A stretch of 38,773 bases of DNA. Source: a virus. The stretch's first letter is position 1. Every line of letters starts with the position of its first letter. The stretch covers positions 1 to 38,773 of IMG/VR virus record IMGVR_UViG_3300044634_004784, one strand, 5' to 3'. The notes beneath the pieces are model-generated. The model worked only from the letters and a program-made list of their open reading frames with translations, was not told the DNA's origin and searched no databases. Shown in pieces: positions 1 through 38,773 of this stretch. The position numbers were made by a program, and so were the translations under genes.

Positions 1-92
1 AGCCTGCTAGAGGTATACAGAAATTTATCAATAGAATCACAGTAACAAGAACAGGTGGAATTTCATCTGGCGGATTTATTCAATTCGTTTAA
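1..92 (+). CDS. Tail sheath protein C-terminus (gp18-like), partial
   Basis: An open frame enters from the left edge and stops at the TAA at 90-92. The visible residues read PARGIQKFINRITVTRTGG and end in GGFIQFV. T4-type contractile sheath proteins end with a similar strand pattern (a P-A-R-x-I motif, then a strand ending in T-R-T-G). The next genes encode tail tube proteins, and in T4 gene 18 directly precedes gene 19. The sheath surrounds the tube and contracts during DNA injection. Only about 29 residues are visible, so the call rests on this short motif and on position. Confidence 0.6.
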   Translation, partial: PARGIQKFINRITVTRTGGISSGGFIQFV

Positions 93-133
93 GATTTTAT
101 GATTTACTAAAACAAAGATAAATATAAAAGAAT

Positions 134-688
134 ATGGCAGGATTACCACATTATCAAAATTCACTCTCTGCAACCAACAGGTTTGAACCGGTTTATTTAA
201 ACCAGTTCGAGGTTACTATTATACCTCCTGCTGCTGTTTTGGGCGGTGAAATTCTTCTGCAGCACGTAACAAAAGTGAGTGGGCTTTCTTTGGATAAAAA
301 TCCTGGATTAGTAACTCAAAAATATAAGTTCGCAAAAAGAAACTATGCTGGAGCAAAACCGGATAACACCTACATGGATCTCAGCCTTAGCTTTACTGTT
401 AACTTAAATGATGACAACTCGATGTATGTTTTTAAGACTTTAAGACAGTGGAGTGATCTGATTTACAATCCACTCACTGGTGCAATGGGTCTTAAGAACG
501 ATTATGCTGGTACGTTGGTAGTTTCTATCTTCAATAAACAAGGTGATGTGTTTAGAAGGATTACATGCAGAGATTGTTACCCGACAAAACCAGTCAATCC
601 AATGAACCTTAATTATACATCTACCGATATTTATAAGATAGATGATATGACATGGGCGGTTGATTATTGGGAAGATCTATTCTTATAA
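134..688 (+). CDS. Tail tube protein (gp19-like), copy 1
   Basis: The 184-aa product is slightly longer than T4 gp19 (163 aa). It has the tube-protein layout: an N-terminal segment with NQFEVTI, a central strand-rich domain, the phrase LRQWSDLIYNPLTGAMGLK, and an ending WAVDYWEDLFL that matches the ALDYWE ending of T4 gp19. It should polymerise into the inner tail tube under the sheath. A close paralogue follows 17 bases downstream. Both begin MAGLPH and share the N-F-E-P-V-L-N-Q-F-E-V pattern, so this is a tandem duplication. The leader is A-rich with no Shine-Dalgarno sequence. Confidence 0.85.
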   Translation: MAGLPHYQNSLSATNRFEPVYLNQFEVTIIPPAAVLGGEILLQHVTKVSGLSLDKNPGLVTQKYKFAKRNYAGAKPDNTYMDLSLSFTVNLNDDNSMYVFKTLRQWSDLIYNPLTGAMGLKNDYAGTLVVSIFNKQGDVFRRITCRDCYPTKPVNPMNLNYTSTDIYKIDDMTWAVDYWEDLFL

Positions 689-705
689 AAAAAGATTTAA
701 TATAA

Positions 706-1281
706 ATGGCAGGTTTACCACATTTTACCAACTCGAGAGCGGCGATAAACAACTTCGAACCAGTTTTTCTTAATCAATTTGAGGTTTTAATAAATACGCC
801 GGCAGGAATTGTCGATGCGACAACTACATTCAAGGGCGAAACCGTATTAACTCAGCAAGTTAAATCGATTACAGGTTTAGCTGTTGATATTTTGCCTGCT
901 TCTAATGTAGAGCAGAATTACAAGTTCGCAACAAGAAGATATGCAGGTGGAGAGCCTTCAACATCCGACATGACACTCACTGTGGAATTTGAAGTTAACT
1001 TGAATGATGCAAATTCAATGACAACGTACAAGATATTAAGACAGTGGAGTGATTTGATATACAACCCGTTAACCGGTGCAATGGGACTTAAGAGCGACTA
1101 TGTTGGCTCTATGGTTATATCGGTTTTCAATAAAAGAGGTGACGTTTTCAGAAGAATTAGAATTCCTTCTTGTTTCTTAAGTGAGGCTATAAACCCAATG
1201 GAATTAGATTACGAAAATCCGGCAATCTACACGGTCTCAACATCTTGGATATGTGATTACTGGGAAGATTTATTTTTATAA
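706..1281 (+). CDS. Tail tube protein (gp19-like), copy 2
   Basis: The 191-aa product is a paralogue of the preceding gene. Shared blocks include MAGLPH at the start, the RQWSDLIYNPLTGAMGLK segment, the FNKRGDVFRRI strand and the C-terminal CDYWEDLFL. It carries a few extra residues near position 35-45 (VDATTTFKGE), in a loop. The two proteins could both be tube subunits, or one could be a tube initiator or terminator at the baseplate or neck. The sequence does not say which. A strong hairpin terminator follows at 1303-1329, ending the sheath-tube transcription unit. Confidence 0.82.
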   Translation: MAGLPHFTNSRAAINNFEPVFLNQFEVLINTPAGIVDATTTFKGETVLTQQVKSITGLAVDILPASNVEQNYKFATRRYAGGEPSTSDMTLTVEFEVNLNDANSMTTYKILRQWSDLIYNPLTGAMGLKSDYVGSMVISVFNKRGDVFRRIRIPSCFLSEAINPMELDYENPAIYTVSTSWICDYWEDLFL

Positions 1282-1302
1282 TAAAAAACTAAATGTAATA
1301 TT

Positions 1303-1329
1303 AAAAGAGACAATTTTGTCTCTTTTTTT
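1303..1329 (+). terminator. Rho-independent terminator after tail tube genes
   Basis: The stem AAAAGAGACA pairs with TGTCTCTTTT around an ATTT loop and is followed by a T run ending at 1329. It lies 21 bases after the second tube gene stop and before the gp26-like gene. Confidence 0.85.
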
Positions 1330-1369
1330 GTTTTCTGTTATATAATATAAAAATAAAGAATTTTATACA

Positions 1370-2476
1370 ATGTCTTTTATAAATAACTTTTCACCAGAAG
1401 AGATTCTAAGAAAAAAAGAATTAGAAAGTGGATTTGAATATGATGGAATACCGGAAGAGATCATAACTCCAAAACCAACACAAGATCAGACACAGGAGAC
1501 CTTTCATGTAGAACCAGAAATTAAAGTTTCTGTTAAACAGCCGGAACCTCTTGAAGCGATAATACAGAATCCACCAGATGTGTCTAGTGTTACTCAAAAT
1601 TCTCTAGGAAAATCCCAAAAGATGACGTCCGATCCTGCTGGGAATATTGGATGGAAAAACATTCCAGTTACCATTTTACCATCTTCAGGTATGTTTTATC
1701 CGGAAGGAACCAAAATAGCAATCAGAGCAGCAGAGGTAAAGGAGATCAGACATTATTCAACGATTGATGATGATGATAAATTAGATATAGAAGAAAAGTT
1801 ATCTTATGTCATAGAAAGATGTACTAGAATGGAATTTCCCTACGATGGTGTTATGTCTTACAAAGATCTTAAACAGGAAGATCGTTTTTTTATAATAATG
1901 GCTATCAGAGATTTGACTTTTATAAAGGGAGAAAATATGATTAAACTAAATCCTTATAAAAAGTGCAAATCTACCCCAGATTGTCCTTTTGAATCTGGTA
2001 TTGAACTCAGAACTGGTGTACTAAGTTCTTATGATATTGATTCAGAAATCCTAGAATATTATGATTCTTCTTCTAGAAGTTTTGTTTTCAACCCTAAAAA
2101 AATCAATAAAAAAATCGAAATATCAATCCCTAGCATAGGTGTTACTCAAGAGATATCAAATTTTATTAGAGAGGCATCTATTAAAAATATAGAGGTTGAT
2201 GATGGCTTCATCTCGATTGCTCCTTTTTTATTCAGTGATTGGAGATCCCTTAGTTTTCAAACAATATTAGGAAAAATGAGAGAGATTGATAATTTTTGGT
2301 CTAAAGAAGAATACAGTCTTTATTACGAATTGTCGGAGAGAGTTAAAATGGGAACTAAATTAGAGGTTGAGCTTCAATGTCCAAATTGCGGTGAAGAGGT
2401 CGCCGCAAAGATAACATTTCCCAGAGGGCTCAGATCTCTTTTCCTTATTTCAGATATCTTTAGAGAACTTTTTTGA
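1370..2476 (+). CDS. gp26-like baseplate hub / tail assembly protein (0-frame product)
   Basis: The 368-aa product has a low-complexity N-terminus (about 1-95, rich in P, E and Q), then a domain starting ILPSSGMFYPEG near residue 105. That domain resembles the T4 gp26 family, including the S-Y-x-D-L-K-Q-E-D-R-F-F segment. Two Cys pairs (C199/C205 and C337/C340, the latter in CPNCG) may form a zinc ribbon. The 0-frame stop is TGA at 2474-2476. The +1 frame is open from 2415 to 2654 without a usable start codon and encodes a plausible C-terminal extension (separate entry). Position just before a tape-measure-like gene suggests a tail-assembly chaperone role like the lambda G/GT pair. This is inference; the gp26 family link is the firmer part. 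Confidence 0.7.
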   Translation: MSFINNFSPEEILRKKELESGFEYDGIPEEIITPKPTQDQTQETFHVEPEIKVSVKQPEPLEAIIQNPPDVSSVTQNSLGKSQKMTSDPAGNIGWKNIPVTILPSSGMFYPEGTKIAIRAAEVKEIRHYSTIDDDDKLDIEEKLSYVIERCTRMEFPYDGVMSYKDLKQEDRFFIIMAIRDLTFIKGENMIKLNPYKKCKSTPDCPFESGIELRTGVLSSYDIDSEILEYYDSSSRSFVFNPKKINKKIEISIPSIGVTQEISNFIREASIKNIEVDDGFISIAPFLFSDWRSLSFQTILGKMREIDNFWSKEEYSLYYELSERVKMGTKLEVELQCPNCGEEVAAKITFPRGLRSLFLISDIFRELF

Positions 2477-2654
2477 TATCAAGTTTCGACTGTGGAACGA
2501 ACATAAGCTGAATCCGGAATGGATTGAGATTTTACCTTTTTATGAATATCAAATTTGGATTGAAAAATTAAATAAAGTCATCGAACAGGAAAATGCAGAA
2601 TCTCAAGCTAAAGATGGATTAAAACAAGTTTTTAGTTTTACAAAGGGAAATTAA
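2415..2654 (+). CDS. +1-frame extension of the gp26-like protein (putative programmed frameshift)
   Basis: Read in the +1 frame relative to the upstream gene, the sequence is open from just after a TAA at 2412-2414 to the TAA at 2652-2654. No ATG, GTG or TTG lies in this frame before 2475. The part beyond the 0-frame stop is 59 residues, starting DIKFRLWNEHKLNPEWIEIL and then PFYEYQIWIEKLN. It resembles C-terminal segments of T4-type and other tail assembly chaperones (a P-x-x-E-x-x-I-W-I-E-K pattern). Two possible slip sites are seen: UUU followed by UGA at 2471-2476, where the P-site tRNA could move from UUU to UUU, and UUU CCC A near 2418-2424. A natural indel or assembly error is the alternative. 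Confidence 0.65.
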   Translation, partial: HFPEGSDLFSLFQISLENFFDIKFRLWNEHKLNPEWIEILPFYEYQIWIEKLNKVIEQENAESQAKDGLKQVFSFTKGN

Positions 2655-2660
2655 TCACTG

Positions 2661-2669
2661 AATATATAG
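2661..2669 (+). promoter_or_regulatory. Late-promoter-like element AATATATAG
   Basis: The element AATATATAG starts 27 bases before the ATG at 2688. It is a one-base variant of the GATATATA(A/G) motif found before several other late genes in this window. Confidence 0.45.
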
Positions 2670-2687
2670 AATAAATGTTTCCTTCAA

Positions 2688-4181
2688 ATGGATAATAATC
2701 AAAAGCTAGTTAGTCAAATAGCTGATTTAAGTAGAAATTTAAATACGGTAAGCAATTCACTGAAAAAAAACACTGAAGGAATTCAATCTTTATTAGAATC
2801 CAGAACTGACGGTAGGACATCTAAAATTCCTCAGGAAATATCATTTTCTGAAATTACTAAAGAGTTAAAAGACATCTCATCTACACTTTCCAAGATGAAT
2901 TCTGCAGATAGCGCTTTTTCGAAAATAGCTAACTCAATGGATAGGAATGAAAATAAATCTTTTGATTTTAGTAACAAGAATGTCAAAGGATCTTTTCAAA
3001 CCGGAGGTGTGGCCAAAGAAGATGGTAATTACGTTGTCGGCGAGAATGGTAAAGAGATAGTTACACTTCCAAAAGGTGCAGGAGTGATCCCAATTAACAC
3101 TAAAGACCTGATAGATGGACTCAGAAAGGTTCCGGAACTTTCTAATCTACTTAAAGATAGCGACACGATTTATCTTACTGGAGACATCTCAAATTACAAT
3201 AGAGCAGTATTATCACCTGACGGAAAGAGAATGTCTTTAAGCCGTCTTATTGAAAAATATGAGGATAAATCTGCAGATTTAGAATCTGATACTAAAAACA
3301 CAGATACCAACAAAAAAATGTTGGATGCAATAGAAGGATATCTAAGTTCTCTGTCTAAGCTAGAGTCCTCATCTGATAGCAAGGTACAAGATGAACTTAA
3401 ATTAGTTTCTACTGAGAGACAAAATCTTAAAAAAGGCATCAGTGAAACTGGAGAAGATCTCGTGCAGAAAGAAAAACTAGTAAAAGATATTACAAAAGAT
3501 CTTCCACCATCAGAAATAAGCGATTTAGCAATTGCTAAAGCCTATTTACAAGCCGAAAAAACACTTCTATCCAAAAAATCAAAATCTGAACAGAAGGAAG
3601 ATTTAGTCAATGAAAAAAAATCAGAATCGGTAATTACTAAAACTGATTTGAAGAAATCTGCCTCTACCGAAGAAACTAAAAAATCTCCATCTATATTTGA
3701 TAAAGTTTCTAAAAGTGCTGCTAGGGTTGGAGAAGGTGTTGCTGAAAAGACAGGACTCGGCGGTGTTTTAAATGTAGCAAAAAAGGGGCTGTTATCTTTA
3801 TCAAAAAAAGAAAAAACAGAAGCTTCAGTTCCAACAACCCCAACTAAACCTATAATGGAAAAAAACATAGGGAAACTTTCACCTCAGCCTCCAAAACCTG
3901 AGATTAAACCCGAACCTCCGGTTGAGAGTAAACCTGTAACGCCTTCTTCTTCAAAAAAATCAGAATCCACTGTTCAGACAAACAGTGTGAATAAAAAAGA
4001 TGTAATTAAATCTGACAAATCGTCAGTTTCACCAGAATCTAGTTCTGATCGGGCAGAAATTACTTCAAAGGATTTGAAAGAAATTAAAAGTGGGCTCGCA
4101 AGATTAGCGACAATATTAGAAGGAACTTTAACTGTCTCCAATATTGATGGTCCATTCAGACCCGATTCACGAAGAATTTAA
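2688..4181 (+). CDS. Putative tail tape measure / tail-interior protein
   Basis: The 497-aa product has an N-terminal helical segment (about 1-90) that looks coiled-coil. Around residues 105-135 it has a Gly-rich motif, GGVAKEDGNYVVGENGKEIV followed by TLPKGAGVIPIN. The pattern V-G-E-x-G-x-E-x-x-x-L-P-x-G-A-x-V-I is typical of phage tape measure proteins. The second half is low complexity, rich in K, S, E and P, and probably extended. T4 gp29, the tape measure, is 590 aa. Position directly after the gp26-like chaperone candidate fits. No membrane-spanning segment is evident, which is unusual for a tape measure, so a different virion role remains possible. A weak hairpin terminator follows. 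Confidence 0.5.
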   Translation: MDNNQKLVSQIADLSRNLNTVSNSLKKNTEGIQSLLESRTDGRTSKIPQEISFSEITKELKDISSTLSKMNSADSAFSKIANSMDRNENKSFDFSNKNVKGSFQTGGVAKEDGNYVVGENGKEIVTLPKGAGVIPINTKDLIDGLRKVPELSNLLKDSDTIYLTGDISNYNRAVLSPDGKRMSLSRLIEKYEDKSADLESDTKNTDTNKKMLDAIEGYLSSLSKLESSSDSKVQDELKLVSTERQNLKKGISETGEDLVQKEKLVKDITKDLPPSEISDLAIAKAYLQAEKTLLSKKSKSEQKEDLVNEKKSESVITKTDLKKSASTEETKKSPSIFDKVSKSAARVGEGVAEKTGLGGVLNVAKKGLLSLSKKEKTEASVPTTPTKPIMEKNIGKLSPQPPKPEIKPEPPVESKPVTPSSSKKSESTVQTNSVNKKDVIKSDKSSVSPESSSDRAEITSKDLKEIKSGLARLATILEGTLTVSNIDGPFRPDSRRI

Positions 4182-4189
4182 TTAATAAG

Positions 4190-4212
4190 AAAAATAGGGA
4201 ACTATTTTTTTC
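4190..4212 (+). terminator. AT-rich hairpin terminator
   Basis: AAAAATAG pairs with CTATTTTT across a GGAA loop, followed by further Ts. The stem is AT-rich and so weak, but its place between the tape-measure-like gene and a new promoter fits a terminator. Confidence 0.6.
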
Positions 4213-4228
4213 TCACGTTTCTATTTTC

Positions 4229-4236
4229 TATATTTG
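4229..4236 (+). promoter_or_regulatory. Bacteroidota-type -7 box TATATTTG
   Basis: TATATTTG matches TAnnTTTG, the -7 consensus of Bacteroidota primary sigma promoters. It ends 15 bases before the dCMP deaminase ATG. A T-run ending in TTTC lies about 16 bases upstream; no clear TTG -33 box is seen. Confidence 0.6.
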
Positions 4237-4251
4237 TGAAAATTAACAAAT

Positions 4252-4860
4252 ATGGATTTCTATACCCCTGCAGGAAAATTAAAAACCTTTACCGATCCAG
4301 ACCTTTTAAAATTAGGCCTATTTGAAATTAACAATTGGAGGATTCATTATGATAAATATCGATCACAAGAAAGAATTATTGAATGGGATCACTCATTGTC
4401 ACTTAATCCAGAATCCTTAACTATCCACCAGGACCAGAAAACTCTCAGAAAAGATCTTATTTACCTACAAATGGCTTCAACCTGGGGCAAAAATTCTCAC
4501 TGTCAAAGGATGAAGGTTGGATGTTTGATAGTTAAAGATAAATCCATCATTTCTGATGGCTATAACGGATCACCAACTGGATTTCCAAATATATGTGAGG
4601 ATGATAGCATGTCTACTCTTCCGTATGTATTACATGCAGAGGCAAATGCAATCACTAAATTAGCAAAGAGCACTCAAAGCTCTGACCAATCCACTCTTTA
4701 TGTAACTCTTTCCCCGTGTTACGAGTGCTCTAAGCTTATAATTCAATCTGGTATCAGAAGAGTTGTTTTTTCTGAATTGTATAGAAAGCCTGAGTCTCTT
4801 GTCTTTTTATTCGAGTCTGGAATCGAGATAGTTAAAATATCAAATCTAAATCAAATCTAA
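4252..4860 (+). CDS. Deoxycytidylate (dCMP) deaminase
   Basis: The 202-aa product is a zinc-dependent cytidine/dCMP deaminase. It carries the H-A-E motif (HAEAN, H128, E130) and the paired PCYEC cysteines (C156, C159) that hold the catalytic zinc. The phrase GYNGSPTGFPNICED upstream of HAEAN is typical of the dCMP deaminase (ComEB/T4 cd) substrate loop. The enzyme converts dCMP to dUMP to feed thymidylate synthesis. About 70 residues precede the catalytic domain, longer than in many family members, and I do not recognise them. It is the first gene behind a TAnnTTTG box and is followed by a sigma factor gene 7 bases downstream. Confidence 0.9.
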   Translation: MDFYTPAGKLKTFTDPDLLKLGLFEINNWRIHYDKYRSQERIIEWDHSLSLNPESLTIHQDQKTLRKDLIYLQMASTWGKNSHCQRMKVGCLIVKDKSIISDGYNGSPTGFPNICEDDSMSTLPYVLHAEANAITKLAKSTQSSDQSTLYVTLSPCYECSKLIIQSGIRRVVFSELYRKPESLVFLFESGIEIVKISNLNQI

Positions 4861-4867
4861 ATCACAT

Positions 4868-5479
4868 ATGCTACAAACTAAAGAAACTAACATCCAAAAG
4901 TTGGCCGAAGAATTTATTGAAAAAAAATCAGACAAAGCTTTTACGGATTTATTTAACCGTCTTAAGCCTGGCATTTCTAATCATTGTTTTCTCATTTTAA
5001 AGGATCTAGAATTGGCCGAAGATGCTTTTCTCAACACTATGTCTAAAGTCTGGTTAAAGATTGACCAGTATAATTTAGAGAGAGGTAATTTTTCGACCTG
5101 GTGCTACAATATAGCCAGAAACGAGTCTCTTTTACTGATGAAATCTAGAAAAAAATTGGTTAATCATGAAGAAGGAGATCTTGAATTTCTATCATCAAAA
5201 AACACAATCGGAGATATTGGTGGTGTTTATATTATAGAAGAGGATCCATCATATGCTTTTTTCTACGAAGAGAACACTATCGATGCTGTATATGAGTCTG
5301 TTCTCTCTGAAATTAGATCCTTGCCCGAAACATATCGAAATATTATGATTGATAGAGAAATTCATGGTATGAAATACAAGGACATAGCCGAAAAATATGG
5401 GATTAAAAAAAGATCGATTGCGACAAGGATTAGAAGAGCAAGAGGAAAAATAAGGAAAAAAATAGACGAGAAACAATAA
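4868..5479 (+). CDS. Phage-encoded ECF-like RNA polymerase sigma factor
   Basis: The 203-aa product has the two-domain layout of an ECF sigma factor. Region 2 (about 24-95) contains DAFLNTMSKVWLKIDQYN followed by RGNFSTWCYNIARNESLL, close to the family pattern. Region 4 (about 150-200) contains LPETYRNIMIDREIHGMKYK and a helix-turn-helix ending IATRIRRARGKIRKK. A linker of about 50 residues separates them. It presumably redirects host RNA polymerase to a phage promoter class; which class cannot be told from the sequence. It is co-transcribed with dCMP deaminase. A gp55-like factor is encoded separately at 12415, so the phage carries at least two sigma-type proteins. Confidence 0.85.
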   Translation: MLQTKETNIQKLAEEFIEKKSDKAFTDLFNRLKPGISNHCFLILKDLELAEDAFLNTMSKVWLKIDQYNLERGNFSTWCYNIARNESLLLMKSRKKLVNHEEGDLEFLSSKNTIGDIGGVYIIEEDPSYAFFYEENTIDAVYESVLSEIRSLPETYRNIMIDREIHGMKYKDIAEKYGIKKRSIATRIRRARGKIRKKIDEKQ

Positions 5480-5503
5480 GTTTAATTTTCTATATAATCT
5501 ATT

Positions 5504-5956
5504 ATGCTAGCTATATTTAAATCTTCCAAAGTATGGAAAGATGTTTCTTTGTATCGAGAATATCTTCGGATAGTTAAAAATGAATCTTTGAATTCTCCTG
5601 TCTGGTCAAGAAAAAATCTTAGAAGAGATTGGTTTGGAAGAATCTATACAGTTATAAATCTTCCACCAGAAGTGATATTTTCTGCTGATCTACCAAAAGA
5701 ATCAAGACCTTCTTTTGTCATGAATGAGATTAAACCGATTAATGAATATATGAAGGTATTAAATCTGGAAGAAATTCTAACCCTTAGTTGTGAGGAAATA
5801 AAAGGAACAAACAGCGAGTCTTACCTTGTTGTTTATCAATATCTTTTTAGAGAACTGAGCTGGATTTGGATCTTTAGATTCATATTGGAAACAGTAGGGA
5901 TTTTTCTAATTGTTTTCAATTGGAATTTTTTAATTAGCTTTTTTACAGGATGGTAA
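5504..5956 (+). CDS. Small protein with C-terminal membrane segment, unknown function
   Basis: The 150-aa product is not recognised. Residues 1-115 are polar and soluble-looking. The last 35 residues are strongly hydrophobic and aromatic (WIWIFRFILETVGIFLIVF and onward), which suggests one hairpin or a single membrane anchor with the bulk in the cytoplasm. It overlaps the next gene by 7 bases, so translation may be coupled to the nuclease gene. The leader TTTTCTATATAATC may hold a promoter, but it does not match either motif class well. Confidence 0.6.
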   Translation: MLAIFKSSKVWKDVSLYREYLRIVKNESLNSPVWSRKNLRRDWFGRIYTVINLPPEVIFSADLPKESRPSFVMNEIKPINEYMKVLNLEEILTLSCEEIKGTNSESYLVVYQYLFRELSWIWIFRFILETVGIFLIVFNWNFLISFFTGW

Positions 5957-6759
5957 ATGACAATCTAATCTTGGCTAGAAGAGAACTTGAGAAGAAATTA
6001 TCAGTGTTCGAAACCCGTGATTTTTCTTTTGATGAAGGTTCTCATGTCTATAGGATGAATAGTATTAAATATGATTCTGTTACGACATTTATAAAAACAT
6101 TTAAAGTTCCTTTTGATCGTGATTATTGGTCTAAAAAAAAGGCTGTGGAAAGAGGCGTTGATGTTTCTGTTATTCTGAACGAGTGGCAAGATAAAGCAAA
6201 TGTAGCTACAAGTCTAGGTACTAAGGTTCATAAGTACATTGAGGATTTCTGGAGTGGAAATGAACCCGAATATCCTGAGGATGAGAAATTACTAGGGAGA
6301 ATTCAGAGCTTTATCGATATTTATAATAGAAAGCTAAATGTTTTACTCCCCCTTAAATCAGAGTTAAAAATCTTTTCGAAAAGATGGAGATTGGCTGGGA
6401 CCGTAGATCAGCCATTTTTATTTTGGTCCCAGGAGAGACAGAAAGCTTATCTGATAATTGGCGATTGGAAGACTAATGGTGAATTTAGAGATGATTCTCA
6501 CCCAAAGGGTAGATATAAAAAATTACTCCGACCGTTTTCACATCTTTATGAGAATCATCTTAATGAATATTCTATTCAAATAAGTTTATATCGTCTTATT
6601 TTAGAAGAAGAAGCAAACATAGAAACAGAAGATGGATTTCTTTGCCATATTGGTCCTGATGGACCAGCAAAACTTTACAGGACTAAAGATTTAAGACAAC
6701 CTTTGAAAGCATTTTTAGATCAAAATAGAACTGAATTTGACATTTTTAATCTTAACTAG
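5950..6759 (+). CDS. PD-(D/E)XK superfamily nuclease (RecB/Cas4-like)
   Basis: The 269-aa product shows the PD-(D/E)XK core. G-T-V-D-Q-P places an Asp at D153, followed by I-I-G-D-W-K-T with D172 and K174 as the (D/E)-x-K pair. A downstream YSIQISLYRLILE helix has the Gln typical of RecB-family nucleases. An upstream LGTKVHKYIEDFW helix supplies the His found in the same group. It probably processes DNA ends during replication, recombination or host DNA breakdown. No helicase or iron-sulphur Cys cluster is seen, which argues against a true Cas4 or AddB. The start overlaps the preceding gene. Confidence 0.75.
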   Translation: MVNDNLILARRELEKKLSVFETRDFSFDEGSHVYRMNSIKYDSVTTFIKTFKVPFDRDYWSKKKAVERGVDVSVILNEWQDKANVATSLGTKVHKYIEDFWSGNEPEYPEDEKLLGRIQSFIDIYNRKLNVLLPLKSELKIFSKRWRLAGTVDQPFLFWSQERQKAYLIIGDWKTNGEFRDDSHPKGRYKKLLRPFSHLYENHLNEYSIQISLYRLILEEEANIETEDGFLCHIGPDGPAKLYRTKDLRQPLKAFLDQNRTEFDIFNLN

Positions 6760-6804
6760 AAACAAAATTAGACAACTTATCTAAAATTTAAAAAATACTG
6801 AAAT

Positions 6805-7326
6805 ATGAAAGCATCAAAGAAAATGACGAGTAAAGAAACTGGGCCTGGAGCTTCGTCTGAAATTAATTTCCCAACCATGAACCAAGAGGTTGACATCCAA
6901 ATAGATAAAGAATTGGTTGATTCAATCGAGGAAAAAATTAAAGACAAAAAAGAAGAAATTAAAAACAAGCTTTATGCAATTTCATTCTCTGATTCATTAA
7001 TGGAACAATACACAGATTTCATCGAAAATCATGCTGAGTGGAATTCAACCGAAGCAATTGGTGTTAAAGAAATCTCAAAAAGTATCCAAAAGATAAAGAA
7101 AGAAGGTGTAAAGAATGGAGTCATTCTTCTTGGGTCTTTACCTTTGGAAGCATCCCACTATTTCATTTCAAAATCCAAAGGTAAAGGTTTGAAAGAAGCT
7201 GAGGTTTTTATAAATTTATATAAGCCTTTCGACCAAGCATTATCTGATGCTAAAAAGGATGCGATGGAGATCAAAGACTTGGAAAAACAGCTAGCAGCGG
7301 CTATGCAGGGTTTAACTTTAGGATAA
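6805..7326 (+). CDS. Hypothetical protein, helical and charged
   Basis: The 173-aa product is unrecognised. It begins with a polar segment (1-30), then a Lys/Glu-rich helix around 35-60 likely to be coiled-coil, a more folded middle (about 60-135, with NGVILLGSLPLEASHYF), and a C-terminal helix. It has no signal peptide, membrane segment or Cys. It ends the deaminase-sigma-nuclease transcription unit, since a strong terminator follows 22 bases after the stop. Confidence 0.6.
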   Translation: MKASKKMTSKETGPGASSEINFPTMNQEVDIQIDKELVDSIEEKIKDKKEEIKNKLYAISFSDSLMEQYTDFIENHAEWNSTEAIGVKEISKSIQKIKKEGVKNGVILLGSLPLEASHYFISKSKGKGLKEAEVFINLYKPFDQALSDAKKDAMEIKDLEKQLAAAMQGLTLG

Positions 7327-7348
7327 AATCAGCTTTAACGTAAATTCA

Positions 7349-7378
7349 AAACCAGACAAATGTTTGTCTGGTTTTTTT
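7349..7378 (+). terminator. Rho-independent terminator
   Basis: AAACCAGACAAA pairs with TTTGTCTGGTTT (7349-7374) and runs into a T tract. It separates the metabolic block from the membrane-protein genes. Confidence 0.88.
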
Positions 7379-7393
7379 ATGATTTTAATTTTT

Positions 7394-7402
7394 GATATAT
7401 AA
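7394..7402 (+). promoter_or_regulatory. Late-promoter-like element GATATATAA
   Basis: GATATATAA starts 25 bases before the ATG at 7419 and directly follows a terminator. It matches the recurrent GATATATA(A/G) motif and resembles the T4 late promoter TATAAATA. Confidence 0.6.
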
Positions 7403-7418
7403 ATGAATAAAAAAGATT

Positions 7419-7706
7419 ATGAAACAACTACAAAAAATTAAAGATTACTCATGGGCAATTACTTTAAGTTTAAGTGTTTTGCTATTTTTTAAACAGTGCG
7501 GATTAAGCAGAGATATCGATAAAATCCAGAAAAACATTAAGACCATTTCTAGTAACGTGGATTCTTTAGAAAACCAACAGATTTCAAAAGAAGATGTTAA
7601 GCAAACCATGAATGGTGTTATGTTTGATTTCTTGATATACGAAGATGATTTTGATAAAGGTAAAGCATCACTATCGGATATAAAATCTAAAATAAATCCA
7701 AGATAG
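7419..7706 (+). CDS. Small membrane-anchored coiled-coil protein
   Basis: The 95-aa product has one hydrophobic segment at about residues 10-25 (WAITLSLSVLLFF), then K-Q-C-G and a polar tail with heptad-like spacing (SRDIDKIQKNIKTISSNVDS). That fits an N-terminal signal anchor with a periplasmic or cytoplasmic coiled coil. Layout and position just before a multi-spanning membrane protein recall phage lysis cassettes (spanin or holin partner), but no motif proves this. The Cys at about 27 follows F-K-Q, a poor lipobox. Confidence 0.6.
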   Translation: MKQLQKIKDYSWAITLSLSVLLFFKQCGLSRDIDKIQKNIKTISSNVDSLENQQISKEDVKQTMNGVMFDFLIYEDDFDKGKASLSDIKSKINPR

Positions 7707-7708
7707 GA

Positions 7709-8347
7709 ATGGATAAAGTAAAGGATAAACTTGTCAATGGGTTCATTATAAGTACCTTTGTTGGGCTTTATTTAATAGTTTCAGTGATCTCTACTATTCA
7801 CGTAATAGAATTCTTTGAACTATCAAATCCAAAATGGCTAGCAGTTTCGTTGGCTTTGGCTTTTGAAGTTGGTGCAGCTGCCTCACTATCATCCTTGATC
7901 GTATTGGAAAAAATGAATAAGGTTCTAGTGTGGATACTTTTCATAGTACTTACACTAATGCAAGCAATGGGGAATACCTATTATGCTTATACCCACATAC
8001 ATGACTTTCAATATTGGAGTGAACTTTTTGGATTGATCGAAGAAGATGTAATATACCAAAAAAGACTGCTTTCATTAATAAGTGGTGCAATTTTACCTTT
8101 GGTTTCTTTAGGTTTTATTAAATCTCTAGTTGATTATATAAAACCTGACAAAAATGTTAACATCATCGAAGAAAAAAATGAGATTGGAGAAATCCCTTTA
8201 GGAACAAATGAAGAAATATCTTCTGAAGATTTAAACGAAACAAACGAAATTAAGGAGACAGACATTACACCGGAGCAGCTAAATTCAGTCAACTACGGAA
8301 GAGCCGGATATATTTCGCGGGGCCTGGATCCAACTAAAATAACATAA
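7709..8347 (+). CDS. Multi-spanning membrane protein, possible holin-like
   Basis: The 212-aa product has about four membrane segments: roughly 10-30 (IISTFVGLYLIVSVIST), 42-65 (WLAVSLALAFEVGAAASL), 72-95 (VLVWILFIVLTLMQAMG) and 120-145 (LSLISGAILPLVSLGF). An acidic, Asn/Glu-rich cytoplasmic tail of about 65 residues follows. It starts two bases after the upstream small membrane protein gene, so the pair is translationally linked. A role in lysis or in altering the host envelope is plausible, but I do not recognise the family. Confidence 0.6.
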   Translation: MDKVKDKLVNGFIISTFVGLYLIVSVISTIHVIEFFELSNPKWLAVSLALAFEVGAAASLSSLIVLEKMNKVLVWILFIVLTLMQAMGNTYYAYTHIHDFQYWSELFGLIEEDVIYQKRLLSLISGAILPLVSLGFIKSLVDYIKPDKNVNIIEEKNEIGEIPLGTNEEISSEDLNETNEIKETDITPEQLNSVNYGRAGYISRGLDPTKIT

Positions 8348-8351
8348 AAAA

Positions 8352-9023
8352 GTGTCAGATAATAATCTTGATTTTGATGGTGGATCAGCTCTTTCTACAG
8401 GTGATGTTATATTCCCTGGTGGATCAGCTTCATTTCCGCTAAATCCAATGGAAGGAACAACAGGTCCACAGATCTTTGTTACCAAATACACAAACATAGC
8501 GCGTACAAGAGAGGATCTAGTAAGGGTTAATGCTACTTTCAGGGATTTTAATGTTCAACCTGAGATTAAATTCACAAAGGAGTCTTTTGATGTAGTCCAA
8601 CAAGCCGAAACCCTCGATTATCTAAACGTAGCTTCATTTTTTCACCCTCTGCAATCTTTTTCTGATTTCCAGAAACAAACTTTTATAATAGGACCTAGAA
8701 ATTCAATAAATCTCGATCCATCTGGATTTGAAGGTACACTAGGTGAAGCCTCAATGCTTATGGCTAGAGCTTTTTATTTACCGGAAACACCAATTGATGA
8801 AAAAATCCTTTTCTGGGATTATAAGGGATCTGGTAGAAACCTTATGGGACAATTCATGGTTTTAACTGGTGCAATAAAAGAGGATAGCAGCTGGAAAGGT
8901 TGGGATCTAGATCCGTTTTCAACCTACGGCCACACTGGATCTGCAGATTCTGCTAACGGTGGATTCATTTTTACAAATCCGACCGATCGCAATGTTAAAT
9001 TAACAATAATAACAGCTAATTAA
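8352..9023 (+). CDS. Putative virion surface protein, paralogue of the next gene (GTG start)
   Basis: The 223-aa product starts at a GTG four bases after the previous stop and begins MSDNNLDFDGG. It is strand-rich with no membrane segment. The C-terminal half (about 130-223) is shared with the next protein. Both have W-x-Y-x-G, then M-G-x-x-M-x-L-x-G, then G-W, then G-G-x-x-F-x-N and a closing strand (KLTIITAN here). The N-terminal part is unique. Small beta-rich proteins in tandem near structural genes often decorate capsids or fibres; that role is inferred from context only. Confidence 0.55.
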   Translation: MSDNNLDFDGGSALSTGDVIFPGGSASFPLNPMEGTTGPQIFVTKYTNIARTREDLVRVNATFRDFNVQPEIKFTKESFDVVQQAETLDYLNVASFFHPLQSFSDFQKQTFIIGPRNSINLDPSGFEGTLGEASMLMARAFYLPETPIDEKILFWDYKGSGRNLMGQFMVLTGAIKEDSSWKGWDLDPFSTYGHTGSADSANGGFIFTNPTDRNVKLTIITAN

Positions 9024-9024
9024 G

Positions 9025-9507
9025 ATGGCAACCCAACCAATTACTTGTCCGTATGATGAAGGCACCGGCTTTAAATTTCATAGAGGAAATCTTGTACTAG
9101 ATGATGGAGGAATGAAACTTCCAGTTTATCTCGAATTACATGACATGTTCCAAGAAACCTCGGCTTTCAGTAAAAATAAGGTTTTTTTAAAAGCTAATAA
9201 GTGTTTTTTATTAAGTCAAACAAACACCGGAGATGATGATGGATATGTTTCTTTTATTGCTGTGAAGGCAACATTTCCTTCGTCTATTGTTGAATCCAAA
9301 AAATATCTAGAGTGGACTTATCTCGGAAACACCTACTATATGGGTGAATTGATGATTCTTTCTGGAAAAAATCTATCTACAACAGATTCTATACAGGAAG
9401 GATGGCTTTTATCCAAGCCTGGTGTTTATTCAGAATTGGGTGGAATAGTTTTTTGTAATACACATTCGGATATAGATATAAAGCTTGAAATACTCGTTTG
9501 TAAATAA
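9025..9507 (+). CDS. Putative virion surface protein, shorter paralogue
   Basis: The 160-aa product starts one base after the preceding stop. Its C-terminal region (LEWTYLGNTYYMGELMILSG, then GGIVFCNTHSDIDIKLEI) parallels that of the upstream protein (LFWDYKGSGRNLMGQFMVLT, then GGFIFTNPTDRNVKLTI). It lacks the longer N-terminal region of its neighbour. The two look like a tandem duplication that has diverged. Function is unknown; a capsid or tail decoration protein is a reasonable guess. Confidence 0.55.
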   Translation: MATQPITCPYDEGTGFKFHRGNLVLDDGGMKLPVYLELHDMFQETSAFSKNKVFLKANKCFLLSQTNTGDDDGYVSFIAVKATFPSSIVESKKYLEWTYLGNTYYMGELMILSGKNLSTTDSIQEGWLLSKPGVYSELGGIVFCNTHSDIDIKLEILVCK

Positions 9508-9524
9508 AAACAAACTGCAGATTA

Positions 9525-9533
9525 AATATATAG
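9525..9533 (+). promoter_or_regulatory. Late-promoter-like element AATATATAG (upstream of pair)
   Basis: AATATATAG lies 33 bases upstream of a second, better copy (9558-9566). Both are in the intergenic gap before 9589. It may be a second late promoter or a degenerate copy. Confidence 0.35.
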
Positions 9534-9557
9534 TAAAAAGTTTTCATCCTTTATAAG

Positions 9558-9566
9558 GATATATAG
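9558..9566 (+). promoter_or_regulatory. Late-promoter-like element GATATATAG
   Basis: GATATATAG starts 31 bases before the ATG at 9589. A small inverted repeat, ATCCTT-TAT-AAGGAT (9546-9560), runs into its left end. Confidence 0.6.
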
Positions 9567-9588
9567 TAAGAATAAAAAAAATAAGACC

Positions 9589-12165
9589 ATGGATTTCATA
9601 AACCAAGTGAAAAAATTAAAAGATCTAACTAAATCACCTGAAGTTAGACAAATCTGCGAGCAATATCTCAGCGGATCAAATGAGGTCTCTAAAGAAGAGG
9701 TTGAGGCTGTTATTAACGAACAGATTCAACCTGAATTTAAGAATCATTGGGATTCTATTGCACAAGAACAATTACAAGTTGCTAAAAAAGCAGCTCAAGC
9801 CTTGACTGAATCCTGGAAGGGATTGGGTGGTAGAACATCTAATAACAACGTTGGCTCTTTCAAAGGACAAACAGTGGAAAAAGAAAATCATACATCTCTT
9901 TTAGAAAATCTAAACATGATTTCTGTTGAAGACCAAAATGCTAAATCTTTCGTTGATGCACAGAATATAAAGAACCTAGGGGTTTTAGAATCAATACAGA
10001 AGATTAAATCTCTTTCTATTTACGAATACCCTAAATTTAAGATTGTCTGCGAACAATATGCTAATCTTATCACCAATAAGAGCATTCCCGAATTCTCATT
10101 AATTAATGGATTTATCTCTGAATTAGAGTCTTTCAAATGGGATATTTCAATTCTTCCTGTTTTGGAAAATCTTAAAGAAAAATCAACCAAATACTCTAGA
10201 GAAATAGAAGTTGCCAGAGTTATTGAATCTATAAAGAATAGTGGATCAGCATCTTTCTACTCTGATTTATCCGAGTCGTTAAATTCTTGGCTTATTTCGG
10301 AGAATAAATCATCAGGATTACTTGCCAAAGAAATTGGAAGATGGGCTTTCAATCCTGTTGTTAGAAACCTTATCAATTTCTTGAATATCAATGAGGCTTC
10401 AAATTCTGTAAAATTGGAATTACCTGTTAACGCACAAAGTGAATCTGGGGTATCAAGGATTTTTTCGCCAATCTTAATAGAGAACGAAATAACATATTTC
10501 ACAACCGGAAAAAGTATTTTCCGCATAGAGGAGAATGAAATTAAGAGACTTAATTCAAACGAATTAGGAAATGTTCCAGCAGAATATATTTCTTTAGTCA
10601 ATGCTTGTCTTAGACCTTATGTTAAGATTGATGAACATGGAATCAAAGTTTCTTTAGGAAAAAAATCTGTTACTTTAATAGAAGAAAGAGAAAACGTTTC
10701 TGTATACTTAGGTAAATCTAAATTAAACTTTAGATCAGTATCAGAACTTGCTAAAATGCTTGGATTGGAATCAAGCAATCATTTTGGTATAAGTGAATCC
10801 CAAGTTGTTGGTGATATTATCAATCTATATTCAAATTTTAAAAATATAGTAGAACTTGATTTTGCAAAAAATGTAACATCTAATATTTATGAGGGTGTTT
10901 CTATTAATTTGATCAAATGGAACGGTAATATTCTTTTGCAAAGAATAAATGAAGCCATGAGAGAAAATTCTATTTATAAAGTTAATGGATCACAGGCCGT
11001 TAAAATGGTCAAAGATTTCTTAAGATATGATATTTCTGAAGGTTTAACCGAGTTCTTAGATGGAGAACAAAAAGTTAAGTCGATCATGGCTAACGATAGA
11101 AGTAAGGTTTTAGAGAATATCTCTAGAGTTGAAACTGAAATTAATAAATTGGAATCATTGATGGAAAATAATCCTCTTTACGCAGCTTCCAAAGAGATCA
11201 AATCTGCATATGGATTACTTTCTAATGAACTTTCAATACTTAAGGAAAAGTGGAACCAAATAAATCTAGAAATTACTAAAATTGATTCAAACCCTGTAGA
11301 AGATTTAGATTTACTTGAAGATGAAAGATTTAACATCGGTGATCTTATTAAGGTTAAAGAATCAGGTGAAACCGGAAAAATAATTTCAGTTGACGGTAGT
11401 TCAGGAAGATATACAATTCTTTTAGACAGTGGAAGAACCTCTGATTATATGGTTAGCGATATTGTTGATCTGGAAGAAGCTCTATCTCAAGCAGCAGAAA
11501 AAAATTCTGATGATAAGGGAGAAGACGAAGAAGACGGAGAAGTTAAAGAAAGTGAAATCTCTAGAAATCTTAATAAATCTGAATTGTCAGAGGAAGAGCA
11601 AAAAGCTTTATTAAAAACTTTTTCTGACGGCCACGGATTCACTAAAGCCCCTAAAGGAGAAGGTGATGAGATAGAAATGGAACTTGATCATATGCACGGT
11701 TATAACTTGACAGTTAACGAGGCTAAAGCTAAAGCTGCTACTATGGCTAAGGCACCAGGTAACAATAAGAAAGAAAAAGCTAAAGTTGAAGGTGAGGATA
11801 ATTTAGCTGAAGCACCTGAAACTAAAGATAAAACTGAATTTGAAGGCGAGTCTGCAGACGGCAAAAATAAAAATATTGGATATAATCTTAGAGAAGGAGC
11901 GGATTCTAATTTAGTAGAAGCACCTGAATCAGGAAAGAAAGTTAAAGAAACTAAGGGAACTACATCTACCAATTTGGCTCAAGCTCCAGCAAACGGTAAA
12001 GCTCCTAAAGAAACTAGACACTTAAGCTCTTTAGAGAAATTCATGAATTTAGCTGAAGCACCTGGCGATTCTCTTAATATCGATTTCGATGGTGAACATA
12101 CTGGAAAAAAACACGACAAAATCGGTTACGGTATAGATGAATCTGACGATTTAAAAAAAAACTAA
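9589..12165 (+). CDS. Large structural-type protein with SH3-like domain and AP repeats (0-frame product)
   Basis: The 858-aa product is not a family I can name. The first 550 residues are mixed helix and strand. Around residues 581-630 there is a compact SH3/KOW-like segment (FNIGDLIKVKESGETGKIIS, then YTILLDSG). A Glu/Lys-rich linker follows, then a tail with repeated AP motifs: TKAPKGE, MAKAPGN, NLAEAPETK, NLVEAPESGKK, NLAQAPANGKAPKE, NLAEAPGDS. The frame stops at TAA 12163-12165, immediately after T TTA AAA and A AAA AAC heptamers. The -1 frame continues with two more AP motifs to 12320 (separate entry). Late-promoter-like elements and position suggest a virion protein, perhaps packaged in the head. 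Confidence 0.6.
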   Translation: MDFINQVKKLKDLTKSPEVRQICEQYLSGSNEVSKEEVEAVINEQIQPEFKNHWDSIAQEQLQVAKKAAQALTESWKGLGGRTSNNNVGSFKGQTVEKENHTSLLENLNMISVEDQNAKSFVDAQNIKNLGVLESIQKIKSLSIYEYPKFKIVCEQYANLITNKSIPEFSLINGFISELESFKWDISILPVLENLKEKSTKYSREIEVARVIESIKNSGSASFYSDLSESLNSWLISENKSSGLLAKEIGRWAFNPVVRNLINFLNINEASNSVKLELPVNAQSESGVSRIFSPILIENEITYFTTGKSIFRIEENEIKRLNSNELGNVPAEYISLVNACLRPYVKIDEHGIKVSLGKKSVTLIEERENVSVYLGKSKLNFRSVSELAKMLGLESSNHFGISESQVVGDIINLYSNFKNIVELDFAKNVTSNIYEGVSINLIKWNGNILLQRINEAMRENSIYKVNGSQAVKMVKDFLRYDISEGLTEFLDGEQKVKSIMANDRSKVLENISRVETEINKLESLMENNPLYAASKEIKSAYGLLSNELSILKEKWNQINLEITKIDSNPVEDLDLLEDERFNIGDLIKVKESGETGKIISVDGSSGRYTILLDSGRTSDYMVSDIVDLEEALSQAAEKNSDDKGEDEEDGEVKESEISRNLNKSELSEEEQKALLKTFSDGHGFTKAPKGEGDEIEMELDHMHGYNLTVNEAKAKAATMAKAPGNNKKEKAKVEGEDNLAEAPETKDKTEFEGESADGKNKNIGYNLREGADSNLVEAPESGKKVKETKGTTSTNLAQAPANGKAPKETRHLSSLEKFMNLAEAPGDSLNIDFDGEHTGKKHDKIGYGIDESDDLKKN

Positions 12166-12300
12166 GCAGGAATTTTTACTTTGCTCCGAAGGATAAAAAT
12201 CAAAATTTACCTGGACAAAAATTCGTAGATCCAATAGAAGGAAGAATGAGTAAGGCTCCAACAGGCAAGGAAACCCTTAAACCACAAGAAGATCTGGACT
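11640..12300 (+). repeat. Degenerate AP-motif protein repeats spanning a frame change
   Basis: Short motifs of the form (N-L-x-E/K/Q)-A-P-x-(G/T)-K recur about every 15-45 residues from 11641 to 12100 in frame 0. Two more (YFAPKDK and MSKAPTGKE) follow in the -1 frame after the 0-frame stop. The continuation supports the -1 frame being coding. Confidence 0.6.
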
Positions 12301-12320
12301 CAAAAGAAGATTCTAAATAA
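12162..12320 (+). CDS. -1 frame extension of the 858-aa protein (putative programmed frameshift)
   Basis: Two canonical -1 slippery heptamers in the correct phase, T TTA AAA (12150-12156) and A AAA AAC (12156-12162), sit directly before the 0-frame TAA at 12163. After a one-base slip back, reading continues from CTA at 12162 for 52 residues to TAA 12318-12320. The extension starts LSRNFYFAPKDKNQN and includes MSKAPTGKETLKP, matching the AP repeats of the main frame. It fills the gap to the next terminator with no independent start except a late ATG at 12246. An insertion by polymerase slippage on the A9 run, or an assembly error in it, would give the same frame. Confidence 0.7.
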   Translation, partial: LSRNFYFAPKDKNQNLPGQKFVDPIEGRMSKAPTGKETLKPQEDLDSKEDSK

Positions 12321-12328
12321 GATTAGAT

Positions 12329-12363
12329 AGAAAAGAACGTAGGTATCTACGTTCTTTTCTTTT
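12329..12363 (+). terminator. Strong rho-independent terminator
   Basis: AGAAAAGAACGTAG (12329-12342) pairs perfectly with CTACGTTCTTTTCT (12347-12360) across a GTAT loop, then TTT. It begins nine bases after the -1 frame stop at 12320, which fits the extension being the true gene end. Confidence 0.9.
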
Positions 12364-12414
12364 GAAATAAATTCCACCTTTTAATCTATAACAAAATAAA
12401 AAATGACATTGTAA

Positions 12415-12774
12415 ATGGCAAAGGATTATGTAAAAAATAGCGATCTGATGATTGCTATAGTAGAATCAAAAAAAGCGGGTAAGCTTACTCCTGATGCCAT
12501 AGCTATGTTTGGACTGATGATTCAAGGGATAACTAAGAAATTCGCTTATAAGGATCCTGATGATAAGGATGATTGCATGGCTTTTGCCATGGAGGATTTA
12601 TGTAAATATTGGGATAGATTCAATCCTGAAAAATCTAATAATCCGTTTGCTTATTTCACACAAATAGCCAAAAATGGATTCGCTAAGGGCTGGAAAAAAA
12701 TACATCCCCCAAAAAGTCCTAAAACCATCCCATTTAGTCACATAACAGGGGAAGACAACGTATATAATATCTAA
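12415..12774 (+). CDS. gp55-like late transcription sigma factor (short)
   Basis: The 119-aa product resembles T4 gp55, the late sigma factor. It opens YVKNSDLMIAIVESK (T4: YVNNKELLQAIIDWK) and contains NPFAYFTQIAKNGFAKGWKK (T4: [20 protein letters not shown]), a region-2-type helix pair that contacts core polymerase and the promoter -10. T4 gp55 has 185 residues and a C-terminal sliding-clamp-binding tail; this one ends earlier (FSHITGEDNVYNI). In T4, gp55 reads TATAAATA promoters. The GATATATA elements in this window are a natural candidate target. The gp4-like gene starts two bases after its stop. Confidence 0.8.
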   Translation: MAKDYVKNSDLMIAIVESKKAGKLTPDAIAMFGLMIQGITKKFAYKDPDDKDDCMAFAMEDLCKYWDRFNPEKSNNPFAYFTQIAKNGFAKGWKKIHPPKSPKTIPFSHITGEDNVYNI

Positions 12775-12775
12775 T

Positions 12776-13261
12776 ATGACAGATATCAAAAAGGTTAAGC
12801 CTAACGGCGAATATAAGTCGGGTTTATATGAACCCCAGAATGGAGAAAAGTATATAGGGGATATACACAACATCATCTATAGGTCTTCTTGGGAATATAG
12901 ATTCTGTTTGTATTGTGACACTAATGAATCGATTCTTAAATGGAGTTCTGAACCTCTAAGCATCAGGTATTACAATCCTCTTGACAAGAAAGAACATGAT
13001 TACAATGTTGACTTTTATATCAAAGTTCTTAAAGAGTCTGGCGAAGAGCAGGAATGGATCCTCGAGATTAAACCTGAGAATCAAACCAAAAAACCAATCC
13101 TTGAAGGAGTTACTACGGTTCAAAAGTTGAAATCATACAACAGAAATATGCAGATTTGGATAACAAATCAAGCTAAATTCAAGGCAGCAAAGGATTGGTC
13201 TGAAAAAAGAGGTTTTAAATTTGGTGTAATTGATGAAAATTTTCTTTTTAAAAGTAAATGA
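12776..13261 (+). CDS. Head completion protein gp4-like (TnsA/PD-(D/E)XK fold)
   Basis: The 161-aa product matches the T4 gp4 (gp50/65) head completion family in length and motifs. Visible are IIYRSSWEYRFCLYCDTNES, then KWSSEPLSIRYYNPLD, then YNVDFYIKV and EWILEIKPENQTKKP. The E-x-x, V-D-F and E-I-K residues form the TnsA-like PD-(D/E)XK pattern. In T4 the protein acts after packaging to prepare the head for tail joining. The stop overlaps the next start (ATGA), so the genes are coupled. Confidence 0.85.
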   Translation: MTDIKKVKPNGEYKSGLYEPQNGEKYIGDIHNIIYRSSWEYRFCLYCDTNESILKWSSEPLSIRYYNPLDKKEHDYNVDFYIKVLKESGEEQEWILEIKPENQTKKPILEGVTTVQKLKSYNRNMQIWITNQAKFKAAKDWSEKRGFKFGVIDENFLFKSK

Positions 13262-13851
13262 TTACCTACTCCCAAAGAGTTCTAGAATATAAGAATTCCG
13301 CTAAAAATATAGATGAACTTGTAAATAAAACAAATTCTCTATTTGAGGAAAAATATTTTAATCCATCAAAGCCTACTAAATCTTTCAGTTTACCTTTTAT
13401 ACCTGGTGAGATTTACAGTTTTTACTATAAAACACCAACCAAAATATCAAAAGATAGAAGTTTTATTAACAGAAATCCAATTGTACTTTGTACTGAATCG
13501 GTCAAAAATACAGAAGGTGATTTGATATTAAAAGGCATAGATCTGGTTATCGTTCCGATGGATTTAAGAGTTAAAATAATCGGAAGAATTTATGATAATT
13601 TCTATTCTTTAATTCAATCCAATTCCGTTGGTAAAATAAATCCTTTACCTTTAACCAATTCTAATTTAAAGAAACTGCTATCAGACACAGGATATGAAAA
13701 CGCTTCTTTTGGCTTCAAAACATCTTTCTTTGATAATATTACCAGTGTCTCTTTAGATGATTGGCCACGCATACCATATCTAACAAAGTCTTATATAGAG
13801 GGCATGAATTTGAAGGGGATATATACAGAATATAAATCGAAATTAATCTAA
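13258..13851 (+). CDS. Phage protein of unknown function next to gp4
   Basis: The 197-aa product has an N-terminal helix (1-40), then the segment IPGEIYSFYYKTPTKISKDR with R-N-P-I-V-L-C, then a GIDLVIVPMDLRVKII strand region. Proteins of T4-type phages with an F-x-Y-x-x-K-T then D-x-x-P-x-V layout exist as uncharacterised morphogenesis-region genes; I recall that only loosely. In T4 gene 53 (baseplate wedge, 196 aa) follows gene 4, but I see no sequence match to gp53. The overlap with the gp4-like gene and the portal genes downstream point to head or baseplate assembly. Confidence 0.6.
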   Translation: MITYSQRVLEYKNSAKNIDELVNKTNSLFEEKYFNPSKPTKSFSLPFIPGEIYSFYYKTPTKISKDRSFINRNPIVLCTESVKNTEGDLILKGIDLVIVPMDLRVKIIGRIYDNFYSLIQSNSVGKINPLPLTNSNLKKLLSDTGYENASFGFKTSFFDNITSVSLDDWPRIPYLTKSYIEGMNLKGIYTEYKSKLI

Positions 13852-13872
13852 GAAAAGAGAGTAGAAAAAGAA

Positions 13873-15486
13873 ATGGCAGGCTTTGTAAATAATAATGATC
13901 CACAGCAGTCTCCTGTAATCACGAGGATTAGAGAATCCGTGAGAAAACTGAGTACCTTTGGTATGAAGTATGATGACATGGTGATTAGAAATTCACAGGC
14001 AGTTGGTGTCACTGAAGCAGCTTTTCTGAATAAGAATAAATCAAACGTCGAGGATGAAAGCATGCTTTGGACCCTTGCCAAGCAAGATATCACATCTAAA
14101 CAATTTATTTCTTATTTTGATAAGGATTATAAGGGAAAAAGAGATTATCTTAGAAAGTTCTCGTTGAATCCAGAAATTGAATGGGTTTTGGATACGATTT
14201 GCGACGAGAGCATTTCATACGATCCAGCAAACTTTTTTGCTTACCCTGATTTTCTCGATCTTACCGATGTAAATGAAAAAATTAAGGATTCCCTTTATGA
14301 ATCGTATAGAAAACTATATGATATTTGGGGTTTCTCTGATGATATTACAGCTTGGCAATATTTCAGACAATTCCTTATTGATGGGTTTCTTTGTTTTGAG
14401 ATCATTTATGATAACGAGGGCAAGAATATTATAGGATTCAAAGAATTGGATCCAGTTACCATCGTACCCAGTGTCGAAAAACAGATTGATGGGAGTTTCG
14501 TTAATACCTGGACTCAATTTCCACAAGATCCTAAAAAAAGAAGAATCTTATACGATCCCCAAGTTATTTATATCTCTTATGCAAAGGGAAATTCAATTTC
14601 AAGAATTAGTTACATTGAAAGACTAATAAGACCGTATAATATTCTGAGAATTATTGAATACACCAGAATAATTTGGTCTGTTATGAACGCATCATTCAAG
14701 CTAAAGATGACTGTTCCAATTGGAACTAAATCACAGCAAAAGGGTATGCAAACTCTTGGTGAACTTATGAGTATCTATAAAGAAGATGTTCAGTTAAATG
14801 ATGATAGTGGTGAATTATTCATTGATGGAAGACCAAAGATTCAATTCTATAAAAACTATCTTATGCCGTCTGGTGTAAATGGTACACCAACAATAGAACC
14901 TCTCACAACAGAAGGACCTAATTTGAATGATCCAGCTCCTCTAGCTTACTTCTTTGATAAATTTGTACAAGAATCTAAAGTTCCACCTTCTAGATTTACT
15001 GGACCTGATGGAACTAATGCTTCTACGTATACTAATGCTGCTGAAGGATTAGACAAAGAAGAAATCAGATTCGCTAAATTTATAGAGAGACTTAGATCTA
15101 TATTCCAAGAGATTCTAACAAAACCTTTATGGATCCAGATGGTTAAGAAAAACCCTGGACTCGATGATGATTTTATGTTTAAGAGCCAATTGGGATTGAA
15201 TTATTTCTCTGATAATCCATTCAAAATTAATCAAGAAATAGAGGTTATCACTAAGAGAAAAGAATCTGTAGTAGCTATGTCAGGACTTTTAGATGATGAA
15301 GATAAACCCTATTTTTCAGTTCCTTACTTAATTGAAACATTTTTAGGATTTTCTAGACAGGATATTGTGGCTAACGCAGAAGCCAAAGAAAGACTGGAGA
15401 AAAAGAAAAAAGAAAGTGAAAGTAAAGAAGACAAAAAGGGTAAAGGTGGTAAAGAAGGTGAAGATAATGAAAGTATAACTTTATAA
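13873..15486 (+). CDS. Portal vertex protein (gp20-like), copy 1
   Basis: The 537-aa product is close in length to T4 gp20 (524 aa). Family hallmarks include IDGFLCFEIIYDNEGKNIIG followed by FKELDP, QVIYISYAKGNSISRISYIE, RIIWSVMNASFKL, a Gln-rich crown helix segment, DDSGELFIDGRPKIQFYKNY and RLRSIFQEILTKPLWIQMVK. The portal is a dodecameric ring through which DNA is packaged and to which the neck attaches. The C-terminal tail is Lys/Glu/Gly-rich and ends NESITL. Two bases after its stop a second portal paralogue begins. Confidence 0.9.
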   Translation: MAGFVNNNDPQQSPVITRIRESVRKLSTFGMKYDDMVIRNSQAVGVTEAAFLNKNKSNVEDESMLWTLAKQDITSKQFISYFDKDYKGKRDYLRKFSLNPEIEWVLDTICDESISYDPANFFAYPDFLDLTDVNEKIKDSLYESYRKLYDIWGFSDDITAWQYFRQFLIDGFLCFEIIYDNEGKNIIGFKELDPVTIVPSVEKQIDGSFVNTWTQFPQDPKKRRILYDPQVIYISYAKGNSISRISYIERLIRPYNILRIIEYTRIIWSVMNASFKLKMTVPIGTKSQQKGMQTLGELMSIYKEDVQLNDDSGELFIDGRPKIQFYKNYLMPSGVNGTPTIEPLTTEGPNLNDPAPLAYFFDKFVQESKVPPSRFTGPDGTNASTYTNAAEGLDKEEIRFAKFIERLRSIFQEILTKPLWIQMVKKNPGLDDDFMFKSQLGLNYFSDNPFKINQEIEVITKRKESVVAMSGLLDDEDKPYFSVPYLIETFLGFSRQDIVANAEAKERLEKKKKESESKEDKKGKGGKEGEDNESITL

Positions 15487-15487
15487 A

Positions 15488-17122
15488 ATGGCAGGATTTT
15501 TAGATTTTTTGAAACCGAATGAATCGGCTTTAGGTAATATTCTTAGAAATCTAAGTAATGTTTCTAAATTCGGAATGCAATATGATGATATGGTTGTACG
15601 GAATTCGCAAGCCATAGGTAAAAGTGAGGGTTCTTTCTTTAATCAACAAGGAACAGGATTCACTCAAGATGATGCTTTTTATTGGACCCTATCATATCAA
15701 GATACAAAAGTCAAAAAATACATTGCTTATTTCGATAAGGATTACATAGAAAAGAGAAATTTTCTTAGAAAGTTTTCACTCAACGGCGAAATAGAATTCA
15801 TTCTTGATACCATAACGGACGAATGTGTAAGCTATGATGACAGAAACTTCTTCGCAAATCCATCATTTGTTAATTTGGATTTGAAAGAAAAAGTCTTGGA
15901 TAAAATCCAATCCCACTATAATAGACTTTATAATGTCTTCGGATTCCAAAATTCAATATTGGCTTGGCAGTTATTTAAACAATTTTTAATTGATGGGTTC
16001 TTAGCTTTTGAGATAATTTACGATAATAAAGGTAAAGAGGTTATAGGATTTAAAGAATTAGATCCAACATCTCTACAGCCTGCTGTTGAAAAGGTTGGTG
16101 AAAATGAACATCAACAATTTTGGATTCAATATCCTAAGAATCCACAAATGACGAGAAAATTAACTAACGAGCAGATCATTTATATTTCGTATGCTAAAGG
16201 AAATAGCATTTCAAGGGTTAGTTATGTCGAGCGATTAGTTAGATCCTATAACATATTAAGAATCATGGAAAATTCCAGAGTTATTTGGAATGTGATGAAT
16301 GCTTCTTATAGACTTAAGTTTGTAATCCCTACTGGAACACAATCACAACAGAAATCTTTACAAACATTAGGTCAGCTAATGTCACACTATAAGGAGGAAA
16401 TAAACATTAATGATTCTTCTGGAGAATTAACTATAAATGGAAAACCAAAGGTTCAGTTTTATAAGAACTATTTATTTCCTGAGATGAATGGTCAATCTCC
16501 ACAAATTTCGTCTTTGAATCCGTCTGGTCCAGATTTTAATATAATGGACAATGTTGTTTATTTTTACAATAAATTAAAAATGGATTCTAAGCTTCCATAT
16601 GCTAGATTTGCAGCTAGAAGTGCAGGTCCTTCAAACTATAAGGTAAGCATAGATGCTTTAGAAAGAGATGAAATTCGTTTTGAAAAGTTTCTCAGAAGAC
16701 TCAGATCTATTTTTCAAGAAATACTCGTCAAACCCCTTTATATTCAAATGTGCCTGGAGTTCCCTGAATTATCTAGAGATAGAAGTTTTAAGGTCAATTT
16801 GGGTTTAAATTTTTACAGAGAAAGCGAATTTGAAGAAATGGTACAGCTTTCGAATTATAGCAAGAGAAGTGATTTCATTAAAGGTTTAGGTGATCTTAAG
16901 GTGAAGCTTGGTGAAGAAGAAAAGCCTTATTTCGACAATGATTTTCTAATACAGAGATTTTTAGGTCTAACCCCAGATCAGATTAGAATGAATTCAGAGT
17001 ATAAAAAGAAGGAAGAAAAGCAATCAGCAAAACCTTCGGAACCTGCACCAGCAGGAGAGGCCGCACCAGAAGCACCAGAAGCACCAGCACCAGAAGGGGA
17101 AGAACCTGAGGTTACTCTATAA
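15488..17122 (+). CDS. Portal vertex protein (gp20-like), copy 2
   Basis: The 544-aa product is a full-length paralogue of the preceding portal, similar from end to end. It shares FGMQYDDMVVRNSQAIG, YFDKDYIEKRNFLRKFSLNG, IDGFLAFEIIYDNKGKEVIG, ISYAKGNSISRVSYVERLVR and RLRSIFQEILVKPLYIQMC. Differences cluster in the stretch around residues 350-400, where copy 1 has GPDGTNASTYTNAAE and copy 2 has AARSAGPSNYKVSID, and in the tails. The C-terminal tail is Ala/Pro/Glu-rich with unusually high GC for this region and ends EPEVTL. No frameshift or premature stop is seen, so both copies look functional. Confidence 0.9.
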   Translation: MAGFLDFLKPNESALGNILRNLSNVSKFGMQYDDMVVRNSQAIGKSEGSFFNQQGTGFTQDDAFYWTLSYQDTKVKKYIAYFDKDYIEKRNFLRKFSLNGEIEFILDTITDECVSYDDRNFFANPSFVNLDLKEKVLDKIQSHYNRLYNVFGFQNSILAWQLFKQFLIDGFLAFEIIYDNKGKEVIGFKELDPTSLQPAVEKVGENEHQQFWIQYPKNPQMTRKLTNEQIIYISYAKGNSISRVSYVERLVRSYNILRIMENSRVIWNVMNASYRLKFVIPTGTQSQQKSLQTLGQLMSHYKEEININDSSGELTINGKPKVQFYKNYLFPEMNGQSPQISSLNPSGPDFNIMDNVVYFYNKLKMDSKLPYARFAARSAGPSNYKVSIDALERDEIRFEKFLRRLRSIFQEILVKPLYIQMCLEFPELSRDRSFKVNLGLNFYRESEFEEMVQLSNYSKRSDFIKGLGDLKVKLGEEEKPYFDNDFLIQRFLGLTPDQIRMNSEYKKKEEKQSAKPSEPAPAGEAAPEAPEAPAPEGEEPEVTL

Positions 17123-17182
17123 TACCAAATTTACCTAGACATTTTTATTTTATTTTAAGTTTTTTTCCGCGAAATATTTAGT

Positions 17183-17190
17183 TATTTTTG
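17183..17190 (+). promoter_or_regulatory. Bacteroidota-type -7 box TATTTTTG
   Basis: TATTTTTG matches TAnnTTTG and ends 16 bases before the ligase ATG. A T-run ending TTTTTTC lies 15 bases upstream, as at the other two replication/metabolism promoters. Confidence 0.6.
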
Positions 17191-17206
17191 TAGAAAATAA
17201 ATTAGA

Positions 17207-18559
17207 ATGATAAACGAGATTAAAATTCTTTCCCATCTTGAAGGATTAACAGGCAATGGCTCACAAAAATATAAACAGGAGCTCATTAAAACCAGCATAA
17301 ATCCAAGACTCTCTTACATATTGGACGTGTGTTTCAATCCCTTTGTAACAACGAAACTCCATAAATTAAAATTTACTGAAGTTCCAACCGATTCTTTTAA
17401 ATATAGAGAATTCTCGGATATTGAATTTTGGAACGAGTTCAATAACTTGGTAGAGGATCTCAAAAAAGCACCAGCTGCAAATGATAATCTAAGACTAAGA
17501 GCACAAACTCTTTTATCATATAGGACTTCTGATGATGATCAAGAAGATATCTCTATTAGAAAGAATCTAATGAAGATACTCACTAAAAGAATGAATATAG
17601 GTATTGGTGCTAAGCTCATAAACAAAGCTGTAGGAAAGGAACTTATACCTGATCCTTCTTTAATGCTTGCAACAGACGATCATGAAACAATTGAGAAATG
17701 GAAAACGATTTATTGTGAAGAAAAGTATGATGGCGTTAGGGTCATAGCGACAGTTAAGAATGGAGAAGTTTCATATTTTACCCGTGCATTTAATCAATTG
17801 GACTCATCATGTTTCCCTCGTATCACTGCAGATCTTAAAATGCTAATGTCTATTTCTGGAATTACTGGGGATTGGTTTTTCGATGGTGAATTGACCGATT
17901 TAAATCGTAAATCCGTTAGTGGTAAAGTGACTCAAATTCTAAAAGGAACAGTCGATGAAAAAATAGAGTCTGGAATGCTGTTTAATGTTTTTGACTTTGA
18001 AGAATTGTCAACCTTAAATAAGGGTTTAGGTGTTACCGATTATGAGACCAGGAGGTCTAATCTTGAGAGGATCTTAGATAAAATTCATCCTGATTCACCT
18101 GTTAAATTAGCTCAAATGTGGAAGTTGAATGATGCTTCTGAAGTTCCATCAATTTACAAGAAAATAATAGAAATTGGAGGAGAAGGAGTTATCTGTAAAG
18201 ATAACGGAATCTATGAATGTAAAAGATCAAAAAGCTGGGTAAAATTTAAGGAAGTTAATGACTGTGATTTAGAAATCACTGGATGGTACCCTGGTGAGGG
18301 TAAAAGAGAAGGATTCATAGGAGGTTTCTTTATGACTGATTCTAGTAAAAAACTCCAGGTCAAAGTTGGCTCTGGGTTTACTGATGAAGATTTGAAAAAT
18401 TTAAGTCAAACCCCTGATTCCCACATTGGAAAAATTGCAGCTGTACAGTACAATGTTACTATAACAGATAAACACGACAATCTCTCTTTATTCTTACCTC
18501 GATTCATCGAGATCAGATCAGATAAAGCTTTTGCTGATGATTTTTCATCTAAAATATAG
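17207..18559 (+). CDS. ATP-dependent DNA ligase (T4 gp30-like)
   Basis: The 450-aa product has the nucleotidyltransferase ligase motifs in order: motif I YCEEKYDGVRV with the adenylated Lys at K173, FFDGELTDLNR (motif III), GGEGVICKD (motif IV) and SKSWVKFKEVNDCDLEITGW (motif V), followed by an OB-fold domain. An N-terminal helical domain of about 150 residues precedes the core, as in T4 ligase (487 aa). It seals nicks in replication and repair. It is the first gene of a long replication block behind a TAnnTTTG box. Confidence 0.92.
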   Translation: MINEIKILSHLEGLTGNGSQKYKQELIKTSINPRLSYILDVCFNPFVTTKLHKLKFTEVPTDSFKYREFSDIEFWNEFNNLVEDLKKAPAANDNLRLRAQTLLSYRTSDDDQEDISIRKNLMKILTKRMNIGIGAKLINKAVGKELIPDPSLMLATDDHETIEKWKTIYCEEKYDGVRVIATVKNGEVSYFTRAFNQLDSSCFPRITADLKMLMSISGITGDWFFDGELTDLNRKSVSGKVTQILKGTVDEKIESGMLFNVFDFEELSTLNKGLGVTDYETRRSNLERILDKIHPDSPVKLAQMWKLNDASEVPSIYKKIIEIGGEGVICKDNGIYECKRSKSWVKFKEVNDCDLEITGWYPGEGKREGFIGGFFMTDSSKKLQVKVGSGFTDEDLKNLSQTPDSHIGKIAAVQYNVTITDKHDNLSLFLPRFIEIRSDKAFADDFSSKI

Positions 18560-18594
18560 GAAACAATAAAATTTTTTCCAACTAAAAATTCAAT

Positions 18595-19539
18595 ATGATA
18601 CAAGATTTATTGACCGAAAAACTGAGACCTAAGGAGTTGAGACACATGATTTTACCTCCTAGGATTTCTAAACAATTTGAAAATGGACTTAATCAAAATG
18701 TCCTTCTAAGTGGTCCTCCTGGAAGCGGTAAGACCACTCTGGCTAAAATATTGGCTTCTCAACTACCAGACCTTTTTATTAATGTCTCGGATGAAAGTTC
18801 TGTTGAAACCATTAGAGTTAAAATAAATGATTTTTGCTCTACCCTTTCTATTCTTGACGGCAAGTCTTCAAAAAAAGTTGTTATCCTAGATGAGTTTGAT
18901 GGGGCATCAGATCAATTCTACAAAGCCCTCAGGGGAACGATTGAAAAATTTGCTTCTAATACCAGATTTATAGCAACTTGTAACTATATTAATAAGGTTC
19001 CTGATGCAATCCAAAGTAGATTTGAAGTCATAGATTTCAATCCCGTTAGCTCAGAGGAAGAAGCAGCATTAAAAACAGAATGGAATCGTAGAATCACTCT
19101 CATATTAAATAAGGTCGGAATTTCGATAGAAGAAAATTCTCTAGAAGAATTTCAGAAAAACTATTATCCTGATTTTAGATCTGCCCTCAATAAAATTCAA
19201 GCTTGGATGATCGAAGGAGTTAAGATCGTTGATTCAGCTAAGATCAATGAACTTGGATGGTCCTATGAAACTCTTTATAATTTGATTCTCACCTCTAAAG
19301 ATCCTGTTACCAACTACCAAAATATAGTTGGGGAATACCAAGGAAAGGCTGACGAGGTCATGTCTGCTTTAGGTGGTGAATTTATTGATTGGCTCATAAA
19401 AAATAGACCCGAATTAAAGAAAATAATTCCTGGTGTTATTGTTCTTGTTGCGGACCATCAAGCTCAAAGAATCCAAGTAATAGATCCGATGGTTTCTCTA
19501 CTCTCTTTAGTTTTTCAGATTCAAAAATTAGTTGATTAA
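18595..19539 (+). CDS. Sliding clamp loader ATPase (gp44-like)
   Basis: The 314-aa product is an AAA+ clamp loader large subunit, close to T4 gp44 (319 aa). Walker A is GPPGSGKT with K46. Walker B is VVILDEFDGA with D99 and E100. Sensor 1 is FIATCNYINK, and the SRF arginine-finger motif reads QSRFEVIDF. The opening LTEKLRPKELRHMILP is the usual clamp-loader lead-in. It loads the replication clamp with gp62, whose probable gene lies at 21284. Its stop shares a base with the next ATG (TAATG). No clamp (gp45) gene is visible in the window. Confidence 0.92.
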   Translation: MIQDLLTEKLRPKELRHMILPPRISKQFENGLNQNVLLSGPPGSGKTTLAKILASQLPDLFINVSDESSVETIRVKINDFCSTLSILDGKSSKKVVILDEFDGASDQFYKALRGTIEKFASNTRFIATCNYINKVPDAIQSRFEVIDFNPVSSEEEAALKTEWNRRITLILNKVGISIEENSLEEFQKNYYPDFRSALNKIQAWMIEGVKIVDSAKINELGWSYETLYNLILTSKDPVTNYQNIVGEYQGKADEVMSALGGEFIDWLIKNRPELKKIIPGVIVLVADHQAQRIQVIDPMVSLLSLVFQIQKLVD

Positions 19540-20075
19540 TGTTCAGTGATTTATATAAAAGATTAATAATCGTGGGTAAAGGTGGATCTGGAAAGGATTA
19601 CCTAGTCAGATTGTTGAAAAATACTGGATATCGTTATTGTGTTTCACACACGTCAAGACCAAGGAGGACAAATGAAGTTGATGGTATTGATTACTATTTC
19701 ATTGAAAAAAATCTTGCTACTGAAATGATACAGAAAGATTTATTTTATGAATATGTGGAATTCAATGGATGGTTTTATGGTACTTCGATTGAAGAGTTTA
19801 ACGGTGCTAATCTTTTTATCATGACACCCTCAGGCATATCTAAACTAAAAAAAGATGATAGGAAAAATTCTTTTATTATTTTTCTAGATATTGATGAAGG
19901 CATTCTCAGAAGCAGATTGATGCTAAGAAATGATGCTGATAAGATTGACAGGAGAATAGAAGCGGACAAGAAAGATTTTTATGAATTTACTGATTTTGAC
20001 CTGAAAGTAGTAAATCCAGATTTTACATTGAATGAAATTTTAGTAGCTTTAGATTCTTCATATTCTGGAGTTTAG
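19539..20075 (+). CDS. Guanylate kinase-like nucleoside monophosphate kinase
   Basis: The 178-aa product has a P-loop GKGGSGKD at about residues 10-17 and the guanylate kinase GMP-binding region CVSHTSRPRRTNEVDGIDYY followed by F. The segment ending VEFNGWFYGTSIEEF also matches Gmk. It lacks the long C-terminal helices of some bacterial Gmk proteins but is near normal size. It probably makes GDP/dGDP for phage DNA synthesis. T4's own dNMP kinase (gp1) belongs to a different subgroup, so this gene may have a cellular origin. It is translationally coupled to gp44. Confidence 0.85.
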   Translation: MFSDLYKRLIIVGKGGSGKDYLVRLLKNTGYRYCVSHTSRPRRTNEVDGIDYYFIEKNLATEMIQKDLFYEYVEFNGWFYGTSIEEFNGANLFIMTPSGISKLKKDDRKNSFIIFLDIDEGILRSRLMLRNDADKIDRRIEADKKDFYEFTDFDLKVVNPDFTLNEILVALDSSYSGV

Positions 20076-20130
20076 ATTAATCTCAAGAAATTTTTTCAAT
20101 TAACAAGACTATAAAATTTAAAAATAGAAC

Positions 20131-21279
20131 ATGATTAATATTTTAGTTGATGGCAATTATATTTTCCATAAAACATTCGGTGTTTTTGCCGGATATGGAA
20201 GTGTCGATCCCGGTAAAGTTCTAAAAAATAAATCAGATCAGGCAATGTTTATAAGAAAGGTTGCAACGGATCTAGTAGCTTCACTCAGGCTCTTGCCAAC
20301 AGGTGGAAGATTAATATTTACCTCAGATAGTAAAAGCTGGAGAAAAGAGATCGAGATAGAAGACGGTGGATACAAATCAGGACGGGTAAAAGATGAAAAT
20401 GTCGATTGGACAATTTTCTTCGAACTTATGCAATCATTCGGATCTCACTTAGAAAAAATGGGATTTATTTTTTCTAAGGTTGAAGGAGCGGAAGGAGACG
20501 ATCTTCTACTTTTTTGGTCAAGGAAATTCATCAGTTTGGGCGAGAGCTGTATCATCATAAGCGGAGATAAGGATTTACACCAATTGGTTAAAATGTCTGG
20601 ACCTGACGCATGGACGTGTGTTTGGAATAACAACTCTAAAAAAAATACTTTACATTCACCTCTTGGATGGAAGAGCAATTGGTTGAACGAAGCTAATCAC
20701 ACAGAGGTTTCTATTTTTAATATGGGATCTACAATATCTCCCGAAAAGGAAAGACTGAAAGATTTTATTAAGAAAGTTGAAGTTGAAGAATTAGATTTTT
20801 TCCCCTTTGTCTTTAATAAAATTCTCATAGGCGATAAGGGAGACTCTGTTCCTAGCGTCTGGGAGTATGAACAATCTGGAAAAATCTATAGATTTACCCA
20901 GACTAAAGCTGATAAGATTATGGAGTTGTTCCTTCAATCTGATTATAAATCATTAGAAATGAACCAGCTTTCAGAGGATCAAGATTTTTTGAATTGGTTA
21001 GCTCCCCTGGTTATAAAACTTTCTAAAGGAGTTGACAGCACTGAGAATAGAAATAAGGCTAAAAATAACTGGATCAGAAATATGAAACTTATGTGGCTCG
21101 ATTCATCAGTGATACCTGAAAAAATAACTTTCAACTCAGAACTCGATATCCAAAGAGGGCTTCAGCTGGAAAAAAAAGCTGTAACCCTAGATAGAATAAA
21201 AATCTTAGATGGTACCGATTGGATATCAACTAATTATCAACCGAAGGGTTTTGACCCTTTTGAAAACTTTTTGAAATAA
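20131..21279 (+). CDS. 5'-3' exonuclease / RNase H of the FEN family (T4 Rnh-like)
   Basis: The 382-aa product has the FEN nuclease acidic residues: D7 in NILVDGNY, D123/D124 in EGAEGDDLL, D146/D148 in ISGDKD, and D235/D238 in IGDKGD, which opens the helix-hairpin-helix DNA-binding region. In T4 the related enzyme (305 aa) removes RNA primers and short DNA from lagging strands. The extra length here lies mostly between residues 165 and 230 and at the C-terminus. It sits between the kinase and gp62 genes in the replication block. Confidence 0.85.
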   Translation: MINILVDGNYIFHKTFGVFAGYGSVDPGKVLKNKSDQAMFIRKVATDLVASLRLLPTGGRLIFTSDSKSWRKEIEIEDGGYKSGRVKDENVDWTIFFELMQSFGSHLEKMGFIFSKVEGAEGDDLLLFWSRKFISLGESCIIISGDKDLHQLVKMSGPDAWTCVWNNNSKKNTLHSPLGWKSNWLNEANHTEVSIFNMGSTISPEKERLKDFIKKVEVEELDFFPFVFNKILIGDKGDSVPSVWEYEQSGKIYRFTQTKADKIMELFLQSDYKSLEMNQLSEDQDFLNWLAPLVIKLSKGVDSTENRNKAKNNWIRNMKLMWLDSSVIPEKITFNSELDIQRGLQLEKKAVTLDRIKILDGTDWISTNYQPKGFDPFENFLK

Positions 21280-21283
21280 ATAG

Positions 21284-21715
21284 ATGGAACTTTTTGATAT
21301 AGTTAAACTTATCTTCAATAAAAAAGATGCTGAGTGGAAGAATGTTGGAAAAAATGATAAGACTCGTAATTTTTTCATGATTAACCGCATAATGGCCATT
21401 AATTTCCCAATCCAGGCCAATCAGTTCAATAAGATTAAAGTTACACCAGCTCCAGTTGTTGATTGGTGGAGAGATACGCTCAGTCCTAAATACACAAGAA
21501 CTCCACAGTGGATATTTACTAAAACGAAAAAAAAAGATTCTTCAAAAGATAAAGAACAGAAGAAAAATTTCGATGTTGCAGAGGATTTCATAAGAGATAG
21601 ATATAGAATATCAAAAAGAGATCTTTTACAACTGAAAACCTTCTATCCTCAGAAATATGAAAAATGGGTGATAGACATTTCTGAACAAATCGGGATCCAA
21701 ACAAAAAATATATAA
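21284..21715 (+). CDS. Clamp loader small subunit (gp62-like)
   Basis: The 143-aa product is shorter than T4 gp62 (187 aa). The pattern FFMINRIMAINFPIQANQFN resembles gp62 of distant T4-type phages, such as cyanophages (F-x-x-N-R-x-x-S-x-F-P-x-x-x-x-A-N-x-M-N). It is followed by an R-x-x-x-W-x-x-K-like segment and RDRYRISKRDLLQLKTFYP near the C-terminus. The gene is in the same block as gp44, as expected for partners. The call is by pattern memory only, so moderate. Confidence 0.65.
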   Translation: MELFDIVKLIFNKKDAEWKNVGKNDKTRNFFMINRIMAINFPIQANQFNKIKVTPAPVVDWWRDTLSPKYTRTPQWIFTKTKKKDSSKDKEQKKNFDVAEDFIRDRYRISKRDLLQLKTFYPQKYEKWVIDISEQIGIQTKNI

Positions 21716-21718
21716 ATC

Positions 21719-22282
21719 ATGAAAAAAAACAGCTCTGAAAATAAATTGGTAGATAAAGTCATTGCCAGTCTTGATTGGGATTCGATATTTGAAGTGAATA
21801 AATGTTTCAAAATTGGTGTTGGCGAGGGAACATCTGTTATTCCCGGAATAAAGAGAAAAGTTTTTGGTGACACCTTAACCAAAAATGACATAAAGGGAGA
21901 ACTAAAAACTCTTTTGAGATACGTCATAGAGAACGATATAGCCGAATTATTCTATGGACCCTGGCTTATCTTTTGGACCAATGGTGATTGGATAAATTTT
22001 GAGCTAGATATGGATGATGAAGATGATATTCCCGAAACTTTCGGTGATCCGAATAACGAAGTTGAGATTGCCTTTGATTCTACACTAGAGGTTATTTATT
22101 CCCCACAGAGAATTATGGTTGCAGGAAATTCACCTCAACAAGATTTGATTAAAGATGATTCCGATACACTTAAATTGGAAACAATGCTTAAAAAGGCTCT
22201 TCTTTCTGAAAATTATGAGATTGCTAATAAGATAAAAGAACTGTTGGCCCTTCAGAATATTGGAGACGGAGAAGATAAATAG
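21719..22282 (+). CDS. Unknown protein with C-terminal UVR-like motif
   Basis: The 187-aa product is unrecognised except for its C-terminal helix pair LKKALLSENYEIANKIKELL. That matches the UvrB/UvrC (UVR) motif pattern also common in Bacteroidota proteins (A-x-x-x-x-x-Y-E-x-A-x-x-x-x-x-x-L). The middle is acidic (DMDDEDDIPETFGDPNNEVE). The N-terminal half has aromatic strands (FYGPWLIFWTNGDWINF). It may be a small adaptor in the replication and repair block. Confidence 0.55.
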   Translation: MKKNSSENKLVDKVIASLDWDSIFEVNKCFKIGVGEGTSVIPGIKRKVFGDTLTKNDIKGELKTLLRYVIENDIAELFYGPWLIFWTNGDWINFELDMDDEDDIPETFGDPNNEVEIAFDSTLEVIYSPQRIMVAGNSPQQDLIKDDSDTLKLETMLKKALLSENYEIANKIKELLALQNIGDGEDK

Positions 22283-22286
22283 ATAG

Positions 22287-22763
22287 ATGAAACACATAAA
22301 ATCTATCTATGAATTTGATACTGCCTTCGGTGACACGTACGGGTACGGTGGAGCTAACGGTATTTTAAAAATAAACTACAAGCCTTTCAACGATCTTTCG
22401 GTCTCTGTTGGACAGGATCCTAACATAGACACCACTGTTAAAGGTTCACAATTTCAGGTAGGTGATGTTGTAGTAGCACAGCCTCTAGACTCTAAGAAAA
22501 AACTCACTGGTATAATAGTCAGAGCTTTCAGAGAACCTGATAATCGAGAATTTAGATACTTCATCCAGGTTTACAATATAGGTAAAAAAACAGAAAAGGT
22601 CATTGAAGTAAAAAGTGATTCTATAAAGTTTGCTGAAGGTGGAGATCACGGTAACATGGAGACTATTTCGAAAGCTAAAAATAATCTTGTCCCTGACAAG
22701 AGCTATAATTCTAAAACTGTTTACAATGCTTCTGAACTTGGACTAGAGACTACTGGAGGCTAA
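22287..22763 (+). CDS. Hypothetical protein with SH3-like segment
   Basis: The 158-aa product is unrecognised. A central strand-rich part (about 50-110) contains FQVGDVVVAQPLDSKKKLTG then IIVRAF and YFIQVYNIG, an SH3/KOW-like layout similar to the one inside the 858-aa protein at 9589. The N-terminus MKHIKSIYEFDTAFG loosely resembles the start of several head proteins in this window but has no cleavage-type Glu. It lies four bases after the preceding gene. Confidence 0.55.
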   Translation: MKHIKSIYEFDTAFGDTYGYGGANGILKINYKPFNDLSVSVGQDPNIDTTVKGSQFQVGDVVVAQPLDSKKKLTGIIVRAFREPDNREFRYFIQVYNIGKKTEKVIEVKSDSIKFAEGGDHGNMETISKAKNNLVPDKSYNSKTVYNASELGLETTGG

Positions 22764-22806
22764 TTGGAACATTAACCTTTCCCTGTAATATAAAAAATAA
22801 AAGATA

Positions 22807-23703
22807 ATGTTATCAGGGAGCAAGTATCCACAGCTAAGTTATTTAGGCCCACATAGCGAGATTCCTATAGATAATCTCCAAATTCATACTCATCTGGATC
22901 TTCTTAGATTAATCCATTCTAATCTTTCTTTAAATTTGAAGATTGATATAATCAACACCTGTATTGATGTTTCTTTATTATCATTTAGCTCTAAATTTTT
23001 TAAAGATACCATTGATGAAGAATCTGAGGAGTCTTCATCAGTTATAAATAAGATTAACACTCTTATTGCCACTCATGGATCTAAAATTTTCTTCTTTATT
23101 GGTAAAGATTATTTTTTAGGTACTCAAATAGAAAGTGTGATAAAGTCGACAAATCTACTAATATCCAAGCTATCTGAGATTATTGAAACGATAGGTATAA
23201 ACTATCCCTCTATAATGATTAGAATAGGATCTGCCTACGGAAATAGAAAAGATACGATGTCAGTTTTTTGCGATAGAGCTAATGCTTTAGGTAAATCCAC
23301 CCTATCCAGACTATGTGTGTTGAATGACGATAAGCCTAGTCTTTTCTCTGTGACCGATCTTTTATCTGGAGTTTATTATAAAACAGGAATTCCAATATGC
23401 TTTAGAATATTGCCCCATCATTTCAATGATGGCGGATTGTCGATCAGAGAAGCATTATTTCTATCAAGTTCAACATGGAAGCCTGGGGTTAAACCCGTCT
23501 TCATATATGGTGAATCGGGTTTGACTGATGAATGTGGGTTCCCTATTGATCCAAAAACAACAGAATATTTGAAAAACAGGATACCAACTTTTGGTCTAGA
23601 TCTTAACGTTATAATAGACTCTCCTGCAAAAGAAGATTCTTGTCTTAAATATAAGATGGATTATAAATCACTTCAGCCAATAATTTTGAACAGAAAAAAT
23701 TAA
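22807..23703 (+). CDS. UvdE-like (UV damage endonuclease family) protein, possibly with altered active site
   Basis: The 298-aa product resembles the UvdE/UvsE TIM-barrel family in order and spacing. It has an N-terminal LSYLGPHSEIP segment, IMIRIGSAYGNRKDTM, then SRLCVLNDDKPSLFSVTDLL, a GIPICFRILPHHFNDGG strand, and TWKPGVKPVFIYGES. In active UvdE proteins the third block reads R-L-x-L-E-N-D-D with a metal-binding Glu. Here L172 stands in that place (V-L-N-D-D), and R200 appears where the F-D-x-x-H Asp would be expected. H204 and H205 remain. It may be a diverged or inactive repair nuclease. The alignment is from memory. Confidence 0.6.
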   Translation: MLSGSKYPQLSYLGPHSEIPIDNLQIHTHLDLLRLIHSNLSLNLKIDIINTCIDVSLLSFSSKFFKDTIDEESEESSSVINKINTLIATHGSKIFFFIGKDYFLGTQIESVIKSTNLLISKLSEIIETIGINYPSIMIRIGSAYGNRKDTMSVFCDRANALGKSTLSRLCVLNDDKPSLFSVTDLLSGVYYKTGIPICFRILPHHFNDGGLSIREALFLSSSTWKPGVKPVFIYGESGLTDECGFPIDPKTTEYLKNRIPTFGLDLNVIIDSPAKEDSCLKYKMDYKSLQPIILNRKN

Positions 23704-23721
23704 TTTCTCGATACAATTGCT

Positions 23722-23729
23722 TATATTTG
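23722..23729 (+). promoter_or_regulatory. Bacteroidota-type -7 box TATATTTG
   Basis: TATATTTG matches TAnnTTTG and ends 13 bases before the ATG at 23743. TTTC lies 14 bases upstream. No clear -33 TTG is seen at standard spacing. Confidence 0.6.
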
Positions 23730-23742
23730 AGAAAAATTAATT

Positions 23743-24450
23743 ATGTTCACTAAAGATCAAATCAAAAAATTTCTTTTTTTAGATGTCGAAACAGCAGGAT
23801 CCTATCCTGATTTAGCATCTCTCCATGATCAGAATCATCGTCTTTGGGAGTTGTGGCTGAAAAGAGAAAAGTATTACAGGAGTGCATATCCTGATTTAGA
23901 ATCCGCTGAATCGGACGAAATTTACGTCAGCAAAGCAGGATTAGAACCTGAATTTTCTAAAATTGTCTGCATTTCATTTGGATCGTTCACTGAAGAAGGA
24001 GATATGAGATTCATTTCCTTTTATGGAGAAGACGAGGCTGACAACTTAAACAAAGCTTTTAAAGTTTTGAATAATGCTGCTTCGAAAGGCTGGAAATTAT
24101 GTGGACATAATATAAAGGGATTTGATATTCCTTGTATCGGAAAAAGAATGATCTACAACCACATAGAACCCCCGATTAATTTGAGAATTTGGGATAAAAA
24201 GCCATGGGAACTTCAATTCATCGATACCTCTGATATCTTTGCTTTTGGTAGCTGGATCCAACAAAAATATCTCAGCCTAGATCTTCTGGCTTGTTCACTT
24301 GGTGTGAAGTCTCCTAAAGGCTTAATGGATGGTTCGATGGTTCATTCTAGATTCTGGTCTGGAGGAGAGAATGAAACGATCAAAGACTATTGCGAACTTG
24401 ACGTTAAAACGGTTATGCAGGTCATGGATAAGATATGCTTCACTAGTTAG
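23743..24450 (+). CDS. DEDDy 3'-5' exonuclease
   Basis: The 235-aa product has the DnaQ-superfamily motifs: FLFLDVETAGS with D14 and E16 (ExoI), KLCGHNIKGFDIPCIGKRM with the second Asp (ExoII), and DYCELDVKTVMQVM near the C-terminus, where Tyr four residues before Asp marks the DEDDy type (ExoIII). It is a stand-alone exonuclease resembling the proofreading domain of family B polymerases and may trim 3' ends or degrade host DNA. It has its own TAnnTTTG box, and a hairpin follows its stop. Confidence 0.85.
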   Translation: MFTKDQIKKFLFLDVETAGSYPDLASLHDQNHRLWELWLKREKYYRSAYPDLESAESDEIYVSKAGLEPEFSKIVCISFGSFTEEGDMRFISFYGEDEADNLNKAFKVLNNAASKGWKLCGHNIKGFDIPCIGKRMIYNHIEPPINLRIWDKKPWELQFIDTSDIFAFGSWIQQKYLSLDLLACSLGVKSPKGLMDGSMVHSRFWSGGENETIKDYCELDVKTVMQVMDKICFTS

Positions 24451-24472
24451 CATAGTTACTTTAAAACTTATT

Positions 24473-24515
24473 AAAAAAGCTTTTTCTCTGATATATAAGA
24501 GAAAAAGCTTTTTTT
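24473..24515 (+). terminator. Perfect 17-bp hairpin terminator abutting the next start codon
   Basis: AAAAAAGCTTTTTCTCT (24473-24489) pairs perfectly with AGAGAAAAAGCTTTTTT (24498-24514) across the eight-base loop GATATATA, ending in a T run. The next base begins the GTG start of the nucleotidyltransferase. The loop is itself the late-promoter-like motif. It is expected to end the exonuclease transcript. Confidence 0.85.
24490..24498 (+). promoter_or_regulatory. Late-promoter-like element GATATATAA inside a hairpin loop
   Basis: GATATATAA starts 26 bases before the GTG at 24516, the same spacing as at 7394. It occupies the loop and first stem base of the terminator hairpin. If used like a -10 box, transcription would start inside the right stem arm, so the new mRNA would lack the hairpin. 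Confidence 0.55.
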
Positions 24516-25325
24516 GTGGATAAAGTAATCTCATTCAGGAATTTCAAAGATCAAAATATCATTTTAGAAAAGAAGGTTGAACTTCCTTATAGCGATGTGC
24601 TCAATCCATCTTTTTGGACTGAAAAAGAATCAAAAGACGGCGAAGTTGATTTGGTGTTTGATGAAAGGGTAAGAAAAAAACTCATAAGGATATCCAGAGA
24701 TTTCTTTGAAAATTTCAAAGGAATATTTAAAACGAAAGATATAATAGACATCCAGCTCACAGGATCTTTAGCAAGCTATAATTATACTAATTTATCAGAT
24801 CTCGATGTCCAGATTATAGTTGATTTGAAATTTTCTTCCGATGATAACATCAATATTATAAAAGAAGCTATCGATGGCATCAGATTCAGGTGGAATCTTT
24901 CTCACGATATAAGTATTCGTGGATATGATCTAGAGATGTATATTCAAGAACCAGAAAAACCCCACACAGGATCCGGACTTTTTTCTCTTCTTAAGAATAA
25001 GTGGATAAAGAACCCAGTTTACGGTACACCTGAAATCGATGAATTAGACATTGATCAAAAATATAATTCTATTGTATATCAGATAGAACAGCTTGAAACC
25101 AGACTTGTCTCCATTTCTTCCGTCCCGAGCGATGCGAAACAGCTGTATCAAAGAGCATTGAATCTTAAGAAAAAATTAATCAAGATGAGAAAGGAAAGCT
25201 CGTCTGGCAAGGGAGAATTTTCTGTTGGTAACTTAGCTTATAAAAAACTGAAAAGTGAAGGATATATAGAAAAGCTAATTAATTTGATTTCCAAATCATA
25301 TAACAAAATTTACACAGAAAAATAA
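24516..25325 (+). CDS. Nucleotidyltransferase-fold protein (GTG start)
   Basis: The 269-aa product has the minimal nucleotidyltransferase signature IQLTGSLASYNYTNLSDLDV: G83-S84, then D95 and D97. Further acidic positions follow in YDLEMYIQ near residue 138. Motifs around it (NPSFWTE near residue 30, SHDISIRGYDLEMY, PHTGSGLFSLL) match a family I recall from other T4-type phage genomes whose substrate is unknown. The only available start is GTG 24516, directly after the hairpin terminator; no in-frame ATG follows until the C-terminal third. A late-promoter-like element supports this start. It heads a unit leading into head genes. Confidence 0.75.
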   Translation: MDKVISFRNFKDQNIILEKKVELPYSDVLNPSFWTEKESKDGEVDLVFDERVRKKLIRISRDFFENFKGIFKTKDIIDIQLTGSLASYNYTNLSDLDVQIIVDLKFSSDDNINIIKEAIDGIRFRWNLSHDISIRGYDLEMYIQEPEKPHTGSGLFSLLKNKWIKNPVYGTPEIDELDIDQKYNSIVYQIEQLETRLVSISSVPSDAKQLYQRALNLKKKLIKMRKESSSGKGEFSVGNLAYKKLKSEGYIEKLINLISKSYNKIYTEK

Positions 25326-25331
25326 CCAGCC

Positions 25332-27848
25332 ATGATAATATTCTTAGGAAAAAGTTCAGTTTATAAAATCGATGATGATTTTCCAATTTTTAGAATTCCA
25401 GTTGATATGGAGGGAGCTGTTACACAGTCACTTTCTGATTTTCAATGGTGGGCATATTCTTCAGACTTTCAAAAATGGCTAAAGGAAAATCCCAGAGAAT
25501 GGACTGCAGACTCAGAGGATATGAGCAAATATGGCTCGCCAATAGATTTTATAAAGGAGAATTTAAGATTAGAATATCGGAACATTAATGAATCTGTTTT
25601 AGGCTTCAACGATTTCCAATCCTCGAACATTTATGAAGCGGAGAATATAGAAGCCTCCGCAGGTCAAGCTACAAAATTTCACTATGCTTATAATGCTCTT
25701 CTTAGTGAGGGTAAAATAGAAAAAGAATTTATAGTCGCTAATCAGAAGGAAGGATCTGAAAAAGCTATCTTTTTAACTTATGATGATCCCGAAACTAAGA
25801 CGGAAAGATTTGAGACTTTAGATGCTTATAAAATAACAGCTCTACCAGTTTCGGCTGATTCTAAAATGGCTTTATTTAGGATGTCTGAATCAATAATGGG
25901 TGGACCAATTCCAGATGATGAAACCAACGAGGGTTTAATGAAAAGAATCTCAGATACAACCATTAAAGTAGCAGCCGTATCTGGTGTTGGATTAGGAATT
26001 TATTATATGATAGTAGGAGCGGGATCTGTTTTTACTGCAATAAGAGCTCGAAAAATTCTAAGAGGATTGAGGCCTCAAAGCACAACCGCTACTCCACCAT
26101 CAAAACTTTTAACTTGGCTGAATAACACTAAAAATGCAGGTAAAGGATTTATAAACAAAAGGGTAAACCCTTTAAGAGGCATTAAAAAAACAGCAGAGAT
26201 CTGGAAAGGTGTCGGCCAGGCTTTGAGTAGAGGTGTTAGTGGAAGCTATAAAGCTGTTAGCAAAGGTAAAGCCGGAGCTACTACTGCATTGAAAGCATTT
26301 GCCAAAGGAACCAGTAGAGGACTTTCTAAAATAGGCTCAAAAGCTGCTGTTGATTGGATTCCATTTGTTGGTTGGACTTTAGCCGCTATAGATGTTGTTG
26401 GATCAACATGGAACTGGTTTAGTGGTAAACAAGCTCCAAGATACGGTGAAGTTGAAGATTTTGCTAAGAATGAATTCAACCCAAAATCGATTCCTGTTGG
26501 TGTTCCTATTACTATTTGCTGGTCTCAAGAAGCAGGTGGAACATGGGGTACTGTTGTAAATTTTTTGGCTAATAATGACACTAGAACCACAATGGAGCTA
26601 GTGAAGGCTTCAGATATAAACGGGAAATCAATTTTCATAATAACCCAGATAAATTCTAAAGAATTGGGTAAGCAAATAGCTGAACATGAATTGACTTTAA
26701 TCTCTTTCGATAGTTCAGAAACAATAAAAACAGGATTTATAGATAATGATGATCTTGATTTTGAAATTTTACCAATAGATGGATTAGCTAAGATAGCTAG
26801 TATTTTTAATTTCAAAGGTGTTTGTGATTGGAATGAAACTTTTACAACCTATGAATCCTCTTCAGATAAACTCTTCTATGCAGATCCTGAAGCCCCTAAG
26901 AAATATGATTTCCACTTTGATGATTCAGAGGGCGAAATTATAAACGTTTCAGGTGATTTGATGGATGATGATTCCCTTTCAAAATTGTCCGATTCTGATC
27001 TTGATAAATTTCTATTGGGGTCTTCCGCAAGTGAAAAGAATGAAAGCCTAGAATCGGATCTTGACTGGGATAGAAATATCCTCGAGTCCGGTAATCTTTT
27101 AGATTTTGAAAATTTCGTTTCTAATGCAATCGTAAACGAAGATGATGATTCTTCAGCAGGATCCGATCAAGATTACGATCTAAAGCCTTCACAAAAAAAG
27201 GGACCAGCTAAAGTTGCAATTTATAAAGTAACAGAAAGAGAGTATGCAAATCCTGAATTTAGAGGTAAATATGAAACGGGTGACTTCAAAATTTTCGTGA
27301 TTGATTCGGAAGATTGGAATGATGCAGACGGGGAAAAGATTGACGTTGAAGTTAACACATCAGAAGTTTTAGAAGACACGATCAAAGGCATCTATACTTA
27401 TAAATCAGAAGGTAAGGAAGTAAAAAAAGATGATGAAAAGCCAAGATCTGAAGAAGGAGAGACCAAACAACAGGGGGCAGAAAAGGAAGAGAAAGGCAAA
27501 AAGTTACCTGACGACTATTACATCACTGCAAACCCAGATGACATCTCAATCAAACAGAAAGAAAGATCTACAACAATCAGAGACGCAAATTTCTCTGGAG
27601 GACTTAATCTATTCGATATGTTCTTAACTCCTAGACAGAAGGAGATATTGGGAGTAGATAAGTGGAAGACCGTAACCTTTGCAAAAGAATTCTACGATAA
27701 GAGAGGTGATGTTATAGAGGTTAAGTTAAAGAATAAATATGCACCATTCGGAGAGAAGAGTAAGAAGTATAGAGTTATTGATGGTGAGTCATTTGAAATA
27801 GCTAAGAAATTTGTTGAAGAAACAAGAGACAGAATTAAATATGAATAA
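25332..27848 (+). CDS. Large protein with two hydrophobic segments, probable internal head protein
   Basis: The 838-aa product is unrecognised. Near residue 95 it contains GFNDFQSSNIYEAENIEAS, which resembles the N-terminal tags of other head proteins here and contains E-A/E-S bonds of the kind cut by T4 gp21-type protease. Two hydrophobic stretches lie at about 211-237 (VSGVGLGIYYMIVGAGSVF) and 338-363 (WIPFVGWTLAAIDVVGSTW), separated by a basic Arg/Lys/Gly-rich region. The C-terminal 350 residues are acidic, then strand-like. In T4 the space between genes 20 and 21 holds small core genes 67 and 68; this is far larger. It could be an ejected, membrane-active virion protein. Confidence 0.55.
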   Translation: MIIFLGKSSVYKIDDDFPIFRIPVDMEGAVTQSLSDFQWWAYSSDFQKWLKENPREWTADSEDMSKYGSPIDFIKENLRLEYRNINESVLGFNDFQSSNIYEAENIEASAGQATKFHYAYNALLSEGKIEKEFIVANQKEGSEKAIFLTYDDPETKTERFETLDAYKITALPVSADSKMALFRMSESIMGGPIPDDETNEGLMKRISDTTIKVAAVSGVGLGIYYMIVGAGSVFTAIRARKILRGLRPQSTTATPPSKLLTWLNNTKNAGKGFINKRVNPLRGIKKTAEIWKGVGQALSRGVSGSYKAVSKGKAGATTALKAFAKGTSRGLSKIGSKAAVDWIPFVGWTLAAIDVVGSTWNWFSGKQAPRYGEVEDFAKNEFNPKSIPVGVPITICWSQEAGGTWGTVVNFLANNDTRTTMELVKASDINGKSIFIITQINSKELGKQIAEHELTLISFDSSETIKTGFIDNDDLDFEILPIDGLAKIASIFNFKGVCDWNETFTTYESSSDKLFYADPEAPKKYDFHFDDSEGEIINVSGDLMDDDSLSKLSDSDLDKFLLGSSASEKNESLESDLDWDRNILESGNLLDFENFVSNAIVNEDDDSSAGSDQDYDLKPSQKKGPAKVAIYKVTEREYANPEFRGKYETGDFKIFVIDSEDWNDADGEKIDVEVNTSEVLEDTIKGIYTYKSEGKEVKKDDEKPRSEEGETKQQGAEKEEKGKKLPDDYYITANPDDISIKQKERSTTIRDANFSGGLNLFDMFLTPRQKEILGVDKWKTVTFAKEFYDKRGDVIEVKLKNKYAPFGEKSKKYRVIDGESFEIAKKFVEETRDRIKYE

Positions 27849-27872
27849 TCGAAAAAAATTAAAAATTAATTC

Positions 27873-27881
27873 GATATATAA
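27873..27881 (+). promoter_or_regulatory. Late-promoter-like element GATATATAA
   Basis: GATATATAA starts 34 bases before the ATG of the protease-scaffold gene, in the only gap between it and the 838-aa gene. Confidence 0.6.
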
Positions 27882-27906
27882 GAAATAATAAAAAGTAGTA
27901 AAAAAA

Positions 27907-29871
27907 ATGCCATTGCCACAACTACAATCCATTAATGAAGATTATGTTTTTATTTTAGAAAAACAAAATTCTATTTTAGAAGCAAAGAGATCTGATTCTG
28001 ATGACTATGTCTTAGAAGGTATTGCTGCTGTTTTTGGACAAGAAAACAATAACAATAGAATCTACGAGGAAAAAGAGTATCTTCCACATTTAGAATATCT
28101 TAAAGAAAAAATCCTACAAAAAAGATTGGTTGGTGAGCTAGACCACCCTGAAAAGTTTGATGTGTCTTTAAAGAATATTTCACACATGATAACAGATCTT
28201 GATTTTGATAAAGGCTCAAGATTGCTAAAGATAAAAGTAAGATTGCTCGACACACCGGCAGGAAAAATAGCAAAGAGCCTAGTGGATGCTGGTGTTCCTC
28301 TTTCAATTTCTTCTAGAGCAGCTGGATCAGTTGGACCCGATAAAAAGGTTCAGATTAAAAAAATCTTTACTTATGATTTAGTAGCAGATCCAGGTTTTAA
28401 AGATGCACAGCTTGAAAGAGTGTATGAAAGTCAAGGCTTTACAACTACCCAGATCGAAGAAATGAAAAAAAATAGCATTTTAAACGGTCTTGAATGTCTA
28501 AATGAATCATTAGGTATAGAAAATGAATCGACGTTAAAGATATATAAAGTCGAAAACGATCAAGAATTTCAAAAAATCGTAAATAAATCAGACAATAAAA
28601 ATAAAACAGCCATTATGGAGAATAATGAATTTGTTACTGCAGAGGAACTAAATAAGTATTCAATTTTCCTTAAAAAGGAAATGGACTCTTTAAAATCAGC
28701 TATCTCGGAAGTAAAGGAACAAAAAGCATCTTTGACTGAATCAGAAGAAGCTAACAAATCAAACCAAATACTCGAAGAAAGAGTTGCTAAGTTAGAAAAA
28801 TACTCAGAGTATTTAGCAGAGAATCTAGAGAATGCTATTAAGTATGGTGAATACCTAGCAGAGAACTTAGACAATTCTATCAACTATAGTAAATATTTAG
28901 CTGAAAATTTAGATAAGAATATTTCATATTCTAAATATATAGCAGAAAATGTTGACAAGTCTATTACATATTCAGAATATGTTGCAGAAAGCGTTGATAA
29001 AAGTATCGAATATTCTAAATATTTAGCTGAAAAATTGGATCAAAATATACAGTATTCTGAATATTTAGCAGAAAATGTAGATCACTCAATTAACTATTCT
29101 GAATATCTAGCAGAAAATCTTGATAAAGGTATTGCTTACACAGAATACGTAGCTGAAAAGTTAAACGATGGTATCGAATATTCGGAGTATCTTGCTGAAA
29201 ATGTTAATAAAGGAATTCAGTATTCTGAGTATCTTGCTGAAAATATTAACAAAGGAGTTGATTTCACTGAAAATCTTTCAGAAAAACTTAACAAATCTAT
29301 TTCTTATAGTGAATATATAGCTGAATCAATTTCTAATAAATTGCCAGCTGATCCTAGTACAGTATTAAGAGAAAGTGTAAATACATCTGCAGTTGCAGGT
29401 CTAAATGAATCTGGCTTCGCTGGAAATTATGAAGATCTAACATCAAGGATTGATTCACTCATTGAATCGGTTAAAACCCAAAAAACCGAGTCTAATATCA
29501 CAGAGGCTATAAAAATAGTAGCACCAGCCGAAACACAAAAGGCACAAGAAGTTCTTAACGAGAATGAAAACATCAACAAAACGGGACTCAAATTTATCGA
29601 TGAGATGCCTGAAGATTATGCTCCAGTTTGGGAATCTTTAAATGAAGGACAAAAGCAATCTATTATTGCACAATCAAACTTCTATAGATTAGATACACCT
29701 TACCAGATCCAAAATTTCTGGCAAACACGTCAATTAGGTTCTAAACCTGTTGGAGTACAAAAACTTGACGAGAACGAAAACGTTGCTCAAACCACAAAAA
29801 ACCAAGCTTATGGTTCAGATTACATGAATTATATAGCTAGTACGTTAGAGCAAAAGTTTCAAAGACGATAA
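27907..29871 (+). CDS. Prohead protease fused to scaffold-like coiled-coil region (gp21-gp22-like)
   Basis: The 654-aa product is much longer than T4 gp21 (212 aa). Residues 1-190 are the protease: VLEGIAAVFGQENNNNRIYE, the catalytic His in GELDHP (H80), LDTPAGKIAKSLVDAGVPLS, the catalytic Ser in SISSRAAGS (S135/S136), and YDLVADPGF. From about residue 215 the chain is helical and acidic. Residues 299-480 are 13 tandem 14-residue repeats of the type YSEYLAENLDKSI. The end (about 560-654) is globular-looking, with WESLNEGQ and FQRR. The long helical part fits a scaffolding core protein (gp22 function). Sites of the L-x-E type within it could let the protease digest the scaffold during maturation. 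Confidence 0.85.
   Translation: MPLPQLQSINEDYVFILEKQNSILEAKRSDSDDYVLEGIAAVFGQENNNNRIYEEKEYLPHLEYLKEKILQKRLVGELDHPEKFDVSLKNISHMITDLDFDKGSRLLKIKVRLLDTPAGKIAKSLVDAGVPLSISSRAAGSVGPDKKVQIKKIFTYDLVADPGFKDAQLERVYESQGFTTTQIEEMKKNSILNGLECLNESLGIENESTLKIYKVENDQEFQKIVNKSDNKNKTAIMENNEFVTAEELNKYSIFLKKEMDSLKSAISEVKEQKASLTESEEANKSNQILEERVAKLEKYSEYLAENLENAIKYGEYLAENLDNSINYSKYLAENLDKNISYSKYIAENVDKSITYSEYVAESVDKSIEYSKYLAEKLDQNIQYSEYLAENVDHSINYSEYLAENLDKGIAYTEYVAEKLNDGIEYSEYLAENVNKGIQYSEYLAENINKGVDFTENLSEKLNKSISYSEYIAESISNKLPADPSTVLRESVNTSAVAGLNESGFAGNYEDLTSRIDSLIESVKTQKTESNITEAIKIVAPAETQKAQEVLNENENINKTGLKFIDEMPEDYAPVWESLNEGQKQSIIAQSNFYRLDTPYQIQNFWQTRQLGSKPVGVQKLDENENVAQTTKNQAYGSDYMNYIASTLEQKFQRR
28801..29346 (+). 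repeat. 13 tandem 42-bp repeats encoding a 14-residue coiled-coil unit
   Basis: Thirteen consecutive 42-base units encode 14-residue repeats with consensus Y-S-E-Y-L-A-E-N-L-D-K-S-I-x, without any insertion or deletion. DNA copies have drifted at third positions while the protein pattern holds, so selection acts on the protein. Fourteen residues equal two heptads, consistent with a continuous coiled coil. Units 12 (FTENLSEKLNKSIS) and 13 are the most diverged. Confidence 0.95.
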
Positions 29872-29896
29872 AAAATAAAAAAAATAATCACAAATC

Positions 29897-31612
29897 ATGA
29901 AATTGATTAACGAAAACGAAATCTATGAAACCTGGTCTCCGATTATCGAGAGCAAAGCTGGTATCACAGATGAAAGCAAAAAAGGATGGTTGACTAAATA
30001 TTGTCACTATCACTCATTAAACGAATCTGCCGGTGCATATAACTCTTTAGGAGTTGTTAACGGTATGGGTACTGTAGCGCCACCTGCATTCCCTGGAGCT
30101 GCTTACCCTGGTGGTTCTTATTCATCTGGTGCTAACGCTGGTTTTTATAACAACACTTGGCAAGGTTCAGGCGATAAATTCCCTTCACTTCTTCCATTAG
30201 CTATTCAAGTAGCTGCGAAGACTATAGGTTTTGATATCGTTCCTGTTATTCCTATGTCTGGCCCAACTGGTATCTTGTCTTACTTAGACTACGTATACGC
30301 AGGTGGTAAAATTGCAGCTTCTGCTGCAAGCTCAGCTGCTGATCAGTTAGCTTCTGCTCCTTCAATGATTAAATTCCCAGTTTATCAATCAGCATCTGGA
30401 ACAGGTGTTACTGGTGCTACTGCTGGAACTTTCACTGTTGGTGCTACTGCTTCTATAAGCAACACTCTTCTTTTAACCTTCGTAGGTTTATCAAGAATTG
30501 ATGGATTCCCTATCTTCGAAATCACGGGTATCGCTTCAGGTTCTAACGTTGCTGCTTACTTCAACGGTACTCCTGCACAAGTAGTTACTGGATCTGGTGG
30601 AACAGGATTCTACACCGCAAATAGTTCAGGTACTGCTCAATTAGTTAAAGCTCTTGAAGATCACATCCAAGGATTCTCTGGTGCTGGTTTCAATGACACT
30701 GATGCTTGGCAAGGTCCTTACGTAGATGGTACTAAGACTTACAACCCTATGTTAAGAGGAGTAGCTGAATCTACCTACTACAACTCAATGGGTCTTTCGA
30801 CTTTCACTAAGTTCGTAGAAGCTGAAACTTTCCAAGTTGCTGCTTCAGTTACAACTGAGCAAATCCAAGATTTAAACAAGCAATTCGGTATTGATGTTAT
30901 CTCAATGATCGAGAACGCATTAGTTAACGAGGTTTCTCAATCAATTAACAAGCACATTCTTGCTAGAGCATTTGCTTTAGGCTGGTCTAACCACGTACAA
31001 TTCAATAACGTAGAAAACCAAAACCTTAACTTAAACCTAATTATTGGTGGTGCTGCTGGTACAACTCTAGCTTACGTGAATAAAGAAGATTCTACAAGAT
31101 CTATGGCTATCCCTGCAGGTCCTGCATCAGGTGGATATGAGAACTTATCAACTTTACAAAGAAGATTATTCTCAAGAATCCTTGCAGCTGCTAACGTGGT
31201 AGCTAACAGAGGTAGAAGAGGTCCTGCTAACTTCATCGTTACTAACGCTGCAGTAGCAAGTGCACTTCAAGACATCTCTCAGTTCACTTTCGCTCCATTC
31301 TCTAATACTTTAACTCAAAACAATGGTACTTTATACCCTGTAGGTTCACTTGCTGGTATGACTGTATATGTTGATCAAAATATGAACTATAATGATACTA
31401 GAGTTTGTGTTGGTAGAAAAGGTGGTGATGATGAGCCTGGAATTAAATTCATGCCTTATATGATGGCTGAATCTATTCAGACTATCTCTGAAGGTACAAT
31501 GTCGCCTAAGATCGCAGTAAAATCTAGATATGCTTTAGTAGAAGCTGGTTTCTTGCCAGAAACTATGTACTTAACATTCTTTGTTAACGTACCAGCTGGT
31601 GGATTAGCTTAA
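29897..31612 (+). CDS. Major capsid protein (gp23-like)
   Basis: The 571-aa product matches T4 gp23 (521 aa) in layout. The N-terminus NENEIYETWSPIIESKAG parallels T4 LLNKWKPLLEGEG. A propeptide of about 40 residues ends LNESAGAYN, fitting gp21-type cleavage after Glu. Then come LPLAIQVAAKTIGFDIVPVI and PMSGPTGILSYLDYVYAG, as in gp23 (DICGVQPMNSPTGQVFALR). The C-terminal half has the HK97-fold phrases AVASALQDI, GMTVYVDQNM and PKIAVKSRYALVEAGF. A Gly/Ala/Thr/Ser-rich insertion at about 150-250 is larger than in T4. Codon use is richer in C-ending codons than in neighbours, as expected for a highly expressed gene. A strong terminator follows. Confidence 0.92.
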   Translation: MKLINENEIYETWSPIIESKAGITDESKKGWLTKYCHYHSLNESAGAYNSLGVVNGMGTVAPPAFPGAAYPGGSYSSGANAGFYNNTWQGSGDKFPSLLPLAIQVAAKTIGFDIVPVIPMSGPTGILSYLDYVYAGGKIAASAASSAADQLASAPSMIKFPVYQSASGTGVTGATAGTFTVGATASISNTLLLTFVGLSRIDGFPIFEITGIASGSNVAAYFNGTPAQVVTGSGGTGFYTANSSGTAQLVKALEDHIQGFSGAGFNDTDAWQGPYVDGTKTYNPMLRGVAESTYYNSMGLSTFTKFVEAETFQVAASVTTEQIQDLNKQFGIDVISMIENALVNEVSQSINKHILARAFALGWSNHVQFNNVENQNLNLNLIIGGAAGTTLAYVNKEDSTRSMAIPAGPASGGYENLSTLQRRLFSRILAAANVVANRGRRGPANFIVTNAAVASALQDISQFTFAPFSNTLTQNNGTLYPVGSLAGMTVYVDQNMNYNDTRVCVGRKGGDDEPGIKFMPYMMAESIQTISEGTMSPKIAVKSRYALVEAGFLPETMYLTFFVNVPAGGLA

Positions 31613-31627
31613 TCTTATAATACAATA

Positions 31628-31660
31628 AAAAAAGTCCTAGGGAAACCTAGGACTTTTTTA
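31628..31660 (+). terminator. Strong rho-independent terminator after major capsid gene
   Basis: AAAAAAGTCCTAGG (31628-31641) pairs perfectly with CCTAGGACTTTTTT (31646-31659) across a GAAA tetraloop. It lies 15 bases after the capsid gene stop. Confidence 0.95.
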
Positions 31661-31712
31661 TGTTTAAAGCCCTAACAATTTGACTTTATATAGAATAAAG
31701 TTTGTATAAAGG

Positions 31713-31721
31713 GATATATAG
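31713..31721 (+). promoter_or_regulatory. Late-promoter-like element GATATATAG
   Basis: GATATATAG starts 31 bases before the ATG at 31744, after the capsid terminator. A related TTATATAGAATAAAG sequence lies about 28 bases further upstream. Confidence 0.6.
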
Positions 31722-31743
31722 ATAATAAAAATGAACTGTTCCG

Positions 31744-32898
31744 ATGAAAAATTTACCTTCATTTAAAGATTTTAATAATTATGATTCACTTTTAGAATCA
31801 GCTTCAGCCGAAGAAATAAATGTTCTTAATGAACTTGAAACCGCAAACCCTATACATACACTAAATGAGGGACAAATTTTAGATTCGATTAAGAATAAAA
31901 TTTCTAAATTTTTTCTTGGCAAATTTTCAAAGCTTAGCGTTTTAGATCATGCTAGAAAAGTTTTAGTGGATCTTGAGATCGATCTGATAGAAAAAAGATA
32001 TGAATTCGAGGACTCTGTTTCAGAGATAGAATCACAAATAGATTCATTAGGTATGGGTGGAGATAAGCAGAAACTACTTGCTCTTAGAAAAGATCGAGAC
32101 AATAAGATCAAGGAATTCGAAAATTATGAAAAGGCTTCGAAGCTCAAAATGAAAAAAGCTTTAGAGGTGATAAGGGATATCATAGATGGGGATTCTAGAA
32201 AAAGAAAATATTATGAAGCAGGAAAATCCGAAGATGAAATAGGATTGGCTGAGCTCAAGTACACATTGGCTAAAGAAAGATCCGATGACAAGCAGATTAA
32301 AAGGTATGAAGAAGATATCAGAAAAGCCAAGGAAGAAGCGGAGGAAAAAGCAAAAGCCCTTAAATCTGAAGTTGAAAATAAGGAATTCACAGAAAAAGAA
32401 AAGAAAGATAAAGATGCTAAGCAGGAACAAAAGATTCTAATCGATCCAGAAAAAGAGAAGAAAAAAATATCAAGCAGAAGAGGGAAGGATATTATCGAAA
32501 GAAAAAGACAGCTAGAAAACAGTATAGTTGATCTAAAAGCAGATGTGGAAAGAATGCTAAATAGAATAGAAAAGCATTTGAAATCTGGTAAGAAAATATC
32601 CAAATCGTATCTAGACAGCAGAAAAATCAAACTTCTTTCAATGGCAACTTCAATAGATTCACAAACAAATCTGTTGAAAATATTAAGAGATCTAGGTAAA
32701 ACCGAAAGTGAGATAACAAAGAAGTTATCTAAAGAGCACGAGTTTACTAAGTTGACGAATCTTATCAATCAAGGAATTTCAGAAGGTGGTGATGTTAAAT
32801 CTGGCTTAAAGAAAGCTATTTCATCTGTTTTCATCGGTCCAGAAGGAACAATAAGTCATGAAAAACTGAAACAGGCAAAAGAAAAATTAAACAAATAA
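31744..32898 (+). CDS. Putative internal head protein 1 (coiled-coil, tagged N-terminus)
   Basis: The 384-aa product begins MKNLPSFKDFNNYDSLLES, a short F-K-D-F tag ending in L-L-E-S, which fits T4 gp21 cleavage after L-x-E. T4 internal proteins carry a comparable capsid-targeting peptide (MKTYQEFIAE). Further L-N-E sites lie at about 30 and 40. The rest is almost entirely charged helix (Lys/Glu/Asp-rich), predicted coiled-coil, with no membrane segment. It resembles the next gene product over about 130 residues. The context after the capsid gene and a late promoter supports packaging in the head. Confidence 0.65.
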   Translation: MKNLPSFKDFNNYDSLLESASAEEINVLNELETANPIHTLNEGQILDSIKNKISKFFLGKFSKLSVLDHARKVLVDLEIDLIEKRYEFEDSVSEIESQIDSLGMGGDKQKLLALRKDRDNKIKEFENYEKASKLKMKKALEVIRDIIDGDSRKRKYYEAGKSEDEIGLAELKYTLAKERSDDKQIKRYEEDIRKAKEEAEEKAKALKSEVENKEFTEKEKKDKDAKQEQKILIDPEKEKKKISSRRGKDIIERKRQLENSIVDLKADVERMLNRIEKHLKSGKKISKSYLDSRKIKLLSMATSIDSQTNLLKILRDLGKTESEITKKLSKEHEFTKLTNLINQGISEGGDVKSGLKKAISSVFIGPEGTISHEKLKQAKEKLNK

Positions 32899-32899
32899 T

Positions 32900-33820
32900 A
32901 TGACTTTGAATTTTAAAGACTGGGAAAGTCTAAATGAAGCTAATATTTTTGATAAACTCAAGAATTTTTTAAGTGGAGCTTTTGGTGGGGATATATCTAA
33001 ATTGGACTCATTAGGAGAAGATTATAGATCCGCAGAGATGGATTATGTTGATGAATGGGAATCTGTACAGGAAGAAATCGATAAGCTTGAACTGGAAAGA
33101 TCCCAAACGAAAGCAGATCCAGCTGAAATTAAGAAAATCGATAGACTTGTTCAGAGAAATAACCAATTGCTCGCTGCTCAGGAAAAAGCTCATGTGAAGA
33201 AAACTGATGATATTTTTACTAGAGTTAAAAAAGTAATCTCTGCAAACAAAAGATTAAGAATATATTGGGAGAGAATCAAAAGTAAAATTGACGCAGAGAT
33301 TAGTCAAGACATGTATGAAAAAGCCAAAAAATTGGCAGACTCTTCTCTATCTGGCAATCTATACAATAAATACAAAGATGCTCTTTTAAAATCCAAGCAG
33401 AAGGATGAAGAATTCAGAGAGAAATATGGCAATCTGATGACCAGAGAAATTCAAGCCAAACCAAGATCTTCAAAATATGATGATGATTTTGATGTTGATT
33501 CGTCTGAACCTGAAATTCAATCTAAAACATCTTTTTCTTATTTAGCAAATCTTCCTATTTCTGAATTTTCAAAGGAAGTAAAAGAACTGGATAGAAAAGA
33601 AGCTAAAATTCTATTGTCTTATTTGATAAAAGAAAGGAATGAAAAATATGTTGCAATGGATTTGGAAAAAGATTCTCTTAATAAATTTATTTCTAAAGCA
33701 TTGGATAAGAAAAAAGCAAGAGATATAGCTGCAGATAAGACAAAAGATATCAGAGCTAAATATATGGGTGAAATAAGAGACCTAAGATCAAAAATCACTT
33801 TGACCAGAAAATATGCTTAA
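32900..33820 (+). CDS. Putative internal head protein 2 (coiled-coil, tagged N-terminus)
   Basis: The 306-aa product begins MTLNFKDWESLNEANIFDKL, with the same F-K-D-W tag and an L-N-E-A cleavage-type site at residue 13. It shares layout with the upstream protein: I-x-D-x-I/L-K-N near residue 18, S-K-L soon after, then long charged helices with a YWERIKSKI segment comparable to KYYEAGKSE upstream. It starts two bases after the upstream stop. It is probably a diverged duplicate and is predicted to be cleaved and packaged. No enzyme motif is seen. Confidence 0.62.
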   Translation: MTLNFKDWESLNEANIFDKLKNFLSGAFGGDISKLDSLGEDYRSAEMDYVDEWESVQEEIDKLELERSQTKADPAEIKKIDRLVQRNNQLLAAQEKAHVKKTDDIFTRVKKVISANKRLRIYWERIKSKIDAEISQDMYEKAKKLADSSLSGNLYNKYKDALLKSKQKDEEFREKYGNLMTREIQAKPRSSKYDDDFDVDSSEPEIQSKTSFSYLANLPISEFSKEVKELDRKEAKILLSYLIKERNEKYVAMDLEKDSLNKFISKALDKKKARDIAADKTKDIRAKYMGEIRDLRSKITLTRKYA

Positions 33821-34064
33821 CTTTAAAGACTTTAAGTTGCAAGAGGCAGAAACACCTTTAACAACAATACAAAAACTTAAGACCCAAATCTCTGAGAAAT
33901 TTGATGCTATTACAGCAGCAAAAAAAGAGAAAAAACCAGGAGATATGAACTCTGAAGTAAACAGCATCATAAAACAATCTTCTCTATATTCAGAGATATC
34001 AGCTCTTATGAAAAACCTAGCTGCTGAAATTAAAACAAGCGGAAAAAGCGAAAATATATACTAA
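33813..34064 (+). CDS. Putative small internal head protein 3 (tagged N-terminus)
   Basis: The 83-aa product begins MLNFKDFKLQEAETPL, the shortest version of the F-K-D-F tag, ending L-Q-E-A at residues 9-12. The remainder is a lysine-rich helical protein of about 72 residues, similar in size to T4 IPI-IPIII after cleavage. The gene overlaps the preceding one by 8 bases. Confidence 0.6.
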   Translation: MLNFKDFKLQEAETPLTTIQKLKTQISEKFDAITAAKKEKKPGDMNSEVNSIIKQSSLYSEISALMKNLAAEIKTSGKSENIY

Positions 34065-34065
34065 T

Positions 34066-36549
34066 ATGAATAAGAATCCATACATCCATAACTCGGTAGC
34101 AAGAATTTTTTTCGATGAATATATTGAGAAGATATTTGAGAATGAAAACGTTGACGAGCTATTGGTTAAAATAGCAGATAATGCTCTCAATTGTTTCAAA
34201 ATAGTAACATTCGATTTAGCTCCAAAAAGAGATAGAAATCCAGATGTTATTAGGGTTAAGTTATCGGATATAACTAACTCGAAATCGATTAAAGAGATGA
34301 CATCAAAGCTTCTCGATTATTCTGATGATAACGACTTGGGAAATTCTAAGTTTTATGAAGCAAAAAAATTATATCTAGATTCACTCAAGAAATTTTCCGA
34401 GGCATTAAATAGAACCTCTGAGATCACTAAAGCAAAGGATGAAGTTGCAATAAAGCAATTTAAACTTGCTGCTGAAAAACTCATGAATTCTATAGATAAT
34501 ATAGCCAAGCAGGCAAAAGAAGAGGAGAAAAAAGCCAACGAAAATTTGGATCTGTATTTCTTTGACGAACATATCAACGAGTCGATTTTTACTGGCTATA
34601 AAGATAGATTGAAAGATTTGAAAAAATTGATTACCAATCTTAAAACATCATCAGAGGGCAAAGATCAAAAGAACGGATATGGTAAAGATTGGAAAAGTGT
34701 TTTCATCGAACTTGATGAAAAAAGAAAAGCATTAGACGTAAATGAGGGTGGTGAAAAAAATAGAAAGATCCTAGAAGAACTAGAAAAACAAGTTTCTAAA
34801 TACCAAACAGAGTTTAATGATGCTTTAATTAAAACCACAAATAGAGCTCTCCAGAAATTAGAGGCTGACGAGGAAATATACACAACATATTCAGATGTGA
34901 CTAATCTTGTAAGTCAAGCCTTGGAGTTCTTAACTAGAGCTAAGACCCAATACTCAATTGCAGTAAAAGATATTAAAGATGAGAATGAAGTCAAAGAGAC
35001 TGAGATCGCTAAAACTCTTTTTCCCCTTAAAAGAGGAGACACTGACTCTGATAAGAAGATAAAAAATAGTGAATTGATTTTTGCTATTCAAAAAGCATTT
35101 GTTGATGGAATACCATCGGCAGGAAAACTCCTGAAATCAAAAGGTGGTCCAAATGGAAAATATGGTCCGGCAACAACTTCTATAGTTGCAACTCTTCAGA
35201 AGATCACTGGAAATAAAAACCAAAACGGAGAATTAGATAGAACACTTTTAAGTGATATAATTTCTTCGGATTGGGTTTCTGCTGAGAATAAGAAAAAGAT
35301 CCAATTGGCATTGGAAGTAATCAAATCAAAAACTAATGAGAATTACAACTATCTTTACACTGAAAAAATATTTGAAGGAAAAATCCAAATAAATCAATCA
35401 GAATTTGAATCAGAACTAGGCAAAAAATTCGAAGAAATAAAATCAATATCGGTCGATAGAGCCAAGGGTGAAGATGTTAGTCATAAACCAGGATCTGCTG
35501 GAGGAGTCGATAAATTAGCCAAAAAACTTAGAGAAATTTACAGTATTAAAGTTGAAGGCGAAAACTTCACTAAGACAGACGGCACGCTAAAATCATCATA
35601 CACAACCCAATTTATAAAGGATTGGAATTCTGCTTTAGAAAAAGTTTCTTCAGAAGACCCTAAAGATTTTGGATATTTTTTCACTGATGGTGGAATTTAT
35701 AATATAAATTTATCATCTACCTCTTTGAAGAATGCCTGCAATTGGCCAAAGTGGACATCATTCAGAAAAATAGAAGATCTCTCTGATGAAGATGGCGTAG
35801 ATTTTTTGACTAACTATCTCAAAGGATGGACAACCTTTGGAATGGTGAGACCTAGCTTTAGGTATGATGGTATTAAAAGCTTACAGAAATCAAACTCCGA
35901 TAATGATTCCTTGGATCTATCCGGTCCATATGAGATGATGGAAGGATCGATACGACATAAGGAAATACCTTTTGTTGATTATAATACATTAAAAGGCGAT
36001 ATATCAAAAGCATTTAATGTTATTCTACAAAAATCTGAGAAATCTCCAGACTTAGGTAAAGAAGAATTTGTTGCACTTAATAATTTTCTAATTATGATGG
36101 GCAATTGTGTTACCTTCAATGGTGAAAAGTTTATAAGCTGTATTAAATGGATCGATGATAATATAATTGGCGAATCCACGGCAAATAGAATCGTAAAGGA
36201 TCAAATTTTGGGTGTAAATTTATTGGATGATTCTGACACTGGTAAATTGTTAGGCTATGAATCCTCTAAAATTATAGTTGGTAGTTTTTCAGAAATATCT
36301 AAAAAGAACACTGCAAACAAGAGAAAAAAACAAATGTCAGACACTTTACCTGGTATGAACATTTTGGCTAATATGAAAAAACAAGACGGTGAAGCCAGAG
36401 GAATAAAGGGTCTTTTGGCAGACACCTGCTACTATATAGCGGCAGATATTTACCCAAGTATCGAATCTCATTTAAAAAGAATGAATGCTAAAACATTCGA
36501 TCAGATTCCTCAAAAAGCACCTAATAAATGCGTGAATATTAACAAATAA
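34066..36549 (+). CDS. Large putative virion protein with a peptidoglycan-binding-like domain
   Basis: The 827-aa product starts one base after the previous stop. Residues 1-190 are helical and contain FFDEHINESIFTGY, with an I-N-E-S cleavage-type site near 172. Residues about 318-402 match the PG_binding_1 pattern: LKRGDTDSDKK, then LIFAIQKAFVDG, then GPNGKYGPATTSIVATLQKI and GELDRTLLSDI. Near 438 a second INQSEFE region follows IFEGK. The C-terminal half (about 440-827) is folded-looking with Trp-rich stretches (NWPKWTSFRKIEDL) and is unrecognised. It may be packaged and delivered with DNA, or act on the cell wall during entry. No lytic catalytic motif is evident. Confidence 0.55.
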   Translation: MNKNPYIHNSVARIFFDEYIEKIFENENVDELLVKIADNALNCFKIVTFDLAPKRDRNPDVIRVKLSDITNSKSIKEMTSKLLDYSDDNDLGNSKFYEAKKLYLDSLKKFSEALNRTSEITKAKDEVAIKQFKLAAEKLMNSIDNIAKQAKEEEKKANENLDLYFFDEHINESIFTGYKDRLKDLKKLITNLKTSSEGKDQKNGYGKDWKSVFIELDEKRKALDVNEGGEKNRKILEELEKQVSKYQTEFNDALIKTTNRALQKLEADEEIYTTYSDVTNLVSQALEFLTRAKTQYSIAVKDIKDENEVKETEIAKTLFPLKRGDTDSDKKIKNSELIFAIQKAFVDGIPSAGKLLKSKGGPNGKYGPATTSIVATLQKITGNKNQNGELDRTLLSDIISSDWVSAENKKKIQLALEVIKSKTNENYNYLYTEKIFEGKIQINQSEFESELGKKFEEIKSISVDRAKGEDVSHKPGSAGGVDKLAKKLREIYSIKVEGENFTKTDGTLKSSYTTQFIKDWNSALEKVSSEDPKDFGYFFTDGGIYNINLSSTSLKNACNWPKWTSFRKIEDLSDEDGVDFLTNYLKGWTTFGMVRPSFRYDGIKSLQKSNSDNDSLDLSGPYEMMEGSIRHKEIPFVDYNTLKGDISKAFNVILQKSEKSPDLGKEEFVALNNFLIMMGNCVTFNGEKFISCIKWIDDNIIGESTANRIVKDQILGVNLLDDSDTGKLLGYESSKIIVGSFSEISKKNTANKRKKQMSDTLPGMNILANMKKQDGEARGIKGLLADTCYYIAADIYPSIESHLKRMNAKTFDQIPQKAPNKCVNINK

Positions 36550-36553
36550 ACCT

Positions 36554-36580
36554 AAAGGGATGAGAAATCATCCCTTTTTT
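36554..36580 (+). terminator. Rho-independent terminator
   Basis: AAAGGGATGA (36554-36563) pairs with TCATCCCTTT (36568-36577) across a GAAA loop and runs into Ts. It ends the internal-head-protein transcript. Confidence 0.93.
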
Positions 36581-36608
36581 ATTGATAAAACTTTTAGGAT
36601 TTTTGTTT

Positions 36609-36616
36609 TATATTTG
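36609..36616 (+). promoter_or_regulatory. Bacteroidota-type -7 box TATATTTG
   Basis: TATATTTG matches TAnnTTTG and lies 39 bases before the kinase ATG, directly after a terminator. TTG occurs 24 bases upstream (36582-36584), a loose fit for a -33 box. Confidence 0.55.
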
Positions 36617-36655
36617 CGTTCTGAAACAATATTATTCATTTAAATATAAAAAAAT

Positions 36656-37225
36656 ATGATATACGTTTTTGAAGGTCCTAGAAACAGCGGTAAAACATTC
36701 CTGTCCAACCACATTGCAAAGAGAGAATCTATCAAAAGATTCCAATTTCAATTCGCAGATTATTTTAAGAGACTAGGTCTAGAAAGTCAAAATAGCAAAG
36801 AAGCTCATGCTTTCTCGATGGGCAAAGAGCTTATGATTCTTCAGCTTTTTAAAGATGTCAAATTTAGCGAGTGCCTAATACATGATAGAGGTATGCTTAC
36901 CGTCTTAGCTTGGGGTCTAATGGAAAATAGAATATCAGAGCAGGAAATGGAGGATCAAGTGAAAATGTTAAAGGATCTTGATGTTATGAGTGGTGCAATT
37001 ATCATCTTTATAACTGGTGATAATCCTAATAAAAGTGAAAGAAATAAAGATGCTTGGGATAGAATAGATGGTGATAGCAGAGAACTAGTGTCATATGAAA
37101 AAGTCATATTAAAATTTGAAGAATATCAAATTTGTAAAATTTTACGTTTTACCAATAATTATGATCAGGACACTTTAAAATTGTTCGAGAATCTGTTTGA
37201 TCATATTGTCAGTGACTCAATTTAA
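36656..37225 (+). CDS. P-loop nucleoside/nucleotide kinase (thymidylate kinase-like)
   Basis: The 189-aa product has Walker A EGPRNSGKT with K13. A CLIHDRGMLTVLAWG segment around 75-90 carries the D-R pair used by thymidylate kinases and deoxynucleoside kinases for substrate binding. A hydrophobic strand GAIIIFITGDNP comes before a Lys/Arg-rich lid-like segment (NKSERNKDAWDRIDG). Its exact substrate cannot be told. It probably serves DNA precursor supply. It sits 15 bases upstream of the asparagine synthetase gene, so the two are likely co-expressed from the TAnnTTTG box. Confidence 0.7.
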   Translation: MIYVFEGPRNSGKTFLSNHIAKRESIKRFQFQFADYFKRLGLESQNSKEAHAFSMGKELMILQLFKDVKFSECLIHDRGMLTVLAWGLMENRISEQEMEDQVKMLKDLDVMSGAIIIFITGDNPNKSERNKDAWDRIDGDSRELVSYEKVILKFEEYQICKILRFTNNYDQDTLKLFENLFDHIVSDSI

Positions 37226-37240
37226 TAAAAAGTAATAAAA

Positions 37241-38644
37241 ATGTGTGGAATATTATTAACAAGTAGAGCCCAGAAGAATGCTAGCATATTGGATTCTATA
37301 AAACATAGGGGTACTGAAAGATGTGAACTCGAAGTGGATCAAATAACGCTATGTCATCATAGATTACCTATACAAACATCGGATGGCGATGAATGGTCTC
37401 AGCCTATACAGCTTAGTCCTGATATCTATATGATGTTTAATGGTGAGATCTTTAATTATGATAAAAATAGATTTTCATCTGATACTGAATATCTTTGTCA
37501 CCTGTTTGGAAGCCTTAAAAGTCTTAGTGTTGAATTTTTTACTGCAATGTACCAATCGCACATACAAACTTGGGATGGATTTTGGGCAGTTGTTTTTTAT
37601 GATTCTAAAAGTGGTAACATTTTAGCTTTCACTGATCCATTGGGAAAAAAATGCTTATATTATAACGATCTTGGTGAGATATGCTCCGAAATTAAAGGAT
37701 TAAGAGGACCTATAGATGAAATTGATGAAATTTACATAAGCTCTGTTAGAAAATGGGGTTACAGTAAGGACAACAGAACTCCTTATAAAAGTATTAAAAG
37801 ACTTTTACCCAATACCTTTTATTTTTATAATATCGCATCCCCGCAGTTTATGAAAACCTATGGTCCTTACTATAGAACGTGGGAATCTCCAATTAGAGAA
37901 TTGGATGGAGCATCATACGAAGAACATATGGAGTGGCTTTGGTCTAAAATGTTTGAAAGTGTTAAAAATAGATTAGTTTCAAAGAATTATCCAATATCTC
38001 TTCTAGTTTCAGGTGGATTAGATTCATCGATAATTGCTGCAATTCTTAAACAAATGGAAGCTCAGGTCACCTGGTTTTCGATAGAGAATGGAGAAACCCC
38101 ATTTGTTACCGATTTAGGAGCTCATTTAGACACTCAAATCAATTTTCTAGAGTATGATATGGATTCTAGTAAAAATGCTGCTATATACAATCTATGGAAC
38201 GAAACACCAGTGGATTTAGGCTCTGTCATTCCCCAATATCACTTATTCGAAGCGGTCAAAAAGAAAACTGGTTATAGAATAGTATTAAGTGGAGATGGAT
38301 CCGATGAATTATTCGGTGGCTATTCAAGAATTCACGAGTACGATTCACAGAAATCTGATGTTTTCGAAGAATTGACATTCTATCATCTACCAAGACTAGA
38401 TAAGATGTCAATGGCACATACACTAGAGCTTAGAAATCCGTTTTTAAATCTGGACATTGTTAGATTTGCACTTCACCTACCCATTGAGTGGAGAACGGAT
38501 AAGAAAATACTTAAGGACACATTTGGTCCTATGCTTCCTGATTCTATAGTGAATCGTAAAAAAGAAGCACTCAAAAATCCAGAGATAAAAGAGGATAAAA
38601 TCAAATACAGACAAAAGATTGTAGATCTTTTTCTCTCCCGATGA
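37241..38644 (+). CDS. asnB: Glutamine-dependent asparagine synthetase family protein
   Basis: The 467-aa product begins MCGILL, exposing Cys2 as the Ntn-type glutaminase nucleophile. The N-terminal domain contains HRG near residue 22, FNGEIFN (about 67-73) and DPLGKKCLYY. The synthetase domain has the PP-loop SGGLDSS (S257-S263) and SGDGSDELFGGY (from S350), which bind ATP and aspartate, and later MSMAHTLELRNPFL. It is about 90 residues shorter than E. coli AsnB (554), mostly at the C-terminus and linkers. All key motifs are present, so activity is likely. It would make asparagine from aspartate and glutamine, or amidate another carboxylate. It is uncommon in T4-type phages. Confidence 0.88.
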   Translation: MCGILLTSRAQKNASILDSIKHRGTERCELEVDQITLCHHRLPIQTSDGDEWSQPIQLSPDIYMMFNGEIFNYDKNRFSSDTEYLCHLFGSLKSLSVEFFTAMYQSHIQTWDGFWAVVFYDSKSGNILAFTDPLGKKCLYYNDLGEICSEIKGLRGPIDEIDEIYISSVRKWGYSKDNRTPYKSIKRLLPNTFYFYNIASPQFMKTYGPYYRTWESPIRELDGASYEEHMEWLWSKMFESVKNRLVSKNYPISLLVSGGLDSSIIAAILKQMEAQVTWFSIENGETPFVTDLGAHLDTQINFLEYDMDSSKNAAIYNLWNETPVDLGSVIPQYHLFEAVKKKTGYRIVLSGDGSDELFGGYSRIHEYDSQKSDVFEELTFYHLPRLDKMSMAHTLELRNPFLNLDIVRFALHLPIEWRTDKKILKDTFGPMLPDSIVNRKKEALKNPEIKEDKIKYRQKIVDLFLSR

Positions 38645-38672
38645 TACATTTCAGAATATGAATAGGCTTGTG

Positions 38673-38681
38673 GATATATAA
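38673..38681 (+). promoter_or_regulatory. Late-promoter-like element GATATATAA
   Basis: GATATATAA starts 24 bases before the ATG at 38697, in the short gap after the asparagine synthetase gene. Confidence 0.6.
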
Positions 38682-38696
38682 AAGAAAAATTTTCAA

Positions 38697-38773
38697 ATGC
38701 CTAGAATTATAAAGGATTTAAAATCATTCAATAATAACGAAAAACTTAATGAAGACTTTAGCTGGGGAAATCT
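38697..38773 (+). CDS. Start of a putative tagged head protein, partial
   Basis: An open frame from ATG 38697 runs off the right edge after 25 codons. It begins MPRIIKDLKSFNNNEKLNED, which resembles the N-terminal tags of the internal head proteins upstream and has an L-N-E site at residues 17-19. A late-promoter-like element lies directly upstream. Nothing more can be said from 25 residues. Confidence 0.5.
   Translation, partial: MPRIIKDLKSFNNNEKLNEDFSWGN

What the first reader, a model, noticed from the sequence alone, without database searches (positions are those of the whole stretch)
13873..17122. Two full-length tandem portal proteins
T4-type heads use one portal gene product in a 12-mer. 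Here two complete, clearly paralogous portal genes sit two bases apart, both with intact motifs, distinct insert regions (near residues 350-400) and distinct low-complexity tails. Mixed rings, stage-specific portals, or two particle types are all possible.
Basis: partly seen in the sequence, partly recalled or inferred. Interest (0 to 1): 0.75.

Follow-up and report, generated by a model that had tools for sequence, protein, structure and literature searches.

The report
Conserved pair of phage portal genes
A group of very large freshwater phages carries two different, strictly conserved genes for the DNA-gate ring of the virus head, where every other T4-type phage searched carries one, which suggests that the ring is built from two kinds of subunit; that last step has not been shown directly.

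Summary
ORFs 13873-15486 (A, 537 aa) and 15488-17122 (B, 544 aa) are both complete Portal_T4 (gp20) proteins, 50% identical, 1 nt apart. It is not an artefact: the pair recurs, always A then B and 1-23 nt apart, in 74 distinct nucleotide versions, and ten contigs of 218-434 kb each hold exactly two portals. A and B form separate, fully supported clades from one duplication on this clade's stem; 79 loci of the sister group all carry one portal. Both copies are under strong purifying selection (median dN/dS 0.020 and 0.014) and diverged symmetrically. Among 1,818 GenBank phage records with a match, none shows a second full portal. The terminase/neck-facing clip stayed alike in A and B, while the channel wall and tunnel loop diverged, including one charge reversal (A Asp/Glu379, B Arg/Lys377) in 35/35 pairs. 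The same genomes also carry a tandem tail-tube pair, single in the single-portal relatives where found. Best explanation: both proteins build one mixed portal ring, probably alternating A6B6. Membership of both in one ring, and the 6+6 stoichiometry, are inferred; separate homo-rings or a second role for one copy are not excluded.

The parts
13873..15486 (+). Portal A (T4 gp20-type portal protein, 537 aa)
   Evidence: PF07230 E 4.7e-56, phrog_213; A clade 100*; dN/dS 0.020; Foldseek best hits T4 gp20
15488..17122 (+). Portal B (T4 gp20-type portal protein, 544 aa)
   Evidence: PF07230 E 1.5e-61, phrog_213; B clade 100*; dN/dS 0.014; Foldseek best hits T4 gp20
14902..14976 (+). A: channel loop and second stem helix (residues 344-368), gp20 350-373 by alignment
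   Evidence: Enriched for sites fixed differently in A and B (6 of 25 columns against 23 of 514 overall; circular-shift p 0.015; region chosen after seeing the data)
16514..16588 (+). B: channel loop and second stem helix (residues 343-367)
   Evidence: Same as for A
14977..15057 (+). A: tunnel loop (residues 369-395); Asp/Glu at 379 in 35/35 dereplicated A
   Evidence: Alignment to gp20 374-398; column letters
16589..16666 (+). B: tunnel loop (residues 368-393); Arg/Lys at 377 in 35/35 dereplicated B
   Evidence: Alignment to gp20 374-398; column letters
134..688 (+). Tail-tube paralogue T1 (184 aa), likely part of the same evolutionary pattern
   Evidence: phrog_32623 with weaker tail-tube families phrog_3629 and phrog_45; 55% identical to T2; two copies in all nine tandem-portal genomes tested, one in LR756500, the 634-735 kb phages and Lak-A1
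706..1281 (+). Tail-tube paralogue T2 (191 aa)
   Evidence: As T1; tree
12776..13261 (+). Context: head-closure/head-completion type protein (phrog_218, TnsA-like endonuclease N-terminal domain)
27907..29871 (+). Context: head maturation protease (N-terminal domain), single copy
   Evidence: phrog_207
29897..31612 (+). Context: major head protein, single copy
   Evidence: phrog_28442 and phrog_138

Best explanation
A and B are both structural subunits of the portal and together form the one portal ring of the particle, most likely a 12-mer in which A and B alternate (A6B6, six-fold symmetric). Both present nearly the same outer clip to the packaging motor and the neck, but different channel walls and tunnel loops, so the DNA channel is lined by two kinds of loop. 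A single ancestral portal gene was duplicated in tandem; the copies changed at complementary positions and became mutually dependent, which would explain why neither is ever lost. Shown here: two full genes, one old duplication, strong and equal constraint, unbroken linkage in one direction, and where the two differ. Inferred: that both are in the virion, that they share one ring, that the ratio is 6:6, and that they alternate.
For: Always both, always A then B, 1-23 nt apart; exactly two in ten contigs of 218-434 kb. A and B are sister clades with similar stems 0.42 and 0.44 and equal within-clade distances 0.264 and 0.269, so neither looks like an accessory copy. Median dN/dS 0.020 and 0.014. 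Clip closer between A and B (0.40) than to single portals (0.54-0.59), channel loop plus stem2 and tunnel loop as far or farther apart (0.65, 0.70). Differently fixed sites enriched in gp20 350-398 (circular-shift p 0.013-0.038 across thresholds). Tunnel-loop charge reversal fixed in 35/35 pairs; T4 tunnel loops contact those of their neighbours and their deletion disturbs 12-mer formation (PMC4493910). Tail-tube duplication on the same stem.
Against: No protein or structural data. Every sequence pattern named would also fit two homomeric rings that dock to the same motor. The region of enrichment was chosen after seeing the data. Net-charge contrast (A -4.9, B +7.0) fails in a basal subclade where A and B are about equal. 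The structure tool folds single chains only, so no ring was modelled, and the monomer models are of low confidence (pLDDT 60 and 63). Portal and tube duplications are one event each, so their coincidence carries little statistical weight.
Confidence: 0.5

Rival explanations
1. A and B form separate homomeric portal rings used in different particle types, or at different stages (for example one for head initiation and packaging, the other for a second particle).
For: Both keep all portal domains and a similar clip, so each could dock the motor alone. Two tube proteins could in principle match two particle types.
Against: Only one terminase, sheath, protease and major capsid protein in G004. Genes 1-23 nt apart leave little room for separate expression control. 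Equal rates and symmetric stems are less expected if one ring is secondary.
Confidence: 0.2
2. One copy is the portal ring and the other took a new place on the same axis, such as an internal core, a second ring or a neck part.
For: Channel-wall and tunnel-loop divergence; in the tubes one copy did diverge faster (T1 stem 0.19, T2 0.60).
Against: For the portals divergence is symmetric and both retain clip, stem, wing and crown, and both match T4 gp20 best; a recruited copy would be expected to lose motor-binding or ring features.
Confidence: 0.15
3. A and B mix in the ring without fixed order (A and B interchangeable, duplication kept for dosage or by neutral ratchet only).
For: Overall fold and clip are shared; 50% identity allows mixed contacts.
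Against: No loss of either copy in intact loci, dN/dS about 0.02 in both and consistent fixed A/B differences in the channel argue against interchangeability. A neutral origin of the mixed ring is not excluded.
Confidence: 0.12
4. Assembly artefact or decaying second copy.
For: One locus, L133, has a broken A frame.
Against: 50% identity, recurrence in 74 distinct nucleotide pairs from many assemblies, dN/dS near 0.02 in both.
Confidence: 0.01

Closest known systems
Phage T4 gp20 portal (PF07230, phrog_213; PDB 3JA7, 6UZC, 9MKB)
   Same: Same family by HMM, by sequence to solved chains and by fold search; same domain order by alignment
   Different: T4 has one gene and a homo-dodecamer (PMC4493910); here two diverged genes are fixed in tandem
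Single portals of huge phages: LR756500 (462 kb), LR756502/504/501 and LR745206 (634-735 kb), Prevotella Lak phages
   Same: Closest relatives in GenBank: 45% identity for LR756500, 34-38% for the rest
   Different: One portal gene each (LR756501 has an extra 60-aa fragment); one tail-tube gene each
Single-portal sister group in IMG/VR (L215-L292)
   Same: Sister to the A+B clade
   Different: All 79 loci have one portal; six of nine contigs tested show one tube, three show none by this search
Rings that became heteromeric by duplication, such as the fungal V-ATPase membrane ring (from my own knowledge)
   Same: Proposed logic: tandem or paralogous duplication, complementary change, mutual dependence. 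A likeness of mechanism only
   Different: Unrelated proteins; there the mixed ring is proven, here it is inferred

Membership tests
T4-type portal proteins (gp20, PF07230) | Profile match above the curated cut-off over most of the model | tested here: met
   A 190.8 bits (model 7-429 of 433), B 208.9 bits (6-433), cut-off 22.9
T4-type portal proteins (gp20, PF07230) | Portal fold with wing, stem, clip, tunnel loop and crown | tested here: met
   Foldseek best hits are T4 gp20 chains for both (E 2.7e-17 for B, 1.0e-13 for A) and all domains align; models are of low confidence
T4-type portal proteins (gp20, PF07230) | Lies in the head gene cluster with protease and major capsid protein | tested here: met
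   Protease 27907-29871, major head protein 29897-31612, head-closure protein 12776-13261
T4-type portal proteins (gp20, PF07230) | One portal gene per genome (usual in the family, not strictly defining) | tested here: not met
   Two full copies in all ten long contigs of the clade, against one in each of 1,818 GenBank records apart from the LR756501/503 fragment
T4-type portal proteins (gp20, PF07230) | Assembles as a dodecameric ring | not testable with these tools
   Only single chains can be folded here
Heteromeric rings formed after gene duplication | Both paralogues conserved and constrained | tested here: met
Heteromeric rings formed after gene duplication | Both paralogues present in the same ring | not testable with these tools
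   Only indirect support

The most novel reading that the evidence does not exclude
A tailed-phage lineage with a two-protein, symmetry-lowered axis: an alternating A6B6 portal (12-fold lowered to 6-fold) and a two-protein tail tube (mixed or alternating rings), both fixed by tandem duplications on the same branch.
Probability: 0.35. Interest if true: 0.82.

Novelty: new variant of a known kind. Interest (0 to 1): 0.62.

Why it matters
The portal of tailed phages is known as a ring of twelve identical subunits. A natural two-gene portal, kept throughout a clade of huge phages, would allow one to ask which subunits do what in packaging, gating and neck docking, and is a natural case of a homomeric ring turning heteromeric inside a virus particle. 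The matching tail-tube duplication makes it a question about the whole axis. The residues expected to differ (second stem helix, tunnel loop) are named and testable.

Tried and rejected
Assembly artefact and pseudogene: rejected. Block duplication of neighbours: rejected; only the tubes and the portals are paralogue pairs by BLASTP in the window, and the order T1-T2 ... A-B points to two separate tandem events. Gene conversion of whole genes: rejected, since A and B are clean clades; only tail ends look shared within a genome. Net-charge complementarity as a general rule: not upheld, absent in a basal subclade. Direct coupling analysis between A and B: not run, too few distinct sequences (67 A, 61 B). 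My recollection that the AlgoCIS tube alternates two proteins was wrong; the paper describes one tube protein, Alg1 (PMC8894135). Relatives in GTDB species genomes: none found. Reports of tandem or two-gene portals: none found, in a library that lacks most subscription papers.

Full report
CHECK. The window is a 38,773-base IMG/VR virus record. The two ORFs lie at the stated coordinates, 13873-15486 (A) and 15488-17122 (B), one base apart. Both match the T4 portal family over most of their length (PF07230, phrog_213) and are 50% identical over 515 aligned residues. T4 gp20 is the best solved relative by sequence and by fold; the monomer models have mean pLDDT of only 60 and 63.

REALITY AND SPREAD. 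IMG/VR scans found 278 relatives of A and 96 of B, of which the best 80 each were kept. Wherever a locus extends far enough both genes are present, always A before B. In 116 loci (window included, several overlapping on the same contig) both are intact, 1-23 nt apart, representing 74 distinct nucleotide pairs and 68 distinct protein pairs. One further locus, L133, has a broken A frame. Ten contigs of 218-434 kb each have exactly two Portal_T4 hits; LR756500, LR756502, LR756504, LR745206 and Lak-A1 have one, and LR756501 has one plus a 60-aa C-terminal fragment. In the GenBank phage collection 1,818 records match A at 1,820 places, the two extra places being in the identical-length records LR756501 and LR756503; records very near the window may be left out of that collection.

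HISTORY. With 35 dereplicated pairs, all A form one clade and all B another (both 100*), sister to each other, with single-copy portals outside. A deeper scan gave 79 new loci of the LR756500 group; all hold one portal, 53 of them with at least 1.7 kb on both sides. In that tree the A and B stems are 0.42 and 0.44. The simplest reading is one duplication on the stem of this clade, symmetric divergence, and no loss in any intact locus seen.

CONSTRAINT. Over 106 locus pairs with measurable dS, median dN/dS is 0.020 for A and 0.014 for B. Amino-acid distances within A and within B are equal (means 0.264 and 0.269) and correlated (r 0.95), though linkage alone would give a correlation.

WHERE A AND B DIFFER. 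Domain limits come from the T4 gp20 paper (PMC4493910) through an alignment. In the clip, which faces terminase and neck in T4, A and B are closer to each other (0.40) than to single portals (0.59, 0.54). In the channel loop plus second stem helix (0.65) and the tunnel loop (0.70) they are farther from each other than from single portals (0.55-0.68). Sites fixed for different residues in A and B are enriched in gp20 350-398 (9 of 23 such sites in 51 of 531 columns; circular-shift p 0.013, and 0.015-0.038 at other thresholds). This region was chosen after seeing the data. One tunnel-loop column is acidic in all 35 A and basic in all 35 B. In T4, tunnel loops are thought to contact those of neighbouring subunits, and their deletion raised the share of 11-mers, so an A-B contact in an alternating ring is plausible; that step is inference. 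Core net charge is -4.9 for A, +7.0 for B and -6.4 for single portals, but in a basal subclade A and B are about equal, so this is not a general property.

TAILS AND TRANSLATION. Their last residues are TL- or TI-type in most A and B, and in the window only these two of 38 proteins end so. In some genomes the A and B tail ends are nearly identical even in DNA (L046, 28 of the last 30 bases), and sharing within a genome exceeds that of shuffled pairs (none of 5,000 shuffles; shared ancestry contributes). Local gene conversion, or a common partner of the tails inside the head, could explain this. Both start codons sit in similar A+T-rich contexts without an obvious Shine-Dalgarno sequence (inspection).

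A SECOND PAIR. Window 134-688 and 706-1281 are tandem tail-tube proteins, 55% identical. All nine tandem-portal genomes tested have two; LR756500, the 634-735 kb phages and Lak-A1 have one. Of nine contigs of the single-portal group, six have one and three show none by this search. One of those three, G019, is the 429 kb IMG/VR contig whose portal is identical to that of LR756500, so a missing part of the contig is likely. The tube tree puts the duplication between the same groups, but T2 diverged faster than T1 (stems 0.60 and 0.19). In G004 the sheath, terminase, protease and major capsid protein showed no full-length paralogue. Two duplications of axial ring proteins on one branch are suggestive, but each is a single event.

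MECHANISM. Most likely both proteins sit in one portal ring. Equal constraint, symmetric divergence, a shared clip face and differing channel faces fit a mixed ring, and regular alternation (A6B6) is the simplest arrangement that keeps twelve subunits and suits a six-fold neck and tail. I give this 0.5. Separate rings, a new role for one copy, and unordered mixing remain open; none can be decided from sequence.

NOVELTY. Both proteins are members of the T4 portal family. What is new is a fixed two-gene portal; no report of one was found in the held library, which is incomplete. I therefore rate it a new variant of a known kind.

Noticed in passing
window 134-688 and 706-1281: Tandem tail-tube paralogues, 55% identical; two copies in all tandem-portal genomes tested and one in the single-portal relatives where found.
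   Followed up: yes
C-termini of window A (before 15486) and B (before 17122): Shared TL-type C-terminal ending; in several relatives A and B tail ends are nearly identical within a genome, as if kept alike by local gene conversion or a shared partner.
   Followed up: partly
window 8352-9023 and 9025-9507; in G004 277570-278259 and 278261-278746: Adjacent genes that are weak paralogues in G004 (27.5% identity), with no family match; function unknown, possibly structural.
   Followed up: no
LR756501 (735 kb; locus L149 lies in it), 15166-15351, minus strand: A 60-aa fragment matching the portal C-terminal domain, far from the full portal gene.
   Followed up: no
LR756500 (pieces L189-L212), for example 182153-193238 and 223125-262488: A family of about nine proteins of 480-650 aa, 42-69% identical, scattered between structural genes; perhaps a mobile or homing element, not identified here.
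   Followed up: no
L070 against L071, L072, L073, L075, L118: Synonymous distance is 0.10 in A but 0.72 in B, which suggests recombination between the two genes of the pair among close relatives.
   Followed up: no
G004 117060-119498 with 119522-122746; 201730-202878 with 202880-203992: Two further tandem paralogue pairs (64% and 39% identical) without any PHROG match.
   Followed up: no
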